Part shown: positions 1 to 64,000 of the stretch, one piece after another
How the letters are laid out: every line of letters begins with the position of its first letter
Position numbering within the stretch: position 1 is the stretch's first letter
Origin: an uncultured Prevotellaceae bacterium
GTDB taxonomy: Bacteria; Bacteroidota; Bacteroidia; Bacteroidales; Bacteroidaceae
Direction: 5' to 3'
Length of the DNA: 64,000 nt
NCBI GenBank assembly: GCA_946185485.1
Contig: CAMHJQ010000005.1
Coordinates: 62,001-126,000, forward strand
Made by a program: the position numbers and the translations under genes
Notes under the pieces: model-generated
The model's database searches: none
What the model was told of the DNA's origin: nothing
Seen by the model: only the letters and a program-made list of their open reading frames with translations

Positions 1-3000
1 TTTCCAGCATGCCAAGCCACTGCATAGGAGTGGCTTTCTCCTGGCGAATCTTGCCAAGGGAAATAACGGCATTGCTGATAAAGACGGGAGATTCGGGGAC
101 GTGCATATAGCGCAAGTCGCTGACCTTCTCATCAAATCGCTGTGACGGCGGGATAACAACACCCTTGTCATCAAACGTGATAAGGTCATTCGACTTTCTG
201 TTGTAACGGACATTCTTATAGGCATAGCCCTGACTGTCGTCATAGCCCCACTCATTGGCATCGTTGCCGTCCCACCACAGGAACTTCGCAGGAACTTCCT
301 GCTCAATGATGCGGTATTGGCCAAAACCGAAACGGTTTTTTCCGTGGTTCTCGGCATACAGAAGGCTCGGTGTTACCCAGTCGCCATTGCGGAACATATC
401 TTCCTTGATGTCTTTGGGAACGGCACGGTAAACCTTGACCGTCACATCCTCATTGCCATAGAGGGCATCGATAGCAGCCTTCAAGGAACGCTTGCTCTCG
501 ATGGTGGCATCATCATGCACGTATGCACGAAGATTCGTGAAGTAATCATCAGGCTGTGGACTGACGCCAAGGGCAATATCAACCAAGTTGACATCGGGGC
601 TGTCTTCTTCAAAGGCAGCACGACGGGCCTCGGCTGTCTCATAGCCGGGATTGCCAGGAGCAATCCAGGCACCAACACCCTGATAGTCACTCTTCACCTC
701 ATAGCCACGACGCTCACGCATAACCCTGACAATATCCTCCAACATCTGCTTCTCATCAGAAGACAGGCTGTTGACGGCTGCCATCTTCTCTTCCACCGTA
801 TGCAGTTCCAGAGCCTCATGTGGCAGGGTCATCATATACAGTTCGTCAAGTTCCTTGTCGAGCATGTCACGGAGTGGTTGCAGACGCTCATTCTCCTGCT
901 CTGCGGCAGTACGAATACGGGCGGCAGCTTCATCCATCACCTCACGGGCCTCTTCTGCCTCTGCAATCCACTTCTCTCGAAGGGCATCGACACTGCCAAA
1001 GGTGCTATAGAGTTCTTCTCTCACCTCTGCAAACAGAGGCGAGAAGTCAGAGACATTCATCGTCGTATGCTGCTCACGCACGGCACGACGGATAGCATAA
1101 TAGGTACTCTGAGCACCACGCAGGTCTTCTGCGTTCATGGCAGCAGCATAAATACCCACAAGCATTGTGGAAAGGTTATGCTTGGCAGCAAAACGTTGGA
1201 CGCGCTCATCATCGAAGATGTGTCGCTTGACACCTTCAGCCTTGCGAAGGACTCTCTCGCCTTCCTCGATGTCTGTAACAACATCGATGCCGGCATTCTT
1301 CATCTTCTGGATAAGCCCGTTGAAAAGCGGATTGGTATATTTCTCATTCAGGTGCTTGACATTACCAATGAAGGCATTGGCACTTTCCTCTGTGAGGAAG
1401 CGCACACGCATACGTCCGTCAAGCATGTACGGCTCACCGTCATAGACCTTGGCAAGTTCCCTCACAAAATGATTGGGAAGACCATACCCTGCGGGATAGT
1501 CAACATGCCAGCGGCCTCCCTCTTCAATAATAGTGTGGTCAGCCTGCAAGCCGCGATGCTCAAAGAGTTGCAGCCTTGTACCAAAGCCCGGCTCCACTAA
1601 CTCGGAGATACCACGCTTAACGAGTTTCTGCGTCAGACGCGGATCTTCTAACTGGTCACAGATAGCAACGCGCTTTCCGGCACGGATAAGTTTTGGCAAA
1701 TAGGTATCAAGAGCATGGTGCGGGAAAGTCGCTAATGCGCCTTCGGGGTTATCCTTGCCAAGACCAGCCATTCCAGGGCGATATTTCAGAGTAATATCAA
1801 GAAGTCTGGACGCTTCAACGGCATCCTGCTCGTAGGTCTCATAGAAATCGCCACAACGGAACAACAGCATAGCATCTGGATGCTTGGCCTTCAGGTCGCG
1901 GAATTGTTTCATCATCGGAGATTCCTCTATCTGTGAAACAACTGCGTCTTGCTTAACATATAATTCCAGTCCGCCAATTTCTTTTCCGTCGGCAAAAGAC
2001 TTAAAGACAGGCTCTAATGAAACAACAATATCCTCTTTTGCTGCTTTACGCTCTTTCCAGCCGTTTATCTCGCTGACAAGTCCATCCAGTGTTTCTGTAT
2101 CTATTCGATAGATACGACGTACCTCATCAACAAAACTGGTAATCGCCTGTTTGTCAATATGGTGTTTCTCAGAAAGTTCGGAAATAATATTTTCATATTC
2201 CGATTTCGTTACCATAGTTTCAGAATCTTTCTGAACTTCAGATGCCATACCAGTTGCAACATTCATAATGCTGCCAACAATACCTTTAGTAACTTCCGTG
2301 TCTGAAACACCACCAGAACGCAGGATGCGCTTCAACTGGACGCGCAACTGTGCATGCAAGGATTCTCTCTGCTCAAAATCAGGCAAAGAGGAATATTCAG
2401 AAACAGCCTTAGATACGGCATTCGCCATCTTGCGAATATCATCATCCTTGGAAGTATTTTCAATATGAAGTGATGACTTGATAATATCGAAATAACGCTG
2501 ATCCACTGGAAGCATCGCTATTTTAGCAGTCTGAGCCTCGCCATCGAAACTCTCAGATACGCTTACGGCAAATTTGGCAGACTGCTGTCTGATATGCTCC
2601 AATGTCATAGCATCAGTAAGAGCGTCGTAGTCGGCAATATCAGACCAGTCGGTATAGTTGCCGTTTTCGTTCTTGTGTTCGGTAAACACAATACGATGCC
2701 CCCGCTCACAGTCGATAACATCAAAGAATGCAATACCCTGCTCGATCAGTTCAATGCGTACCCGCTCACGGTCGGCCTCCCAAACACCTTTTCTGGTAAG
2801 AAGGGCATCTTCCTGCTCTTTATCAAGAATCTGGGAAACATCTTCAGGAATAGTAACTTCCATGATGTTTCCGTATAAATGGAACTGGCGATAGACATCC
2901 ATCGGGGTAGTCTGCCCGATATAGATATTCGGGGTTACTACGCCGTTGGAGAAATACTTGATGAAGGATGTACCATCATCAGTATTCAAAAGGCGCGAAA

Positions 3001-6000
3001 CCTTGCCTTTATAGCCAATTTCATTAAGGAAATCCTTCGCTTCCTTCTGACTGGCAAAGGGCTTATCAAGAGAAACCTTCTCTTCGCCCTTAACCTCATT
3101 CTTCAGATGCAGTTCATATTCTGCGATATTCTCTTCATCAGTGCCAAGATTGCCCCAAAAGTCGTGAACCCACTCGCGGATATCCATCTCATTATGCTCT
3201 GGATAACGCTGCATAAGAACTTCTACTGCATGTTCCTCCCAATCCTCACGAGGCTCTTCTATAGTCTCTGAATCTTGGGCCGCTGCAACTTTCTCGCCTT
3301 CAGTTTCACTTTCGCCGATAATGTTTTCTTCTGTCAAACCTTCTGTGTCGTTCACTTGGCTCTTGGCAGTCAGTCCTTTAAAATAGGCTTGCGCCACGTC
3401 CTGACGGACGGACTGGGTAAGGGTAAGAAGCATGGCTGTCTCATGGGTGTCACCTGTAACGGCTAACACCTCACGACAACGCTTCTCGGCATTCTCTTTG
3501 GTAATGCCAGTAAGTGACTGCTGCAAGCCTTCCCACTCTTCAGCGGTATATTTCTGTGCAAAATAGCCCACATAGTCTTCATCATCTGTGTCAAGGTCAT
3601 TGCGGCGCATGTAACTCTCAATCGTCTCGTCCTCCACATAGCGGAGTTTGCCAAGATGATCCGTCTCACCTTCCTTTATCTGCCACTGCTCGGCATCAAA
3701 GGTAGGCAGCGTGACAGTGACAGGACGGTCAAGGGCAGTATCAACCTGCTCACGAACCATTCCATATACAATAAGCAGCACACGCTGGGATTGGAAAGAC
3801 CAATCACTCTTGGGCGTGTTCGTAAGAGCCATGAGGCAGTTACGCAGACGGTTGATGTCGCGGTCACTGACATGCTTACGCTCTTCATCTGTCAGCAACT
3901 CTTCGACGCTGCCTTTCTCCACAATGGGGGAAACGATCTTTTCAAGACCTGAATAGACTTTATCCCACACATCGATGATGTGCTGGACTTCGTAGGTAGG
4001 ATGGCCGGTGTACCAGTCAATTCCCATACGTTCAAGGTCACGGCGGGCCTCGTAGGCTCCACCGCCATAGCCGTCTTGACGGCTACGGCGGAGAAGTCCA
4101 TCCAACTCTTCCTGGCTCTTACCTGTCAGGCCAACACCCTCCGGGGTGGACTCCTTGATAAGGTTAAGACCATTGTCTACGTAGGTCACGCTAATCTCGT
4201 GACCGTCCAAGCCTTCATTTCCTGTGGCACCGACTGTCAGAAGGATAGGCTGCTGACGGATGGCATCGAGGATAGCCCATGCCGTCGTACCCGTATCAAG
4301 CACATTGTCGATGACAAACGGCACCTTGCCCTCTGGGATGGGATGGTTCTCGCTCTCCACATAGTAAGGGGAGGGCAGCGGCTCACCGGGATGCTCCTTC
4401 TTCCAGTCATACAGGCTGTCATGTCGCTTGCCATTAAGGGCATCAACAACATCTACACCTGTAAGGTTGCTGATAGCATCGGCCAGATGCTTCGTAGTCC
4501 TTGCATAGCCGTCATGGCCGGGCATTGGAACAAGGACGATATCATTAAGAGAAAGACCTTGCTTGATGATGACATCTGACAAAGCCTTGGCAGCAACATC
4601 GATGGCAACGCGGTTGTCATCTTTCACGCCATGCGCAAGCGCACGGACTTCCTTTTCTGAATAATGCCCAAGGGCATACGTCACAAGATGACGATTGCCC
4701 ATAGTCTCAGAAAGCGGACGGCCAAGGCGGTCAAGACCTTTCTCACGAAGACGACGCTCTGCTGCAATGCAGACTTCATCGTCGTATTTCTTCGCCGCAC
4801 TGACAAGCCACGAAATATTATCCTTGTTGGACTTGTTGCGCTCTGAAATCTTCTTGAAGGATTCTTCCGCACCATACGGGTGTTTGAAACTTCCTTTGTA
4901 GATATCCTGTTGCGGATAGGCATCAATATCTCCCTGCAAGGGTTCGCAGATGCTCCTTAACTCCTCACGGGAGATATAAGGGTAGTCCGAATATTTGAAG
5001 GTTATCTTCGTGGGTCGATAGCCATAGGAATCATTCTCTATGGTGTAGGGCAGTTCGTCTGGTGAAGATACCAAGTCCTTCTCTATATTGCCAAGCAACT
5101 TACTGATGCGGGCATCCAGTTCGCCGAGTTGCTGGCGTTTCTGAGTAAGTTCGTCTGTCTTTTCCCACTCCTTCAAGATAAGCGGCTCTAACTCGCTAAT
5201 CTCCTTTTCCAAGGAAAGTGAGCGCAGAACATGGCTCTCATAGGCTTCGCCAATACGTGCCTCACTCTTGGCAATCCACTGGATGACCTCTTCTGTATTC
5301 CTGCTGGGAATACTGCCACCATTGTAATAATAGGAAATGCCGCTGGCTTCGCCGACCAAGCCCACACGGTTGCCAGTAAAGCGACGTACTCCTGTCTTTT
5401 CATTGAAAGAATAACAGGAACTCATGCGAAGGGCAAACTTGTTTGCACCATCCACCTGATGTACGCCGATTATATCTTCATCGTCAACCTCCCTACGGGA
5501 TATTTCCTGCAGGTATTTCGCAAGACCTCTGCCCGAAAGGACAACGTGATCAGGATTAAACGCTGACTGTTTGCCGCCAAAGTTATTGATAATATCCTGC
5601 GACGTGTAGTTACCCATGTAATGCTCTCCAGGTATTATTGTCAGCGGAGCGAAAAAATTCACGGGATTATCATTCAGCCATGAAGAGTATTCACGGACAG
5701 CCTTCATATAATCATCGTCGCTATTGAAGCCTTGACGGGTAATCCCGTAAATCGATGCAATATCCTCAATAATGTGAGCCTTATCCGTCAGGCACTTATC
5801 CAAGTCATTCTTGGCTTCGTTATAGCGGAACTCCTGAACGCCGCGCTGCTTGTAAAACATTCTGCGCTCTGTATCAAGACGTATGACATCCTTATTGAGT
5901 TTTTCACGCTCAATGAGTTCGGGATAGTCATACAGTTGAGACATGAATGTGCCGTAACTGAAGCCTTCCTCTTCGTCAACGTCACCTTCCTTGAAACGAC

Positions 6001-9000
6001 GGACATTGACATCGCCGTTAAACAACTTGTCAACAAAGTCGTGCTTTGTCTGAAGCAGATAGAACAGGTAGATGTCAAGACTACCCTTGACGGCATAGTA
6101 ATACACGTTCACCTGATTATCCTGGTACAGGGTGGCATAGAAATTGCCCGTCCTGATACCACGTCCGTTACGCTGTACGATATCGGAGTCACGATAGGGG
6201 AACGTGATATGGTGCATGTCGGAGATTCGGGGAATGTTAAGACCTGTGCCAAGTTTTGCCGTACTGCCGATAAGGATTCTTATCTCACCACGGCTGGCAC
6301 GGTTGATGATGTCCTGACGCTTCGTGTCGGTGGTACCTTCGTGCATGAAGACAATATCACCCTCTGGGATGCCATGCTCTTTGACAAGGGTGTCCTTGAT
6401 ATGCTGATAGGCATTCCACTCGCCCGGCTTCGGGGTGGAGCGGTCGCAGAAAATCAACTGTACGCCTTGATGCTCTGATGTCTTGGCGTAAATCTCTGCA
6501 ACCTTGCTGATAACGGCTCCTAACTTCGTGTCGGGGCCTTCGTGGTATTTCTCAGAGTTGACAAGCACAGGACTCAGAACAACATTCTGAGCCAGATTGG
6601 TGACTGTCAACATAATGGACTTTTCCTGACCTTCGGTAAGATGATCACGGAATATTTCTTCGGGCTGTGGTGACTGTGCAAAGTTCACCAGACGCTTGAA
6701 ATAGTCCTTATGGTCTGCATTCGCTTCAATCTCCACAAGTTGGTGATTGCCCTTTGGTCGCTTAATGCCGATCATGTCAACCGTCTTATAGTCCATGAAG
6801 GAACCGATATAATCCCTTAACTCAGGGATGTTAAAAAACTCATTGAGCCGCGTCTGCTGCTTGAACTCGCCCGGAACAACCGTAGGCTCGTATGTCGTAT
6901 TCAGACGGCCATAGACGGCAGCCCAAGAGTCGAAAGAATAGATATTCTGCTCTCGCAGTGCCTTCGGAGTAAGGGCCTCGCAGATAAGATACAGTTCGCT
7001 TATGCTGTTGCTGATGGGCGTACCGCTGAAGAAACAGGCACCTAAATCCTTGCCCGTCCTGTTCTGGATGGAACGGATAGTCAGACCTACCAGGTTGGCA
7101 AGGTCGCTACCTTCGGGATTACCGATACCCTTTAGGCGGGTCTGCTTGGTAACAAAGGGCCTGTTCTTGGCAAAATGGGCTTCATCAAGCCAGAGCATGA
7201 TATCGCCCCACTTGCCGATATGTGGTATGTCATCGCTTGACTTACGCATCTTATCTTCAAAGGCTTCGAGTTTAGCCTCCAGATTCTCCTTGCGCTTTTC
7301 CAAACCGCTGAGTTGGCGGGAAGTGATAGTACCGCCATTGCGCCTGACAACATCAAGGAGATCATCAAGGGCTTCAATCTGTTCCATCATCATCTCACGG
7401 TACATCTCAGGATCCTGCGGAATCTTCTTGAACTGGTCGTAGGTCATGATGATGAAATCCCAGTCATTGTTCATCGCATTGCGGAAGAAATTCTCCCTAT
7501 TGGCAGGGGTGAAATCCTTCTGCCCTGCATAAAGGATGCGGGCATTGGGGAAAGCGGCCTGTGCCGTAGCGGCGATCTCAGGGATATTGGCCTTGATTCC
7601 AACGATGATAGGCTTGCTGCACATGCCTATCTGCTTCATTTTATAGGCAGAAAGGATAATGGCAAGGGTCTTACCGGTTCCAACCTCCCAATTCAGATAG
7701 CCACCGCCATTCTGCGTAAGTTGAGAAACGGCTGCAAGTTGGTCGGAATACAACTCAACGTCTTTCTGCTCATCCTTTGGCTTATTGCGGTTGACATATG
7801 TAGAAAGACTCTTGAGGTCAAGGCCGGGGAACGTCAGATAACTGCCGTCATACTTCGGCTTGACAAATCCCTTGAACTTGTAGTTATACATCGTAGCAAG
7901 GGACTCCTTCTCTTCTTGTGGAAGTCGAAGCAGATAGTTCTGAAATCCGTCACGGATGGCATCGATACGAGCCGATGCAAACTGCTTACGCTCAGTATCT
8001 GGCTTCCTGATAGGGTCGCCATTCGGCTTGTAACCAGAAACCTTTGTGATATTCGGAACGGTATTCTGGAGGGCATGTTGCAGCAACTGTAAGCCGTCAA
8101 TATCCTTGCCGTCCTCAGTGCTGACAATAAACTCCTTGTAGATACGTGCATTGCCGTAACGAGGTCCGTCAACGACATACGTATCTGCCTTGTTGGAAAA
8201 CTCTATGGTGATTTCGGGTGCATTGAAGAACTCACGGGCGAAATCCTCAAACAAGTGAATAGGAATCCAACGCACTCCGAAATTAAAATCAATATCATCA
8301 AATTTGACGGCTTCTGGAAGGGCTTTCCTCAAAGCGTCCAAAGAACGCTGAATCTCTGCCTCCTGCTCTTCGTCGTTGCCGTGCCACATCTCGATAGCAG
8401 CAATCTTCTCATAGAGGTTTCCAGAAAGGAAACGCTCATGGTACTCCCAACGCTCTTCTGCAGGATTGAAATAAACCTTGTCATGGAGTTGGGCCTTGAT
8501 TTCTTTCTCATCGATGCCGCAAACCTCGCTGATAAACTCGAAGTCAACACCGCCAAAGCGGTTGAGCGAGGCAAACAAAGCGTCCTCGACGGTCTCAATA
8601 CCTTCGTTATCATCGACAACGAAAGAAACAGGACGGTCGAAGATGTCTGCTTTCTCGATATTCTCACCATTGGAACGCTCCAAGGAGAGAACATCACGGC
8701 CAAGGGCATCCATATTGATAATGGACGCATTCTTACGGTCACGCAGATTACCGTATTTGGCAAAGAAGTTATCGTAGGCGATATTCAGGGCCTCACGCAG
8801 TTCAGGGTGTTCAAGACGCTCCGAAGCCTCCGTGTCATACAACACCTCATAACTGTCACGCACCTTGACATACTGGCGCAAAACCTGTGTCTTACGGTCA
8901 TCCAGCGTGCAAGGGGTGAATATTGGGTTGATATTAACGCCTGTAAGAACGCCCAACTGGTCATCATCAACGATATAGATACCGTTGCGCCAGTGGGGAA

Positions 9001-10381
9001 GCATCTTGCCTTGGAACTCTCGCGGCTCCATCCTGCGATGCTCTTCATCCTGCTCATCCCACATGGCGAAGAGGTCAAGTTGTACGGGGCCTGACTGCTG
9101 CACCTTCGGCTTCACCTCTGCCCGCTTGACCTCACCCGTGGTAGTCACTTGCTTGACAGCCTCAGAAAGATGCGAGTTGTAGAGGTCTATATCAAGGTTT
9201 TGGCGAAGGTCCGCTTCGAGGATAGTACTCAGACGCTCGGCGACGGCATCAGCGTCACCGGCAAAGGGGTACTCGTAGGACGCACTGCCATACATATTCT
9301 TGCCCTCTACAACCTCATCAGCAATGATATGGGCGTTACTTGCATAGCCTGTAAACTCCATATCCTTAATGAAAAGGCCGTTAACCCAAGCCTTTTCCTT
9401 GCCATCCTCTGAGGTAAAGCCAACTTCACTGCTGATAAACGTCTTGTCGAGACGGCTGAATTGCTCTGCCTCTTGTTTCCTGGCACCGACCTTCTGCAAG
9501 ATGATAAGGTCACTGCCTGCCTCCGTGCCTGCCTCTTCGGAAAACATACCGTCTGGCAGTCGCACGACGGAAACGACGTTGGCGACATTCGCCATCTCTG
9601 AGCGGAAGATGGCATTACTGGTGCTGTCCATCACACCTCTGGAGGTGATAAAAGCCACAAGGCCACCTTCACGGACAGCATCGAGATTCTTCAGGAAGAA
9701 ATAGTTGTGCAAGGACTTGGAGGCAGACCTGCGTACCGAGTTCTTGCTATTGGTGAAGGCGGGGTCAAAGACTTTGACATCGCCAAAGGGGATATTCGAC
9801 GCTGACACGTCATAGAGGCCCATAGCCTCCTGCGGGATAGTCTCAAAGCCTCCTACGACTATTCTGTCTTCGGGATGCAGAGCCTTCAATATCTTACCCG
9901 TAAGTATATCCTTCTCATAGGCGGTAACGCTCATGGCTTGGTTATCACGACGGAACACGTCAATATAGCGGCCAATGCCGGAAGAAGGATCAAGGAACGT
10001 GTTCACCACAACGCCAGAGCGGGCAAGAGCCTTCGACAAGGCAGAAACAACCTGATCGGGGGTATAGAAGGACGTGTTGACACTGCGCTTCACGCTGTTC
10101 TCCATTTCCTGGGCCTCAATCTCAGTCTTGGCATTGTCCCTGAGAACTTGGAAAAGTTCACGGGTCATGGAGAACAGTCCACGGTCACTGCGCGACCAGT
10201 TTTCAACGTCCTTATCATCTTTGATGGGATTCAGGATAAACTTCAGACCACCGAAGCCACTATACTTGCGGAGAATAACCTTCTCCTCTTCTGTTGCCAC
10301 GCGATTTTCGCGCTCTATGAGCAAAGCCACCTTAATGGCTTCGATGTTCTCTTGCAGTTTTTCTCTTTTGTTGTACGCCAT
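1..10381 (-). CDS. Giant polyvalent protein: DNA methylase, SNF2 helicase, PRTase-like, MutS-I and ART-like domains (partial)
   Basis: An open frame of 3,460 codons runs from an ATG at 10381 to the left edge, so the C-terminus is missing. Approximate residues from that ATG: an N6-adenine methyltransferase at 100-200 (YTPDQVV, FLDPSSGIG as the SAM motif, SNIPFG in the NPPY position); an SNF2-like helicase at 890-1450 (Walker A EVGTGKT, LDEAH, QRNGRGIR as motif VI); a phosphoribosyltransferase-like fold at 1925-2050 (VIDNVLDTGTTA resembles a PRPP loop); a MutS N-terminal domain at 2825-2930 (FRCGDFYETYEQDA); and an ADP-ribosyltransferase-like domain at 3300-3400 (YRAVP, GDWVT). This mix is known as a 'polyvalent protein' on conjugative elements and phages. 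A role in protecting or processing DNA entering a new host is inferred. The gene forms its own transcription unit with a promoter near 10430. Confidence 0.88.
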   Translation of the reverse strand, partial: MAYNKREKLQENIEAIKVALLIERENRVATEEEKVILRKYSGFGGLKFILNPIKDDKDVENWSRSDRGLFSMTRELFQVLRDNAKTEIEAQEMENSVKRSVNTSFYTPDQVVSALSKALARSGVVVNTFLDPSSGIGRYIDVFRRDNQAMSVTAYEKDILTGKILKALHPEDRIVVGGFETIPQEAMGLYDVSASNIPFGDVKVFDPAFTNSKNSVRRSASKSLHNYFFLKNLDAVREGGLVAFITSRGVMDSTSNAIFRSEMANVANVVSVVRLPDGMFSEEAGTEAGSDLIILQKVGARKQEAEQFSRLDKTFISSEVGFTSEDGKEKAWVNGLFIKDMEFTGYASNAHIIADEVVEGKNMYGSASYEYPFAGDADAVAERLSTILEADLRQNLDIDLYNSHLSEAVKQVTTTGEVKRAEVKPKVQQSGPVQLDLFAMWDEQDEEHRRMEPREFQGKMLPHWRNGIYIVDDDQLGVLTGVNINPIFTPCTLDDRKTQVLRQYVKVRDSYEVLYDTEASERLEHPELREALNIAYDNFFAKYGNLRDRKNASIINMDALGRDVLSLERSNGENIEKADIFDRPVSFVVDDNEGIETVEDALFASLNRFGGVDFEFISEVCGIDEKEIKAQLHDKVYFNPAEERWEYHERFLSGNLYEKIAAIEMWHGNDEEQEAEIQRSLDALRKALPEAVKFDDIDFNFGVRWIPIHLFEDFAREFFNAPEITIEFSNKADTYVVDGPRYGNARIYKEFIVSTEDGKDIDGLQLLQHALQNTVPNITKVSGYKPNGDPIRKPDTERKQFASARIDAIRDGFQNYLLRLPQEEKESLATMYNYKFKGFVKPKYDGSYLTFPGLDLKSLSTYVNRNKPKDEQKDVELYSDQLAAVSQLTQNGGGYLNWEVGTGKTLAIILSAYKMKQIGMCSKPIIVGIKANIPEIAATAQAAFPNARILYAGQKDFTPANRENFFRNAMNNDWDFIIMTYDQFKKIPQDPEMYREMMMEQIEALDDLLDVVRRNGGTITSRQLSGLEKRKENLEAKLEAFEDKMRKSSDDIPHIGKWGDIMLWLDEAHFAKNRPFVTKQTRLKGIGNPEGSDLANLVGLTIRSIQNRTGKDLGACFFSGTPISNSISELYLICEALTPKALREQNIYSFDSWAAVYGRLNTTYEPTVVPGEFKQQTRLNEFFNIPELRDYIGSFMDYKTVDMIGIKRPKGNHQLVEIEANADHKDYFKRLVNFAQSPQPEEIFRDHLTEGQEKSIMLTVTNLAQNVVLSPVLVNSEKYHEGPDTKLGAVISKVAEIYAKTSEHQGVQLIFCDRSTPKPGEWNAYQHIKDTLVKEHGIPEGDIVFMHEGTTDTKRQDIINRASRGEIRILIGSTAKLGTGLNIPRISDMHHITFPYRDSDIVQRNGRGIRTGNFYATLYQDNQVNVYYYAVKGSLDIYLFYLLQTKHDFVDKLFNGDVNVRRFKEGDVDEEEGFSYGTFMSQLYDYPELIEREKLNKDVIRLDTERRMFYKQRGVQEFRYNEAKNDLDKCLTDKAHIIEDIASIYGITRQGFNSDDDYMKAVREYSSWLNDNPVNFFAPLTIIPGEHYMGNYTSQDIINNFGGKQSAFNPDHVVLSGRGLAKYLQEISRREVDDEDIIGVHQVDGANKFALRMSSCYSFNEKTGVRRFTGNRVGLVGEASGISYYYNGGSIPSRNTEEVIQWIAKSEARIGEAYESHVLRSLSLEKEISELEPLILKEWEKTDELTQKRQQLGELDARISKLLGNIEKDLVSSPDELPYTIENDSYGYRPTKITFKYSDYPYISREELRSICEPLQGDIDAYPQQDIYKGSFKHPYGAEESFKKISERNKSNKDNISWLVSAAKKYDDEVCIAAERRLREKGLDRLGRPLSETMGNRHLVTYALGHYSEKEVRALAHGVKDDNRVAIDVAAKALSDVIIKQGLSLNDIVLVPMPGHDGYARTTKHLADAISNLTGVDVVDALNGKRHDSLYDWKKEHPGEPLPSPYYVESENHPIPEGKVPFVIDNVLDTGTTAWAILDAIRQQPILLTVGATGNEGLDGHEISVTYVDNGLNLIKESTPEGVGLTGKSQEELDGLLRRSRQDGYGGGAYEARRDLERMGIDWYTGHPTYEVQHIIDVWDKVYSGLEKIVSPIVEKGSVEELLTDEERKHVSDRDINRLRNCLMALTNTPKSDWSFQSQRVLLIVYGMVREQVDTALDRPVTVTLPTFDAEQWQIKEGETDHLGKLRYVEDETIESYMRRNDLDTDDEDYVGYFAQKYTAEEWEGLQQSLTGITKENAEKRCREVLAVTGDTHETAMLLTLTQSVRQDVAQAYFKGLTAKSQVNDTEGLTEENIIGESETEGEKVAAAQDSETIEEPREDWEEHAVEVLMQRYPEHNEMDIREWVHDFWGNLGTDEENIAEYELHLKNEVKGEEKVSLDKPFASQKEAKDFLNEIGYKGKVSRLLNTDDGTSFIKYFSNGVVTPNIYIGQTTPMDVYRQFHLYGNIMEVTIPEDVSQILDKEQEDALLTRKGVWEADRERVRIELIEQGIAFFDVIDCERGHRIVFTEHKNENGNYTDWSDIADYDALTDAMTLEHIRQQSAKFAVSVSESFDGEAQTAKIAMLPVDQRYFDIIKSSLHIENTSKDDDIRKMANAVSKAVSEYSSLPDFEQRESLHAQLRVQLKRILRSGGVSDTEVTKGIVGSIMNVATGMASEVQKDSETMVTKSEYENIISELSEKHHIDKQAITSFVDEVRRIYRIDTETLDGLVSEINGWKERKAAKEDIVVSLEPVFKSFADGKEIGGLELYVKQDAVVSQIEESPMMKQFRDLKAKHPDAMLLFRCGDFYETYEQDAVEASRLLDITLKYRPGMAGLGKDNPEGALATFPHHALDTYLPKLIRAGKRVAICDQLEDPRLTQKLVKRGISELVEPGFGTRLQLFEHRGLQADHTIIEEGGRWHVDYPAGYGLPNHFVRELAKVYDGEPYMLDGRMRVRFLTEESANAFIGNVKHLNEKYTNPLFNGLIQKMKNAGIDVVTDIEEGERVLRKAEGVKRHIFDDERVQRFAAKHNLSTMLVGIYAAAMNAEDLRGAQSTYYAIRRAVREQHTTMNVSDFSPLFAEVREELYSTFGSVDALREKWIAEAEEAREVMDEAAARIRTAAEQENERLQPLRDMLDKELDELYMMTLPHEALELHTVEEKMAAVNSLSSDEKQMLEDIVRVMRERRGYEVKSDYQGVGAWIAPGNPGYETAEARRAAFEEDSPDVNLVDIALGVSPQPDDYFTNLRAYVHDDATIESKRSLKAAIDALYGNEDVTVKVYRAVPKDIKEDMFRNGDWVTPSLLYAENHGKNRFGFGQYRIIEQEVPAKFLWWDGNDANEWGYDDSQGYAYKNVRYNRKSNDLITFDDKGVVIPPSQRFDEKVSDLRYMHVPESPVFISNAVISLGKIRQEKATPMQWLGMLE

Positions 10382-10419
10382 AATTAATATTAATTATACA
10401 CTTACGCTTCTTTTCCCGA

Positions 10420-10449
10420 CAAAGGAAAGGTTTTTGCGCGAGACAGCAA
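10420..10449 (-). promoter_or_regulatory. Candidate promoter of the giant gene
   Basis: On the minus strand TTCCTTTG (10420-10427) resembles the Bacteroidetes -7 box TAnnTTTG. A TTG lies 19 bases upstream (10447-10449) in the -33 position. The start codon is about 40 bases downstream. The second base of the -7 box departs from consensus. Confidence 0.4.
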
Positions 10450-10467
10450 TATTCCAAGGCGCAAATC

Positions 10468-10520
10468 TCTTGATTTAACACATTGACGACTTCGAAAGTC
10501 TTCAATCGCAAAAATCAAGA
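10468..10520. promoter_or_regulatory. 53-bp dyad operator-like element, copy 1
   Basis: The outer arms TCTTGATT and AATCAAGA and the inner arms GACTT and AAGTC are inverted repeats. The same 53-bp element with identical arms and spacing occurs at 32988-33040. Each copy lies just upstream of a long minus-strand transcription unit (the giant gene and the tra operon) and just before a copy of the ~430-bp leader repeat. A shared regulator binding site for both operons is inferred. Confidence 0.6.
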
Positions 10521-10615
10521 CGAAAACGTGAAAAATAAAGGTATTTTGACCCACGTTTTACATGTCGGAAAAAGGACAACAAAACATAGCGCACAGAGTA
10601 CGCATAAGACAACCA

Positions 10616-11054
10616 CCGCCATAGCGGAGGTAATTCCTTCCGGCTCTTTTGTCCCCATGTTCCCATGCCCCTTTTCTCGTTTGTCACCTCTGCCACAAGC
10701 GAGGTGTTCCACTGTTATTCCAACCTTTTTACCTTGCAAAGGTATGGAGGGCAGGGATATGCCAAGAACCATTCATAACACTATTCCTTCATAAATTGTT
10801 ATAGAACCCTTCCTGATTTTCTTCTTTACGCCTCTCAAAAAGAGCCTAAAGAAAATAAGGCTTTCCATAAAATTTAATCGGAATTTCTTGGGCGTTTATC
10901 CCTTTGATCCCTCTCATTAGAACCTGCAAGTAAAAAGGCAAACAGTGAAACATCGTACCGATGACATAAATAAAAAAAAGGGCATAGTGAACAACAAAAG
11001 AGATACAATAAGTAAAGGCTCCAGCTCACAAAACCCGATAACTTCACAAACAAA
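10616..11054 (+). repeat. ~430-bp leader repeat, copy 1
   Basis: Nearly the same sequence occurs at 33128-33553 and 38519-38950 in the same orientation, each time ending a few bases to tens of bases before the first gene of a plus-strand operon. It contains a small hairpin (CCGC/GCGG arms, 10616-10628), the dyad TACCTTGCAAAGGTA at 10730-10744 (its minus strand reads TACCTTTGCA, a good -7 box), and an AGCCT/AGGCT hairpin near 10845. No open frame is conserved among the copies. It is best read as a shared promoter plus long 5' leader; a structured RNA is possible. Confidence 0.8.
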
Positions 11055-11068
11055 CAACAACGACAATT

Positions 11069-11359
11069 ATGGCAGAACTCGAAGGAATTTTGAAACAGAT
11101 TTTCACCGACGGCTATACATCTAAGGTGGTTGGCAACTGGAAAGCCTATTTAGGTTTCCGTGGTGAAGAGGCAATATCCATACAGGTGTGGGGTAATCAT
11201 TCAATTGACTTTGGTATTAAGGTATTCCCGAACCTTCCATCAGCGCCTGTCGATACCATCAATGAAATTCACAACCTGATTGTGAATAGTGGTCTGGTTG
11301 TTTCCTATAGCAATTATATCTCTCTTAACGAGCGAATACATTATACTCTTAAACAATAA
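11069..11359 (+). CDS. Hypothetical protein, first gene of accessory operon
   Basis: 96 residues; family not recognised. No signal peptide or membrane segment is visible, and the central segment EEAISIQVWGNHSIDFGIKV looks like a beta-rich cytosolic fold. The ATG lies 15 bases after leader repeat copy 1. The next gene starts 8 bases after the stop, so it belongs to an operon of eight small genes. Similar placement behind the other leader copies suggests a common control regime. Confidence 0.7.
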   Translation: MAELEGILKQIFTDGYTSKVVGNWKAYLGFRGEEAISIQVWGNHSIDFGIKVFPNLPSAPVDTINEIHNLIVNSGLVVSYSNYISLNERIHYTLKQ

Positions 11360-11367
11360 TAATAATT

Positions 11368-11742
11368 ATGATGAAAATTGGAACCCATTATCTCAATGTC
11401 AGTGTTTATCGCAGTTCTTTGGGTGACTGCACTGGTGGCGGTATATCATCCCGCGTTACCTTCCCTACACTGTTCTTTAACTGCACAAGGGACATGGCTT
11501 TGAAGTATTGCCAGGACAACGGCATCAATCCTGATGATCAACTCTTCCTCGTGGAGCGTAAACTGTGGGGTGAAGACCATTTCTTTGCCGAGCCTCTGGT
11601 GAAACCAGAAGATGCAAGCAAGTGCAATCAGATGTTTGGAGGTAACTATGTGATGACCTCTGATAGCCGATTCCCTCACCAGAACGGACTCGTTACGGCT
11701 TATCCCATCCCCGTACATGACAGATTTGAACATTGCAACTAA
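11368..11742 (+). CDS. Hypothetical protein
   Basis: 124 residues; not recognised. Cytosolic in appearance, with four cysteines that do not form a clear zinc motif. The C-terminal part has the segment AYPIPVHDRFE. Second gene of the operon. Its stop is followed by an intercistronic hairpin at 11752-11772 (GGGAGG/CCTCCC). Confidence 0.7.
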   Translation: MMKIGTHYLNVSVYRSSLGDCTGGGISSRVTFPTLFFNCTRDMALKYCQDNGINPDDQLFLVERKLWGEDHFFAEPLVKPEDASKCNQMFGGNYVMTSDSRFPHQNGLVTAYPIPVHDRFEHCN

Positions 11743-11751
11743 ACAGGTCAC

Positions 11752-11772
11752 GGGAGGCTTAAACCACCTCCC
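11752..11772 (+). other. Intercistronic GGGAGG/CCTCCC hairpin
   Basis: A perfect 6-bp stem with a 9-base loop between two operon genes, with no following U tract. Similar stems follow genes at 12472-12492 and 39324-39344, in each case about 18-25 bases before the next ATG and followed by an A-rich initiation region. It may affect processing or translation of the operon mRNA (inference). Confidence 0.5.
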
Positions 11773-11790
11773 ACAAACTCAAACAACAAT

Positions 11791-12006
11791 ATGGCAAAGT
11801 GTACTTTAAAGGCGAACTGCTCTAAAAAGGATTTCTTAGACCGCACCGTCCTTAGTGAGGAATGTAAGGAAAAGAAGGGCTACACCTACGGTTTCTATCA
11901 TACCAAAGCCCTTGCCAGTGAGGATGCTGGTAGTCTTCAGAAAGACGGAGTAAATACAGAAATCATCAAGGGATGGAATGTAAGTGGATTCACAACAATT
12001 AAATAA
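11791..12006 (+). CDS. Small hypothetical protein
   Basis: 71 residues, lysine-rich at the start, not recognised. It starts 19 bases after the intercistronic hairpin. The next gene begins 8 bases after its stop. No membrane segment is visible. Confidence 0.6.
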   Translation: MAKCTLKANCSKKDFLDRTVLSEECKEKKGYTYGFYHTKALASEDAGSLQKDGVNTEIIKGWNVSGFTTIK

Positions 12007-12014
12007 ATACATCT

Positions 12015-12464
12015 ATGACAGTTAAGGAATATATACAGAAAGGCCATAAGTGGATTGATATGAAGGGTGTGCCTTTGTCCGATAATGGAGGCTCTATCCA
12101 CTTTATCCATAACAAATTCTTTGAGGGCAAGGAATTGGACTTTCAGAACAGTTTAATCAAACACATGAAGAAACTTTGTCCTGAAGTTGTCGGAGAGATT
12201 AGGGTATATGGCGGTAATGCTCCCGACGCAAATATGGTGGACTGGATTTATACTCAGTGTTCCGAAATCGTAAGAACTTCTGAAGCTGTGCGTCACTATC
12301 TGGAAAACGACGGTATAACGATTGAAAAAAACAATAATCTGGTTATTCAAGGATGCGCACCGTCTAAGGCTTATGTCAATAAGGTTGCACGCATCTTTAG
12401 TTTGAAACGCCAGTGTAACGAACAGGGTGATTTTTCCCTATCGGGATTTGACAGTAGTAATTAA
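12015..12464 (+). CDS. Hypothetical protein
   Basis: 149 residues; not recognised. A mixed alpha/beta cytosolic protein with no motif I can name. The stop is followed by the second intercistronic hairpin (12472-12492). Its place in the small-gene operon is the only functional clue. Confidence 0.65.
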   Translation: MTVKEYIQKGHKWIDMKGVPLSDNGGSIHFIHNKFFEGKELDFQNSLIKHMKKLCPEVVGEIRVYGGNAPDANMVDWIYTQCSEIVRTSEAVRHYLENDGITIEKNNNLVIQGCAPSKAYVNKVARIFSLKRQCNEQGDFSLSGFDSSN

Positions 12465-12471
12465 AAGTAAC

Positions 12472-12492
12472 GGAGGGTCTAATCAGCCCTCC
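12472..12492 (+). other. Intercistronic GGAGGG/CCCTCC hairpin
   Basis: A perfect 6-bp stem with a 9-base loop. It is followed by an ACTAAAAC-type A-rich stretch and an ATG, the same arrangement as at 11752 and 39324. Confidence 0.5.
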
Positions 12493-12508
12493 ACTAAAAC
12501 CATCAATT

Positions 12509-12862
12509 ATGATACAGGAAGAAAAAGATATGTTGAACTTAAAAAAGCAATTTAATATGGCACAAACAAATCAGGCTCCCATCATCAAGGGTGTAAAATG
12601 GAACAAGACAGGCAGCCCGCAGCCCTTCAAGCGTGGCAGACGTGCTGACTCACACGATGTTTCCTTCCCTATATCTGGGGCTACGTCCATTCCTTGCATC
12701 TTCGACGACCAGTATGACAGCCGTATGGAGGCTTTGAAATCGGAAATGGACTCTCTCATAGAATATATCGGGCATGATATTGAAGAAAAGGGTAAGAAAG
12801 AGGCCGTTGCAAGGCTCAAAAAAGAGCGTCTGAACCTCGCACAACTTGATTTGTTTGCCTAA
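12509..12862 (+). CDS. Hypothetical protein, basic N-terminus
   Basis: 117 residues; not recognised. The N-terminal half is basic (FKRGRRAD near residues 38-45) and the C-terminal half is a charged helix that could be a coiled coil. The first ATG fits the recurring hairpin plus A-rich spacer; an internal ATG at 12557 is an alternative start. The next gene's ATG is 1 base after the stop, which suggests translational coupling. Confidence 0.65.
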   Translation: MIQEEKDMLNLKKQFNMAQTNQAPIIKGVKWNKTGSPQPFKRGRRADSHDVSFPISGATSIPCIFDDQYDSRMEALKSEMDSLIEYIGHDIEEKGKKEAVARLKKERLNLAQLDLFA

Positions 12863-12863
12863 T

Positions 12864-13136
12864 ATGGTTATCATCAACTCATATAAACTCTACGAGGTGC
12901 CAGGCACTTGTGGAACTTGCCCGTTCCTCATTACAGGTAATTCCAGTGCGCCAGTACCGAAGAACGCATCAGATAAGGGACTGTGCTTGCAATGGGACGA
13001 AACACATCACACATGGGCGCACATCCCAAGACGGTGTGAGAAACTTTTCAAACAGGCTTTCCGACTGTATAATGACAGCGGAATCGACCTGACAATCGTA
13101 GCAAAAAAAAATAATTATAACTCCAAACAAATATGA
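12864..13136 (+). CDS. Small cysteine-containing protein, possible zinc binder
   Basis: 90 residues from the ATG at 12864, chosen over an upstream ATG at 12846 because the latter lies inside the previous gene. The N-terminal part has CGTCPF, then GLCLQW and RRC, a spacing compatible with a small zinc knuckle. The protein is otherwise unrecognised. It overlaps the next start by 4 bases (ATGA). Confidence 0.6.
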   Translation: MVIINSYKLYEVPGTCGTCPFLITGNSSAPVPKNASDKGLCLQWDETHHTWAHIPRRCEKLFKQAFRLYNDSGIDLTIVAKKNNYNSKQI

Positions 13137-13447
13137 AGACAATCATCTGCAAATTCATGTCAAATGGTGAAAACATCACCACCACCGCCATCGTCAACGA
13201 TGACCTCTCCACACTCAGTAAGTCAAAGAAAAACGAGGCAACGGACATCATCGACGACTTTATAGCCGAGGATGAAGTCTGGATCCTCTACTTTGAGAAA
13301 AGTGACCGTCTGGGTTACGAGGTGCAAATGAAGGTTGACAAGGACGGAAACAAAACCTTCAAAGGGCATAAGGCTATCACGTGGGAGGGTAGCGAAGGCG
13401 ATACTTTCATCACCGACTCTCAATCAGTAAAGATCATCGTTAAATAA
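13133..13447 (+). CDS. Hypothetical protein
   Basis: 104 residues; not recognised. Acidic in the middle (IIDDFIAEDE), probably cytosolic. Coupled to the previous gene through an ATGA overlap. Confidence 0.65.
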   Translation: MKTIICKFMSNGENITTTAIVNDDLSTLSKSKKNEATDIIDDFIAEDEVWILYFEKSDRLGYEVQMKVDKDGNKTFKGHKAITWEGSEGDTFITDSQSVKIIVK

Positions 13448-13466
13448 TTCATTTCAGCACGCATCA

Positions 13467-13739
13467 ATGAATACAAATAGCACTGTTAATAACATAACTC
13501 CGCATCCCGTCATGGAAATTGGCGAACTCTGCGGACTCTATGCAAAGACAAAGTGGATGCACTCGTTCAAGGCTTTCAACATCAAGGGACATTTCAGCAT
13601 CATCCCCTCGATGGTGGAGAATAGTATGGAAACCAAACAACTCCTGCAGACGATTGCAAACCGAAAGCAGAACTGGCAGTGGCAGTTTCAACTTCGCAAG
13701 GGTGAAAAGGTTCTCTTCGAGACGGAACTGGCCGCATAG
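13467..13739 (+). CDS. Hypothetical protein
   Basis: 90 residues; not recognised, no clear motif. Last sizeable gene of the operon, 19 bases after the previous stop. The 259 bases that follow hold no gene I can support. Confidence 0.6.
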   Translation: MNTNSTVNNITPHPVMEIGELCGLYAKTKWMHSFKAFNIKGHFSIIPSMVENSMETKQLLQTIANRKQNWQWQFQLRKGEKVLFETELAA

Positions 13740-13998
13740 CCAGCCGTCCCGAAAGCTCTACAATTTCTCCAAAGCTCCAACAGGTTTGCCCCAATTCTCC
13801 CCAATAATCCAACAAATTTTCATACGAATAATCACTCTGCAATCACATAAAATGATGGATTATCAGACGTTTACACCCTAACTTCTAACAGTTAGTCACT
13901 CTTAACGAGCAAAACGCTCTCCACCGCCATTACACCAACTCTGGCTCTCACTTCAAGGTTCACCGCAACCTACATTCAGAACTCATAACAAGCAAACA

Positions 13999-14121
13999 AT
14001 GAACAAATCATCACAGCATTACACCACCATCATGACAGATGCTATCCTCTTATTGATGATGGCTCTGTCACTGGGTGTAGCGATGATGGTAGCGATTATG
14101 CTGCCTGAGACGCTTATCTGA
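13999..14121 (+). CDS. 40-residue membrane peptide
   Basis: A short ORF with one hydrophobic segment (AILLLMMALSLGVAMMVAI, residues 15-33). It ends inside the last 8 bases of the convergent tra operon gene. A real product is plausible because the element has many tiny membrane proteins, but there is no support beyond composition. Confidence 0.4.
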   Translation: MNKSSQHYTTIMTDAILLLMMALSLGVAMMVAIMLPETLI

Positions 14122-16255
14122 TTCCACGGGAAACCGTTTCCTCTTCCTGTTCGGCTCTGGTGCGTTCGTACTCGTTGGAAACGGCTGCACGTTGTTCGTC
14201 GTACTTCCGTAGTACGGCGTTACAAAGCGTGTTAAGGGGTATCTTTCCGTCTTCGTAGGCAGCGGCGGTTGCGTCATCAATGGTGATAACACTCGGTACA
14301 CCATCGATGGACGCTATGAGCGTGTTGCCTTTCATGACTGGCTGGCCGCTCACACGAGCGTCCAGCAGTTCATCGTCGTAGGTTCTGGAAACCCTCGATG
14401 TGCGTGAAGTTGGGATGCCTTCTTTCGCCATGTATTCATGCCCGGCTTTGTTCAGGAGGTTGGCACCGCCCAAGCCGATAAGAAGCATCTTCAGTAGCGG
14501 GTTCTTAATGAAGAAGCCCGCAACGATGGCTGCAATGGGGAACATGTTGTCTTTTAGGTGTAGGCTTTGTGTCTGCCCCGTAAACATGCCAAGAAGCATG
14601 TCAGGGAGCATGGAGAAGATATAGCCCATATTATTGCCTATATCGCCTAACCCTTTCAAGCCAAGTTGATCCATCATGCTTCCCCAACCGCCCATATTCT
14701 CTTTGGTGGGTTGCACCGTCCGACCGCCTTGGGATGTCGGGACGGTTTGCATCTGCCCGGCTCCCGCTGGTTGCATGGCAGCCGCTACATGTGGCTGTTG
14801 GCTTCGCTCCTGCTGTTGGCGGTAAGTCTCGGCTTGGCGGGCTTGTTCCGCTTCGAGGGCTGCTTGCTCTTGCTCTGCCTTCTCGGTTATCTTGTTGACG
14901 GCTGCAAGTTGCTTGTCGTAATAGGCGCGTCCTAAGTCAAAGCCTTTCTGGGCGACTTCCTGTAGGGACATCATCTGCGTGCCTACCATCTTACTGCCTA
15001 TGCCCTTGCGTTTCATTTCCATGGCAAGGGCAGCATAATAGGCAGCATTTGTCATGAGGTACGCTTCGCTCTTCTGGGCCATCCAGCCCGGAGCAGGTTT
15101 GGAGTCGCTGGTCTTGATGCCGGCATTCTTGAAGGTGCCGCGCAAAATGCTCATGGCATTCTCGCTGTCGCCGCCGAATGCCTTGACAAGGGCATTCTTC
15201 TCACTCTCGACAATGGCACTGTCGGTAGTCTTGGCAAGCACCTTCTTATTAAGCGCACTGTTCAGGATGTTCACACCCTGACTGCGCTTGTTCACGCCGG
15301 AGGTCTCTGTACTGCGTAGTTCGCCCAAGGCTCGCTCATCCCCGAAGATTTCCTTGCTGAAATCCTTGGTATAGTTCGGGTTGGCAGTCCAGGTCTTGTC
15401 TATCTTGTTATAGATATAGCCGCGAAGGGCAAGGTCGGCTGCTGGAGTGCCTGCAGATACGGCTACGCCCACTCCTGCACGCACACCGCTCATCATGCCT
15501 TTGGTGGCTTCAATCTGCACCAGACGCTTTGCGCTGCCTGTGGCGACTGCTTTGATGGCCTTGCCACTGAAGCCAAGACCGGGCGTAGCCATGTCGCCTA
15601 TAAAGCCGACACCGCGAGCCGCCCAGCGGGCCTTATCTGAAAATAAGGCTTCTTTCTCCTGTTCCAGTAGGATGTCGGTACCAGACTGAGTGCCTTTCGG
15701 TACGCCTGCCTGACTGATGAAACCGATAAAGGTTTCTTTGATGCCCGTGGTAAAGACATACTCCAGTGTGGACTTCGGCGCACCAAGGCGGGCAAGCCGC
15801 TTGATGATTTTGTCATTCAGACGCGAGGCAAAATATTCTGATGCCAAATCGCCCGTAGAACATTTCTTCGAAAGTTCATCATAACGGGCTTGGCCTAATC
15901 GCGAAATGGCGCAGTATTTCCAGTTCTCTTTCAGCAGTACGAGGTCTTCTGCCGTGTTTTTGTCACCATAGAATTTCTTGTTGACATCAAGCACAAGATC
16001 CTCCGTATGCTTCGTGTTCCACTTGCCGGAGGCCTTGACCTCATACATGGCCTGTTGCATGGCAATACGAGGGTCTGCCATGAAAGGACTTGATTTTTTC
16101 TCGTAAGCCTGTGCCAGTTCCGCTGACTGGTTATCGCGTAACTCCTGATAGCCCTTATCGACAAGTTTCTGTAGGTTCCTGTCGAAATACTGGTCTATCA
16201 TGAACTCCACTTCCGCGAAGTTCTGGAGGTTCCGAATATTCTCCTTATCGTTCAT
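14114..16255 (-). CDS. Large hypothetical protein at the end of the tra operon
   Basis: 713 residues; not recognised. The first half is charged and helical. Around residue 460-500 there is a Q/E/A-rich coiled-coil-like stretch, followed by a glycine-rich linker and one or two hydrophobic segments near 570-605 (FPIAAIVAGFFIKNPLLKML). Last gene of the conjugation operon, 1 base after the previous gene. A structural or mating-related role is inferred from position only. Confidence 0.75.
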   Translation of the reverse strand: MNDKENIRNLQNFAEVEFMIDQYFDRNLQKLVDKGYQELRDNQSAELAQAYEKKSSPFMADPRIAMQQAMYEVKASGKWNTKHTEDLVLDVNKKFYGDKNTAEDLVLLKENWKYCAISRLGQARYDELSKKCSTGDLASEYFASRLNDKIIKRLARLGAPKSTLEYVFTTGIKETFIGFISQAGVPKGTQSGTDILLEQEKEALFSDKARWAARGVGFIGDMATPGLGFSGKAIKAVATGSAKRLVQIEATKGMMSGVRAGVGVAVSAGTPAADLALRGYIYNKIDKTWTANPNYTKDFSKEIFGDERALGELRSTETSGVNKRSQGVNILNSALNKKVLAKTTDSAIVESEKNALVKAFGGDSENAMSILRGTFKNAGIKTSDSKPAPGWMAQKSEAYLMTNAAYYAALAMEMKRKGIGSKMVGTQMMSLQEVAQKGFDLGRAYYDKQLAAVNKITEKAEQEQAALEAEQARQAETYRQQQERSQQPHVAAAMQPAGAGQMQTVPTSQGGRTVQPTKENMGGWGSMMDQLGLKGLGDIGNNMGYIFSMLPDMLLGMFTGQTQSLHLKDNMFPIAAIVAGFFIKNPLLKMLLIGLGGANLLNKAGHEYMAKEGIPTSRTSRVSRTYDDELLDARVSGQPVMKGNTLIASIDGVPSVITIDDATAAAYEDGKIPLNTLCNAVLRKYDEQRAAVSNEYERTRAEQEEETVSRGIR

Positions 16256-16256
16256 A

Positions 16257-16520
16257 TTAGTAACCTATTAACTGTTGGCGGGTCTCATTCATAGACTTGT
16301 GATAGGCACTCATCTGCTTGGGGAAGAGACGAGTGAGCCAGTCATCCAAGGTAATCTGCTTGTTGATGAAGGCGATGGCCATCTCACGGGTGATCTCAAC
16401 GCCCGGCTCGCTCTTATGGCGACCGTTGAACCAGGCTTTCGTCCAACTCATCGTACCTTCGTTGTTGAAATACACCGAGGCTTCGCGCTTCACGTCGAAA
16501 CTCTGGACTTGGATCCGCAT
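16257..16520 (-). CDS. Hypothetical protein in the tra operon
   Basis: 87 residues; not recognised. A soluble, mixed-charge protein with no motif I can name. Lies between the peptidase-like gene (17-base gap) and the 713-residue gene (1-base gap). Confidence 0.65.
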   Translation of the reverse strand: MRIQVQSFDVKREASVYFNNEGTMSWTKAWFNGRHKSEPGVEITREMAIAFINKQITLDDWLTRLFPKQMSAYHKSMNETRQQLIGY

Positions 16521-16537
16521 ATCTTTAAGCGGGTCGG

Positions 16538-17386
16538 CTAATAGCCCGTCCCGAGAAACCTGCCCTGAAAGTTTTTTTTTTGCTCGTCACCCCATGAGGG
16601 CAGGTAGGCATTCTTGCGGACTGCCAAGTAGCCAAGGAACTCGCTGATAAGCAAATTCTGGACTTTCGAGGCAAGGGGAGCCGCACGGCTTGACAGCCCC
16701 AAGGGGTTGCCTGCATACGGCATTTCCTCATAGAAATAGTTGCGCGATGCTGACTGTTGGAAAATGGTACGTAGTTGCTGCTCCATACGCTCAGAAGGCG
16801 AATAACTGCCCTTTGTGATGTCAAAGATGAAATCGGGCAGATAGCGGAGCATCAAACCAACGACATCATCCATGTCGTTGTCATAGTCCGTATGCACGTC
16901 AATACCGTTGTTCACTACTTGCGGACGAGTCCGCATACCCATTGCAGTCAGTTGCACGATGTTGCCGTATATCATCGAGAGGAAATCGCCGGGGTCAATC
17001 TCCCTGCCCTCGAACTTTACGCCAAGGTGGAGGAAGTCGCCGCTCACTGCGACCTGTTGCCCGGCACCTATCGACATGCCATAGCGGGCAAGGACATTGC
17101 CAACGTGTCCGTACTTCACTTCCCACTGCCCGTAACGCATGATAACATAGTCACCATGCACGGCATCGTTGCCAACACCGCTGATAACGCCAGAAGCAAC
17201 GGCATACAGGGGTTTGTTCGTCACGGCGAAGTCCATTCCTGAATGATGGAAAGTATCTCCCGTGAAGGGATGCGTCTGCTCACCATAGCCTAAAGTAACG
17301 GGAATTTCCTTTCCCTCTTCGGCCTCGAAGGGCATCATGAAGCCACTCTGTGACTCCAGAAGCATATCTTTTGAAAAATTGTTCAT
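16538..17386 (-). CDS. M23 (LytM-like) peptidase-family protein, active site altered
   Basis: 282 residues from the ATG at 17386, which follows the previous stop by 1 base; a longer upstream reading overlaps that gene. The M23 landmarks are HHSGMDF (HxxxD zinc ligands), KYGHVGN (second conserved His) and FLHLGVKF in the place of the usual HLHFE. The first His of the HxH pair is therefore Phe, and in LytM-type enzymes that His is catalytic, so activity is doubtful. Peptidases of this family remodel peptidoglycan, which suits a secretion operon. A run of ten A residues near the 3' end (sense strand) is a possible slippage site. Confidence 0.75.
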   Translation of the reverse strand: MNNFSKDMLLESQSGFMMPFEAEEGKEIPVTLGYGEQTHPFTGDTFHHSGMDFAVTNKPLYAVASGVISGVGNDAVHGDYVIMRYGQWEVKYGHVGNVLARYGMSIGAGQQVAVSGDFLHLGVKFEGREIDPGDFLSMIYGNIVQLTAMGMRTRPQVVNNGIDVHTDYDNDMDDVVGLMLRYLPDFIFDITKGSYSPSERMEQQLRTIFQQSASRNYFYEEMPYAGNPLGLSSRAAPLASKVQNLLISEFLGYLAVRKNAYLPSWGDEQKKNFQGRFLGTGY

Positions 17387-17387
17387 A

Positions 17388-18347
17388 TTATCTTGTTCTA
17401 CCTGGACGGTTAATGACTTGCTCCTCATCGTAGGGCTGTACTGCAGCCACCATCGGAGCATACTGAAGACCATACTGCTGACCCTGCTGTTGCACGGTCT
17501 GCTGCTGAGAGGGGAACATGCTCTTGTAGCCGTTGAAGCCAAGCAACAGGCCACCGAGTTTTGCCAACTTGCCGAACGGGCCGAACGTCAGGAACGTGCC
17601 GACGATGGCTTGCGCAAGATTGTTGTACGTCACATGCCCACCTGTAAGGCCGGAGAAATATTCGGGGAGGTTCAAGCCATTCGTAGCTGCACCCCAACGG
17701 CTCAGAAAACCGCCTTGGTTCACCTGTGCCTGCGGATTGTTCACGGCCTGATAGTAGGCAGGATCATAGCCCTGCTGCGCAGGGTAGGGCATGGGCTGTT
17801 GGCCCGGACGGGAGAAGAAGCCGGAAAGACGGTCGCTGATGCCATGATAGGCTTGGCCCATCTCATCGGTGGCATGTTGGTAACTGCCATCTCCAAGGAA
17901 GGCATCAACACCGAACTCTGCCAGTCCTTTGTCGGCATTATGCTTGCCAACGAATGTTTCCCACTGCTTGTTGAGATAGCCCTGACCCTCTTCGGGGGTG
18001 TCAAGGAGCATCCCTGCAGTGGTGGAGAGCAAGCCATGACCGTTAACGCCTTTCTCGTAGGCTAAGAATCCTACGCCGCCAATCAGGCCATAGCGTTTCA
18101 GTTTGGCTAACTTCTCAGTCTCTGAGAGTACCTGCCCTGCGCTAAGGTCTTTGGTCTGCTTGACAGTCTGAGAGGCTTGCTCCAGCAGCTTCGCCGCACC
18201 TGCGGCATCGCCCTTGGCAGCAAGTTTGCCTGCCTCTTCGGCAATGGCGGTCGTAGAACGAGCAAGTGCCTCTGTTGCGTCTGAGACGGCAACACGCGAG
18301 GCTTTGGCAGCCTTACCGGCGGTAGTGAAATAACTTAACCAACTCAT
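17388..18347 (-). CDS. Hypothetical protein in the tra operon, Q/G-rich
   Basis: 319 residues; not recognised. The N-terminal 75 residues are an alanine-rich helix, possibly a coiled coil. A Q/P/Y-rich middle follows, then a hydrophobic stretch near residues 240-270. Similar in style to the 713-residue protein two genes on. Coupled to the peptidase-like gene by a 1-base gap. Confidence 0.7.
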   Translation of the reverse strand: MSWLSYFTTAGKAAKASRVAVSDATEALARSTTAIAEEAGKLAAKGDAAGAAKLLEQASQTVKQTKDLSAGQVLSETEKLAKLKRYGLIGGVGFLAYEKGVNGHGLLSTTAGMLLDTPEEGQGYLNKQWETFVGKHNADKGLAEFGVDAFLGDGSYQHATDEMGQAYHGISDRLSGFFSRPGQQPMPYPAQQGYDPAYYQAVNNPQAQVNQGGFLSRWGAATNGLNLPEYFSGLTGGHVTYNNLAQAIVGTFLTFGPFGKLAKLGGLLLGFNGYKSMFPSQQQTVQQQGQQYGLQYAPMVAAVQPYDEEQVINRPGRTR

Positions 18348-18365
18348 ATCTTATCCTTTCTTTTA

Positions 18366-19070
18366 TTAGTTACTTCTATAGGGATTGTATTCCACAACCA
18401 GACGCGCACGGTAGCAGTTGGTCTTGGCTGCCTTATGTTGGCTGCCGTCGGCCATTGAGACAAGCCAGGCTTGATTCTGGCTATTCTCTTTGACCTCGGT
18501 ACTGCTCCAGTACCAGCATCCCGCTGCATCCTCCGTAGTACCGACGGGCGTACCGCCGCGCATCAGGATGATGGGGTTCACCGTGGGCAGCGACTTGTAA
18601 AGCAGTTCCAGTTCCATCACGCTTGGCACATAGTCGCTCTGGGCAAACCAGTGGGAACGGAAGGCCAACAGGCCCAACGGTGATTTATAGTAGTTCTCAG
18701 CATTGTCGATATGTAAGGAGTCAACCAGCACTTTGCGCTGGATGTTTGTCGTTTGAAGGGCAACGGTATTGATATACCCGTCGCACGAATCCAACTTACA
18801 ACTTGTCTTTTGATCAAACGAAAGCGTATCGGCAAAAGCGATATAGTCCGCTTCGTCAAGCATCACGGCAAGCACAGGGTGTTTGTCTGTCTGCTCGGCA
18901 AAGACTACGGCAACAGCCGTCTCTTTGCTGCTGTCAAAGACGCTGTTTCTCACAATCCTGCCGTCACTGCAAAGGATGTCCCCCACATGGATATCCAAGT
19001 CGATAGGATCGTGACTGTCACAGGAAGCAAACAGTGGCAGCATGAGAAAGACAAGAAGTATAGTCTTCAT
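18366..19070 (-). CDS. Lipoprotein with DUF1566-like C-terminus
   Basis: 234 residues from the ATG at 19070. That start gives a clean lipoprotein signal (MKTILLVFLMLPLFASC), better than the ATG at 19112. The C-terminal part (WYWSSTE, then QAWLVSMADG and a final RA) resembles the DUF1566/Lcl C-terminal fold seen in secreted and surface proteins. Outer-membrane anchoring is expected. Its place after traO suggests an outer-membrane or surface part of the transfer system. Confidence 0.7.
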   Translation of the reverse strand: MKTILLVFLMLPLFASCDSHDPIDLDIHVGDILCSDGRIVRNSVFDSSKETAVAVVFAEQTDKHPVLAVMLDEADYIAFADTLSFDQKTSCKLDSCDGYINTVALQTTNIQRKVLVDSLHIDNAENYYKSPLGLLAFRSHWFAQSDYVPSVMELELLYKSLPTVNPIILMRGGTPVGTTEDAAGCWYWSSTEVKENSQNQAWLVSMADGSQHKAAKTNCYRARLVVEYNPYRSN

Positions 19071-19160
19071 GCTTTTCTTCAGCAATCGCTTTGAATATAT
19101 TGTCATTTCCATAACGGTAAATCTTTTTTTGTGGTTTAACTTTCTTTGTGTCTCTCGACC

Positions 19161-19715
19161 TTATAGCGGAGCCTTTAGGCCAAGGCATACGCCTGTCCTG
19201 AAAAGGTCTTCGCCACGCAGCACAAGTTCTGTCTTCACTTGCCAGAAGATTTGCCAGCCGCCTTTGAGGGCATAGTTGTGCTGATAGCCTACTGTACCGC
19301 CACCGATGATGTCATGGGTGTTAGAACCGCACATCACGCCAAGTCGTAAGTTGCCATGATGATTCCTGCCACGTACCACGCAAGGTTTGTAGGCTATGCC
19401 GACGAACCACGACTGATAGTTGTTCCAGAAACTCTCTTTCGTGATATGTCCGGCTACAGGGTCTTCATCATACTTGATGTAGCCACTGACGAAATATTCC
19501 CAGGCACTGTGGTACTTGGTCTCATGCTCGTAGGCTATCGTGAGGTCGAAGCCACGCTCATAGAGAGCGCCGACACCCACCTGTAGGTGGTTCTGATTGC
19601 TGCCACGGCCTTGCGCATGGCAACCATTGACGGCCAGAAACGTAAGAACGAGGGCCAACAGTCCTATGATATAGACTCTTGGGTCGCCGCCATTGATATG
19701 TAACTGAGTATTCAT
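19161..19715 (-). CDS. traO: Conjugative transfer protein TraO-like
   Basis: 184 residues. A hydrophobic N-terminal segment (about 14-32) is followed by a beta-strand-rich region with outer-membrane-style alternation (VGVGALYERGFDLTIAY, WFVGIAYKP, LRLGVMCG). Length, composition and position after traN match TraO of Bacteroides conjugative transposons, a periplasmic or outer-membrane part of the channel. The match is by pattern and synteny, not alignment. Confidence 0.7.
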   Translation of the reverse strand: MNTQLHINGGDPRVYIIGLLALVLTFLAVNGCHAQGRGSNQNHLQVGVGALYERGFDLTIAYEHETKYHSAWEYFVSGYIKYDEDPVAGHITKESFWNNYQSWFVGIAYKPCVVRGRNHHGNLRLGVMCGSNTHDIIGGGTVGYQHNYALKGGWQIFWQVKTELVLRGEDLFRTGVCLGLKAPL

Positions 19716-19728
19716 AGTGAAAACGGTT

Positions 19729-20577
19729 TTATTCTTCTTTCAGAAGTAACGTGGAAAAACTGTCGGCTGCAAGGATGTCCTCGTAGTCGATGGTCATGGA
19801 GATGGTACGCCCGCTGACCTGTATCTCGCTGAGTTCGATGGTCAAAACCTTGTCATTGGGGAAAGTCATCTTCTTCAGTACGACAACGTTCCTGTAGCCA
19901 TGCTTGAAGTTCTTGCTCTTGTCAAGAACAAGCACGGGCTGGATGTCAAGGGTCTGGGCGTTGGTGGCTTTCGACAGTTTCTTGTCGTCGAGTTTGAACC
20001 TCAGTTCGTCTATGTCGAAACGGAGGTTGGTCTTGTTCTCCACGCTGAAGTCGATGAAGAAATACTCGCCGACCGTATAGACGTTGTTCAGACGCATCAC
20101 CATATGGTGCCGCTTGGTCTTCACGTTACGGTACTTGGCAGGGGAGTTCCATATCCTGCGTGCATAGTGTACGATTTCCTCTGTACTCATGCTAACGGCA
20201 GGGTTATGGAAGGCAGTGCGCTCGTTGAGTTGCACTTCCTTGTCACTCACGGCTTCCTCCATACGGGAGGTATAGATAAGGGCATACTGCGAACGGAACC
20301 GCTCGGTGACAACGGTAACGATGGCGACAATCTCACCATCCTCATGTTCGCCGTCCTTCGGCTTCACTCTGATGACATTCTCAATAGGCTTGTCGCCGAC
20401 AACCTTGTCGGTGGAGATATCCACCAGTCGGATAGGCTCGGAGGCCGTGATAACGGTTGTGACGTTCTCGTTGACGGTCAACTGCTCCATTTCCTGAAAA
20501 GTCTGCTGGGCAGACATGACCGTAGGGAAAGCCGCAAACAGAAGTGCGGCAATACGGAAAATCTTCATTGTTCTCAT
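19729..20577 (-). CDS. traN: Conjugative transfer protein TraN (VirB9-like)
   Basis: 282 residues with a signal peptide (cleaved after about residue 23, VMSAQQ). The body is beta-rich, with the DUF4138-type region (YRNVKTKRHHMVMRLNNVY, then FFIDFSVENKTNLRFDIDEL) typical of Bacteroidetes TraN. It corresponds to the VirB9 outer-membrane core of the secretion channel. Lies between traM and traO, as in Bacteroides conjugative transposons. Confidence 0.88.
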   Translation of the reverse strand: MRTMKIFRIAALLFAAFPTVMSAQQTFQEMEQLTVNENVTTVITASEPIRLVDISTDKVVGDKPIENVIRVKPKDGEHEDGEIVAIVTVVTERFRSQYALIYTSRMEEAVSDKEVQLNERTAFHNPAVSMSTEEIVHYARRIWNSPAKYRNVKTKRHHMVMRLNNVYTVGEYFFIDFSVENKTNLRFDIDELRFKLDDKKLSKATNAQTLDIQPVLVLDKSKNFKHGYRNVVVLKKMTFPNDKVLTIELSEIQVSGRTISMTIDYEDILAADSFSTLLLKEE

Positions 20578-20590
20578 AACTTATAGGTTT

Positions 20591-21892
20591 TTATTTTCTA
20601 TTATTCCTGTTGCCTCCACGGCTACCGCCGCCGGAGCCTGACTTTTTCTGCTGGCCGTTGACCAGGAACACTTGCGTACCGTATTTCAGGCGTACCTTAT
20701 TCTTTTTGATGGCCTTTGCGATGGCCTGTGAGGTACGCTGGTAGGCCTGCTGCATGGCAGTGGCGGCCCATTGGGTTACGCTCGTGCTGGTGTTCATACC
20801 GTCGTTGATGTTCATGCTTCCATTCAGTGCCTGGCTGCCGACATCCTTCGCTGTCTCGCGGAACTGGCTCTGCGGGACATAAAGACCCTCCAAGCCATCG
20901 GTGTCGAAGATAGAAAGGCTGACCTTATAGAGTTCATCACCAACAAGGATGCTCTCTATCTTTCCCTTCACTCTCTGGCTGCCGAAGCCGCTCATCGTGC
21001 AGTACAAATAACTGCCTTTCTTCATCACAACGTCATTGATCTGAATCTCGTCAAGGAGCCTGAGCCTCACACGGGTACCGTCAACGGCTTTCACCTCTTC
21101 ATCGATGATAGCCTTGATCATGTGGCTCTCGTTCTCGTTCACGCTGAGCGTATTGAAGTAGTCGGTGGTTTCCTTGACTTTCTTCACAACGGCATTATCT
21201 TGGGCATCCTCATCCAAGGCACGGACGGGCTTGTTGCCGTCATCTTCGACATCGCCAACTTTCTTCTCGCCTTCGTCCTTGATACTGTCCTTCTTAGCTT
21301 GTGAAGCGGCTGCTGCTGCATCCGCAAGGGCCTGCCCGGCTGCACCGCCACGCTGACGGAGCATGTTCAGGTCTCTGTCGAACTCGTTCATCATATCCTG
21401 CTTACGCAGTTCTGCCATTTTCGCACGCTCTTCTGGAGTGAGGTCTTGTAGGAACTCGTCGGAAGAGAGGTCTTGGCCGCGTCTCGCACTCTGGTTGAGA
21501 CGGTCACGCGCAGCCTTCAGTTTCTCTTCACGCTCGCGCTGTAGGCTGTCCTGACGGATTTTCTCGTATTCCTCATCGCTATAGCGACTACTGAAATCCT
21601 CTTTTTTCTTCAAACTGTCGATGTCGGTCTCGATGCTCTGCATGGCTGAGCGGTCACTGATGTTTCCATAGACCTTCTCGACATTCTCTCTCTTACCGCC
21701 GATATCATCACGCAGGTTGGCCGATGGCAACTCTGCATTCAGATACTCGGTGGTTGTAAGCCCCGTATCTTCCTTATCCTCTATCTCCGTGCCGAAGAGG
21801 TCTATCATAAGATAGCCGATAAGCAGCAGTCCGGGATAGAGGATGGCGGGGTACTTGTATTTTGGCTTGCGCCAGTCAATCTTCTTATTCAT
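20591..21892 (-). CDS. traM: Conjugative transfer protein TraM (VirB10-like)
   Basis: 433 residues. One N-terminal membrane segment (about 14-32) is followed by a long charged coiled-coil region and a C-terminal beta domain (EEVKAVDGTRVRLRLLDEI, then YGTQVFLVNG), the layout of VirB10/TraM. The extreme C-terminus is a basic GSGGG-type tail. VirB10 spans the envelope and links inner and outer membrane complexes. Its start overlaps the end of traL by 8 bases. Confidence 0.88.
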   Translation of the reverse strand: MNKKIDWRKPKYKYPAILYPGLLLIGYLMIDLFGTEIEDKEDTGLTTTEYLNAELPSANLRDDIGGKRENVEKVYGNISDRSAMQSIETDIDSLKKKEDFSSRYSDEEYEKIRQDSLQREREEKLKAARDRLNQSARRGQDLSSDEFLQDLTPEERAKMAELRKQDMMNEFDRDLNMLRQRGGAAGQALADAAAAASQAKKDSIKDEGEKKVGDVEDDGNKPVRALDEDAQDNAVVKKVKETTDYFNTLSVNENESHMIKAIIDEEVKAVDGTRVRLRLLDEIQINDVVMKKGSYLYCTMSGFGSQRVKGKIESILVGDELYKVSLSIFDTDGLEGLYVPQSQFRETAKDVGSQALNGSMNINDGMNTSTSVTQWAATAMQQAYQRTSQAIAKAIKKNKVRLKYGTQVFLVNGQQKKSGSGGGSRGGNRNNRK

Positions 21893-22232
21893 AGTTCATT
21901 TCATTTATTGTGTGACTCTTCACGCCACGATCCTTCATGACCGAATCCACGCGCTCCACGGCAGTAACCTTACGGGTGCTTTGGGAGTGGTAGGCGCTGC
22001 AGAGTCTAAAAACGTTCAGGATGAAAAGCATGATGACAAAACCGAACACGATAATAAGGAAGGCGTGACGGTTCTCGGTGGCCCATCGCTGTATGCGCTC
22101 TGCACACCAGGCAAGACCTGACACGCGGGCAAACTTCTCGCCTGCGGCCTTGTCGCGCTCGTAACGCTCCTTATACTTGGGGTCATCCTTATCAGGAACT
22201 TTTTCCCCAACGAAAAATTTCTTCCAGCCCAT
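21885..22232 (-). CDS. traL: Conjugative transfer protein TraL
   Basis: 115 residues. A charged cytoplasmic N-terminus is followed by one membrane helix near residues 57-75 (AFLIIVFGFVIMLFIL) and a short periplasmic tail. Size, topology and position between traK and traM match TraL of Bacteroidetes conjugation loci. Confidence 0.8.
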   Translation of the reverse strand: MGWKKFFVGEKVPDKDDPKYKERYERDKAAGEKFARVSGLAWCAERIQRWATENRHAFLIIVFGFVIMLFILNVFRLCSAYHSQSTRKVTAVERVDSVMKDRGVKSHTINEMNYE

Positions 22233-22249
22233 AATATATCACGTTTTAA

Positions 22250-22867
22250 TTAGAAGTCGCCTTTCTTTCTCTGCTCTAAGTCTTTGTTAAGCAGCGTGCG
22301 CCAGTTCGTTATCATAAGCCCGTGGGGGTTATTCTCCGTGCGGGGCACACGCTTGACCTCTCCGGCGGTGATAAGTTCACGCATGAGGATGTTCGTTCTG
22401 CGCTCGATCCTCTGACGGCCATAGTAGGTGAACTGCATCTTGTCCTTGTCGAACTTGATGCTGTCACAGAAAATGGAGAATACTGCGCTCGTACCCATGA
22501 TGTTATTGTAGAAACCCTTTTCTTTCAACGCATTGTACTGGGCAAGTCCTGTCTCATCGACCAGGTACATAGCCTTATCCATTGTGTACTTGATGTACTT
22601 GTCATCAGGTGCCAGCGTGAAGAAAAGGTGGTGGAAGAGTTCGATATGGCTCTTCGCTTCCACGTCAAGGGTCTCGCTCATGTCACTCTGGCTCACCATG
22701 ATAGGCACATGGTTGCTGTCAAGGACATAGACTTTCTTGTGTGCGTCATCCACCATTCCCTTTGCCGTGAACAGTGCGATGACGCTGATGATGATGCAGC
22801 CAAGCATGAACATGAGACTGACAATCATCGTCAGTTTGATCTTGTTTTCCAGATTCTTGATAACCAT
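22250..22867 (-). CDS. traK: Conjugative transfer protein TraK (VirB8-like)
   Basis: 205 residues. An N-terminal membrane helix (about 13-35) is followed by a periplasmic domain with the TraK pattern (SHIELFHHLFFTLAPDDKYI, then YYGRQRIER). VirB8-type proteins scaffold the inner-membrane complex. Synteny traJ-traK-traL-traM is conserved here. Confidence 0.88.
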   Translation of the reverse strand: MVIKNLENKIKLTMIVSLMFMLGCIIISVIALFTAKGMVDDAHKKVYVLDSNHVPIMVSQSDMSETLDVEAKSHIELFHHLFFTLAPDDKYIKYTMDKAMYLVDETGLAQYNALKEKGFYNNIMGTSAVFSIFCDSIKFDKDKMQFTYYGRQRIERRTNILMRELITAGEVKRVPRTENNPHGLMITNWRTLLNKDLEQRKKGDF

Positions 22868-22902
22868 AACTATATTACGAAATTACGAAATTAAAAATTC
22901 AA

Positions 22903-24039
22903 CTAAAGCAGTTTGCCTTTGGCACTGTTGCTCATCTGAGAGGCGACACCCTCACCGAAACTACGGGCTGAGAAGGTTGTATCGCCCTCTGGTATCATCC
23001 ATGCGGCCAGGTCTGGCACGATGGAAAGGCATTTCACTGATACGATGCTTGCTGCCAGCAGATAACCTGCTGTCATGAATGCGGCTTTCACATAGCCCAT
23101 GAACACCTCCGGCGTTTCGCTGATGGTCTCCAGTTGGTCTATCTGAATGGAGAGCACAATATCAAACAACAGCAAGACATAGAAGCCAACAAAATACAGC
23201 ATCGCACCGTAGAAATGAACCGTCAAATAGCGCGTGAGCCACTTTGCCCACGCTCCTTCCCATTTCGGGAGGATGCTAAACGCCCACATGATGGGGCCGA
23301 AGATAGTCAGCATTCCCAACATGATCTGCTGAATATAGATGGTCGCCCACCAGCCGATACGGTAGATGACAAGGGCAAGGAAGATGACTATCTTGTCAAG
23401 GCCGACCATCAGGCCCGCGAACGTGCTGAAACCATTGGCGATGGCTGCCTGCTTGCCTTGCTCTACCGTCGTTTCCGTTCCGGCACTCTCGCCTGCGGAC
23501 TCCTGTACCTTGGGACTAAGGACGGTGTTATAGGCCGCTTTCAGCGAACCGTCCTTCTCGAAATACATCGTGTCACGCTTGATGATAAGCGGTTTGAGTT
23601 CATCGAACTTATCCTGCACCTGTGCCGCCTCCGCTTCGTACAAATCATGCGTGTACGAACCGATACAGTTAGGTATGTATGCCAGTCCATCAAGGAAACT
23701 GTACCCACCATACGACGGGTACCACCAGAACATGACAATGGCAATGCCAAGCACGCGGATGATCTTCAGCGGGTCGAAAGGCTCGCCTTTGAGCATCATC
23801 TTGTAGGCCATGCCGGCTGCTGCGATGATGGCGAACAGTGCGCCAAGGCACATGCACATCTGCAGGATCATGAAGAACGGGCCGCCCTCGCCTGTAAACG
23901 AGGCATCGGTCAGGAACTCATTCGTCTGGAAGATGACATCATCGATTTCCTCTTCAAACAGTTCCATGCCGATGGTGTTAACCAGGTTACTCAGGTCCTC
24001 ACCGCCTTCTGCGGCTAAGAATAATGATGAAAATGCCAT
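22903..24039 (-). CDS. traJ: Conjugative transfer protein TraJ (VirB6-like)
   Basis: 378 residues with about six hydrophobic segments, among them FFMILQMCMCLGALFAIIAA, IMLGMLTIFGPIMWAFSILP and AMLYFVGFYVLLLFDIVL. WEGAWAKWLTRYL is typical of TraJ/VirB6. It is the polytopic inner-membrane component of the channel. Located upstream of traK as expected. Confidence 0.88.
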   Translation of the reverse strand: MAFSSLFLAAEGGEDLSNLVNTIGMELFEEEIDDVIFQTNEFLTDASFTGEGGPFFMILQMCMCLGALFAIIAAAGMAYKMMLKGEPFDPLKIIRVLGIAIVMFWWYPSYGGYSFLDGLAYIPNCIGSYTHDLYEAEAAQVQDKFDELKPLIIKRDTMYFEKDGSLKAAYNTVLSPKVQESAGESAGTETTVEQGKQAAIANGFSTFAGLMVGLDKIVIFLALVIYRIGWWATIYIQQIMLGMLTIFGPIMWAFSILPKWEGAWAKWLTRYLTVHFYGAMLYFVGFYVLLLFDIVLSIQIDQLETISETPEVFMGYVKAAFMTAGYLLAASIVSVKCLSIVPDLAAWMIPEGDTTFSARSFGEGVASQMSNSAKGKLL

Positions 24040-24073
24040 AGCAATATATCTTTTGTTTTTTTATTAATACTTC

Positions 24074-24832
24074 TTAGTCTATACTCAGGCCTGCGCCACT
24101 ACTGCTACCACTGCCGCCGCTGCCACCTACACGCATGGCGGTACGCCAGCGGGCAAAGCAGCTTACGGCATGACGGCCTACCGCCGTCTTGGGTGGTATG
24201 GTCGCATCCACATATTTCTTCAAGAGTTTATGACCGCTCCACTCATTAAGTGCACCGACAAGTTCCGTGTTATAGCGAACCAAATCCTTATACATAAGGA
24301 TGTAGGACTTCTGCCGCTCACTGTTGGGCATATAGCAGTCTTGGACGTTCCTAATGGCAGCATCGATGGCATTGTAGACATTCTGCCAGCGTCGCTTGTC
24401 AGCAGACGTGCCGCCACAGGAAACTATCTTGTTGATGTTCTTCTGGAACATCTCTTTCTTATGCTCCACCTTCTCTTTTTCTGATGCCCAAGCAAGGTCA
24501 ATCTGCCTGTCGGCAAGATTCAGGGCTTCAATCTTCGCACGCTCTTTCAGACACGAGTCTATTTCTTCCGCATAAGGCACTTCATTATGCAGACTATAAT
24601 AGGTATAGAGCCTGTAGGCTTGCTTATTCGTCTCTGGTGCCCAAGAACGATAGGATTTATGAAGCAAGTCATAATACCACTGGAAATTACTGCCTCCAAG
24701 ATTTCCTGTTCCAGTCTCGGCAACAGTAAACTGGTTCATCACCACTTCGTCATGATTGAACGTCATGGACTGTGCAGCGACTCGCACTTCTACTAATGGC
24801 AGTAGTATTGCTATAAGAATAAATCTCTTCAT
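24074..24832 (-). CDS. Secreted DUF5045-like protein, third of a related trio
   Basis: 252 residues with a signal peptide (about 1-20). The middle is helical with a charged pattern (EIDSCLKERAKIEALNLADR) that I associate with DUF5045 proteins next to traJ, from memory. The C-terminus has IPPKTAV, then FARWRTA, and ends in a Gly/Ser tail. The same ending pattern occurs in the two genes upstream. It occupies the traH/traI position and probably acts in the periplasm. Confidence 0.65.
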   Translation of the reverse strand: MKRFILIAILLPLVEVRVAAQSMTFNHDEVVMNQFTVAETGTGNLGGSNFQWYYDLLHKSYRSWAPETNKQAYRLYTYYSLHNEVPYAEEIDSCLKERAKIEALNLADRQIDLAWASEKEKVEHKKEMFQKNINKIVSCGGTSADKRRWQNVYNAIDAAIRNVQDCYMPNSERQKSYILMYKDLVRYNTELVGALNEWSGHKLLKKYVDATIPPKTAVGRHAVSCFARWRTAMRVGGSGGSGSSSGAGLSID

Positions 24833-24852
24833 AACCTTTTCTTTTTTAGGCG

Positions 24853-25680
24853 TTACTTACGCCCCTTCTGGGCTGCTTTCCAACGCCCAAAGGCATCATC
24901 ACAGATTTCGCGGACGGTCTTATGAGGAATAAGGCTCTGAGTCCAGAAGCCCGTCCTGACATGGATATATTTCCAGAGAGAGAAATAGCCTTGGTCAACG
25001 ACCATGCGTATATGTGCCAGTGCATCGTCAATCTCCTGAAGGATAGTCATGATGTTAGCCGTCGTACAGGCAGCGGGTGGTGTACTTCCTGCAGGAATGG
25101 CATATAGCGCAAGTTGCTTACAGGAACTGACGATACGCGCTGCATCGTTATAGACGCTCGTTACCACGCCTTCGGCAATTTTAAAGATAACGGAATCGCT
25201 CTCAGCAATGGGGAACTGCACGGTGTTAAACCAATCCCAGGCATCTTTCGGATTTTTAATCTCGCTGATGCCCTGCTGTATGCGGTACTCGCGCTCTGCA
25301 ATCATCTTGCGGTAACGGTCGATAAGGTCTTGTGTACCTTCGACCTTCTCTTTCACATCCTCATAGGTATTATACACGCTGAAAACCACCGATGCACTCT
25401 CATAGATAATATCTATCAAGTCAAAAAGCCTGGTGTACTTATCCAGTTCGGTATTGATATCCCGATAGTTCACGTTGGCCTCTTTGCAGTTTTCATGCAA
25501 TACCTTGTTAGCCTGCTCAATGGTGCTGCGGGCAATGACAATACCACGAAGACGTTTGTGGTCGTCAATACCGGCTTCGACACTCGTGAAGTCGAAACGC
25601 CAAGATTGGCTATAGGCTCTCCCTACAGGAAAGGCCATCAGCACTAACAGAATAGCAATATGTAAAACACTTCTTCTCAT
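24853..25680 (-). CDS. Secreted protein, second of a related trio
   Basis: 275 residues with a signal peptide (ending near residue 24, RAYSQS). Mainly helical. The C-terminus has IPHKTVREICDDAFGRWKAA, which lines up with the ending of the next gene's product (IPPKT, FARWRTA). Family not recognised beyond that. Periplasmic, in the tra operon 2 bases after the previous gene. Confidence 0.65.
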   Translation of the reverse strand: MRRSVLHIAILLVLMAFPVGRAYSQSWRFDFTSVEAGIDDHKRLRGIVIARSTIEQANKVLHENCKEANVNYRDINTELDKYTRLFDLIDIIYESASVVFSVYNTYEDVKEKVEGTQDLIDRYRKMIAEREYRIQQGISEIKNPKDAWDWFNTVQFPIAESDSVIFKIAEGVVTSVYNDAARIVSSCKQLALYAIPAGSTPPAACTTANIMTILQEIDDALAHIRMVVDQGYFSLWKYIHVRTGFWTQSLIPHKTVREICDDAFGRWKAAQKGRK

Positions 25681-25682
25681 CT

Positions 25683-28271
25683 TCAGGATCCTCCATTGTT
25701 TCGTCGTCGTGTACTGTCACTCTCAAGGGCATTATAGGTTGCCTCGCGCCAACGCTCAAAACTCTCGTTGCTGCGACGGCGGTTAAGCCCTTGCTCGATG
25801 GCGTTCATCACCTTCGCCTTCAAGAAGTCGCCGATGGTACGCTTGGAATAAAGGAACTTCTCTACCAACACGAGGTTGGCATAGATTTTCGTAAGGCGGT
25901 AGTCCACCTCACGGGCAATGGCCAGACGGTCGCTGACCCACAGTAGATGTATCTCATCGCCCTCATCTTCTTTCACTTCGGGCTGCGAATACTCGTATTC
26001 AAGTTCAATAGTACAGCCGGGATGGTCTTCCATGAGTTCCCGCTGGCGAGCACTCACTGCATCGGCACGCTCCTTCTCAGTCGTATCGTCGCCAAAGGTC
26101 ATGATATCAACGACATCGCTGGAACTGTAGTCTGTTTTTAAAGCCCAGTTCACACCAAGAATACTTCTATGGTAACGGATGAACAGGAACCAACTCTCGC
26201 CCCTGACCTTTACAAGGTCTGCGGTAAACTCGATGACGCTGTTCATCAGACTTGGGCTTTGACCGCGACGCACGAAGGTATAGCCGACCCAATGGCCTTC
26301 ATCAAGCCATGATATCTGATACGTTGCAGCCAATTCGTGCATCACGGCAGGGATGCGATAGACATCATCGGTCTCCCCTGCATAGTCGTTGATAAGTTCT
26401 GTACGGGCATAGTCAACCTGATCGAGATTGCTCTGGGCGGTACTCTTCTTACCTTTAAGATCCCTGATGCGGTCTTCGCACTTGGTTATCTTCTTATCAA
26501 TGGCTGCATAATCCTTCGGATCTGCTTCGCCACGCTCAATTTGAAGTTGTTTGATTTGGGCCTCCAATTCAACAATCTCCGCATCATAGCCCGCAATTTC
26601 GGTACGAAGTTCTTGAATACGCTCATCGTAGGTTGACGTGTCCATGCCCTCACCCTCTTCCAAGGTGGTGCTCATGGCATACTCCTTGGAATCGTTATTA
26701 AGGGGTGAATGGTGGGGGTTGACTTTCCATTGGAAAGAACCTTCGCCAAGTTTCGCACCGCCTTCACAGTTCATCACGAAATTAACCGTATAGCAGCCTT
26801 GCAGTTTCTTTTCATCGGCTTGGCTGTAGTATTGCTTGCTGTCCTTACCTATCTGATAGTTCTTGGCGGTCACATCGCTGCTATTGTCAATCTGATCCTG
26901 CATCTTGGCTTCAACCAACTTCTGCTGCATATGCGCCTCGAAGACGCGCTCATCCATCGTCTGGGAGTCAAACCACTCCTCATAGACTTCGCCGTAGTTG
27001 TTCCAGGAGCGATAGACCGTGATATCATAGGCATAGGAATGGCCGATGACATTATCCTGACTGCCACGCCAGATATAGTAACTATTCAAAGAATAGTAAA
27101 TCGAATAGGTATATTCGTTCTGCGAACGATTCAGTTCATTGACTCGTGACTGCGACCATCCGGCATAACTCTCGCTGTTGGATTTCACCTGTGCCAGTTG
27201 AGAGGATGTAGGATAAAAGTCGCTGCCACCGTCAAAGCGCGTCCACTCGCCGCGTCCGTAAGTGATATTATCCTTGACGGAGGTGTCAGGGGTATATTGC
27301 GAAACAAGTTCGCTACCGCTATCCCTATAGTAAATATACCAACGCTGCTTATAGTAGCGGTTGGCAAGGGAGTTGATGTAGTTGCTCATGTAGTTGCTGA
27401 TATTGTACGAATCCCATTGGAAGAGATTAGCAACACCAAGGCTGTCGGCAGAGCCGATCTGACTGAGCAACAGATTCTTTACATTCGCAGGCTCCTTCAA
27501 CTCCTCATACATATCCTTGAACTCGTTGCCCAAGTCCCATAGTTCCTTGGGCTTCATATGGAACACCTCACCAACCTTGCTCGCATTGACCCACAAGGAA
27601 TCAAGCGTGCTGACTCCTGCACCGGCAAGCGCACTGCCAGCCTGTAGCAGATTGTCAAGGTCAAGTTTAAGATCTTCTTTTGCCAGGTTAAAGTCAAACT
27701 CCGTCAGCCTGTCCCAAACGCCTTCCCAATCGACATTGCCAAGTTGGGCAAGGTCAAACAGGAAAAGCAGGTCATCGTTGATGGCCAGCCATGCGATATC
27801 CTTGAAGGAAAGGCGTCCGTTGGTGACAACCGTCTCGAACTGCATGCACAGTTGCTTCACCTCAGTGGTGATCTTATAAAGATACGGCCCCCAGAACAGT
27901 GCCTTGTCGGGATGCTCGACCATTAGACAGGCGACATCCCATATCTTCGGCATGATACGGTTGCTCACCATGTCATAGATTCGCTTATAGTAATAGTTCT
28001 CCTCCGAAGAGAAAAGTCCGGCATCCTTCATGGCCTTGCGGTCCATCCACTTCGTCAGGAAGATGCCAGCCGTGGCGACCTCTGCCGCTGTGTATTCATC
28101 AAGGATATCCTCAATGGCCTCTCGGCTCATTTCCTCTGTACCCCACTCAGCAGTGAGGGCAGCGAACATCGCAGCAGTGGTCTTTACGTCCACATTCACA
28201 CTGTAGTATTGGGCTCTTGTTCCAAGAGCCGAACAAAGCAGGACGGTGAAAATGAGGACAAACTTCTTCAT
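25683..28271 (-). CDS. Large secreted transfer-operon protein, first of a related trio
   Basis: 862 residues with a signal peptide (MKKFVLIFTVLLCSALGTRA). The N-terminal 400 residues are helical, the middle is Tyr/Ser-rich and beta-like, and a long coiled coil lies near 545-620. The C-terminus has NESFERWREATYNAL, matching the FxRWRxA ending of the next two products. It resembles 'plasmid transfer proteins' of Bacteroidales, but I cannot name a domain. Follows traG directly and is probably a periplasmic or surface part of the mating apparatus. Confidence 0.7.
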   Translation of the reverse strand: MKKFVLIFTVLLCSALGTRAQYYSVNVDVKTTAAMFAALTAEWGTEEMSREAIEDILDEYTAAEVATAGIFLTKWMDRKAMKDAGLFSSEENYYYKRIYDMVSNRIMPKIWDVACLMVEHPDKALFWGPYLYKITTEVKQLCMQFETVVTNGRLSFKDIAWLAINDDLLFLFDLAQLGNVDWEGVWDRLTEFDFNLAKEDLKLDLDNLLQAGSALAGAGVSTLDSLWVNASKVGEVFHMKPKELWDLGNEFKDMYEELKEPANVKNLLLSQIGSADSLGVANLFQWDSYNISNYMSNYINSLANRYYKQRWYIYYRDSGSELVSQYTPDTSVKDNITYGRGEWTRFDGGSDFYPTSSQLAQVKSNSESYAGWSQSRVNELNRSQNEYTYSIYYSLNSYYIWRGSQDNVIGHSYAYDITVYRSWNNYGEVYEEWFDSQTMDERVFEAHMQQKLVEAKMQDQIDNSSDVTAKNYQIGKDSKQYYSQADEKKLQGCYTVNFVMNCEGGAKLGEGSFQWKVNPHHSPLNNDSKEYAMSTTLEEGEGMDTSTYDERIQELRTEIAGYDAEIVELEAQIKQLQIERGEADPKDYAAIDKKITKCEDRIRDLKGKKSTAQSNLDQVDYARTELINDYAGETDDVYRIPAVMHELAATYQISWLDEGHWVGYTFVRRGQSPSLMNSVIEFTADLVKVRGESWFLFIRYHRSILGVNWALKTDYSSSDVVDIMTFGDDTTEKERADAVSARQRELMEDHPGCTIELEYEYSQPEVKEDEGDEIHLLWVSDRLAIAREVDYRLTKIYANLVLVEKFLYSKRTIGDFLKAKVMNAIEQGLNRRRSNESFERWREATYNALESDSTRRRNNGGS

Positions 28272-28330
28272 AAGCAGTTTCTATATTTTCATATTATAAT
28301 ATTTATATATTTCTGTAATATCTTGTTTTC

Positions 28331-31294
28331 CTATTTTGCCTTTGCCGAAGTCGTTGCAGCACGTGGGCCTGACTTCCTCGGCGGGAGGTTGAGAACCTTA
28401 TTCTCTGCCAATACCCTGCGGGCAAAGTCAAGGGTTTTCGCCATACCGCTACGCTGCAGGTCACGCACAAAGGCTTCGATGGCCTGTTGGTGGCTACATT
28501 TCATTTCGCGCTTATACACCTTCAGGGCTTCCTTCTCAGCCTTCTCGGTAGTGTAACTCATATAGCACTCGATAGGCTCTTCGATGCCATAGACATCACT
28601 CACGTCAACACGCTTGATGAAAACCTCCTTGAATGGTGACCTTCCTATCTTGTTATCCAAGCGGTTGATGGTGAAGATTTTCTTGCACTCAATGTCAGTG
28701 AGAGCAAGGGTCTCTCTGATATCGTCGAACTTCTCTTGGAATTTCGACTGGTCGAGAAGCATGAACACGTCGGAGTTGTTGATGATGGCCTCTTTTACAA
28801 TCGGCGAGGAAATGATATCCTGCAGTTCCTGTGTCACCACGCCGACCATTGCCCAGTGCTTACGGGCGGTCTTGTAGAGGTACTTGATATACTCTGCCAT
28901 GACGGGGGTGGCAATGGCTTTCCATGCTTCCTCGATGACAAGGCACTTACGGCCTTTCTTGATACGCATCTTCTGGGTAAACACGTCCATGATGATAAGC
29001 ACGATGATGGGGAACAACACAGGATCATCCTTAACCTTATCAATCTCGAAGACAATAAACTGCTCATCAAACAGTGAGCCGTCCATATCGTTATTAAGCG
29101 TGTACTCCAGTTCACCACCTCTATAGAACGGTGCCAAAATGGCACAATATTCGTCAATGTCGAAATGGATACGTTTCTGGGTGGTAATCTGCGGAATACG
29201 CTGGATAGAGAACTCATAGAAGGAGTTGAAGGATAGTTCCTCCACACGGAGGCTCTTGCGCTGCTGCTCCATTTTCTCTATCTTGCGGTCAATCTTCTGC
29301 ATGAACTTGCCCTCTACGACGGCAGGGGTAATACGCATAAGGATATTCTTGGCAGCCTCCTTCTCACCGTCGGAAGCTGCATCATCAGTGCGAAGGTTCT
29401 CCAGTTTCTCGCTGATTCTCTGGTTACGCTCGAATTTCTCACGGTCTTCATCGGTCACATCAAACTCGCCCTGACCGTTCTTCTCGCGTAGTTCCTCTTC
29501 GAATTTCTCATACTCACCGCTACGCTTGGAGTCAAGGACGAACTGGTCGTGCAGTTCCTGACGCTCGGAATCGGAATAACCCTTGAAGGGGTGGAAATAT
29601 TCCCTGTAGTATTCAACGATGACCTGGTTGATGATGGTATCTTCAATCTTCGAAGGAACATCTGAACCCTTGAAGATAAGGAATATAAGGGATTTCAGGA
29701 AGTTTTTCTTCTCACCGAAATTCTGCGTGTATTCCAGTTCATTGATCTTGAACGGGTTCATAGAAATGGGATGTTCCTTGGTGTAACTGATATACACACC
29801 ATTGAAATACTCGCAGATACCCTCATACGAGTCACCTGTGTCAACAATGACACAATCGGTACACTGCTCGTAATACTGGCGTATCACGCAGTTCATGAAG
29901 AAACTCTTTCCGCTGCCCGAAGGACCCAGCACGAAGAAGTTGGAGTTGTTGGTATGCTTCACCTTTCCCTCCTTACCCGTGATATCCACGGCAAGGGGAA
30001 CACCCTGACGATCGGTGAAATAGCATTTAAGGGGGGTGTCCTCACTCTTCGACTGGCGTTCCTTATACATAAGGCAGAGGGAAGCATCAGACAGGGTAAG
30101 GAATCTGTCATAGTCAGGATTCAGACGATAGCAGTTGCCGGGGAACGAGGCGACGAACAACTCTAACTGGTTATACGCACGTTTTGAGATATGGATGTTC
30201 TGTCTTGAAAAGACATTCTCCAGATGGTTCGTCACCTTCTGCATATCCTTGTCGGCATCCATCGCCACAACGATGTTGTAGTGGGCATAGACAAGTTGCT
30301 TCGAGTCACGGGCAATGACATCCTGCACCTTCTGGATGTCCTCTTGGGCAAGAAGGTTGCTCGGATTGGGGAAACTGGCGTGATGGTTCTTCTTCTTCTC
30401 CAGCATCGCAAGTTCCTTCTTCTGGTTGGGAAGGAAAAGTATCTGGTTGTAGATGACTGTATCGACATCGGGGATGCGGTCAAGTTCGCCAACGAGGTCA
30501 ACGGGCATGACGCTGTTGTTGACGTTCATGTCAACGTAGGGTTTCAGCATACCTGGCAAACCAACGCTGTCAACGTCAAGAAGCGAATATATCTTCGCCT
30601 GACGCTTGCCTAAGTGGATTTCCTCGCTGTCAACCTTGAAACTGGTCATCGACACCTTATCGTCGCGGAAGTTAAGGGCAAAGAAGCGGTCGGCATACGC
30701 CCGTGTCTCTTCCACACCAAGGAACTCCAAGCCGCCGATGCCGCCGTCTTTGAGTTGGTCGTACACCTTGCGGATCTTGACCTTGAAGTCGTTCCACTTG
30801 CCGTTGTCATAGGACAGAAGGGAACTCTTCTTGTTCTCCTGTGTGATGACAATATAGGTAGAGGTATCGGTGTACTCCCTGCCGTTGAAGAAACGGAAAT
30901 AACTGTCCGAGAGGTACAGACGGCTCTTGTCGGCATTGGGGTCGCGCTTCGCGGCGACCTTGTTCATGTCAAAACGCTTACGAACGAAGATGTCCTGCTT
31001 GTGGAGGGCATAGCCCTCTCCAAGCGTCTGGAGTACGCTGGTCATGAGCGTTGTGAAGTCGTAATAACTCCTCACATCGGCACTGTATTTCTGTACAGGG
31101 TTCTCCAGGCGCATGACGGCACTGAACTCTCCGAGTTTGGTATAGACAACACCGATGCCGTCAACATCCTCGATGCTGAAGTAGATGTCCTTGAATATGT
31201 TCGCCCGCTTGCCGCCCGTGCCAAAGGCATAGACGGAGATACACATCCCTATGAGGATGGAGACGAACGCGATGATGACGAAGACTGTTACCAT
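28331..31294 (-). CDS. traG: Conjugation ATPase TraG (VirB4-like)
   Basis: 987 residues. Two N-terminal hydrophobic stretches are followed by the VirB4 ATPase: Walker A LGPSGSGKSFFMN near residue 455 and Walker B KCLVIEEAWKA near 785, with the VirB4-typical WAMVGVVTQELQDI following. It powers pilus assembly and transfer at the inner membrane. In Bacteroides naming TraG is the VirB4 homologue, not the coupling protein. The traF stop is 2 bases upstream. Confidence 0.93.
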   Translation of the reverse strand: MVTVFVIIAFVSILIGMCISVYAFGTGGKRANIFKDIYFSIEDVDGIGVVYTKLGEFSAVMRLENPVQKYSADVRSYYDFTTLMTSVLQTLGEGYALHKQDIFVRKRFDMNKVAAKRDPNADKSRLYLSDSYFRFFNGREYTDTSTYIVITQENKKSSLLSYDNGKWNDFKVKIRKVYDQLKDGGIGGLEFLGVEETRAYADRFFALNFRDDKVSMTSFKVDSEEIHLGKRQAKIYSLLDVDSVGLPGMLKPYVDMNVNNSVMPVDLVGELDRIPDVDTVIYNQILFLPNQKKELAMLEKKKNHHASFPNPSNLLAQEDIQKVQDVIARDSKQLVYAHYNIVVAMDADKDMQKVTNHLENVFSRQNIHISKRAYNQLELFVASFPGNCYRLNPDYDRFLTLSDASLCLMYKERQSKSEDTPLKCYFTDRQGVPLAVDITGKEGKVKHTNNSNFFVLGPSGSGKSFFMNCVIRQYYEQCTDCVIVDTGDSYEGICEYFNGVYISYTKEHPISMNPFKINELEYTQNFGEKKNFLKSLIFLIFKGSDVPSKIEDTIINQVIVEYYREYFHPFKGYSDSERQELHDQFVLDSKRSGEYEKFEEELREKNGQGEFDVTDEDREKFERNQRISEKLENLRTDDAASDGEKEAAKNILMRITPAVVEGKFMQKIDRKIEKMEQQRKSLRVEELSFNSFYEFSIQRIPQITTQKRIHFDIDEYCAILAPFYRGGELEYTLNNDMDGSLFDEQFIVFEIDKVKDDPVLFPIIVLIIMDVFTQKMRIKKGRKCLVIEEAWKAIATPVMAEYIKYLYKTARKHWAMVGVVTQELQDIISSPIVKEAIINNSDVFMLLDQSKFQEKFDDIRETLALTDIECKKIFTINRLDNKIGRSPFKEVFIKRVDVSDVYGIEEPIECYMSYTTEKAEKEALKVYKREMKCSHQQAIEAFVRDLQRSGMAKTLDFARRVLAENKVLNLPPRKSGPRAATTSAKAK

Positions 31295-31296
31295 AT

Positions 31297-31596
31297 TTAT
31301 AATATATTACGGGAGCGTGCAAACACGAATACTCCCTTGTCGGTGGCTTTGGAATGCAGACCTTTGCGTTGCTTCAGGAAGATAAGCAGGCCACCGGCAC
31401 CGATGATTACGGTGGCAAGGGCAAGGCCGAGAAAGAATCCGAAGGTGAAGTAACCGGCCATAAACCCGGCTACCGCACCTCCGGCAGTACCTGCGGCCCA
31501 GTAGATATAACGGCCTTGAAGACCCATGAACTCGAAGGGCCTCTGCAGTCCCTTGAAAACAGGGTACTCCAAAGAAGAGATATCCGTCTGTGCCAT
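31297..31596 (-). CDS. traF: Conjugative transfer protein TraF (VirB3-like)
   Basis: 99 residues with two adjacent membrane segments (IYWAAGTAGGAVAGFMAGY and FGFFLGLALATVIIGAGGLL). The N-terminal YPVFKGLQRPFEFMGLQGRY is typical of DUF4133/TraF. It sits between the pilin-like genes and traG. VirB3-type proteins work with VirB4 in pilus assembly. Confidence 0.9.
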   Translation of the reverse strand: MAQTDISSLEYPVFKGLQRPFEFMGLQGRYIYWAAGTAGGAVAGFMAGYFTFGFFLGLALATVIIGAGGLLIFLKQRKGLHSKATDKGVFVFARSRNIL

Positions 31597-31614
31597 AACG
31601 AGAGAGATTTCGGA

Positions 31615-32028
31615 TTACTCCACGCCGAAGAACAGAGGAAGGGCCTGGGCAGCGGCAATCAGGAAGATACAGGAGCCGACGAGAAGCATAACCTTCTTCT
31701 TGACATCCTGCTCGCCGTTCTGCATGTCATGATAGACGGAGAGACCACCGACAACGACGGTCACAGCAGCGATGACATAGCAGAGTTTCACCACGACAGG
31801 GACGTACTTCTTGATCTCAGTGGTAACCGTGCCAAGGGCAGTAGTACCAGCCGAGTAGTCGCCAGCGGCATTCTGGGCCATGACGATACCGGTGCACAGA
31901 AGGAGCATGACCACCATCCCGAAGCGGGGTGAACGGACGGCCTTCTCACACAGATCGAGTGCTCCACAAAGGAACTTTGCAGAAGCCGACAGGGCGGCTT
32001 GTGCGTAAACGCTTAACATCTTGTTCAT
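31615..32028 (-). CDS. traE: Pilin-like TraE (DUF4134, VirB2-like)
   Basis: 137 residues. An N-terminal signal-like segment (FGMVVMLLLCTGIVMAQ) is followed by two membrane helices with the DUF4134 pattern (VVVGGLSVYHDMQNGEQDVKK, then LVGSCIFLIAAAQALPLFFG). Probable pilin or channel subunit. A second DUF4134 gene lies immediately upstream. Confidence 0.88.
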   Translation of the reverse strand: MNKMLSVYAQAALSASAKFLCGALDLCEKAVRSPRFGMVVMLLLCTGIVMAQNAAGDYSAGTTALGTVTTEIKKYVPVVVKLCYVIAAVTVVVGGLSVYHDMQNGEQDVKKKVMLLVGSCIFLIAAAQALPLFFGVE

Positions 32029-32096
32029 TTTGAAAACCTTTTAAAGAATTAATAAATTAAAATTTTACACCATATATTTGTTTTGAGAAATTGAAA

Positions 32097-32450
32097 TCAT
32101 CGCCAGTTGATGCCGAAGAAGGCGGGCATGACGATGGTAGCACCGATGAGGAACATGATACTGCCAACCAGCATCATGATATTCTTCGTAATGCCCTGTT
32201 CGCCATTGTGTATCTTGATGGTGATGGACGTTGCACTATACAGGCTCACGAGGGAGCCGATGGCATACAGAAGACCAATCACATACTCCATCATGACAAG
32301 GATGAACACTTGCATCTCATGGAGTGCGTCGGTGCCCCATGTATAGTTCACCGAACCGCACGTGGCATGAGCCGCCGACGTGAACACGCTAAGTCCTACG
32401 AGAAGCAACGCTCTTCGTAGGCACGCAATGAAGTATGTGTTTTTAATCAT
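32097..32450 (-). CDS. Second TraE-like pilin (DUF4134)
   Basis: 117 residues from the ATG at 32450; an ATG at 32465 inside the previous gene is an alternative. A signal peptide (ending about SAAHA) and two helices follow, with IHNGEQGITKNIMMLVGSIM echoing traE (MQNGEQDVKKKVMLLVGSCI). A tandem paralogue of traE, so the pilus or channel may have major and minor subunits. Confidence 0.8.
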   Translation of the reverse strand: MIKNTYFIACLRRALLLVGLSVFTSAAHATCGSVNYTWGTDALHEMQVFILVMMEYVIGLLYAIGSLVSLYSATSITIKIHNGEQGITKNIMMLVGSIMFLIGATIVMPAFFGINWR

Positions 32451-32454
32451 ATTA

Positions 32455-32916
32455 CTACTGATCAATTATCTGTCGAATCATCTTAGTCTGCTTGTTCATC
32501 GGCTGGTTCATGGCAACCATGAACTCCAGCGAGTCAAGTTCCTCCTGGTACTTGGGTATCACAGGGGAACAGGCGGCCTCGGCCTGCTTTTTCAAATTAT
32601 TATAGAGGGTGTTTTCCTGCTGCTCGCGAAGTTCCTCTTCTGTCGGCTCCACGGCTGCAGCGCCACCGGCGGCTCCCTCATGGTCGCCGCTTTCAAATTC
32701 TTCGGGCTGTTGTTCCTCATCATCATACGCATCAGGGTCATCAACGATGACCGAATCGTTCTCTTCCTCATCATCAACTTCATCCGCAGCATGGAACTCT
32801 TCAGAGGTTTCTTCCTTTTTGCCATTGCTGGAATTGAGGTCAAGCACGATGATGATGGCGTAGTAGATGACATAAGCCACTGTCAGCCCGATCCAATAAT
32901 ACATGAATATCTTCAT
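32455..32916 (-). CDS. Acidic single-pass membrane protein, first gene of the tra operon
   Basis: 153 residues. One N-terminal membrane helix (IGLTVAYVIYYAIIIVLDL) precedes a very acidic region (about 38-110, rich in E and D) and a helical tail. It is in the traD position of Bacteroidetes loci, but I do not recognise the sequence. Its ATG is the first in the operon, about 24 bases downstream of the -7 box at 32940. Confidence 0.65.
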   Translation of the reverse strand: MKIFMYYWIGLTVAYVIYYAIIIVLDLNSSNGKKEETSEEFHAADEVDDEEENDSVIVDDPDAYDDEEQQPEEFESGDHEGAAGGAAAVEPTEEELREQQENTLYNNLKKQAEAACSPVIPKYQEELDSLEFMVAMNQPMNKQTKMIRQIIDQ

Positions 32917-32939
32917 AACAAATCTCTGAAATTTTCCTG

Positions 32940-32970
32940 CAAAGAAAAAAAGAATTGGTCAGCAGGCAAA
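32940..32970 (-). promoter_or_regulatory. Promoter of the tra operon
   Basis: On the minus strand TTTG (32967-32970), a 19-base spacer, then TTTCTTTG (32940-32947), close to the Bacteroidetes TTTG-N19-TAnnTTTG promoter. The start site would fall about 15-20 bases before the first ATG at 32916. The 53-bp dyad lies 18 bases further upstream, a fitting place for a regulator. Confidence 0.6.
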
Positions 32971-32987
32971 AATCAGAAATAACAATC

Positions 32988-33040
32988 TCTTGATTTAACA
33001 CATTGATGACTTACAAAGTCTTAAATCGCTTTAATCAAGA
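32988..33040. promoter_or_regulatory. 53-bp dyad operator-like element, copy 2
   Basis: Same arms and length as 10468-10520 (TCTTGATT/AATCAAGA outside, GACTT/AAGTC inside). It lies directly upstream of the tra promoter. Conservation of arms with some change between them supports a protein-binding site. Confidence 0.6.
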
Positions 33041-33127
33041 CTAAAAGGCGATTTTTTAATCGAAATTACATACTCTCTCGCCTTGTGCTTTTCTGTTATG
33101 AAAAATGAATATTATCGCTCACGCTAA

Positions 33128-33553
33128 TAATTCCCTTACCGGCTCTTTTGTTCCCATGTTCCCATGCCCCTTTCCTTGGATGTCACCTATGCCACAAGCG
33201 AGGTGTTCCACTGTTATTCCTACCTTTTTACCTTGCAAAGGTATGGAGGGCAGGGATATGCCAAGAACCATTCATAACACTATTCCTTCATAAATTGTTA
33301 TAGAACCCTTCCTGATTTTCTTCTTTACGCCTCTCAAAAAGAGCCTAAAGAAAATAAGGCTTTCCATAAAATTTAATCGGAATTTCTTGGGCGTTTATCC
33401 CTTTGATCCCTCTCATTAGAACCTGCAAGTAAAAAGGCAAACAGTGAAACATCGTACCGATGACATAAATAAAAAAAAGGGCATAGTGAACAACAAAAGA
33501 GATAAAATAAGTAAAGGCTCCAGCTCACATAACCCGATAACTTCACAAACAAA
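33128..33553 (+). repeat. ~430-bp leader repeat, copy 2
   Basis: Nearly identical to copies 1 and 3 from the GGCTCTTTTG segment to the AACTTCACAAACAAAC end. The first few dozen bases before that differ. It precedes the operon that starts at 33591 (small gene, then dnaN). Together with copy 1 it brackets the whole tra operon as direct repeats 22.5 kb apart. Confidence 0.8.
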
Positions 33554-33590
33554 CCCCGAAGCCGACGGAATAAAAACAGGCAGAAAAATT

Positions 33591-33827
33591 ATGATGGCAG
33601 AACAAACAAAATCATTCACTTGGAAAGATACCGTAGCGTATGGTATTCATGCTTTCTCCTTTCTGATATTGGGCAAGGAAATGGATGGCAAGGAGTTCGT
33701 TGAAGAGATTAAGAAACACTATGACGCGACCAACCCACGCAACAAACAGGTTATCTCTACTCTGGAGAACCATCTGGAACATATCTCTGTAAGACGTGAC
33801 GGACATACGGAATACTCATGCAAATAG
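33591..33827 (+). CDS. Small hypothetical protein upstream of dnaN
   Basis: 78 residues from the ATG at 33591 (or 33594). The frame stays open back to 33444 inside the leader repeat, but those codons are frame-disrupted in the other copies, so the internal start is preferred. A soluble helical protein, not recognised. First gene of the operon with dnaN. Confidence 0.6.
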   Translation: MMAEQTKSFTWKDTVAYGIHAFSFLILGKEMDGKEFVEEIKKHYDATNPRNKQVISTLENHLEHISVRRDGHTEYSCK

Positions 33828-33895
33828 AACTTTATTAATAACTTATATTTTCATTTTAAAGCGCAGGCGACGCGATACAAACAGCCGAAAAAATT

Positions 33896-35032
33896 ATGAT
33901 AATCACAGTATCAAGCAAGCAACTCAGTGAGACGTTGAACATTCTGGCTAAGAACGTAGAGTCAAAGAACACGCTCCCCATCCTCGGTAACTTCATCTTT
34001 ATCGTCAAGGAGGATGTGCTTTCCATCAAGGCTGGAAACGTAGATACCATCATGACTGGCAAGGTCACTATGGATAGTGTAGAGGGTGAGGGTACGTTTG
34101 CCGTATCTGTCAAGGACTTACTGGATGCAGTGAAGAACATCCCGGAGCAGCCCATGACTATCGAGACGGACGACGCTAACAACCTCATGAAAGTCAAGCA
34201 TCAGAGTGGCTTCTTCTCTCTTCCAACCGCATCGGCAGACGAGTTTCCTGTTATGGTGGCAGTCAGCGAAACCAGTTGCACCACTATCACCATCCAAGAG
34301 GGCCTGTTGCAGGAGAATATCGCCCGCACGGTATTCGCAACGGCACAGGATGAACTTCGACCTGTTATGAATGGTGTGTACTTCGACCTCACCAAGGATC
34401 ATCTGGCTATCGTGGCATCTGACGGACATCAGCTTGTGCGCAACTGCCTGACAACCATCAAGGCAGAAGAGGGTAAGGAGGCATCCTTAATCTTGCCTAA
34501 GAAAGTCTCTTTCCTGCTGAAGAACTTCCTCCGTGGCACTCTGGAGAGCGACGTGACGCTGACATTCGACGAGCGCAGGGTGAATATCACCACCGACAAC
34601 TTCACCATCGAGAGCCGTCTGATTGAGGGTCGTTATCCCAACTATAACTCTGTGATTCCACAGAACAACCCCAACATCGTTGCGGTGGATAGAGCCTCTT
34701 TCGTGGCAGCACTCAAACGTGTGGCTCCATTCTCCAACGAGTCAAGCAACCTCGCACGGCTTCATGTTGAACAGAACCTCCTGCAGGTTGACACTGAGGA
34801 TTTCGACTTCTCGAAGACCGCATCTGAGCGTCTGGCCGCAGACTATAGCGGTACTCCAATGAATATCGGCTTTAACTGCGTGAGACTGACAGAGGTACTG
34901 GCCAATATCAAGGCACAGGAGATTAGCATCCATCTGGCTGACCCAAGCCGCGCCGCTCTGGTGAAGCCAACCGAGCAGCCCGACGGACAGGAGATAACAA
35001 TGCTTATCATGCCGATGCTCATTAACGATTAG
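33896..35032 (+). CDS. dnaN: DNA polymerase III beta subunit (sliding clamp)
   Basis: 378 residues, the normal length for a bacterial beta clamp with three similar domains. Family signatures include NTLPILGNFIF, VASDGHQLVR (domain 2) and IEGRYPNYNSVIP. The clamp tethers DNA polymerase to the template. An element-borne copy suggests autonomous or transfer-linked replication, or capture of host polymerases. The final residues (MLIMPMLIND) resemble the usual VIMPMR end. Confidence 0.95.
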   Translation: MIITVSSKQLSETLNILAKNVESKNTLPILGNFIFIVKEDVLSIKAGNVDTIMTGKVTMDSVEGEGTFAVSVKDLLDAVKNIPEQPMTIETDDANNLMKVKHQSGFFSLPTASADEFPVMVAVSETSCTTITIQEGLLQENIARTVFATAQDELRPVMNGVYFDLTKDHLAIVASDGHQLVRNCLTTIKAEEGKEASLILPKKVSFLLKNFLRGTLESDVTLTFDERRVNITTDNFTIESRLIEGRYPNYNSVIPQNNPNIVAVDRASFVAALKRVAPFSNESSNLARLHVEQNLLQVDTEDFDFSKTASERLAADYSGTPMNIGFNCVRLTEVLANIKAQEISIHLADPSRAALVKPTEQPDGQEITMLIMPMLIND

Positions 35033-35044
35033 TTTGTCTATTCA

Positions 35045-35079
35045 GGTGGAAGCCTTGCACCACAGGGCTTTCACCTTAT
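35045..35079 (+). other. Hairpin after dnaN
   Basis: Arms AGGTGGAAGCC and GGGCTTTCACCT form a stem with a ~10-base loop between dnaN and the next gene. No U tract follows, so partial termination or mRNA stabilisation is more likely than full termination. Confidence 0.45.
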
Positions 35080-35102
35080 ATCATCTTTAAACATCAAGCA
35101 GT

Positions 35103-35687
35103 ATGAGAACAATCCGAGTTAAGAACCGCCAAGAACTTCTCAAAAAGTACGACGGTAAGATTTATGCCATCATGGATGTTGACGGAAACCACCTCTTTGA
35201 CGTGATGGAGGAAGAGTACATCGAAATGTGCGACTATTCACTCATAGACCCAGACACCAACCACATGAAGATGCGCCAGGGTGAGGACTCTTTGAAACGG
35301 CACAGGCAGAAGTATGCAGCCGAGATTTTCATCGCTGATGAAATAAGCCTCGCTGACATGGTGAAGAAAGCCGCCATTGCTTTCTTCAAGGACTTCTGCT
35401 ATAAGACCGGGGAGATAGAAGATAACAATGATGATATCTGCCTCCATCGGTGCAAGCCGAAGAATGCTTGCAACACCGTCTGGATAACAACCGACCACAA
35501 GGAAATGGCGGTAGTTGGGTGGGTAGGTTATGACCGTAACGCTGAATATCGGCAGTACAGCGGTGTGATGGTGTCCTGTAAACTCTTCGACCTCGATCGG
35601 ATGAAAGACAGGGATTTCATCTTTATTGCCGAGGATGAAGCACTCACAGCAGAAGTCTGGCAACAGATAACGGCCATGTTCCTATAA
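35103..35687 (+). CDS. Hypothetical protein downstream of dnaN
   Basis: 194 residues; not recognised. A soluble alpha/beta protein with charged helices. Separated from dnaN by 70 bases holding a hairpin, so probably in the same operon. The following 755 bases have no convincing gene. Confidence 0.65.
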   Translation: MRTIRVKNRQELLKKYDGKIYAIMDVDGNHLFDVMEEEYIEMCDYSLIDPDTNHMKMRQGEDSLKRHRQKYAAEIFIADEISLADMVKKAAIAFFKDFCYKTGEIEDNNDDICLHRCKPKNACNTVWITTDHKEMAVVGWVGYDRNAEYRQYSGVMVSCKLFDLDRMKDRDFIFIAEDEALTAEVWQQITAMFL

Positions 35688-35717
35688 AAGGAGCATGGTT
35701 TTTTTCTGTCATCCAGC

Positions 35718-35735
35718 CAGCCCCACGCGGGGCTG
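35718..35735. other. GC-rich hairpin CAGCCCC/GGGGCTG
   Basis: A perfect 7-bp stem with a 4-base loop, 30 bases after the stop of the preceding gene. No T run follows. Possibly a terminator of a non-canonical kind. Confidence 0.35.
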
Positions 35736-35825
35736 CTCCCCCTATAGCTCGCAGCCCACACCAAGCGCAAACCGCATTTCAAACGAATAATCACACATAA
35801 AAATTGCTTTTGCGCTACTCTTTAC

Positions 35826-35846
35826 CCCAAATAATAATTATTTGGG
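35826..35846. repeat. AT-rich palindrome, copy 1
   Basis: A perfect palindrome with arms CCCAAATAAT/ATTATTTGGG. A near-identical palindrome lies at 35929-35952, 103 bases away. In a gene-free AT-rich stretch beside dnaN, radC and ssb. Confidence 0.6.
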
Positions 35847-35922
35847 TGTTTTAGATAAGTTTGATATTATAATTCATCACCAAATCACCAAAACATACAC
35901 CTTTTGAGCAAAGAACAAACTC

Positions 35923-35956
35923 AAACCACCCAAATAATAACTATTTAGGTGGTTTT
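35923..35956. terminator. Second AT-rich palindrome / terminator-like hairpin
   Basis: Arms AAACCACC and GGTGGTTT plus inner AAATA/TATTT form a long stem followed by TTTT on the plus strand and preceded by A residues. It can act as a bidirectional terminator. It shares the CCCAAATAATAA core with 35826, so an origin or binding-site role is an alternative. Confidence 0.5.
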
Positions 35957-36442
35957 CGCTTATTCACATCGCCACTCAATATCTTTCCTGACCCAACATC
36001 ATGCCTACAGATTGTCGCCTCACTGCCGCGACAATTCAAATCGACCAGGAGTATTGCAAAAAGGCAACAGCACCAGTCGCTCTTTTTTCTTCCGTCATGC
36101 TCTCTTCTTACGCCTGCAGCCTTTCTACGACCTGTCTTTGACACGTCTTTCTTCTTTTGGGTCTTGCTCTCATCTGACACAGGGTATTCACGGCTCGTTT
36201 TCTTAATCGAAGCAAAACCTAGATTTCCTGTGCGAAGGTAGCAGAAGGCGTTCACGGCAAGGGTCGCTGACTCACGTCACCTTGGCCATGCAAAACTTAA
36301 CAGAGAATTTCGGGTGCAGCGGCTCCTTGGTCGAAATTCACAGTAACTTTTGCGGCCATCCCTTGACCTTTAGGAACTTCCTTCTTAAGGCTGATGAATG
36401 CACAGAAATTCAAAGTTTAACTTCTAAAAACTCGTAATTGAT
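35957..36442 (+). promoter_or_regulatory. Long leader of radC, no gene seen
   Basis: About 490 bases with no credible ORF; a 104-codon minus frame here has no family features. The last 100 bases share short blocks with the ssb leader (CCTTGACCT, then AGTTTAACTTCTAAAAA just before the ATG versus AGTTTAACATCTAAAAA), so radC and ssb probably have related leaders. I see no clear -7/-33 pair. Confidence 0.4.
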
Positions 36443-37138
36443 ATGAATACTTCATCAGTGTCAAACCTCACAATCAAGAACTGGGCAAAAGAAGATCAGC
36501 CCATTCAGAGAATCCAGTCTTTAGGTGCTTGCGCCCTGACAGATGCTGAGTTGCTTGCAGCAATCATCGGCAGCGGTACCAAGAACCGCTCGGCGGTAGA
36601 GGTCGCTCAAACGCTTCTCGCTGCCTTTGGTAATAGCCTCAGTGCCATCGGCAAGGCGCGGCTCGATGAGATAACAGCAATTGAAGGCATCGGCCTGACA
36701 ACGGCATGTAAAATCTCTGCTGCCATCGAGATAGGCAAACGCAGGGAAAAGACCGTTGAGACTCCAGACCTCTGCACGGCTGTTAGACTCTACAACTACA
36801 TGCTGCCAGTCATGAAGGACCTTCAGCATGAAGAATCCTACATCATTCTGCTGAATCAGAACTTCCACCTCATTAAGCGGGTTCTAATTGGACGCGGAGG
36901 TATCACAGAAACCTCCGTCGATATCCGCATTGCCATGAAGGAGGCTGTTCTGGCTAACGCAACAGTAATGGCTTTCTGTCACAACCATCCAAGCGGCTCC
37001 CTCAAGCCAAGTTCTAATGATGATTACCTCACCAAAGCCCTTATCAAGGCTTGTGAGACCATGCGTATTCACTTCATGGATCACGTCATCGTGACCGATG
37101 GCCATTACTACTCCTACCGTGAGAACGGCAAGTGCTAA
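36443..37138 (+). CDS. radC: RadC family protein (JAB/MPN domain)
   Basis: 231 residues. A helix-hairpin-helix-like N-terminal part (AIEGIGLTTACKISAAIEIG) is followed by the JAMM metal site HNHPSGSLKPSSNDD near residues 180-194. The family is common on mobile elements; its biochemical role is not settled. Single gene between the long leader and a strong terminator. Confidence 0.93.
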   Translation: MNTSSVSNLTIKNWAKEDQPIQRIQSLGACALTDAELLAAIIGSGTKNRSAVEVAQTLLAAFGNSLSAIGKARLDEITAIEGIGLTTACKISAAIEIGKRREKTVETPDLCTAVRLYNYMLPVMKDLQHEESYIILLNQNFHLIKRVLIGRGGITETSVDIRIAMKEAVLANATVMAFCHNHPSGSLKPSSNDDYLTKALIKACETMRIHFMDHVIVTDGHYYSYRENGKC

Positions 37139-37165
37139 AAACACTTGCCATACAAAGCAATCTCA

Positions 37166-37201
37166 CAAAATCCAACTAATAACCTTAGTTGGATTTTTAT
37201 T
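37166..37201 (+). terminator. Rho-independent terminator after radC
   Basis: AAATCCAACTA and TAGTTGGATTT arms with a short loop, followed by T-rich sequence, about 30 bases after the radC stop. Confidence 0.8.
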
Positions 37202-37234
37202 TTGAACGACAATAAAAGTTAAATCTAACACGCT

Positions 37235-37268
37235 TTCTTGTCTATACAACAAAAAATGAGTACCTTTG
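37235..37268 (+). promoter_or_regulatory. Promoter of ssb
   Basis: A TTG at -33, then about 20 bases, then TACCTTTG at 37261-37268, a consensus Bacteroidetes -7 box. Transcription from here would give a 5' leader of about 690 bases before ssb. Confidence 0.6.
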
Positions 37269-37743
37269 TACCAATTTAGAGAACTTCATCAAGGATGGCT
37301 GCTTTAAAAACGGGGTGTGGCTATCCATGATAATTGTATCTTTTACTTTAAGCGGCTACCCCGCCGCCCGCTTTCGCGCCCGTGTTCTCTTCCCCCTTTA
37401 CCGTTTGGCTTCCTTCGTCACCAGAACTTGTTTCTCCCCGTTCTGTTTCCTTCCCGCCTTTGCCCTCTACTTTCGGTTTGCCAGACCATCTTCATGTCTT
37501 CATGCCTCAGTCATTTCCTACGCATACATCCTTCTTTCGCGCTCGATATTTTAAATCGGTCTAACCTTTCCATATGTCAACCTCTCTCTGGCCGTTCTAA
37601 AGCCCGGCATCCTCCTGATAGCGTAACTTGTAGTCATCCCGCATCCTCTGACAGTACCTTTGTGTCTCTGCTCGTTGTGCCTTCACAACAATTTTTTCGG
37701 GCGATGTTATCCTTATTTTTCCGCTGCAAATTTAGCGCAAGCG

Positions 37744-37915
37744 GTGTCCGGCAAGTACCTCTCTGTTCCACTATCGATTCCACGACGTTATTCCTGCATA
37801 AATTTTTCGGCAGCCTTCCGCATTTTCTTGCTGGTCGGCCAAGGCCTAAAGAAAACGGGGTATTCCATAAAATTTACTGGTAATTCCTTGACCTAATGTT
37901 CACCTTCTCCTTGCC
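37744..37915 (+). repeat. Diverged copy of the leader repeat before ssb
   Basis: In the same order as the ~430-bp leader it has TGTTCCACT, TTATTCCTGCATAAA, CCTAAAGAAAA, TTCCATAAAATTTA and AATTCCTTG. These match, with substitutions and gaps, the corresponding blocks of copies 1-3. It is an older member of the same leader family. The pyrimidine-rich 37330-37740 stretch before it holds no credible gene. Confidence 0.6.
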
Positions 37916-37967
37916 TGCTTTTGGAGCATCGTAAAAATTAAGTTTAACATCTAAAAAATTTAAAGTC

Positions 37968-38324
37968 ATGAAGTCAGTAAACAATTTCGCAGTGACAGGT
38001 TTCGTTGGTCAGGACGCTAAGATCAACAAGTTCAACAACGCATCAGTAGCACGCTTCGGCCTCTGCATCGCACGTACCGAGAAGGTCAACGGTGAGGACA
38101 AGCGCAAGAGCGCATTCCTCAACATCGAGATGTGGCGCAAGAACGAGAACGCTGCTTCCTTCGACCTCCTGAAGAAGGGCAACCGTATCACAGTAGAGGG
38201 CTATTTTAAGCCGGAGGAATACGAGAAGGACGGTAAGACCCATCAGGTGATCACCTTCGTAGCCACCAAGGTCTCTACAGGTGACGAGGATAACACTGAG
38301 GATGCAGACGAGGAGGCGAAATAG
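37968..38324 (+). CDS. ssb: Single-stranded DNA-binding protein
   Basis: 118 residues: an OB fold (NNFAVTGFVGQDAKI start, SAFLNIEMWRK, KKGNRITVEGYFKPEEY) and an acidic C-terminal tail (DEDNTEDADEEAK). It lacks the usual DDIPF tip, so interaction with host repair proteins may differ. It coats ssDNA during replication and transfer. Single gene, flanked by a long leader and a strong terminator. Confidence 0.93.
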   Translation: MKSVNNFAVTGFVGQDAKINKFNNASVARFGLCIARTEKVNGEDKRKSAFLNIEMWRKNENAASFDLLKKGNRITVEGYFKPEEYEKDGKTHQVITFVATKVSTGDEDNTEDADEEAK

Positions 38325-38351
38325 CCTCCCCTCTCTTTTCATACGATTAAA

Positions 38352-38400
38352 AGTCGGGGATGGCTTACGCCACACCCCGACATTCTTTTTTTTTTTTTGC
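38352..38400 (+). terminator. Rho-independent terminator after ssb
   Basis: GTCGGGG/CCCCGAC stem followed by a run of about 13 T residues. Confidence 0.9.
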
Positions 38401-38518
38401 TTGGGGTACGCTTTAGATAAAACCATCCGCTATACCTATATATATAATAAAGCGGAAAGCGTACCAAGTGCCATCCTATGTTTTGAGGTACAAGGCCCTC
38501 ATTAATAAAAACAACTCT

Positions 38519-38950
38519 CCGCCATAGCGGAGGTAACTCCTTTCGGCTCTTTTGTTCCCATGTTCCCATGCCCCTTTCCTTGGATGTCACCTCTGCCAAA
38601 AGCGAGGTGTTCCACTGTTATTCCTACCTTTTTACCTTGCAAAGGTATGGAGGGCAGGGATATGCCAAGAACCATTCATAACACTATTCCTTCATAAATT
38701 GTTATAGAACCCTTCCTGATTTTCTTCTTTACGCCTCTCAAAAAGAGCCTAAAGAAAATAAGGCTTTCCATAAAATTTAATCGGAATTTCTTGGGCGTTT
38801 ATCCCTTTGATCCCTCTCATTAGAACCTGCAAGTAAAAAGGCAAACAGTGAAACATCGTACCGATGACATAAATAAAAAAAAAGGGCATAGTGAACAACA
38901 AAAGAGATACAATAAGTAAAGGCTCCAGCTCACAAAACCCGATAACTTCA
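38519..38950 (+). repeat. ~430-bp leader repeat, copy 3
   Basis: Matches copy 1 from the CCGCC hairpin onward and copy 2 from GGCTCTTTTG onward. It has one extra A in the A tract near 38875-38883. It ends 17 bases before the gene at 38967, and with copy 2 brackets the dnaN-radC-ssb block. Confidence 0.8.
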
Positions 38951-38966
38951 ATTAAATTCCGACAAT

Positions 38967-39317
38967 ATGAGAATCAAAAAAAGCATCACCGACAGAGTGA
39001 AAGAAACCAAGGGCGCATTCCGTACAGCCCTGATGGACGCTATCATGGAAATGGATTCCAAATGGCAGCAGAAAGAACCCGGCACTACCTTCACGTTTGA
39101 TGACAAGGTAGTAATAACAAAAGTAAAGAACAGCAAGCATTTGCAGGACTTCTTAGGGGTCTTTAGTGTTATTAACCAGATTGAGATTGACAGAAGCAGG
39201 GGTAGTTTCTTCCTTTGTTACTACAACGGCGAAGCGATTGTTTCTTCTTTCTTCCTTGATGTGGCATCACTGAACGCCATCTATGAGGAAATGAAAAAGA
39301 CGCTCTCTAAGAAATAA
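38967..39317 (+). CDS. Hypothetical protein
   Basis: 116 residues, lysine-rich, not recognised. A soluble alpha/beta protein. First gene of the third leader-controlled operon. Its stop is followed by an intercistronic hairpin. Confidence 0.65.
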   Translation: MRIKKSITDRVKETKGAFRTALMDAIMEMDSKWQQKEPGTTFTFDDKVVITKVKNSKHLQDFLGVFSVINQIEIDRSRGSFFLCYYNGEAIVSSFFLDVASLNAIYEEMKKTLSKK

Positions 39318-39323
39318 GGTAAC

Positions 39324-39344
39324 AGGGAGTAACACCAACTCCCT
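39324..39344 (+). other. Intercistronic AGGGAGT/ACTCCCT hairpin
   Basis: A perfect 7-bp stem with a 7-base loop, followed by ACTAAAACTCAAAAAATT and an ATG. The layout matches the hairpins at 11752 and 12472. Confidence 0.5.
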
Positions 39345-39362
39345 ACTAAAACTCAAAAAATT

Positions 39363-39800
39363 ATGGAAACTTACGAATTAGTTAGAAACGTGATGAACGA
39401 GGCACAGTTGTCTGGTGACATCTGTGAGGCAACGGATGAAAAAGTACAGATTCTTATCGAGTGGGGTGACTGGAAGCACGACCATCTTCACTTGAAGTAT
39501 GTCATGGGTAAGAATGGCTACACTCAGATTGACGAGAAGGTGACAGAAGAGAATGGTTGCGACTGTTATTCCTCTCTGCATACCTTCGTGAAGCGACCAC
39601 ATTACAACACCATTATCACAATCGGAAAGAATGTCACTGACATCATGCGGCTGGATTGTGTTGTAAGCGCAGTGAAGATGCCTACTGGCAGTATCTCCTA
39701 CCGCGTGAGAGTTCCTGAAGGTCTGGCATGGGCGCATGAGGGTAACAACCTTTGCCGTGATGATAAGGGCATCTGGCATATCGAAGATAAATATAACTAA
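39363..39800 (+). CDS. Hypothetical protein
   Basis: 145 residues; not recognised. A soluble, beta-rich central part with His-rich segments (WKHDHLHLKYV). Second gene of the operon, 45 bases after the previous stop with a hairpin between. Confidence 0.65.
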   Translation: METYELVRNVMNEAQLSGDICEATDEKVQILIEWGDWKHDHLHLKYVMGKNGYTQIDEKVTEENGCDCYSSLHTFVKRPHYNTIITIGKNVTDIMRLDCVVSAVKMPTGSISYRVRVPEGLAWAHEGNNLCRDDKGIWHIEDKYN

Positions 39801-39828
39801 TGTAGAACCAATTTAAAACTAACAGATT

Positions 39829-40443
39829 ATGAATACTTTGATTAAGAATATCGAAAAGAGAAAGGAACTTGCTCAGGTTGTCTATGAAGGTTACGGAGGC
39901 GTAGAGCAGGATGAAAGAAAAGAGTACGAAAATGAGGTATATGCTGCTTACAAGGGCTATACACTGGCTTTGATGGATATAGCACAGATAATTGTCGATG
40001 CAAATGGCAACGACGCTGAAGCCTTGGCTGCCATCAAAGGCCATATCCTCGACAAAATCAATGGTAAGGCGAAAACCAATCTCTTTGCCATCGAGAAAAT
40101 GTGTACCACTGATATGAAAGACTATATCCGCACCACCGTAAAGGAAGAGTTAATCCGGAAGGGATGCGAGAAGGAGGATGCGGACGTTTTCGCTGAGTCG
40201 TTTATCAATTTTCCAGAGGTACGGCAGAAGATGATAGAGGAACACGACCTTGATAGCATCCGTATCTGCGACCATTGCGGCAGACCAATGTATGAGGGTT
40301 ACATGAAGGATGACTTCAATACCTATTGCAGTGAAGAATGTGTGAAGGCCGCTACCGGCTGGAGTGACGAGACTTTTAATGAGCATATCGCCAATGCTGA
40401 AAGCGAGGACGCTGACATCTATTGGACGATGTGGGAAGGATAA
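39829..40443 (+). CDS. Hypothetical protein with C-terminal zinc ribbon
   Basis: 204 residues. The first 140 are charged helices; near 145-172 CDHCGRPMYEG and YCSEECV form a CxxC...CxxxC zinc site. An acidic C-terminus follows. Function unknown. Last gene of the operon, closed by a terminator at 40461. Confidence 0.65.
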   Translation: MNTLIKNIEKRKELAQVVYEGYGGVEQDERKEYENEVYAAYKGYTLALMDIAQIIVDANGNDAEALAAIKGHILDKINGKAKTNLFAIEKMCTTDMKDYIRTTVKEELIRKGCEKEDADVFAESFINFPEVRQKMIEEHDLDSIRICDHCGRPMYEGYMKDDFNTYCSEECVKAATGWSDETFNEHIANAESEDADIYWTMWEG

Positions 40444-40460
40444 GAAAAAGGTAACGGGAG

Positions 40461-40503
40461 GATGGCAAGGTACTTTCTGAATGGAAGTAACCTCGCCATT
40501 TTA
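40461..40503 (+). terminator. Terminator of the third plus operon
   Basis: ATGGCAAGGTAC and AGTAACCTCGCCAT arms form a stem with one bulge, followed by TTTTA. Confidence 0.65.
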
Positions 40504-40549
40504 TTCACAACAAGTAGGGAAAATTCCACCTCACCCACCTTTCAGAAAG

Positions 40550-40583
40550 GCGGGTGACTCCCCTTAAAAGGGAATCACCCGCG
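40550..40583. terminator. Bidirectional terminator between convergent genes
   Basis: GCGGGTGACTCCCCTT and AAGGGAATCACCCGC arms with one mismatch. It lies between the plus operon end and the minus radical SAM gene. Short T runs on both sides. Confidence 0.7.
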
Positions 40584-40607
40584 CTTTCGATGCCGCCAAA
40601 CAGATGC

Positions 40608-41528
40608 CTACGGATTCTTGAAGAAGTCCAAGGCCTTCTGGACGGACATCGGCGACTCTTCGATGATGCACATCGACAGAGGATCGTCTTTCAGACGTTT
40701 ACGGAAACTCTCTTTCCAATAGACTTTTACATCCTTTGATATATCGCCTCTCCCAAGAGCATCGCGCAAAAGCGCATTGACATCAGCAACGAAGCCTGCA
40801 CAGGCTTCATCCTGGTAGTAATCCTTCTTGACGCCTGACATCAGACCGACCAGATACTGGTCGCAATAGCCAAGGCTCAGATGGATCATCTTCAGGCTGT
40901 TGGGGAAATCCACGACAGGCTCGATACTCGCAAAGGTCTTGAAACCCATGTCATGCAGACGACGCATGGCATACAGGCGGTCTATATTGACACTGGCACC
41001 TTCCTCCATATCGTCACGGCCAGTAAGCGTAAATCCGAAGGTAACATACTCCTTATGGTATTTCTCCAATCCACTGACTGCATTCCAGAACTCCTGCGGG
41101 AGATTTGTGTGCTTCGACAGGATCTTGGCAGGGATGCCTAACGTGGCAAGATGAATGGCACTATTGAGATTCAAAGCCCACGTGTCAGGCAACAGCGGAT
41201 CAGACGTGAATGTGAAGAATACGCCAGTTTCAAGAAGATAGGTGAAATGCTTATCGACCTCTTCCTGAAACACATGGTAGGCGTAATCCTCTGGGTTCAT
41301 GACCCTGTATTTCTTCGGACGTTTGCTTGCGTCTGTAAAACAGTCGCGCAAAATGGGGGCATTTACGCCAAGGACACGGGCGGTAAGGCCCGACTTATTA
41401 TAGCAGTACACACAGCCGCCGCTACAGCCACGATAGAAGTTACACGCCACTGGTGCATATTCAAGGGCCGCACCCTCAGGTGTGTACAGCAGCAGTTCAT
41501 CAACTAATTTTTTACTCTTTTTCTTCAT
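40608..41528 (-). CDS. Radical SAM protein, spore-photolyase-like (DNA repair lyase group)
   Basis: 306 residues. The cluster motif CSGGCVYC is at residues 35-42 (CxxxCxxC), within NFYRGCSGGCVYCYN, as in the SplB/Rv2578c-like radical SAM group. Later FTSDPLLP and ASIEPVVDFP fit the barrel. These enzymes cleave SAM to start radical chemistry; substrate unknown here. Its start overlaps the previous gene by 17 bases. Possibly DNA or nucleotide modification. Confidence 0.8.
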   Translation of the reverse strand: MKKKSKKLVDELLLYTPEGAALEYAPVACNFYRGCSGGCVYCYNKSGLTARVLGVNAPILRDCFTDASKRPKKYRVMNPEDYAYHVFQEEVDKHFTYLLETGVFFTFTSDPLLPDTWALNLNSAIHLATLGIPAKILSKHTNLPQEFWNAVSGLEKYHKEYVTFGFTLTGRDDMEEGASVNIDRLYAMRRLHDMGFKTFASIEPVVDFPNSLKMIHLSLGYCDQYLVGLMSGVKKDYYQDEACAGFVADVNALLRDALGRGDISKDVKVYWKESFRKRLKDDPLSMCIIEESPMSVQKALDFFKNP

Positions 41529-42000
41529 TGCCTTCTACATTACGTTTGTATTCAAACTCCAATTCGCCTCCAGTCAGGAACCGCATGATGTTCTGCAGAT
41601 GATGGACTGTGAGACAGTCGATTCTCACCCATCTTTTCTGCGTAAAGTCTGGCTTGAACTTGAATCTTGCGGCTCTGATTTTCTTATCATACTTATAGTA
41701 GAGTCTCATGTCGCCAAAGTAATACATGAGTTTCCAGGCCCTTTCATCTGGCTCGATAAAACCAAGCCTACGGAGGATCTTTTCTTCGATGAACACTCCG
41801 TTGATTCTCCCGTTAGGGAGTTTCATTTTGGCTCCGGTTTTAAACTCTGGTTTGCTCCCGATGTCATTCATTTGGATATCAATGATGAAAAGGCTTGTCT
41901 TGATCTCGTCAGGTGATATTACCTGACATATATATTCCGTACCGTCAGCCTGGAAGAAACTGACAATACTCCCGATGCTGAGTTCACGGACGTTTCTCAT
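41512..42000 (-). CDS. Conserved phage/plasmid hypothetical protein
   Basis: 162 residues. An N-terminal beta domain (LSIGSIVSFF, TGAKMKLPNG) and C-terminal VHHLQNIMRFLTGGEL, a pattern common in small proteins of Bacteroidales phages and plasmids. Function unknown. Overlaps genes on both sides by a few bases. Confidence 0.65.
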   Translation of the reverse strand: MRNVRELSIGSIVSFFQADGTEYICQVISPDEIKTSLFIIDIQMNDIGSKPEFKTGAKMKLPNGRINGVFIEEKILRRLGFIEPDERAWKLMYYFGDMRLYYKYDKKIRAARFKFKPDFTQKRWVRIDCLTVHHLQNIMRFLTGGELEFEYKRNVEGNEEKE

Positions 42001-42365
42001 AATTTAAGTCCTCCACTTTGTTTGTTGGACGTAATAGCCTCAGACAGGATTTCGACAATGCCAGCAATTTCGTGTCTGTTAACCTGCTTATGGTACTGTT
42101 CCCAGACCTTTTGAGGCGTTTCAGTAATGATACGCGCTGCAAATTTGAGCAGGAACAGCCCTACGTCACCTTCAAGGCGCGAGGCTTTGGCAAGGGCAGC
42201 AAGGGCAGACTCTGTATCTTCTATGTTCAGGCCGATGTTTGCCACAGTCTCTCCCTCTTCGTCGGGAGAGAACAGGGCAAGCAGATAGTCACAGCCTGTC
42301 TCTTCAAGACTGTCGGCGACATCGTTCAAAAGAACGTTCAGGGATTCCTCATTCATGACAATCAT
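41997..42365 (-). CDS. Hypothetical protein, paralogue of the 43404 gene
   Basis: 122 residues. LLNDVADSLEETGCDYLLAL followed by NIGLNIEDTESAL parallels VLTEIHRLLDESDMDYVLIC followed by NLGFKTNDGFRKL in the 93-residue protein at 43404. Small soluble protein, function unknown. The two paralogues flank the NUMOD1-type gene. Confidence 0.65.
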   Translation of the reverse strand: MIVMNEESLNVLLNDVADSLEETGCDYLLALFSPDEEGETVANIGLNIEDTESALAALAKASRLEGDVGLFLLKFAARIITETPQKVWEQYHKQVNRHEIAGIVEILSEAITSNKQSGGLKL

Positions 42366-42367
42366 GA

Positions 42368-43387
42368 TTACAGGGTTATTCGCTTCACAACGTCCAGATC
42401 GCCCTTCCAGCCGCGACGACGTATCTCAGCAATGAGTTCATCATCGCTTAACTGTGTCACGTCGAAAGTCTTCTCAATTGGAACTGGAAGGTTGGCCGGG
42501 GATGCCGTCTCAGTAGTGGTAGACGCTACGTTCTCCTTACGCTCTCGCCTCGGCTTCTGAACGTTCTTTTTCCTCGGCTTGTACTTTCGCGCCTTCTTGT
42601 CGGTATTGAAGTCGCCTTCATCACCGGCAAAGCACCAGAAATAGCCGCCCGCCGCAGAACGGCTGGCAATGGCTCTGCCAATGTTCCTGACATTGCACTC
42701 ACGCTGGGCCAAACTGATACTGTCCCATGTCTTAATGGACTTCATCGTCTCGGGATCAATCTGCACAACTTTCTTGGCAAGATTGGAAACTTTGTTTTCT
42801 TTCATCGTTTCTTCTGTTTTGATGTTAATATTTTGGGAATTATCACAAGTAACTTGTTTCTCGCTCTCTTCGATGGCTGCTACTTCAGGGATCTCTTCTA
42901 CCACCGCCTTGCTCTCTTCTGCTCGCAAGACAACTTCAACCTGAGTTTTCTTCATCAGTCGATTCTTGAACGCTTGACGCTTTTCGCGCACATCGCTCTT
43001 CGTAGCAGCTTTCTCTTTCTTGGTCTCTAAAACTACCGCCTGCACCTTCGGCTGGGCTACACTTTTGGCATACGCCGCAATCTCTCCATAGGAGAAACGG
43101 GGAGCCGGGCAAAGCTCCGCATCAAGGACGTGGGCGTAGTTAAGGACATGCTGCATAATACTCGATGCCTTGACCATATTCTGGTACAGTCCACGCCCAT
43201 TCGTAATGGCTGCACCAAGCACTTCAAGGGTATAATGGGCGCAGGGCTTATCAAGGTCAAGGGCAGCCCAAGTGTCTCGAAAAGACACCTTGGTACGATT
43301 ATACAGCACTCGGTACTGCTCTTGCTCGCCCCAAAGCCTGTATGCCTCTCTTAGGGTCAAAACATGTCTTTCTTCGTCCTTTTTCAT
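42368..43387 (-). CDS. NUMOD1-domain protein without nuclease domain
   Basis: 339 residues. The centre (about 210-255) has VVQIDPETMKSIKTWDSI, then NVRNIGRAIASRSAAGGYFW, a NUMOD1-type DNA-binding repeat usually attached to homing endonucleases. No HNH or GIY-YIG motif is visible. The N-terminal helical part is unrecognised; a basic Lys/Arg-rich linker and a C-terminal LSDDELIAEIRRRGW segment follow. Probably a sequence-specific DNA-binding protein. Confidence 0.65.
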   Translation of the reverse strand: MKKDEERHVLTLREAYRLWGEQEQYRVLYNRTKVSFRDTWAALDLDKPCAHYTLEVLGAAITNGRGLYQNMVKASSIMQHVLNYAHVLDAELCPAPRFSYGEIAAYAKSVAQPKVQAVVLETKKEKAATKSDVREKRQAFKNRLMKKTQVEVVLRAEESKAVVEEIPEVAAIEESEKQVTCDNSQNINIKTEETMKENKVSNLAKKVVQIDPETMKSIKTWDSISLAQRECNVRNIGRAIASRSAAGGYFWCFAGDEGDFNTDKKARKYKPRKKNVQKPRRERKENVASTTTETASPANLPVPIEKTFDVTQLSDDELIAEIRRRGWKGDLDVVKRITL

Positions 43388-43403
43388 ACTTTCGGCTCTC
43401 CTG

Positions 43404-43685
43404 TTAGTTCAGATGCTTGCCATAAGCATTCTGGAATGTGAATTTCAACATCATCTCTCTGACGGCAGAAATGAAAGCACGCGAGGGCTTACCATCAACG
43501 GAAACACTATGCGCCACAAGACCGTGTGCTAGTTTCCGAAAGCCGTCATTGGTCTTGAAACCAAGATTGGAGGAAAATCCACCATCCTGATTGTCACGCG
43601 AACAAATCAGCACATAATCCATATCCGACTCATCAAGCAGTCGATGGATTTCTGTTAGCACTCGCTCAATATTCTTCTCACTCAT
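43404..43685 (-). CDS. Small hypothetical protein, paralogue of the 41997 gene
   Basis: 93 residues. Shares the pattern described for the 122-residue protein two genes downstream. Overlaps the methyltransferase gene by 8 bases, so expression is probably coupled. Confidence 0.6.
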   Translation of the reverse strand: MSEKNIERVLTEIHRLLDESDMDYVLICSRDNQDGGFSSNLGFKTNDGFRKLAHGLVAHSVSVDGKPSRAFISAVREMMLKFTFQNAYGKHLN

Positions 43686-44187
43686 AACTAAACGTTTTAT
43701 CCTGATTCAACACTACGTATTTTCCTTCTATGCGACTGTGGGACAGAACGAGATCATTATACCCCCCCCAAGCCACAAGACATGAGCCGGTAAACGGCGA
43801 ACTCTTCTTTCCTTCGGGATGGATGAATTTCACTCGATGCCTCATAAACAGCATGGATGCGGCAGTCGGGAAGATGACTTCCTGCCACATCACGTTATCC
43901 TGCCTGTTGACAAGCAGGGCAATACCGTTATCATGCTCGGCCATCTTCTTGACGAACTCTTCAATCAGTGGACGGCTATAGGGAGGGTTCAGCCACACGC
44001 GACCAGTTCCCCAGTCATATTGCAAGCCGTCCTGCTCCTTTGTCACATGGACGCTTGCGGTGTCAAACGGACGGCTGATTGGGGAACAAGGGTCAAGGTC
44101 GAAAGGCCCAAGCCTCTCGATGATCCACTGTGGCGTGTACCACTCATCCGATGAAACGGATTTGTTTTTCTGTTGTCTGGTGTCCAT
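43678..44187 (-). CDS. Phage-type DNA N6-adenine methyltransferase with G8 tract
   Basis: 169 residues, typical of the short phage Dam family (PF05869 type). Motifs: DEWYTPQWIIERLG and FDLDPC near the N-terminus, catalytic WLNPPYSRP near residue 70. Methylates adenine in DNA, probably to mark the element or evade restriction. In the coding strand a run of eight G (43762-43769) spans codons near 140; gain or loss of one G would truncate the protein. Followed downstream by the 93-residue gene. Confidence 0.88.
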   Translation of the reverse strand: MDTRQQKNKSVSSDEWYTPQWIIERLGPFDLDPCSPISRPFDTASVHVTKEQDGLQYDWGTGRVWLNPPYSRPLIEEFVKKMAEHDNGIALLVNRQDNVMWQEVIFPTAASMLFMRHRVKFIHPEGKKSSPFTGSCLVAWGGYNDLVLSHSRIEGKYVVLNQDKTFSYE

Positions 44188-44195
44188 ACTACTTA

Positions 44196-46400
44196 TCAGA
44201 AATAAGTTTTCATTATCGCTTGTATTCGCTGCTTCAAATACGTCTGCCTTTCCACGAAAAGGCGACGGTTCTTAACGTAGAGATTGGTGACCGCAGCATA
44301 AAAGGCCTGCTTGTCGCCAATGATGATGCAACGCTCCTTGGCACGGGTAATAGCCGTATAGACAAGGTTACGCTGCAACATGATATAGGACGTGTTGAGA
44401 ATGGGGATGACAACAGTGTTGTACTCTGACCCCTGGGACTTGTGAATGGTCGTCGCATACGACAGACACAGTTCATCCAAGTCGTCTTCCTCATATTTCA
44501 CGGATGATTCGCCATCGGGATAGTCAACGAGCATAAAGCCCATTTCTTCATCCACCAAGCGGATAATCCCGATATCGCCATTGAACACGCCTTTGTCATA
44601 GTCGTTTTTCATCTGCATCACCCTGTCACCTTCTCGGAAGAATGTATCACCATACTGTAGGGACTTACCCGTTGGGTTAAGCCTCTCCTGTAGCACCTTG
44701 TTCAACGTAGAACAAGAGGTGATACCATTTGATCTTTTGGGACAGAGTACCTGTATTTCATCAACACTAAGCCTATATGCTTTGGGAAGGCGCTCAGAGA
44801 CAAGGGTAAGGATTTCATCGGGAACACTCTCTTCGTTTTTGTTCTCGATAAAGAAAAAATCCTTGCTTCCCTTGTTGACAAGATAAGGCATCCTGCCTTC
44901 CTTGACATCCTTCGCAACCCAAGGAATACGGCTGTCTGCCTGCTGTCGGTGGATAGTGTCAAGCCTGACAACGGGGATATCGCCGCTGTCTATGAGATCT
45001 TTCAGAACATTACCGGCTCCAACGCTGGGTAACTGGTCCACATCACCGACAATAACCAGACGCTTTCGTGGTGTCAGAGCCTTCAAAAGACTTTGGAACA
45101 GCAGCAAATCAACCATGGAAAACTCATCGATGACAATCACATCCTCTTCGAGGCTGTTCGTCTCGTTGTACTTGAAGCCGTTCACCTCCCAACTGAAGTT
45201 AAGCAGTCGGTGAATCGTCATGGCATCATAGCCAGTGCTTTCCTTTGCCCGCTTGGCAGCACGTCCCGTAGGAGCGCAGACGGCAATGCTATACTGGCAA
45301 AGCCTGAGTGCAAGGAGTATACCCTCCAGAACGGTAGTCTTGCCAGTACCAGGCCCACCCGTGAGAATCATCACTCGGTGGTGTAATGCCTGATGGATGG
45401 CTATTTTCTGGATTTCGTCGTACTGCATACGCTTTTCGATCTGGATGTTGTTGATGGCATACGCGGCTATTGAATCCATGTTCCCAACATCGCCATATTC
45501 TGGCTCTTTGAGCATGGCAACGATTTTCCTCGCACAGTAGAACTCAGCGTCGTAATACTCGGAAAGGTAAACCATCCCTGTATCGTTGATAATCTTACCG
45601 CGTTTGATATTTGCCATCACTGCAACCTCCACCTTCTCGCTTCCGGCATTCAGGATTTCCTCTGCTGATTTCAGCAGTTGGTCGAAAAGGATGTAGCAGT
45701 CGCCTTGGTGTACCAGTTCGGACATCACAAACAGTACGCCTGCATTCAGCCTACGTGGATCATCATCGACAAACCCCATCGCCTTCGCTATCCTGTCGGC
45801 AATCTTGAAACTGATGCCGTCTATTGACTCTATCAGACAATACGGGTTTTCTCTCACGGTCTGCACGGCTGTATAGCCATAGACCTTGATGATTTTCTTC
45901 ACATAGACGTAACTGATGCCGAAACTGGAGAGGAAGACCATCACATCACGCTCCAAGGATTGCTGCTTCATGAACTTCGAGGCTCGTTCTGCCCTATCCT
46001 TGCCAAAACGGGGAATCTCAGTAAGTCTGAGGGGGTAATTCTCGATAATCTCAAAGGTCTCGTGACCGAATCGGGCCACGATGGCATGGGCGAATTTCTT
46101 TCCTATTCCCCTGATCTTGCCACTGGCAAGGTATTTCTCTATGCCTAACAGTGTCTCAGGACGGACTTCCATCCATGACACAGCGGCAAACTGCTGGCCG
46201 TACTTATCGTGCTGTTTCCAGCAGCCTTCCACATCAAGAAGCACTCCTTCAGCAACAGCGAAGGAATTGCCTGTAACCACCATCTCTTTACCGTTATCCT
46301 CACGGATAGCAGCAAAGACGCTATAGCCGTTGTCAGGCGCAAAATAGATGGTGCGCTTGACTGTGCAGCGGATGTGGATATATTTCTCTTCTGTCATCAT
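44196..46400 (-). CDS. RecD-like (RecD2-type) DNA helicase
   Basis: 734 residues. An N-terminal beta domain (VKRTIYFAPDNGYSVFAA), a helix-hairpin-helix region, then superfamily 1B helicase motifs: Walker A LTGGPGTGKTT near 345, IVIDEFSMVD near 422, GDVDQLPSVGAG, and C-terminal YATTIHKSQGSEYN and AITRAKERC. RecD2 enzymes unwind 5'-3' outside RecBCD. A role in element replication or repair is inferred from the neighbouring replication genes. Confidence 0.92.
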   Translation of the reverse strand: MMTEEKYIHIRCTVKRTIYFAPDNGYSVFAAIREDNGKEMVVTGNSFAVAEGVLLDVEGCWKQHDKYGQQFAAVSWMEVRPETLLGIEKYLASGKIRGIGKKFAHAIVARFGHETFEIIENYPLRLTEIPRFGKDRAERASKFMKQQSLERDVMVFLSSFGISYVYVKKIIKVYGYTAVQTVRENPYCLIESIDGISFKIADRIAKAMGFVDDDPRRLNAGVLFVMSELVHQGDCYILFDQLLKSAEEILNAGSEKVEVAVMANIKRGKIINDTGMVYLSEYYDAEFYCARKIVAMLKEPEYGDVGNMDSIAAYAINNIQIEKRMQYDEIQKIAIHQALHHRVMILTGGPGTGKTTVLEGILLALRLCQYSIAVCAPTGRAAKRAKESTGYDAMTIHRLLNFSWEVNGFKYNETNSLEEDVIVIDEFSMVDLLLFQSLLKALTPRKRLVIVGDVDQLPSVGAGNVLKDLIDSGDIPVVRLDTIHRQQADSRIPWVAKDVKEGRMPYLVNKGSKDFFFIENKNEESVPDEILTLVSERLPKAYRLSVDEIQVLCPKRSNGITSCSTLNKVLQERLNPTGKSLQYGDTFFREGDRVMQMKNDYDKGVFNGDIGIIRLVDEEMGFMLVDYPDGESSVKYEEDDLDELCLSYATTIHKSQGSEYNTVVIPILNTSYIMLQRNLVYTAITRAKERCIIIGDKQAFYAAVTNLYVKNRRLFVERQTYLKQRIQAIMKTYF

Positions 46401-46406
46401 TTGACT

Positions 46407-46589
46407 TCACTTCTTTTCATTCGTTTCGCTCGATTCCTTGAAACATGCCTTAAACACATCTTCTGGCATGACGTGCATCCCACCGGGGTACTTGACATAG
46501 TACCCGAAGGCATTGCTCTTGACTTCGTATATCCCACCAACATGTATGGCAGGGTTATTCAAACTCTTGACACATCTCATCATCATCAT
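46407..46589 (-). CDS. Small conserved phage-type protein
   Basis: 60 residues (start among four consecutive ATG codons). VGGIYEVKSNAFGYYVKYPGG and DVFKACFKE give a small SH3-like beta pattern seen in short phage proteins. Function unknown. Sits just upstream of the recD-like gene. Confidence 0.55.
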   Translation of the reverse strand: MMMMRCVKSLNNPAIHVGGIYEVKSNAFGYYVKYPGGMHVMPEDVFKACFKESSETNEKK

Positions 46590-46593
46590 CGTT

Positions 46594-47619
46594 TCACTCC
46601 TTTTGCATTGTTATGTGATGCTTAGCCAGATAGTCCTTTGGACTGTACTTATAGCGCAACTTGAAACCATACTCCATCTGTTCAAGTACGTCCTTTTCAA
46701 GGCCGAGAGAATTTGAGACGATACGCTTTGCTGACTCAATGGCACCTTCAACCTCACGCTTCTTTTTCATGTTCTCCTTCTCTGTGATAGGATTCACCTT
46801 TTCTTGCGTCGCTTGTTCAGTAATCTTATACTGGACTTTCGTCTGAGGAAAATACCTGCCTATAGCACTTGAAAATAGCCTGATATGCTGCCCTTCGACC
46901 AGTTCATAATCCTCTTTTGATATTTTGAAAAGAAGCGCACCGTCCTCTTTGTCATAGTTGACAAACTCCATTCTAGAGAAAGGATCAGGCAATTCATGTT
47001 CCTGGCAGTATTTCGTTAGCGCTCTCTGGCATCGCCACCACTGGCTTTCTGCCTTATGCCGTAACACTAACTGCTCATCGTCTAACGACTTCTGAGCGAA
47101 ATATTCCTCATTCAGGTACGATTGTTTTTTGGCTTCGCACTCAGCCACGAAGTCCTTCAAGGCGCAGGTGATGACCATTGGGTCAACCTTACCCCAGAAC
47201 TTTCCGAAATACCCACACTTGAACTTGTAGAAAAAAAGTTGGATGATGGAATACTTGACATCCTTGTATTCCTGGGCAATCAGATACGCAAGACTTTCTG
47301 CCTGCTTTTCGTCCATGTTCTTAGAGCCTGAGAACTTGTTCAGGTCATTCACAAGGATATCAAGCCATTTGGCAGAAGTATTTTCACCAATCGCAATATC
47401 CAGCATTTCAAGCGTGGAATAGTCCCCCATGATGGTCTTGCGCTCATCAACCGCTAAAACCATTTGGGTGTCTGGATTGTATTTTGAGGCAAAAACCTCA
47501 AACGACGGGAAGTTCTGTCTTAGGCTGACCAGCCGCTGCTGACATTCTTTCGAGAGTTCTGAGTGTTCCCGCATCGATGTCCTCGCGAGTGCGATAGCCG
47601 TTGTTACCGTTTGTTCCAT
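46594..47619 (-). CDS. DUF6633-like mobile-element protein
   Basis: 341 residues. The middle region IIQLFFYKFKCGYFGKFWG followed by VDPMVITCALKDF resembles a family (DUF6633 type, recalled from memory) found next to replication genes in Bacteroidales phages. Helical overall. The listed start overlaps the upstream gene by 122 bases; an ATG at 47574 is an alternative. Likely replication-associated. Confidence 0.6.
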   Translation of the reverse strand: MEQTVTTAIALARTSMREHSELSKECQQRLVSLRQNFPSFEVFASKYNPDTQMVLAVDERKTIMGDYSTLEMLDIAIGENTSAKWLDILVNDLNKFSGSKNMDEKQAESLAYLIAQEYKDVKYSIIQLFFYKFKCGYFGKFWGKVDPMVITCALKDFVAECEAKKQSYLNEEYFAQKSLDDEQLVLRHKAESQWWRCQRALTKYCQEHELPDPFSRMEFVNYDKEDGALLFKISKEDYELVEGQHIRLFSSAIGRYFPQTKVQYKITEQATQEKVNPITEKENMKKKREVEGAIESAKRIVSNSLGLEKDVLEQMEYGFKLRYKYSPKDYLAKHHITMQKE

Positions 47620-48484
47620 AAGAATTTTGATTTTTGTTTGACTTATCTTCCTGAATGAGTAGCCAGTTCACAAAGTGAGACTTTGCATCGCCAAGGTGAA
47701 CATGGCTCTTGCCTTTAATCTTTACCTCACCTGCCCAGCGTATAAGATAATCCTGTAGTAGCGTTAAATCGCAGTTAAGGAATTTGAAACGCATGAAAAT
47801 CTGCTCTTTCCACAGTTCACTCGATAAGAGTTCAGTAACCTCTTCATCAACGCTGTCGTACACCTTCTGGTCTGATTCCGACCACTGCCCCGGTTCTGTC
47901 TCGCGTGCGCGGATATCCGCACTCGAAGAGTGCTTTATTTTCTTTTCTTTTTCTTTCTTTTGTGCACTTTTTCCAGAATTTTCGGGGGTTTCTTCCGTAT
48001 TATCTTTTGTTTCTTCGGAAATAATCGGGGTTTCTTCGGAAGAAAAGAGGTTTCCTTCTGAATTAACCTTGTTTTTCTTAATTTGAGAAGACGGAAGGCA
48101 AACCAGTAGGTACGGCAGATTATCCGAGAGTTTGCGCTTGGCATTGAGCCAGGCAGCAAAATACCTCTTCTGGATGCCGGAGGATGTAAGGACTTTCTGA
48201 TCCTTATACATGGTGGCATCGAACAGCCCTAATTCTACGGCGGAGTTGATGACTTTGAGGATATAATCCTCACCGAGGTGGGTTTGTTCGTCTAAATAGA
48301 ATGGAATATCTGAATCCCACGCTATATAGTAGCCTTTGTCGTATATCATACACAGCAGTATATGGTATACAACGACAGCTTGAACTCCACCATTGTATTT
48401 GATGAGCTTCCGGATTTTGATGTCTTGATAGAAGCTGCAATCGGTGGGGAAATAATCAAGACCTTGTTTAAGTGGTCGAGCCAT
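47498..48484 (-). CDS. DUF4373 (Lin1244/Lin1753-like) replication protein
   Basis: 328 residues. The N-terminal MARPLKQGLDYFPTDCSFYQ and IKIRKLIKYNGGVQAVVVY with IYDKGYYIAW are the winged-helix DUF4373 signature of phage/plasmid replication initiators. The centre is a repetitive EE/T/S linker (SEETPIISEETKDNTEETPE), and a second helical domain follows. Probably recognises an origin or loads the helicase. Confidence 0.8.
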   Translation of the reverse strand: MARPLKQGLDYFPTDCSFYQDIKIRKLIKYNGGVQAVVVYHILLCMIYDKGYYIAWDSDIPFYLDEQTHLGEDYILKVINSAVELGLFDATMYKDQKVLTSSGIQKRYFAAWLNAKRKLSDNLPYLLVCLPSSQIKKNKVNSEGNLFSSEETPIISEETKDNTEETPENSGKSAQKKEKEKKIKHSSSADIRARETEPGQWSESDQKVYDSVDEEVTELLSSELWKEQIFMRFKFLNCDLTLLQDYLIRWAGEVKIKGKSHVHLGDAKSHFVNWLLIQEDKSNKNQNSYGTNGNNGYRTREDIDAGTLRTLERMSAAAGQPKTELPVV

Positions 48485-48539
48485 AATTTCTTTAATTTAA
48501 TAAAAAAACATGCTGAGATAATAACTTTAAGATAGTTTA

Positions 48540-48571
48540 TTCGGAAATAATCGGGGTTTCTTCGGAAGAAA
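48540..48571. repeat. 32-bp direct duplication of a segment inside the DUF4373 gene
   Basis: The 32 bases are identical to 48014-48045, which encode part of the SEETPIISEET linker. This copy lies in the 114-base non-coding gap upstream of that gene. No other function is visible. Confidence 0.6.
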
Positions 48572-48598
48572 CTCATATTTATTCCGAATTTACCCAAA

Positions 48599-48823
48599 TT
48601 ATATATCTTCTGGCTTATTAAAGCCGTCCATTAACACTGCTATTGCTCTCTCTTGTGAGACTGCAACGCTCATTCCCTCACGGCTTGCCAATTCAAACTC
48701 TTCGGCAGCGGCTTCGGCGCGAGAGTTGATGAAATTGTCATCCGTTTGTCGGGGGTCGTTCTCTTCCTGAAGGTATTTCAGGAGATAAAGACCATAATAG
48801 TCAAATTCAATTTTTCTGCCCAT
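48599..48823 (-). CDS. DUF1896-like small protein
   Basis: 74 residues. The pattern YYGLYLLKYLQEE, then FINSRAEAAAEEFELASREG and RAIAVLMDGF fits DUF1896, a small helical family frequent on Bacteroidetes conjugative elements. Function unknown. Confidence 0.65.
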   Translation of the reverse strand: MGRKIEFDYYGLYLLKYLQEENDPRQTDDNFINSRAEAAAEEFELASREGMSVAVSQERAIAVLMDGFNKPEDI

Positions 48824-48880
48824 AATGCTAAAATTTTAAATTTTTATATATTCTTATATTAGTATTTTCATATTATAATA

Positions 48881-49282
48881 TTACAATAATTCTGTATATA
48901 CATATATATACCTGTCAGTATAGAGGCATTCCCAATGACAGCCTATCGGCATCATCTTTTTATGCTCTTCTTTTTCATCAAGACGGAGTTCTTTGAACAC
49001 CTTATCATGCTTTACTTTGATGACAGTTACCTCAAATGCTATTAGCAAAAAGCAAAAGACTGTCAGAACTATGAGAGAAATCCATTTCTTCAAGGGTATC
49101 TTCCTGACATTTTCATCTTTTTGGATGAACATCTGAGCAAAGATGAAAATCCAACAGAACACGATAAGCGTTACAAATAGCAACGGTAGGATCATGAAGA
49201 GGTCATATCCCCAGCAGGGATAGCCTTTGGCGATATGTTGAAACATATCAATGCCAAGCAGATAGCAGGTGTTCTCCATCAT
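48881..49282 (-). CDS. Membrane protein, unknown
   Basis: 133 residues with two membrane helices (LFMILPLLFVTLIVFCWIFI and LIVLTVFCFLLIAFEVTVI). Not recognised. Overlaps the upstream gene by 4 bases. First of several small membrane proteins in this operon region. Confidence 0.6.
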   Translation of the reverse strand: MMENTCYLLGIDMFQHIAKGYPCWGYDLFMILPLLFVTLIVFCWIFIFAQMFIQKDENVRKIPLKKWISLIVLTVFCFLLIAFEVTVIKVKHDKVFKELRLDEKEEHKKMMPIGCHWECLYTDRYIYVYTELL

Positions 49283-49947
49283 CCATCCCTCCTTTCCTTA
49301 AAGGCTGTGCCTATATCGTTGATACAGTGTTCCGTCTCAGGATCATCCTTGATGCCAAGGCCGCCTTCTTTCTTACTGGCACAATGGGAACACAAGGTAA
49401 AGGTGTCATCCACCCAGAAACAGTTTCCGTATTCGGGATGATAGCAGGGATTCTCTTCTGTGCATCCGCACACACGGCAAACACCAGGTATAGGTTCATC
49501 TACCCATTTGTAGATATCCTCCACCTTATAGGTATAGCCATCAAAAAGCAGATACATCAACTCAGGCTTGGCGGTAGAACCGATATCAAGAACGAACACA
49601 CGCTTTCCTTGGCCAGACATCCATCCTGCCTCACAGTGAGCCGAACGGCCACATGGCACAAGTAAGATGCAGGTGTCGGCATCGGACATTGCTTCAGAAT
49701 GCCCTTTGAAACGCTCAATCGCTTTCTTATCCTGAAGCATTGCCTCAAAATTCTCTGGGGTAAGTGCGTTCTGTTGATAGGCTGACTTTAAACCGTGCCT
49801 ACTACTGACACTTTCCCATACATTATGGTCATTCCGCCCTTCTGGATGACGAAAGTCATATACCAAATGACCTCGTTTTCTAAGTTCTTTTACTAAACTC
49901 TGCTGCATCATATTACGCCAGCTGCTTGCTACATAGATTCTTGACAT
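49279..49947 (-). CDS. Nucleoside 2-deoxyribosyltransferase-like protein with zinc ribbon
   Basis: 222 residues. N-terminal IYVASSWRN, then GHLVYDFRHP and SDADTCILLVPCGRSAHCEAGW, the fold of nucleoside deoxyribosyltransferase-like (DUF4406-type) phage proteins. C-terminal CRVCGCTEENPC and CSHC form a zinc ribbon near 155-190. Possible nucleotide-cleaving or sensing role; activity unproven. Confidence 0.7.
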   Translation of the reverse strand: MSRIYVASSWRNMMQQSLVKELRKRGHLVYDFRHPEGRNDHNVWESVSSRHGLKSAYQQNALTPENFEAMLQDKKAIERFKGHSEAMSDADTCILLVPCGRSAHCEAGWMSGQGKRVFVLDIGSTAKPELMYLLFDGYTYKVEDIYKWVDEPIPGVCRVCGCTEENPCYHPEYGNCFWVDDTFTLCSHCASKKEGGLGIKDDPETEHCINDIGTAFKERRDG

Positions 49948-49966
49948 AAATATATTTTTTTATTAA

Positions 49967-50101
49967 TTACTGATAAGGACATTCTTGACGGCTGTTGCAG
50001 TCATCTTCTGTACACTGGCAACAAGGTATCATCTTGTCACAGCAAGGATAAAGCCTCACTTGACACTCTTTACAGTTCTTTTTCTTCTTCTCCTGGCTCA
50101 T
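49967..50101 (-). CDS. Cysteine-rich 44-residue protein
   Basis: A short ORF with eight cysteines (KNCKEC, YPCC, PCCQC, DDC, QEC). It overlaps the previous gene by 4 bases (ATGA), which supports translation. Probably a small zinc-binding protein; not recognised. Confidence 0.5.
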   Translation of the reverse strand: MSQEKKKKNCKECQVRLYPCCDKMIPCCQCTEDDCNSRQECPYQ

Positions 50102-50331
50102 AGTCTGGGATAAAAATGATAGTTATATACCGCCACTGCCAGCAGAACCGCAAAGATAATACTGGAAAGTACCAACACTCTCGTATAGAACTTAACGCTC
50201 AATACACTCTGGGCATAGTCTTCACTTGACTTGTCTGATATGTTCCAGACGTTAAACAGTTCTAAGGCTGTCATAATGGCCATACAGATGACAAAGGAGA
50301 CCATAGAAATGAGAATAGTGTAGATATTCAT
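50098..50331 (-). CDS. Small membrane protein
   Basis: 77 residues with two helices (ILISMVSFVICMAIMTALEL and VLVLSSIIFAVLLAVAVYNY). Unknown function. Follows the previous gene after 1 base. Confidence 0.55.
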   Translation of the reverse strand: MNIYTILISMVSFVICMAIMTALELFNVWNISDKSSEDYAQSVLSVKFYTRVLVLSSIIFAVLLAVAVYNYHFYPRL

Positions 50332-50332
50332 A

Positions 50333-50743
50333 TTATCTTTCGTTTTTTAGTTGTATAAACAATGAGCATAACAGTAAAATAACAGAGGCAAAATAGAGAA
50401 TGGCCGCTACAGGGCGGAACCAATAGCCAAAATGACTTGCAACAAAGTCAAAATTCAAAACCATAGTAAAGCCCACAAGACACCAGGACAGATTAACCAT
50501 AATGGCTTTCTTCTTCTCACGCATCTTGATTTGCTTATCAGTCAGCGGACGCTTTTCGCGTTCGGAAATTGTTAAGCCGTCGGAGCCTATCTTTTCAAAA
50601 TGCTTACCTTCCTCACAAATAGAGCATCGTCGACATACGCTGACTGGTGCATTGCAGAGGAAGTTACTCTCATCTGACGATACTATCTTGTAGCCCTTGC
50701 GGGTCATTTCTTCAACTAATATGTCTTTATCTCTTTTCTCCAT
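50333..50743 (-). CDS. Small membrane protein with cysteine cluster
   Basis: 136 residues. A CNAPVSVCRRCSIC segment near residue 30 is followed by two hydrophobic helices in the second half (VNLSWCLVGFTMVLNFDFV and AAILYFASVILLLCSLFI). Not recognised. Confidence 0.55.
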   Translation of the reverse strand: MEKRDKDILVEEMTRKGYKIVSSDESNFLCNAPVSVCRRCSICEEGKHFEKIGSDGLTISEREKRPLTDKQIKMREKKKAIMVNLSWCLVGFTMVLNFDFVASHFGYWFRPVAAILYFASVILLLCSLFIQLKNER

Positions 50744-50746
50744 AGT

Positions 50747-51103
50747 TCATTTTGTTTTAGGGATTATAGGATAATAGGGCAAAATGCCTTTAACCAGTTT
50801 CTTCGCATCGGAAAGCGACGGTAACAAAGGTTGTTGGGAAAGGATGCTGTCAAGGTCTCGCTTGACTTCATCCTTCGTCTGAGGCAAAGAGACATAAATG
50901 CCTCTCTTGATAATATCTGCATGAAGAGCAGCCATCGAGAAGAATTTTCTGGGAGGAAAAGGACAAACTACCAATTCTGACACACTTACAGTTGCGTCGA
51001 TGCTTGGTGTTTCTCCTAACATAACAGGTTTTTCCAAAGGAGCGAAAAACGCTCTAAGGTCAACCTTCAGATGATAATCTTCCTTTCTCTTATTCATATT
51101 CAA
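50747..51103 (-). CDS. Hypothetical protein, coupled to the adenine methyltransferase
   Basis: 118 residues; not recognised, soluble. Its ATG overlaps the stop of the methyltransferase gene (ATGA), so the two are probably translated together. Confidence 0.6.
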   Translation of the reverse strand: MNMNKRKEDYHLKVDLRAFFAPLEKPVMLGETPSIDATVSVSELVVCPFPPRKFFSMAALHADIIKRGIYVSLPQTKDEVKRDLDSILSQQPLLPSLSDAKKLVKGILPYYPIIPKTK

Positions 51104-51912
51104 AATAGCATTGGTTGTAAATCATAGTTATACACCATCACCTCTTGCTTGCGCCTGTTATGACCGCCGAAATTAGCAACTCTCAAAGCTATATCCTTCA
51201 CGGCTATGTTCCAGCCGTTCTCGGTAATATAACGAGTAAGCAACTCACTCTGGAAGTTACACAGCAGGAACTTTCCTTTCAGGGTGGTAAGTCTTTCCAA
51301 TAACTTTTCAAAGTCATCGAAGCCAAAGCCACTATAGTGTTTCTGCACGCATCCGGGGTATGGTGGATCAAGGAAGAAGAATGTTTCTTCTCGGTCACGC
51401 TGGTCGATAACTGACATAGCATCACGGCAGCTTATCTGCACATGTTTCAGCCGCTCATGGATGGCCTGAGAGAAATCCCTACGGTAGTTATCCATCACGA
51501 CACCGCTATGACTGCCAGCGGTACCGTTGTCCCATTTCCATCCTCCGCTCGGTGAGCCGGAGAAGGACATGTTGGTGACAAGCCATGTGGCCCAGGCTAT
51601 ATCAAGTTTACCCCCCCCACTTGGAGTTTTCCAGAGTTCATACGCTTTCTTGTAGGAACGTTCAGAGTGTAAGGTGTGCTGTATCTTATCCATCAGAAGC
51701 GGGAACAGCGCCGCATCCTGACATACCTCATAGAAGGTGACAAGGTTATCGTTGATGTCATTGATGACTTCAAGGTAACTCTTGCCTTTGGCGAAAAATA
51801 CCGCACCGCCGCCAAAGTATGGCTCGACATAGACACGGTGAGCAGGTATCATCTGTAGGATGGTACTCGCAAGTTGCTGCTTGCCGCCGTAGTATGTAAT
51901 CGGTGTTCGCAT
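51100..51912 (-). CDS. D12-class DNA adenine methyltransferase with G8 tract
   Basis: 270 residues, the usual Dam length. Motifs: YYGGKQQL at the start, VEPYFGGGAVFF (SAM site) near 30, catalytic FLDPPYPGC near 190. It methylates adenine at a specific site, possibly GATC, though specificity is not readable from the sequence. The coding strand has eight G in a row (51611-51618) at codons 99-101; a one-base change would end the protein early. Confidence 0.92.
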   Translation of the reverse strand: MRTPITYYGGKQQLASTILQMIPAHRVYVEPYFGGGAVFFAKGKSYLEVINDINDNLVTFYEVCQDAALFPLLMDKIQHTLHSERSYKKAYELWKTPSGGGKLDIAWATWLVTNMSFSGSPSGGWKWDNGTAGSHSGVVMDNYRRDFSQAIHERLKHVQISCRDAMSVIDQRDREETFFFLDPPYPGCVQKHYSGFGFDDFEKLLERLTTLKGKFLLCNFQSELLTRYITENGWNIAVKDIALRVANFGGHNRRKQEVMVYNYDLQPMLF

Positions 51913-51931
51913 CTATTATGAATTAACTGTG

Positions 51932-52117
51932 TTAAATTTCACTCTCACTTTTTAAATCCCAGTTGAAAAGTATAAAGCTCACGCCTGCAAGGATAACAAG
52001 AGCCTCCAGTGTATTTTTCCACCCTCCAGTGTATAGCATACCAAGTATTAGGGCTACAGGAAAGCCGTAAACGGCGATTCTAACAGTCTTGAACAATATA
52101 TTTCTCATAACGATCAC
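51932..52117 (-). CDS. Small membrane protein
   Basis: 61 residues with two helices (VRIAVYGFPVALILGMLYT and LEALVILAGVSFILFNW). Function unknown. Confidence 0.55.
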   Translation of the reverse strand: MIVMRNILFKTVRIAVYGFPVALILGMLYTGGWKNTLEALVILAGVSFILFNWDLKSESEI

Positions 52118-52121
52118 TTCT

Positions 52122-52289
52122 TTAGTGATTACTTGGTGTCACTGGAAGAAAATCACGATGATCCTCTCCGCAGTCGTTCTGCCACCACCAGTTTCCTTCC
52201 GGAAGTTTCTTCCCTTCCGTATAGCGGACGCAACGCTCTCTGAGCGGGCATCCTACGCCATAGCAATATTTAAATTCTTTACTTTCCAT
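52122..52289 (-). CDS. Small cysteine-containing phage-type protein
   Basis: 55 residues (below the usual ORF length cut-off). KYCYGVGCPLRERCVRYTEG and LPEGNWWWQNDC recall a small family in Bacteroidales phages and plasmids. Four cysteines suggest metal binding. The next ATG is 4 bases after its stop. Confidence 0.6.
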   Translation of the reverse strand: MESKEFKYCYGVGCPLRERCVRYTEGKKLPEGNWWWQNDCGEDHRDFLPVTPSNH

Positions 52290-52306
52290 ATTTTCATGTT
52301 TTTATA

Positions 52307-52954
52307 TTATGATGTTTGTTTCTTTTCCTCTGGCAGCAGTTCATCTGAATAGAACCAGGAGGTGATACGGGAAATACGAGTGAAGAAAGGCCATGCCATG
52401 CGGTTGTTCTTGGGATTCGGATAAACCTTAATGCCCTTACTGCTCAGTGTAATCAACTCACGACCAGCCTCTGGCTCTTCTGAAGCATCGCGCCAAAGAC
52501 CATGAATAGTTCGCTTACTGTCATCATCAGCAGACGTACTTTCATCGAGAGTGGATTTTTCAAGTGCAACACACTCGATAATCCTGTCCTTGAAAATACT
52601 GACTACATCAGCATCTGGCTTGGCATGATTCTTGGCATAATCAAGCATAGATGCCAGTGTGGTTTCAAGAACTGACTCTCCCGAATCAGGTATCACGATA
52701 TATAATTCTCCACCTGATGATGGTACATAATTTGAGGGAATGCCTTGAAGGTTAAACGCTTTGGGGCGTTCCTCTTCCCAAGTGTTCTCACCTTCATAGT
52801 CTGTCTGCTTTTCCATCAGACAGCCAAGAATAGGATAGTTACCCTTCAACTCCCAACTAAGGATCTGAACAGGGCGGTCATCCTTTGTGACAACCTTAAA
52901 TTCGCCACTTTCTATCTCTGGACGGAATTTCGCGTCGAATGGAATCTTTTTCAT
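52307..52954 (-). CDS. Conserved phage-type hypothetical protein
   Basis: 215 residues. The start PFDAKFRPEIESGEFKVVT with RPVQIL and YPILGCL is a pattern repeated in many Bacteroidales phage proteins of unknown function. The C-terminal half is unrecognised. Confidence 0.6.
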   Translation of the reverse strand: MKKIPFDAKFRPEIESGEFKVVTKDDRPVQILSWELKGNYPILGCLMEKQTDYEGENTWEEERPKAFNLQGIPSNYVPSSGGELYIVIPDSGESVLETTLASMLDYAKNHAKPDADVVSIFKDRIIECVALEKSTLDESTSADDDSKRTIHGLWRDASEEPEAGRELITLSSKGIKVYPNPKNNRMAWPFFTRISRITSWFYSDELLPEEKKQTS

Positions 52955-52987
52955 ATTAATATATTATTATATTTCTTTATATACATA

Positions 52988-53926
52988 TTATGATGTTTGT
53001 CGCCACTGCTGCTCTTTCTGGAGCCGCCATTTCCGAATGTCACCGGCAATGATGGTATCGACATCCATCCCAAACGTAAGCCCAAGGCTTTCAAGGTACT
53101 CTTCAAACAAAGTAAGATTTCTCTTGCCGAAGTTGCGCATTTTCAGCATGTCACTCTTATTCATTCTGACGGCATCGCCAAGGGTTTCAACATCACATGC
53201 TTTCAGACAGTTAAACGTCCTGACATTAATATCAAGGTCACGAATATTCGTGGAAAGCAGTTCTTTCAGATGCGCCAACTCTGCTGCATCTACATCGTTA
53301 GGCTCAGTAATTGGAACCTCTGAGTCAACCTTGCTCTGGAATGTTGCCAGAATACGATCAAGAGTCTCGACATAAAGACGAAGGGTTTTGTTCTCTGCTT
53401 TAAGTTCCTTACACTCCTTATGGAGTGACGGATATTTCTGTATCTCCTTGATTTTCGCTATTGTCCGTACACAGAGTGTAGAGATACCCGAACAAGTCAT
53501 GGAAAAATCTGCGGCTACATCAAGGATGGATTTGCCAGCAAATAATTCTTCGAGAATCATCTTCTCACGCCAAGAGAGTAGTTCTTCTCCGGCAACATTA
53601 TAGAGTGCCTGGAGAGTGGCGGTTATGACTCTGGGAGAGTTCCCTTCGTCAAACAGCGCATCAGACTTGCGCATATCTTTTATTTTCACCTGAAGGGATG
53701 CCTCTAACTGCGTCAGTTCTGCCTTCATCGCGTCTATACGCTTTTCCATAAAGGCAAGGTCTGACAGCTTATCAAAATACACCTCTATGCTATGGCGGTC
53801 AACCATTACTTGCTTGCCTTCGACATAATGGCCTTTTATAAGTCCCTTATCAATCCAGTTGGAAACGGATTGTGGTGTCATGTCAAGCAGTAGTGCTGCC
53901 TCTTGTCTTGATATCATTCTGCTCAT
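52988..53926 (-). CDS. Three-part transcription-factor-like protein: MerR-type HTH, sigma-4-like HTH, RNAP alpha CTD
   Basis: 312 residues. N-terminal ISRQEAALLLDMTPQSVSNW is a MerR/excisionase-type HTH. The middle (about 112-165) has LLSWREKMILEELFAGKS followed by DVAADFSMT, like sigma-70 region 4. A coiled-coil linker follows, then near 225-295 IRDLDINVRTFNCLKAC and MLKMRNFGKRNLTLFEEYL, an RNA polymerase alpha C-terminal domain. Both sigma-4 and alpha-CTD touch promoter DNA, so this may redirect host RNA polymerase to element promoters (inference). Confidence 0.78.
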   Translation of the reverse strand: MSRMISRQEAALLLDMTPQSVSNWIDKGLIKGHYVEGKQVMVDRHSIEVYFDKLSDLAFMEKRIDAMKAELTQLEASLQVKIKDMRKSDALFDEGNSPRVITATLQALYNVAGEELLSWREKMILEELFAGKSILDVAADFSMTCSGISTLCVRTIAKIKEIQKYPSLHKECKELKAENKTLRLYVETLDRILATFQSKVDSEVPITEPNDVDAAELAHLKELLSTNIRDLDINVRTFNCLKACDVETLGDAVRMNKSDMLKMRNFGKRNLTLFEEYLESLGLTFGMDVDTIIAGDIRKWRLQKEQQWRQTS

Positions 53927-54519
53927 GGCTGCTCTGTTTCTTGGGGTTCAACTTTCTGTTCGTCACGCTGCCCCATCAGTTGTTTGGCAAGTTTCACATA
54001 CCACACATTACTGATGTCATCATCGGTGATATCCTTGATTTCTTTCTCATCTTTGATCTCACCCCACCAACTTTCACATCCCCAGATGATTTTGCCAAGT
54101 TCAGGGACAAAGATAGCAGGATTATCAAGCGTAAACGCTTTTAGAATGCCGCTCTCTTCATTGAAACTGTGCGTAATTGCCAAGGGCAAATCGCCCAAAT
54201 AGAAGCCAAGATAGGTTTTCTTGCCATACTCTTCACCACACGGGCGGACTTTTACCAAACCGCCTTGCTGATGGAGAAAACCTTTATAGTCAAGTTTCTT
54301 TGACTCTATATCATTGATGGTGAGTGGAAATTCCATGTACCGAGACTTATAGAGCGAACACTGCTCACAAGCAGATTCGTTGGTCTCGCACCAATGATTA
54401 TCGTCAATCGTCTTTCGGGAACAATGGACGATTGGAGTACCATCCTTATGCACTTTAATACTCAGATGTGAGAACCTGCAGGTCTCAATCTTCGTTTTCT
54501 TTTCGTTGTTATCAGCCAT
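53923..54519 (-). CDS. Hypothetical protein with N-terminal cysteine cluster
   Basis: 198 residues. Cysteines in CRFSH, VHCSRK, HWCETN, ACEQCS suggest a zinc site in the first 60 residues, followed by FPLTINDI and a beta-rich part. Not recognised. Overlaps the regulator gene by 4 bases (ATGA), so it is co-expressed with it. Confidence 0.6.
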   Translation of the reverse strand: MADNNEKKTKIETCRFSHLSIKVHKDGTPIVHCSRKTIDDNHWCETNESACEQCSLYKSRYMEFPLTINDIESKKLDYKGFLHQQGGLVKVRPCGEEYGKKTYLGFYLGDLPLAITHSFNEESGILKAFTLDNPAIFVPELGKIIWGCESWWGEIKDEKEIKDITDDDISNVWYVKLAKQLMGQRDEQKVEPQETEQP

Positions 54520-54547
54520 ATTAAAATGTTTTTATATTTTTATAATT

Positions 54548-54775
54548 TCATATTTTATACTTTTCTCTCAATGCGCAGGTAACAGCAACAAAGGAGATTG
54601 AAAGCCCGATCAAAAATATTGTATAGGCTTTCTTATCCGAATAGGCATCTGGTTTCTTCGTGTTTGGCCATGAATCAAACAGAAAGGCTATCAGATACAC
54701 AATCATACCTATCCAGAATGCTATATCTTTCCGCATACGGTTGAGCCTTGCGGCCAGAATCTTAATATAACTCAT
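54548..54775 (-). CDS. Small membrane protein
   Basis: 75 residues with two helices (IAFWIGMIVYLIAFLFDSW and YTIFLIGLSISFVAVTCAL). Unknown. Coupled to the upstream gene by a 4-base overlap. Confidence 0.55.
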   Translation of the reverse strand: MSYIKILAARLNRMRKDIAFWIGMIVYLIAFLFDSWPNTKKPDAYSDKKAYTIFLIGLSISFVAVTCALREKYKI

Positions 54776-55269
54776 TCCTCACCTCCTTTCACTTCATCCT
54801 TACTGACATATCCTGGTCTGTTTTCAACAGGACAGAACGGAATAATCATAGGATTGCTATAGCTATGATCATAATGGTTATACGCATAATAGCGATAACA
54901 ATTCTTCTTCAGCAAGCAGTTCTTCCCTTCACACAAAGTAATTTCTTGTTTGGAAGTCCTATTCTTAACAGGGATAAATTTGCCCGAAATACTCATTAAA
55001 ACCACTGCACAAAGTATGAAAAGGCAATAAAATGCCATTTTCCATGTAGGTTTCACAAGCCATAAGGCTATAAGAAACAGATAGAAAAGAATTGCTGTGG
55101 TATATGATATTCGAAGCAAAATCACCATTTTTCTCTCCTTTTGTTTAGAGGAAAGATGATGAAGAGTACCGCACATATACCCCTCGTAGCGACGGTGGGT
55201 TATATATGAAACAGATGCACAGACAAAAGCCGTGAATGTCAGAATCGAAATCATTAGAGCGGTACACAT
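54772..55269 (-). CDS. Membrane protein, unknown
   Basis: 165 residues: an N-terminal hydrophobic segment, two further helices near 55-95, and a cysteine-bearing soluble tail (CEGKNCLLKKNCYRYY). Not recognised. Confidence 0.55.
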   Translation of the reverse strand: MCTALMISILTFTAFVCASVSYITHRRYEGYMCGTLHHLSSKQKERKMVILLRISYTTAILFYLFLIALWLVKPTWKMAFYCLFILCAVVLMSISGKFIPVKNRTSKQEITLCEGKNCLLKKNCYRYYAYNHYDHSYSNPMIIPFCPVENRPGYVSKDEVKGGEE

Positions 55270-55274
55270 AGCCT

Positions 55275-55769
55275 TTACTTCTTTAGTTGATAGATACGGT
55301 GGATATGGAACGAAAGCGTTTCGCCGTCATAACTCTGGTCTGCATGAAGTACGAAACAGATGGTGCTATCGATATACTTTTCTTCCATCCCCTTGTGTGG
55401 GCAGTGTTCACGCCACTCATTGGGAAGGACATCATTGATGATATCATCTATCACCTCCTGGGCCTCACTATTTGGGATGTTCGGAGAGATATAGGCAATA
55501 TCGTTACGGAGTTCCTTAACGTCTATGCCTTTGACTGCCTCCAGCACTCTCTTCTTCAGTTCTACACGCTGATAGTGCTCGGCTACGTTCACGAAATACT
55601 CCAGACTGCCATCCTCTACCCTAACCATGTAGATGTTGGCACGGGTAAACGGACAAGTCCATTTCTGGGTAATGTCTGTGCGGAACAGGTAGTTGAGGAA
55701 ATTCTTCAAGTGACTATCATCCTTGAAGCCTCTGTAGTTGTCGGGTTCATAAGCTACTTTGTAATCCAT
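55275..55769 (-). CDS. Hypothetical protein
   Basis: 164 residues, soluble, acidic in the C-terminal half, not recognised. Lies within the run of small genes and has no membrane segment. Confidence 0.6.
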   Translation of the reverse strand: MDYKVAYEPDNYRGFKDDSHLKNFLNYLFRTDITQKWTCPFTRANIYMVRVEDGSLEYFVNVAEHYQRVELKKRVLEAVKGIDVKELRNDIAYISPNIPNSEAQEVIDDIINDVLPNEWREHCPHKGMEEKYIDSTICFVLHADQSYDGETLSFHIHRIYQLKK

Positions 55770-55787
55770 ATCTTCTTTGTTTTTAGT

Positions 55788-56075
55788 TTAAGCAAAAATC
55801 ATATATCCTACTGCTGCAAGAAGGAAAGCCTCGAAAATGAACAGAAGTATGCTGGGGTGTACACATAATACGACGACCAGCATTAGCACCCACACACACG
55901 CAAGACTGCGTGTTAGGAATGCCTCTCTACCTCTGGTGATTCGTATGCGTCGCTGACGGAACATCATAACGACTGCAATAGTGTACACAATGGCTATTGC
56001 TGCCATCAGGGATATTTGCCATTCGCGGCAGATAAATTCATAGAGCCAGTGCGGCAAAAAATACGGATAAATCAT
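55788..56075 (-). CDS. Small membrane protein
   Basis: 95 residues with three hydrophobic helices. Unknown function. Its ATG overlaps the stop of the 52-residue gene upstream (ATGA). Confidence 0.55.
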   Translation of the reverse strand: MIYPYFLPHWLYEFICREWQISLMAAIAIVYTIAVVMMFRQRRIRITRGREAFLTRSLACVWVLMLVVVLCVHPSILLFIFEAFLLAAVGYMIFA

Positions 56076-56230
56076 ACTTCTACATTTTCATTTAACTTTT
56101 CTGGATGGAAGGAATAGGCGGTTAGTTTGCCGTTGCTGCCACGCCACGCTATATACTTCGGCGTAAGGCTGACTACATCGGCATTGTCGGGAATCCGACT
56201 GACTATTTCCTTAAATTCCTTTCCAACCAT
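56072..56230 (-). CDS. 52-residue hypothetical protein
   Basis: A short ORF whose stop overlaps the next ATG. It lies 26 bases downstream of RNA motif copy A. Soluble, beta-like (YIAWRGSNGKLTAYSF). Not recognised. Confidence 0.5.
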   Translation of the reverse strand: MVGKEFKEIVSRIPDNADVVSLTPKYIAWRGSNGKLTAYSFHPEKLNENVEV

Positions 56231-56256
56231 ATCTTAATAATTTCTTTATTTTTTTA

Positions 56257-56330
56257 CTTCGATGTCCTTACAGGAGGTATTTCACAAGTGGCTGATTAGC
56301 CCTCGCGTTAAGGCGGTACAGCCCGCCCGA
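56257..56330 (-). ncRNA. Structured RNA motif, copy A
   Basis: Read on the minus strand: stem GGCGG/CCGCC, stem CGAGGGCT/AGCCACTTG, then a short CCT/AGG hairpin and GACATCGAAG. Same order and spacing as copies B-D, with paired substitutions. Lies upstream of the 52-residue gene. Confidence 0.6.
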
Positions 56331-56390
56331 AAGTTTCTTTATGTCACTCTTTTCATATTTTTATATTATTATATTTTAATGTTTCTATTG

Positions 56391-56462
56391 TATTCCCACC
56401 GGGAATCGAACCCGGATCTACGGCTTAGGAGGCCGTCGTTCTATCCATTGAACTATAAGAAC
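56391..56462 (-). tRNA. tRNA-Arg (CCU)
   Basis: A cloverleaf can be drawn: D stem GTTC/GAAC, anticodon stem ACGGC/GCCGT with loop CTCCTAA (anticodon CCT), T stem CCGGG/CCCGG with loop TTCGATT. The acceptor stem has several G-U pairs, and CCA is not encoded. It reads AGG codons. The gene is on the element, not next to a visible integration site. Confidence 0.85.
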
Positions 56463-56488
56463 GCTTCACCACTTACACTGTTTGACAG

Positions 56489-56655
56489 CTGTATGTACCT
56501 TACATATTCTATGCTCTTACACCCCCTTGCTGCAGGGATTCATACAGGGCATTACTGTATGTACCTTGCATATTCTATGCTCGTACACCGTTTTCTAGTG
56601 CAAAGTTAGCATGAATACAACTGTATGTACCTTGCATATTCTATGCTCGTACACC
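56489..56655. repeat. Three 35-bp direct repeats with 31-nt spacers (CRISPR-like or iteron-like)
   Basis: Units begin at 56489, 56555 and 56621, an exact 66-base period. Each unit contains the dyad GCATATTCTATGC flanked by GTAC on both sides. Units 2 and 3 are identical; unit 1 differs at two positions. The two 31-base spacers are unrelated. Spacer 2 contains TAACTTTGCA on the minus strand, a -7-like box, so a promoter role for the tRNA gene is possible. No cas1/cas2 genes are in the window. Confidence 0.7.
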
Positions 56656-56700
56656 AGAGTATCGATAAAGCCAGGAATGGTCTCGGCTGCATATACTAAA

Positions 56701-56772
56701 GCATATCCCTTACGGGAAGGTACTTCACGAGTGACTTACCAGTCCTCGCGATAAGGCGGTACAGCCCGCCCT
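56701..56772 (-). ncRNA. Structured RNA motif, copy B
   Basis: On the minus strand: stem GGCGG/CCGCC, stem CGAGGACT/AGTCACTCG, then hairpin CCTT/AAGG. The GACT/AGTC pair replaces GGCT/AGCC of copy A, a two-sided change. Lies between the 74-residue gene and the repeat array. Confidence 0.6.
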
Positions 56773-56805
56773 TGATTATTCTCTACATATCATATCTCTT
56801 TTACA

Positions 56806-57030
56806 TTACCAATATTTTGATTTATCCCTATCGTACATATGGCGTTCCTGCTGGAAACTCCAGATGACAAGAGCAATTATCGCCACAATAACAGCGACCA
56901 ATACAGACGGCATAACGACCTTACATGGGGCAAACACCAAAAACGCACCAAATAAACCACTCACCACAATGGTCTTAATAAGAAACATTGTGTCTGGGCA
57001 ATTTTGAAATAACTCTTTTAACTTGTTCAT
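56806..57030 (-). CDS. Small membrane protein
   Basis: 74 residues with two hydrophobic helices (TIVVSGLFGAFLVFAPCKVV and LVAVIVAIIALVIWSF). Not recognised. Preceded by a 300-base gap that holds three short repeats and RNA motif copy C. Confidence 0.55.
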   Translation of the reverse strand: MNKLKELFQNCPDTMFLIKTIVVSGLFGAFLVFAPCKVVMPSVLVAVIVAIIALVIWSFQQERHMYDRDKSKYW

Positions 57031-57134
57031 AACTTTTGTTTTTTTTATCTTTAATATTTTTTTTCACTATCAATTTTGAAATTTTTTCTTTAAAGGTGTA
57101 AAACCTCAAACAAATTTTGTTACGGTCATCGAAT

Positions 57135-57213
57135 GTTGTATGTCACTTAAAGACATTGTGCTCGAAGGGTTGTATGTCACCTCTCTTAGAGATTGCAGAC
57201 AGTTGCATGTCAG
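57135..57213. repeat. Three 12-bp repeats about 34 bp apart
   Basis: GTTGTATGTCAC at 57135 and 57169 and GTTGCATGTCAG at 57202. The spacing is near three helical turns, as in protein-binding iterons. They lie between RNA motif copy C and the gene at 57030. The TGTATGT core also occurs in the 35-bp repeats. Confidence 0.5.
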
Positions 57214-57268
57214 TCTCCCTATTTCTTACTCTCGTAATGTGTAAATTCTCCGAGGGTAATAGGCTTGT

Positions 57269-57317
57269 GACTTCATGAGTGGCTTACGCCCTCACGATAG
57301 GGCCGTACAACCGGCCT
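57269..57317 (-). ncRNA. Structured RNA motif, copy C (10 nt after the TnpB/Cas12-like gene)
   Basis: On the minus strand: stem GGCCG/CGGCC, stem TGAGGGC/GCCACTCA. The T-A pair replaces C-G of the other copies on both sides. It begins about 10 bases after the stop codon at 57328, the place where omega/guide RNA scaffolds sit in TnpB loci. The third hairpin of A, B and D is not obvious here. Confidence 0.65.
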
Positions 57318-57327
57318 GATATGACGA

Positions 57328-58560
57328 TTAATCGTCATTTCCAGTATCTTCTTCTTCGTCACTCTTGCCATTCTCGATAACCTTGATGCCCACCATGTCG
57401 GCCTTGTACTTGATTAGGTTTTTGAGACCATAGTAGGACCAGTTGCGAAGTACGAAGGGCTTGCCCTTCTGATTGTCATTCTTCGCCTGCTCTTCTCTCT
57501 GGCTCTGATTGACAAGGACGATGGTGGCGCATTTATTCTGGATGGCTTTGTCAACAAGCATCCGCGAATAGGTATGGAGTTTGGTCTTGACGTAGTTCTT
57601 TTCCTGCTCAGCAAAACGCTCTAAGGCTTGCAACTTACGTTTGCGCCCTTTGCCGCCTACAGAATAGCGACTGTTCACCTGGCAGCGTTTCATGGCTGCT
57701 TGGATCTGCAATCTGCGATATTTAAATTCTTCGGCGGTGCCGATGGAGGCCCACTTGACACCACTGTCATAGACATTCTTTGCTTGCACCTCATACGTGT
57801 ACTGAATGGGACAGTCAACGCTCAGGTAGCAGAACATCTTCTTATCAGCCTTCAACTCTATATCCTTCTTGGGAATATCCACACAAAGGAACAGAAACAG
57901 CTTTTGCTTTTTCTTGCCTGTCTCACGATTGACTGTTTTTTCAAAGGCAATCGAAGAAGAACACATCTTATACTCGCCTGAGATACAGCGATCAATAACG
58001 GCCTCGTTGTTGCTGCGGTCACGGCCAAGCATACAGGCGAATGGAATGCCGAACAGGGTGAAGTAAAACCGACCATCATCTGCTTTATGAATGTTCGACA
58101 GAGCCTTGGCAGAGAATGGCATGGGAATGTTATTCTTGTAACTGCGCAAGGTCGCTTCACCCTTATTAATATCCATGACTGTTTCTTTGAAGGTCTTGGC
58201 AACAGCCTGGTTAAGGCATGAATAGATATCGGCAGGAACCTTACCTTTCAAAAGGGAGGCAATAAGTCGATATGTGGTGTTCTGTTCGCTCATGCCTTTC
58301 TCCTTTTTCAGGGTGTCAGATACGTTGTACTTAACTTTGCTTGCCCCTGTTTTCTCGTCTGTCACCATGAAACGCTCTTGAACGTCCTCTTGGAGATACA
58401 TGAAGTCTCGGACATTCTGCTGGACGAACTTGTGGCTGACAATCAGGTTGGCTGCTCGTCGCACGGCATCACGCCACTCATAGAGGGTGTGCTGAAAGTT
58501 CTTTTTCAGTTCCTTATCCTCTTCGTGGACATAGATCTCAATTTTTCTTGTAATAACCAT
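57328..58560 (-). CDS. TnpB/Cas12-like protein with defective RuvC centre
   Basis: 410 residues from the ATG at 58560; a GTG at 58653 would run through RNA motif D and is less likely. The N-terminal part resembles a wedge/recognition region (SLLKGKVPADIY, then SYKNNIPMPFS and GRDRSNNEAVIDR). A RuvC-like half follows: SVDCPIQY (Asp249, motif I candidate), the basic helix region KGRKRKLQALERFAEQEKNY, then ATIVLVNQ (346-353) where the motif II Glu is expected but absent, and NWSYYGLKNLIKYKA. The chain ends at 410 without a motif III Asp or zinc finger. Predicted RNA-guided binder without cleavage, like TldR or Cas12k. The family call rests on pattern, not alignment. Confidence 0.6.
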   Translation of the reverse strand: MVITRKIEIYVHEEDKELKKNFQHTLYEWRDAVRRAANLIVSHKFVQQNVRDFMYLQEDVQERFMVTDEKTGASKVKYNVSDTLKKEKGMSEQNTTYRLIASLLKGKVPADIYSCLNQAVAKTFKETVMDINKGEATLRSYKNNIPMPFSAKALSNIHKADDGRFYFTLFGIPFACMLGRDRSNNEAVIDRCISGEYKMCSSSIAFEKTVNRETGKKKQKLFLFLCVDIPKKDIELKADKKMFCYLSVDCPIQYTYEVQAKNVYDSGVKWASIGTAEEFKYRRLQIQAAMKRCQVNSRYSVGGKGRKRKLQALERFAEQEKNYVKTKLHTYSRMLVDKAIQNKCATIVLVNQSQREEQAKNDNQKGKPFVLRNWSYYGLKNLIKYKADMVGIKVIENGKSDEEEDTGNDD

Positions 58561-58621
58561 AGTTCTTACTTTTATATTAACATAATTTACTTCTTGAATA
58601 TTTGCTGTAATCACCCTACAT

Positions 58622-58694
58622 CTTCGATGTCCCCTTTCGGAAAGGCATTCCACGAGTGGCTTCGCCCTCGCGTCAAGGCCGTACAGCCGGCCCG
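58622..58694 (-). ncRNA. Structured RNA motif, copy D (upstream of the TnpB/Cas12-like gene)
   Basis: On the minus strand: stem GGCCG/CGGCC, stem CGAGGGC/GCCACTCG, hairpin CCTTTCCGAAAGG and GACATCGAAG. It ends about 60 bases before the ATG at 58560, so it is in the 5' leader of that gene or is a separate RNA. Confidence 0.65.
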
Positions 58695-58760
58695 ATACAT
58701 ATTTCTCAACTTGTATTCTTTACAGCCATAGTCTCTTCTCACCTATTGTTTATTATTAAC

Positions 58761-59363
58761 TTATCCCTTCTCTGGGTCTTCGTCTTCTTCATCATCTGCT
58801 GATGATAGGCGGGATTGGAGTGAATCGAGATGTGCCGTCATTGCCAGCATCTTCTGACTGAGTTTGTCAAGCAGTTCCATGTTTCCTGCCATTAACAGGA
58901 TCTCATTGATGCCTTTCAAGTCCTTTCGTAGGTCTTTGACGCTGCTGCGGCCTTGTTTCAGACGGCTTTTGTAGAACATAACGTCATTCCTATGCTGAAG
59001 CAAGTAGGCATATAGTTTCATGAACTTCTCATACTCCGTGGCTGTCAAGTCGCCACATTCCATCAGTTTGCGAAGTTCTGGAGCAAATAAAGGCTCTTGC
59101 TTCTTACGAAGATTCTCAATCGTCTTCAAGAGATTTGCCTTCTCTTCCTGAAGAACCTTTTTCTCATCCGTAAGTCTGTCGACGAGATTCTGGATGTCCT
59201 GGTAATATGCCTTACGTTCTTCGTCGTATTTCTTGAACTCGCTGATACAGCGGTTCTTTTCCTCGACCACCTTCTTGAGTCGGATGTTCTCGGTATGGGC
59301 GACGAATCCGGGCATTCCCTTGTTCAAGGGTCGGTACTCTAATTTATCTTCTTTTTTTTCCAT
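58761..59363 (-). CDS. Coiled-coil hypothetical protein
   Basis: 200 residues from the ATG at 59363, chosen because the longer reading (59429) runs through a terminator hairpin. A long coiled coil near 30-95 is followed by helices and a very acidic C-terminus (SADDEEDEDPEKG). Not recognised. Immediately upstream of RNA motif copy D. Confidence 0.65.
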   Translation of the reverse strand: MEKKEDKLEYRPLNKGMPGFVAHTENIRLKKVVEEKNRCISEFKKYDEERKAYYQDIQNLVDRLTDEKKVLQEEKANLLKTIENLRKKQEPLFAPELRKLMECGDLTATEYEKFMKLYAYLLQHRNDVMFYKSRLKQGRSSVKDLRKDLKGINEILLMAGNMELLDKLSQKMLAMTAHLDSLQSRLSSADDEEDEDPEKG

Positions 59364-59379
59364 AATGTAATTCTCTTTG

Positions 59380-59414
59380 AAAAAGTGGAAGGGCCTCGCG
59401 GATGTTCCACTTTT
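59380..59414 (-). terminator. Terminator-like hairpin between two minus genes
   Basis: AAAAGTGGAA and TTCCACTTTT form a perfect 10-bp stem, followed on the minus strand by a T run. Ends the upstream gene (59459) and lies 17 bases before the next ATG, so attenuation of the downstream gene is possible. Confidence 0.65.
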
Positions 59415-59458
59415 GGCTAAAATGTTCACATCGAAAAAGAAATTTAATCATTGTTTAA

Positions 59459-60049
59459 TTATAGCGTTATGCGCGTAGTTCCGCTGCATACCTTCCACAC
59501 GTAATCGATGGTCTTTTTCGCAAGGGCATATTTCTCCTTGCTCAGCCCTGCGTGTTTCAGGCGGTCGAGAAGTTCCTTGTAACAGTTGGGATTCTCGTCA
59601 TATTCTCTGGCAAGGAAATAGCGGAGCCATTTACTGTCGAGGTTCTTCGGTAGTGGAAGCCGAAGGTGCCTGAGAATAAGGACGGAGAGGTTAAGCCTCG
59701 GAGCCTCGTACAGATAATAGCATTTCTGCTTCTCATAGTCGTACCAGTCGAAGAGCATTCGGCAGGTCTTCGTTTTCCTGTTGATGCTGATCTGGAAACA
59801 GTCGATGGTACACAGTTCCTTGATGCGGACTGCCAACTCCTGCAGTTCTTCCATCGTCGTGGATGCTGTTATCGGGAAGATTCCTTCACGGATATACTGC
59901 ATATTCGGGGAAGGCGGTGCCTTCTTCACGTTGACGATGAAACTGCGGATGGCATTCTCACGCTCATCATACGTATCTGACTGCCAGAACTCCTTCGTCT
60001 TGGGCAGGTCGTTTGACCTGGGCGATATTTTGATTACTTCATCAATCAT
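59459..60049 (-). CDS. Hypothetical protein
   Basis: 196 residues from the ATG at 60049 (a GTG/ATG further upstream overlaps the small membrane gene more deeply). Soluble, with a KTKTCRMLFDWYDYEKQKCY central segment. Not recognised. Overlaps the previous gene by 8 bases. Confidence 0.6.
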   Translation of the reverse strand: MIDEVIKISPRSNDLPKTKEFWQSDTYDERENAIRSFIVNVKKAPPSPNMQYIREGIFPITASTTMEELQELAVRIKELCTIDCFQISINRKTKTCRMLFDWYDYEKQKCYYLYEAPRLNLSVLILRHLRLPLPKNLDSKWLRYFLAREYDENPNCYKELLDRLKHAGLSKEKYALAKKTIDYVWKVCSGTTRITL

Positions 60050-60170
60050 TTTGAGGATTCTTTGGATTATACAGAATGATGAAAAGCGCAAGGACGGTGA
60101 GTATGGCAAGCACACACACGATCCACGTAAGAATGATGGCCGTCATAACGGCATTGTATTGTTCAATCAT
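60042..60170 (-). CDS. 42-residue membrane peptide
   Basis: A short ORF with one strong helix (AIILTWIVCVLAILTVLALF). It overlaps the next gene's start by 8 bases, which supports translation. Unknown function. Confidence 0.5.
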   Translation of the reverse strand: MIEQYNAVMTAIILTWIVCVLAILTVLALFIILYNPKNPQND

Positions 60171-60206
60171 ATTGTTTTCTCTTTAGTTATTCTTAGGAAA
60201 AATCTG

Positions 60207-60329
60207 TCATATCTCACAAGGTGCCGAACTGTCACTGCCTGTTGGTATATAAACACCAAGGTAACAGCAGTAATGCTCACTCTCATGCAGACTACGTGCC
60301 GCACAGTGCTTACATTTCTCCGGCAGCAT
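60207..60329 (-). CDS. 40-residue cysteine-rich peptide
   Basis: A short ORF (MLPEKCKHCAARSLHESEHY, then CCYLG and a final CEI). It overlaps the end of the upstream gene by 20 bases. Its CxxC and CC pairs suggest zinc binding, like the 44-residue protein at 49967. Confidence 0.45.
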   Translation of the reverse strand: MLPEKCKHCAARSLHESEHYCCYLGVYIPTGSDSSAPCEI

Positions 60330-61104
60330 CTTTCTTCTCTTTGAGTTTGGTGACATAATCATGTAGCGAAGGATAGTCCGTATAGAGGTTACGGTAGGAG
60401 TGGCCGCCGCTGTCACGTCCAGATAGGACGGTCGTTTCCATCGTCTGGCCGCTGATGTCCGTCGGGAAGAAGCAATAGACCTGATCATACTGGTCGCTTG
60501 CCAGACACATGTCACCAAAGTTGCGCACATGGTTCAGAACAATGCAGTCGCAATCCTTGGGCAGTTCACATACCTTCATGCCTGACAGGATCCTGAAGGC
60601 TATGAAGTCGAGGAAATTCGCAAAGAGGCAGCATTTCGCGGACATTACGCCCTTGCGATGCTGGAAGACGTTAAGCCCCGGCGAGTCGATGGTGACAGTA
60701 GCCTGGCGGCAGTACACTTTCTGGGGATGCTGAGCTGCATCATACTCCTTGCAAAGTGTCTCTTTGGCCTTGGCCCTCACCTCTCGGCGCATGACCTTCA
60801 TCTGGCGAAGGAGTTCATAGCGGGCTTTCTCCTGGGCACGCTTCTGCTCATCCTCTCTAAGTTGGTTGAGCAGTTCTGTAAGTTGGAAGGAGTAAAATTC
60901 CATTCCACCGTTATTGTTCCGAAGCGCAACACCCGGATAGATTCTGTTGAGCACAAGGAGTTGGACGCTCAGTAACTCCTTTGGGGCAAAGGCAGGGTCG
61001 AGACCGCTGCGCTCTAAGAGTTGTCGCCCGCTCTCGTCGAGGGACGTGGCGGCTTTCACATTGAAGCCTTTGCCTGACATGCTGATAATCATTCCTGTAT
61101 TCAT
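60310..61104 (-). CDS. Toprim-like protein with altered catalytic residues
   Basis: 264 residues. The second half has FANFLDFIAFRIL where primase-type Toprim domains have FEGFFDFLS, and CFFPTDISGQ in place of LDNDAAGR, then LYTDYPSLHDYV like YKDFNEFL. The catalytic Glu is missing and only one Asp of DxD remains, so it is probably not catalytic. Helical, charged first half. Next to a true primase. Confidence 0.6.
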   Translation of the reverse strand: MNTGMIISMSGKGFNVKAATSLDESGRQLLERSGLDPAFAPKELLSVQLLVLNRIYPGVALRNNNGGMEFYSFQLTELLNQLREDEQKRAQEKARYELLRQMKVMRREVRAKAKETLCKEYDAAQHPQKVYCRQATVTIDSPGLNVFQHRKGVMSAKCCLFANFLDFIAFRILSGMKVCELPKDCDCIVLNHVRNFGDMCLASDQYDQVYCFFPTDISGQTMETTVLSGRDSGGHSYRNLYTDYPSLHDYVTKLKEKKDAAGEM

Positions 61105-61130
61105 ATTCTTATAGCTTAGATTCTCATATT

Positions 61131-62159
61131 TTATGCTAACACCTCTTTCACGAGTTCGTTGAACTCTTCCGTTGTATGTCCTAATGAAAAGAAGTCGCTC
61201 ACATCCTTTTCTTTCTTGGTACCAGAAAGAGGAAGCACAAGCCTTCTGACTTGATATTTTCCTTTCAGGGCCTCCATTCGCGCTGCTGACTCACGAATAC
61301 CGGTCTCATCACAGTCAAACATGACAATGATGGTATGGAATCGCTGTGAGAGACTTATAAGGATTTCGTCTGGGATGGATGCGGTTTCGCTGTTCAGTGT
61401 GACTGCGGGGATTCTTCTTGCTCCAAGGGTCATCACGTCTTTCTCTCCGCCTGTCAGGATGACAAAATCGCCGTCATCAGGTAGTTGGTCAAAGCCAAAC
61501 ACATAGGGCTTTGGCAGTTCTCCGGCATAGAGGAAGCGGGATTTGGAGAATGGGCGGTAGGACTTGATGCCCTTGCCTTCATTGAAGAAATAGCCATACA
61601 TCGGCTCCATGTAGGTGCCTGTTATGGTATATGAAGAGCCGTCGCTTCTGACAAAGCGGCAACTTGATAGGCTGCTGACATGATAGCGTTCCAGTGTCTC
61701 GCTGTCTATGCCATAGCGTAGCCACCACTTCTTTTCGCTTTCACGAAACGCTTGTTTGATGGCATAGAACTTCTGAGGACGGGAATAACCCGTTACAATA
61801 GGCTGCTGAACATGTGGCAGGGACTCGCGGACGGTGGAAGTGATGTCGTCGAAGAGGAAAAGGTTCATTTCCTTATCAATGGCTTTCAGCAGGTCGATGA
61901 ACTCCGTCTGCATGTTATAGCCCTTGATCTTGGCGACGATATAGAAACAGTCACCACACCACTCTGAGGCTCCGAAATCCTTCATGACATACACCGTTTC
62001 GCCGCCATGCTTGCGCTCATAGAGACGGCATGATGGGGTGCTGTCCTTGCGGAAGGTGTTCTGAAAGAGTTTCTTCGATATCTGTTCGCCGAAGAAATGC
62101 TTGAACACATCGTAGCCGCCGTTGGTCTTCTGTAAGAGTCTGTCCCTGTCGTTCTGCAT
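61131..62159 (-). CDS. DnaG-type primase with Toprim domain
   Basis: 342 residues. The N-terminal part (FRKDSTPSCRLY, MKDFGASEWCGDCFYIVAKI) resembles the CHC2 zinc-binding primase region without its full cysteine set. The Toprim domain has the catalytic Glu in LTGGEKDVMTLGA and DxD in VMFDCDETG. Makes RNA primers for element replication or conjugative DNA. The small gene downstream is the degenerate Toprim protein. Confidence 0.85.
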   Translation of the reverse strand: MQNDRDRLLQKTNGGYDVFKHFFGEQISKKLFQNTFRKDSTPSCRLYERKHGGETVYVMKDFGASEWCGDCFYIVAKIKGYNMQTEFIDLLKAIDKEMNLFLFDDITSTVRESLPHVQQPIVTGYSRPQKFYAIKQAFRESEKKWWLRYGIDSETLERYHVSSLSSCRFVRSDGSSYTITGTYMEPMYGYFFNEGKGIKSYRPFSKSRFLYAGELPKPYVFGFDQLPDDGDFVILTGGEKDVMTLGARRIPAVTLNSETASIPDEILISLSQRFHTIIVMFDCDETGIRESAARMEALKGKYQVRRLVLPLSGTKKEKDVSDFFSLGHTTEEFNELVKEVLA

Positions 62160-62160
62160 A

Positions 62161-62430
62161 CTATTCCCTTTCCTTGATTAAGAATGTGACACACTGCTGG
62201 CCCTTGTTCGTAGATACAACAAAACTATCGCCTTCCTCTTGATAGCGTATCTTTCCTGTGCGGAACATGTCGGTCTGACGGAGTTTTAGACGGATATAGC
62301 GGAGACGGACACGCGCCTTCTGCAAGGTGTCTTGTACCTCGTAGATGGCTGGACGGTATGAAAGCAGGAAACGCACAAGCCAGTCCGGGCGCTTGCGTAA
62401 GTGTTCCTGTCTGACAACCTTATACCTCAT
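62161..62430 (-). CDS. Hypothetical basic protein
   Basis: 89 residues from the ATG at 62430 (the longer frame starts inside the previous gene). Very basic (RKRPDWLVRFLLSYRP, QKARVRLRYIRLKLR). Overlaps its upstream neighbour by 11 bases; the primase starts right after its stop. Possibly a nucleic acid binder. Confidence 0.55.
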   Translation of the reverse strand: MRYKVVRQEHLRKRPDWLVRFLLSYRPAIYEVQDTLQKARVRLRYIRLKLRQTDMFRTGKIRYQEEGDSFVVSTNKGQQCVTFLIKERE

Positions 62431-62800
62431 GTTCGCCTCCTTCCTTGATATATGGCTCTTGATAGACCTTTTTGCCGTCCTGTGAGGCATGGACGTGACC
62501 AAGGAGTGTAAACCAGTGCATACGGATGATGCCTGGTTCATCCTTACCGGCACGACGGATAATCAGACTGCCACGCTCACCTTTGCCTTCGCCGTAGTTG
62601 TTACGGACAACGACTGCCTCCAGTCGTACCTTCGGACGGTTCAGGTCATCAACAAGCGTTCGCATACCTTTCAGGAATCTTTCAAGGTGAACTTCATCCT
62701 CGAAAGCGTGATGAAGGGTCTTGCTGATCTCTGTAATAATCTCTGTGAGAAATTTCGGAGTGTTAGAGCCAATAGTTACTGTATCAATGATATATACCAT
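62420..62800 (-). CDS. Hypothetical protein
   Basis: 126 residues, soluble alpha/beta, not recognised. Contains VDDLNRPKVRLEAVVVRNNY and RRAGKDEPGIIRMHW. Confidence 0.6.
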   Translation of the reverse strand: MVYIIDTVTIGSNTPKFLTEIITEISKTLHHAFEDEVHLERFLKGMRTLVDDLNRPKVRLEAVVVRNNYGEGKGERGSLIIRRAGKDEPGIIRMHWFTLLGHVHASQDGKKVYQEPYIKEGGEHEV

Positions 62801-62818
62801 GTTGTAGTAGTTAATTTC

Positions 62819-63094
62819 TTAAAGGTAGTCTTGATGTCGTGACTTCAACATTTCGAGGTCATCGACTCGGTATTCAATGATACCCGGTCGCTTTGCGACA
62901 GGGATAAGCTGCTCTTTGCGCCTCCAGCGTAGGACATTGCCCTGTCCGTAGCGGCGAAAGGCCTCTCTCTGGCTGATGATTCCCCGCTTGTCATCCATTG
63001 CCTCGCGAAGTTTCGGCACAAGGGCCGTCGCAAGGTCACTGATGAAGGTGTCATACGACACACACTTGTCGGGGAATTGCATTTGGATCATCAT
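62819..63094 (-). CDS. Small HTH DNA-binding protein
   Basis: 91 residues. REAFRRYGQGNVLRWRRKEQ, then IEYRVDDLEML, is the winged HTH of excisionase/MerR-like small phage regulators. Overlaps the next gene's start by 4 bases. Confidence 0.7.
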   Translation of the reverse strand: MMIQMQFPDKCVSYDTFISDLATALVPKLREAMDDKRGIISQREAFRRYGQGNVLRWRRKEQLIPVAKRPGIIEYRVDDLEMLKSRHQDYL

Positions 63095-63309
63095 ACTGAG
63101 AGGTTCTTGTCGTAGTAGATGGTATCGACTGCCTGACTGAAGGAATCTTGCGATTTCCAGCTTGAGTAGATATCTGCTTTCTTACAGTTGCCATTGCCCA
63201 TGGCAAGGAAATAGACCGCTTGCTGGCGGGCTTTCTCTTGGGACCCCCTTACACGGAATATCTTGGGGGTGTCACCTTCTGGGAAAATTTGAATTAAATA
63301 CTCTTCCAT
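63091..63309 (-). CDS. Small hypothetical protein
   Basis: 72 residues from the ATG at 63309; the frame extends to 63360 but the start MEEYLIQIFPEG is better placed. Soluble, function unknown. Coupled to the HTH gene (ATGA overlap). Confidence 0.55.
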   Translation of the reverse strand: MEEYLIQIFPEGDTPKIFRVRGSQEKARQQAVYFLAMGNGNCKKADIYSSWKSQDSFSQAVDTIYYDKNLSV

Positions 63310-63428
63310 ATATTTATTTGTTTTAATGTTGTTCAGATTTAAAAAGAGGTGGGTCTTCACAGAGGCACGCTCTTTTGTTTGCTTGAAACTTAATCTTTTT
63401 ATTAATTTAAAAACAATCGTATGTATGG

Positions 63429-63704
63429 TTATACCATATTCAGGGAAAGCTGCACGGCTTCTGTTGGCCGCTGGGCGATGATTGGCTGGGAAGCGGACTT
63501 GTAGATGCCCGCTTTAGTTAGGATATTCGCCACGTTCTGGCGCGTGGTGAAAAACTGCTCTGCAATGCGGCACATGACGCGGTGCGGCTTGACGGCACCC
63601 GAACGCAGGTCGGATGCACATGAGAGGTACATACTGATGATTTTCTCATTCCTCTCACGGAGCTCTTGCTCATGTTTTGTCTCGTAATTGGTAAAAACTC
63701 CCAT
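63429..63704 (-). CDS. Putative HTH protein
   Basis: 91 residues. RIAEQFFTTRQNVANILTKA is a probable helix-turn-helix near residues 47-66. The first gene of the long minus run, next to the divergent repressor gene; likely an early regulator. Confidence 0.6.
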   Translation of the reverse strand: MGVFTNYETKHEQELRERNEKIISMYLSCASDLRSGAVKPHRVMCRIAEQFFTTRQNVANILTKAGIYKSASQPIIAQRPTEAVQLSLNMV

Positions 63705-63710
63705 ATTTAT

Positions 63711-63741
63711 TTTGTTATTTCGTTCTAAATTTGTACCTTTG
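63711..63741 (+). promoter_or_regulatory. Consensus promoter of the XRE regulator
   Basis: TTTG (63711-63714), exactly 19 bases, TACCTTTG (63734-63741): a full match to the Bacteroidetes -33/-7 pattern. The ATG is about 150 bases downstream. Confidence 0.75.
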
Positions 63742-63814
63742 CGCCCAAATTTGCACTTTTCCTTGCGGTTCCTTTTGCGCTATTACTGCGCTAAGTTTTG
63801 CTTGGAATTTTGCG

Positions 63815-63822
63815 CAAAGATA
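63815..63822 (-). promoter_or_regulatory. -7 box for the minus operon
   Basis: TATCTTTG on the minus strand fits TAnnTTTG. A -33 TTG is 23 bases upstream, a little far. Overlap with the palindrome at 63831 suggests regulation by the repressor. Confidence 0.5.
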
Positions 63823-63830
63823 AGCATTTC

Positions 63831-63847
63831 TGATACATAACGTATCA
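63831..63847. promoter_or_regulatory. Palindromic operator between divergent genes
   Basis: TGATAC-N5-GTATCA, a perfect 6-bp inverted repeat between the minus operon and the XRE gene. A probable binding site of that regulator. Confidence 0.6.
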
Positions 63848-63890
63848 ATTCTGCTTATAATTTATATTATTTTAACGAAATATTAGCAAA

Positions 63891-64000
63891 ATGGCTACAA
63901 AAATCAATATAGTTCATGTCGGAATGGCTATTGAACGTCGAATAAAGGAATTAGGAATGTCGAAGAATGATTTCGCACAAAAATATGGTATTCCGCATAC
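63891..64000 (+). CDS. XRE-family regulator (partial, runs off the right edge)
   Basis: The first 36 codons are visible. IERRIKELGMSKNDFAQKYG is the start of an XRE-type HTH. Divergent to the minus operon and separated by an operator-like palindrome, as in phage or ICE repressors. Confidence 0.75.
   Translation, partial: MATKINIVHVGMAIERRIKELGMSKNDFAQKYGIPH

What the first reader, a model, noticed from the sequence alone, without database searches (positions are those of the whole stretch)
56257..58694. TnpB/Cas12-like protein, predicted nuclease-dead, with a family of structured RNAs
Seen: a 410-residue protein with RuvC-like patterns, no Glu at motif II (ATIVLVNQ) and no motif III or zinc finger. 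An RNA-like motif starts about 10 nt after its stop, another lies ~60 nt before its start, and two more are within 1.1 kb. Known: nuclease-dead TnpB relatives (TldRs) and Cas12k use guide RNAs to bind DNA without cutting, and TnpB guide scaffolds sit at the 3' end of the gene. Inferred: the motif copies share a scaffold and carry different 3' sequences that could be guides, giving an element-borne RNA-guided repressor. Alternative: the motif is an unrelated cis-regulatory leader and the protein a diverged relative.
Basis: partly seen in the sequence, partly recalled or inferred. Interest (0 to 1): 0.93.

Follow-up and report, generated by a model that had tools for sequence, protein, structure and literature searches.

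The report
Cut-dead CRISPR aimed at rival elements
A bacterial conjugative element carries a CRISPR protein whose DNA-cutting residues are gone, together with four copies of its predicted guide-RNA scaffold and a tiny CRISPR array; one guide matches 29 of 30 letters at the predicted start signal of another mobile element's replication genes, so the system likely silences rivals by binding their DNA instead of cutting it.

Summary
Gene 57328-58560(-) encodes a 410-aa Cas12f; its best solved relative is a nuclease-dead dCas12f. The catalytic Asp and Glu are replaced and the zinc-finger end is missing. The four RNA motifs are one covarying scaffold. Of 399 family genomes, 8 have the scaffold, and all 8 are among the 9 with a Cas12f gene. 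No Cas1 was found in the own assembly, no Sigma70_r2 on its contig. Spacer 1 matches 29/30 bases over the predicted -7 box of an integrative element's DUF3853-primase operon in a same-genus genome. A phage spacer matches a related phage's exonuclease gene at 27/30; both targets follow TTTTG. Best reading: a nuclease-dead, adaptation-less type V-F CRISPR that likely silences competing mobile elements; unlike dCas12f-sigmaE it has no linked sigma factor found, and it mixes fused-looking and array guides. Binding and silencing are untested. Most guides have no target found. New variant of a known kind.

The parts
57328..58560 (-). Nuclease-dead Cas12f gene, 410 aa (stop included)
   Evidence: phmmer to PDB 9n9c 'Nuclease-deactivated Cas12f' E 6.4e-67; PADLOC Cas12u3/Cas12f about 1e-51; Asp to Tyr, Glu to Val, no C-terminal zinc finger
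58622..58693 (-). Scaffold M4 with fused handle, about 60 nt upstream of the gene; single-guide-like
   Evidence: covariance model hit 58635-58693, 63.2 bits; fold; fused guide role inferred
58593..58621 (-). Predicted guide of M4
   Evidence: position after the handle, inferred; no target found in own genome or viral contigs
57202..57317 (-). Scaffold M3, 10 nt after the stop codon, with a first short repeat at its end
   Evidence: covariance model hit 57258-57317, 60.7 bits; z -4.27
57111..57201 (-). Degenerate mini-array of M3: guides 57183-57201, 57149-57168, 57111-57134 between short repeats 57169-57182 and 57135-57148
   Evidence: sequence; reading as an array is inferred; no convincing target
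56656..56771 (-). Scaffold M2 with tracr-like anti-repeat
   Evidence: covariance model hit 56710-56771, 69.2 bits; predicted duplex with the array repeat -22.2 kcal/mol
56488..56655 (-). CRISPR array: repeats 56620-56655, 56554-56589, 56488-56523; spacer 1 56590-56619; spacer 2 56524-56553
   Evidence: direct repeats, array extraction, coordinates checked
56463..56487 (-). Possible terminal 25-nt guide between the last repeat and the tRNA
   Evidence: position only; inferred
56390..56462 (-). tRNA-Arg(CCT) directly after the array; whether it helps processing is unknown
56257..56328 (-). Scaffold M1 with fused handle; the 3' sequence 56228-56256 is A/T-rich and may not be a working guide
   Evidence: covariance model hit 56267-56328, 66.8 bits; fold

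Best explanation
This is a naturally nuclease-dead type V-F CRISPR system on a conjugative element: a Cas12f without catalytic residues, four predicted guide scaffolds and a mini-array, which likely binds the DNA of competing mobile elements at guide matches and would block their transcription. Shown: the dead Cas12f; a covarying scaffold that in 399 genomes occurs only where a Cas12f gene occurs; a CRISPR array; no Cas1 found in the assembly and no Sigma70_r2 on the contig; one spacer matching 29 of 30 bases across the predicted -7 box of an integrative element's DUF3853-DUF3987-primase operon in a same-genus genome. Predicted: pairing of the M2 anti-repeat with the repeat (energy model). Inferred: M2 and the array transcript give split guides, M1 and M4 act as fused guides, M3 as a degenerate array. 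Inferred: the complex recognises a 5' motif near TTTTG, opens the target and, unable to cut, keeps RNA polymerase off the promoter, so that the resident element silences a competitor's replication genes. Likelihood: RNA-guided DNA binding about 0.93; silencing of rival elements as the main role about 0.6.
For: Dead Cas12f by sequence and fold. Kept by selection: dN/dS 0.020-0.062 in six of six pairs among four related phage contigs. Covarying scaffold, tied to Cas12f genes. Arrays in 15 of 19 dead-branch loci. Cognate anti-repeat and repeat stronger than same-locus non-cognate in 19 of 22 comparisons. Spacer 1 target at 29/30 on another mobile element's predicted promoter; a phage spacer against a related phage's exonuclease gene at 27/30; both after TTTTG. 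Near-identical phages differ at the scaffold-proximal spacer. Silencing by dead type V effectors is shown for V-C and V-M (PMC12669027 section 9).
Against: Only one of the window's guides has a good target, and it lies in another species; the target was in 1 of 352 other genomes. Spacer 2 looks like a conserved chromosomal gene, with no G before it. The phage target is inside a gene, not at a promoter. No RNA, binding or expression data. The cognate repeat ranked first in only 6 of 26 units when set against all 30 repeats. A dCas12f relative of known function activates transcription (recalled), and a Pedobacter relative has a sigma-like gene 3 nt upstream.
Confidence: 0.6

Rival explanations
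1. RNA-guided activator: the dCas12f recruits a sigma factor or RNA polymerase and switches genes on, like the known dCas12f-sigmaE system, here with an unlinked host sigma factor or the element's own HTH plus RNA-polymerase-alpha-CTD-like protein (52988-53926).
For: Nearest solved relative is dCas12f of that system (function recalled). Pedobacter relative L001 has a sigma-like gene directly upstream (Sigma70_r4 E 2.7e-8). The element encodes an alpha-CTD protein (E 3.6e-15). The host assembly has 18 Sigma70_r2 matches on other contigs.
Against: No Sigma70_r2 on the window contig or in 14 of 14 virus records, and no relative of the L001 sigma in the held mobile-element loci (best E 2.3). Spacer 1 covers the predicted -7 box itself, a position that would block, and one phage target is inside a gene. 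Limit: PF04542 scored the L001 sigma only 0.0053, so a divergent sigma could be missed.
Confidence: 0.2
2. Regulator of the host or of the element itself (TldR-like): the guides tune chromosomal or element genes and do not fight rivals.
For: Spacer 2 resembles a conserved 365-aa chromosomal gene: 17 of 20 bases in the own genome with all three mismatches at third codon positions, and 22 of 25 in G487. TldRs are phage-borne RNA-guided repressors of host genes (PMC13418256, passages).
Against: No own-genome match to spacer 1, spacer 2 or the M4 guide with 2 or fewer mismatches over 20 nt. Spacers differ between near-identical phages, unlike a fixed regulator. The host-gene match lacks a G at its 5' side.
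Confidence: 0.12
3. Decoy: the dead Cas12f or its scaffolds sequester guides of a host's active Cas12f (anti-CRISPR).
For: Active Cas12f relatives with related scaffolds and repeats exist in the same family (L043-L046, L026). A phage Cas9 with an inactivated RuvC domain is proposed to act by sequestering crRNAs (PMC11656645, passages).
Against: Units carry diverse 30-nt spacers, one with a near-perfect target. The own genome has no other Cas12f-like match at E <= 1e-20.
Confidence: 0.05

Closest known systems
dCas12f-sigmaE RNA-guided transcription system (PDB 9n9c, 9n9m; function recalled, paper not held)
   Same: Nearest solved protein by sequence and fold; same catalytic losses and early C-terminal end
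   Different: No linked sigma factor found here; several scaffold units, one with a CRISPR array; one target over a predicted -7 box. Whether the known systems carry arrays was not checked
Type V-M CRISPR-Cas12m
   Same: Dead type V effector with CRISPR arrays on mobile elements, shown to block transcription and proposed for inter-plasmid competition (PMC12669027 section 9; PMC11656645 passages)
Type V-F CRISPR-Cas12f (active; Al3Cas12f, CnCas12f1, AsCas12f1)
   Same: Same family; five active relatives in the same bacterial family have related scaffolds and arrays
   Different: Here the RuvC residues and zinc finger are lost
TldR (TnpB-like nuclease-dead repressors)
   Same: Dead RNA-guided protein on a mobile element; scaffold right after the gene; predicted repression (PMC13418256 passages)
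   Different: TnpB-derived (recalled); here Cas12f with a CRISPR array and several scaffold units
LaTranC (transposon-CRISPR intermediate; PDB 9jfo)
   Same: Fused and split guides side by side would be alike (recalled for TranC; inferred here)

Membership tests
Type V-F CRISPR-Cas12f | Cas12f sequence and fold | tested here: met
Type V-F CRISPR-Cas12f | CRISPR array beside the effector gene | tested here: met
   three 36-nt repeats, 30-nt spacers at 56488-56655
Type V-F CRISPR-Cas12f | tracrRNA with anti-repeat | tested here: inconclusive
   anti-repeat pairing predicted only: -22.2 kcal/mol, rank 4 of 30 repeats for the window; no RNA data
Type V-F CRISPR-Cas12f | Active RuvC triad and zinc finger | tested here: not met
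   hence called a nuclease-dead variant
Type V-F CRISPR-Cas12f | Adaptation module (cas1) in the locus | tested here: not met
   no PF01867 match in the own assembly (89.66% complete) or in 14 of 14 virus records, some of them fragments
dCas12f-sigmaE | Nuclease-dead Cas12f | tested here: met
dCas12f-sigmaE | Genetically linked sigma factor | tested here: not met
   none on the window contig by PF04542, no relative of the Pedobacter sigma, none among scanned neighbours; the Pedobacter relative has one
dCas12f-sigmaE | Minimal 5'-G target-adjacent motif (recalled) | tested here: inconclusive
   two protospacers, both after TTTTG
TldR | TnpB-derived dead protein with a single fused guide RNA | tested here: not met
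Type V-M Cas12m | Cas12m-lineage effector | tested here: inconclusive

The most novel reading that the evidence does not exclude
Bacteroidota conjugative elements and phages have turned Cas12f into a programmable gene-silencing weapon against each other: a cut-dead effector served in one locus both by fused single-guide RNAs and by independent tracrRNA-CRISPR cassettes, re-armed with new spacers without a Cas1 of their own, and aimed at promoters and at replication or recombination genes of competitors. It would be a living bridge between one-guide TnpB-type regulators and array-based CRISPR, and a branch of dCas12f that works without a linked sigma factor.
Probability: 0.5. Interest if true: 0.88.

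Novelty: new variant of a known kind. Interest (0 to 1): 0.77.

Why it matters
If true, nuclease-dead Cas12f is an RNA-guided silencer by which mobile elements compete. Relatives are common in metagenomes: 970 homologs at E <= 0.001, dead and active together, of which the best 120 were listed, on contigs of up to 342,614 bases. It would add a type V-F branch to the dead type V effectors that block transcription; the 2025 classification names V-C and V-M as shown, and V-O, V-P and possibly Cas12b3 as predicted (PMC12669027, section 9). It offers a natural 410-aa multiplex silencing effector. It also makes two questions testable: how dead Cas12f split into sigma-linked and array-linked branches, and how guides move between fused and split forms.

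Tried and rejected
Cis-regulatory leader unrelated to the gene: rejected. Rfam at gathering score finds only the tRNA in the window, and the scaffold occurs only in genomes with a Cas12f gene (8 of 399).

Decayed pseudogene: rejected by dN/dS 0.020-0.062 in relatives and a shared C-terminal end in 24 aligned rows. The window's own gene had no DNA relative to measure.

Targets not found. In the window, 16-nt matches with 2-3 mismatches occur (for example spacer 1 at 20182, two mismatches), but at 20 nt with 3 or fewer only the A/T-rich M1 sequence matches another place (48483). Exact 18-20-mers of spacers 1 and 2, the M4 guide, one M3 guide, one L009 spacer and one L014/L016 spacer in viral contigs: nothing, or the contigs that carry them. 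Array stretch against plasmids and phages: no match with E below 1. Third M3 guide in 249 same-genus genomes: own copy and one 3-mismatch hit, about what chance gives. Spacer 1 in own genome: two 3-mismatch hits at other promoters, taken as promoter consensus. The first M3 guide was sought only in the window and held loci. The M4 guide was not sought in other genomes.

Spacer 2 as a host-gene spacer: left open.

Small conserved protein (61-138 aa) beside dead Cas12f in 12 of 18 dead loci, several near-duplicates: no homolog found near the window gene, so not part of the claim.

An early note says the motif I Asp became an invariant Leu; that was a misreading by one column, corrected. One search gives the phage target as 3 mismatches over 29 because my extraction cut the spacer one base short; one search gives 27 of 30.

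Papers: seven searches gave no paper in the held library on a natural dCas12f system. The dCas12f-sigmaE work is recalled; a DOI given from memory was not held. Whether it already covers this branch cannot be told here.
Full report

Nuclease death. In 24 aligned homologs (57-93% identity to the window protein) the RuvC-I Asp column holds Tyr (18), Phe (5) or Ile (1), the RuvC-II Glu column holds Val, Leu, Met, Thr or Ala, and the proteins end before RuvC-III and the zinc finger. Five active Cas12f relatives from the same bacterial family keep DLG, Glu, the zinc finger and the final ADYN/ADFN. Against them, 19 of 19 dead-branch rows lack both the Asp and the Glu; 17 of these have a complete end and none has the tail. 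L017 is too divergent to judge and L029 is a fragment. Dead rows lie on one side of a branch with support 100/100 (40 rows against 5 active); the Pedobacter row is a long branch whose place is unsure. Among four related phage contigs dN/dS is 0.020-0.062 in six of six pairs; L014/L016 give 0.24 from very few changes; other pairs are saturated. The dead protein is maintained by selection, as measured in relatives.

The RNA. Thirty copies align and support two helices of 14 pairs: 96.0% of cells paired against 72.8% in shuffles, 99 double-changed cells against 31, covariation score 0.655 against 0.199, and at most 0.105 for any slid version. A covariance model gives 53 matches in 35 held sources, in every case in a locus with a Cas12f gene, including weaker ones (44-52 bits) beside the five active relatives; the 30 model sequences match by construction. 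Two Cas12f-like loci gave none: L001, where the contig ends inside the gene, and L017. In 399 genomes of the window's family, 9 have the gene (E <= 1e-20) and 8 the RNA (E <= 1e-4); the 8 are a subset of the 9, and the ninth is a gene fragment at a contig end. The own genome has exactly the four copies in the window.

Guide anatomy. M2 is followed by a CRISPR array of three 36-nt repeats with two 30-nt spacers, and the stretch between scaffold and array is predicted to pair with the repeat (-22.2 kcal/mol). M1 and M4 carry a fused handle GGACATCGAAG followed by different sequence, like single guides. M3 carries short TGACATRCAAC-type repeats about 20 nt apart (reading inferred). In dead-branch relatives, one search found 34-38-nt repeats with about 30-nt spacers in 15 of 19 loci, often two or three units per locus; L018 shows shorter-period repeats, and L004, L041 and L001 none. 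L002, L006 and L041 also show single-unit forms after the gene (by eye). In 22 same-locus comparisons the cognate repeat gave the stronger duplex in 19, with 1 tie and 2 losses; against all 30 repeats the cognate ranked first in only 6 of 26 units, and fourth for the window. Near-identical phages L014 and L016 share distal spacers but differ at the scaffold-proximal one, the pattern of array turnover.

Targets. Spacer 1 of the window matches G541:C43:133127-133156 at 29 of 30 bases, the only match at 3 or fewer mismatches over 25 nt in 353 genomes besides its own array; by hand estimate such a one-mismatch match is expected about 1e-4 times there. The protospacer contains TAACTTTG, which fits the recalled Bacteroidales -7 consensus, and ends 94 nt before a DUF3853-DUF3987 operon followed by a primase gene and preceded by a tyrosine integrase: another integrative element. 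Phage contig L009 carries a spacer matching L011 at 27 of 30 bases inside a RecE-like exonuclease gene. Both protospacers follow TTTTG; with two cases this is only a hint. Other window guides gave no convincing target. Spacer 2 resembles a conserved chromosomal gene (17 of 20 bases in the own genome, all three mismatches at third codon positions; 22 of 25 in G487), but without G at its 5' side.

What is missing. No Cas1 in the own assembly (89.66% complete) or in 14 of 14 virus records; G084 has one on another contig. No Sigma70_r2 on the window's contig or in those 14 records, some of them fragments. One control shows the limit of that test: Pedobacter relative L001 has a sigma-like gene 3 nt upstream (Sigma70_r4 E 2.7e-8, r2 only 0.0053), which would have missed; tblastn with this sigma found nothing comparable in the window or held loci (next best E 2.3). 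As sampled here, the sigma-linked and the array-linked dead Cas12f are different loci types.

Setting. The window is a conjugative element: Transposon_TraM E 1e-38, P-loop_TraG E 7.8e-120. Its 132,593-base contig shows no end overlap, so plasmid or integrated state is open. The host is named by no call; that it belongs to the Bacteroidota is inferred from its relatives. Some phage-like contigs carry recombination, SSB or terminase-like genes (partly by eye).

Reading. The parts fit a nuclease-dead CRISPR silencer used between mobile elements, in working principle closest to Cas12m (PMC12669027 section 9; PMC11656645 passages). Transcription, binding and silencing are inferred. The main rival is RNA-guided activation through an unlinked sigma factor or the element's alpha-CTD protein.

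Noticed in passing
window 56390-56462; L010 4633-4705; L012 8751-8823: A tRNA-Arg(CCT) starts directly after the last guide of the window array; two phage contigs of the dead branch also carry a tRNA-Arg(CCT) near a scaffold unit. Possibly tRNA processing sets the guide's 3' end.
   Followed up: partly
L001:7173-7985 and 7989-9059: Pedobacter contig with a sigma-like gene 3 nt upstream of a dead Cas12f, matching the known sigma-linked type.
   Followed up: partly
L016:9325-9552 and relatives in 12 of 18 dead loci: Conserved small charged protein (61-138 aa) beside dead Cas12f; one member weakly matches phrog_2044, labelled RNA polymerase beta subunit (E 3.2e-5).
   Followed up: partly
window 52988-53926: Protein with HTH_17 and an RNA polymerase alpha C-terminal domain; a possible transcription partner of the element.
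   Followed up: no
L014 and L016 arrays near 11230 and 9654-9772: Near-identical phages share distal spacers but differ at the scaffold-proximal one: array turnover with no Cas1 in either record.
   Followed up: partly
L026, L043, L044, L045, L046: Five active-looking Cas12f genes with related scaffolds and CRISPR arrays in the same bacterial family, the likely source of the dead branch.
   Followed up: partly
window around 33175 and 38579 (minus strand): Two nearly identical stretches of over 100 nt, seen; possibly repeated mobile-element ends.
   Followed up: no
window 33896-35032 and 44196-46400: The element encodes a DNA polymerase III beta clamp and a RecD2-like helicase.
   Followed up: no
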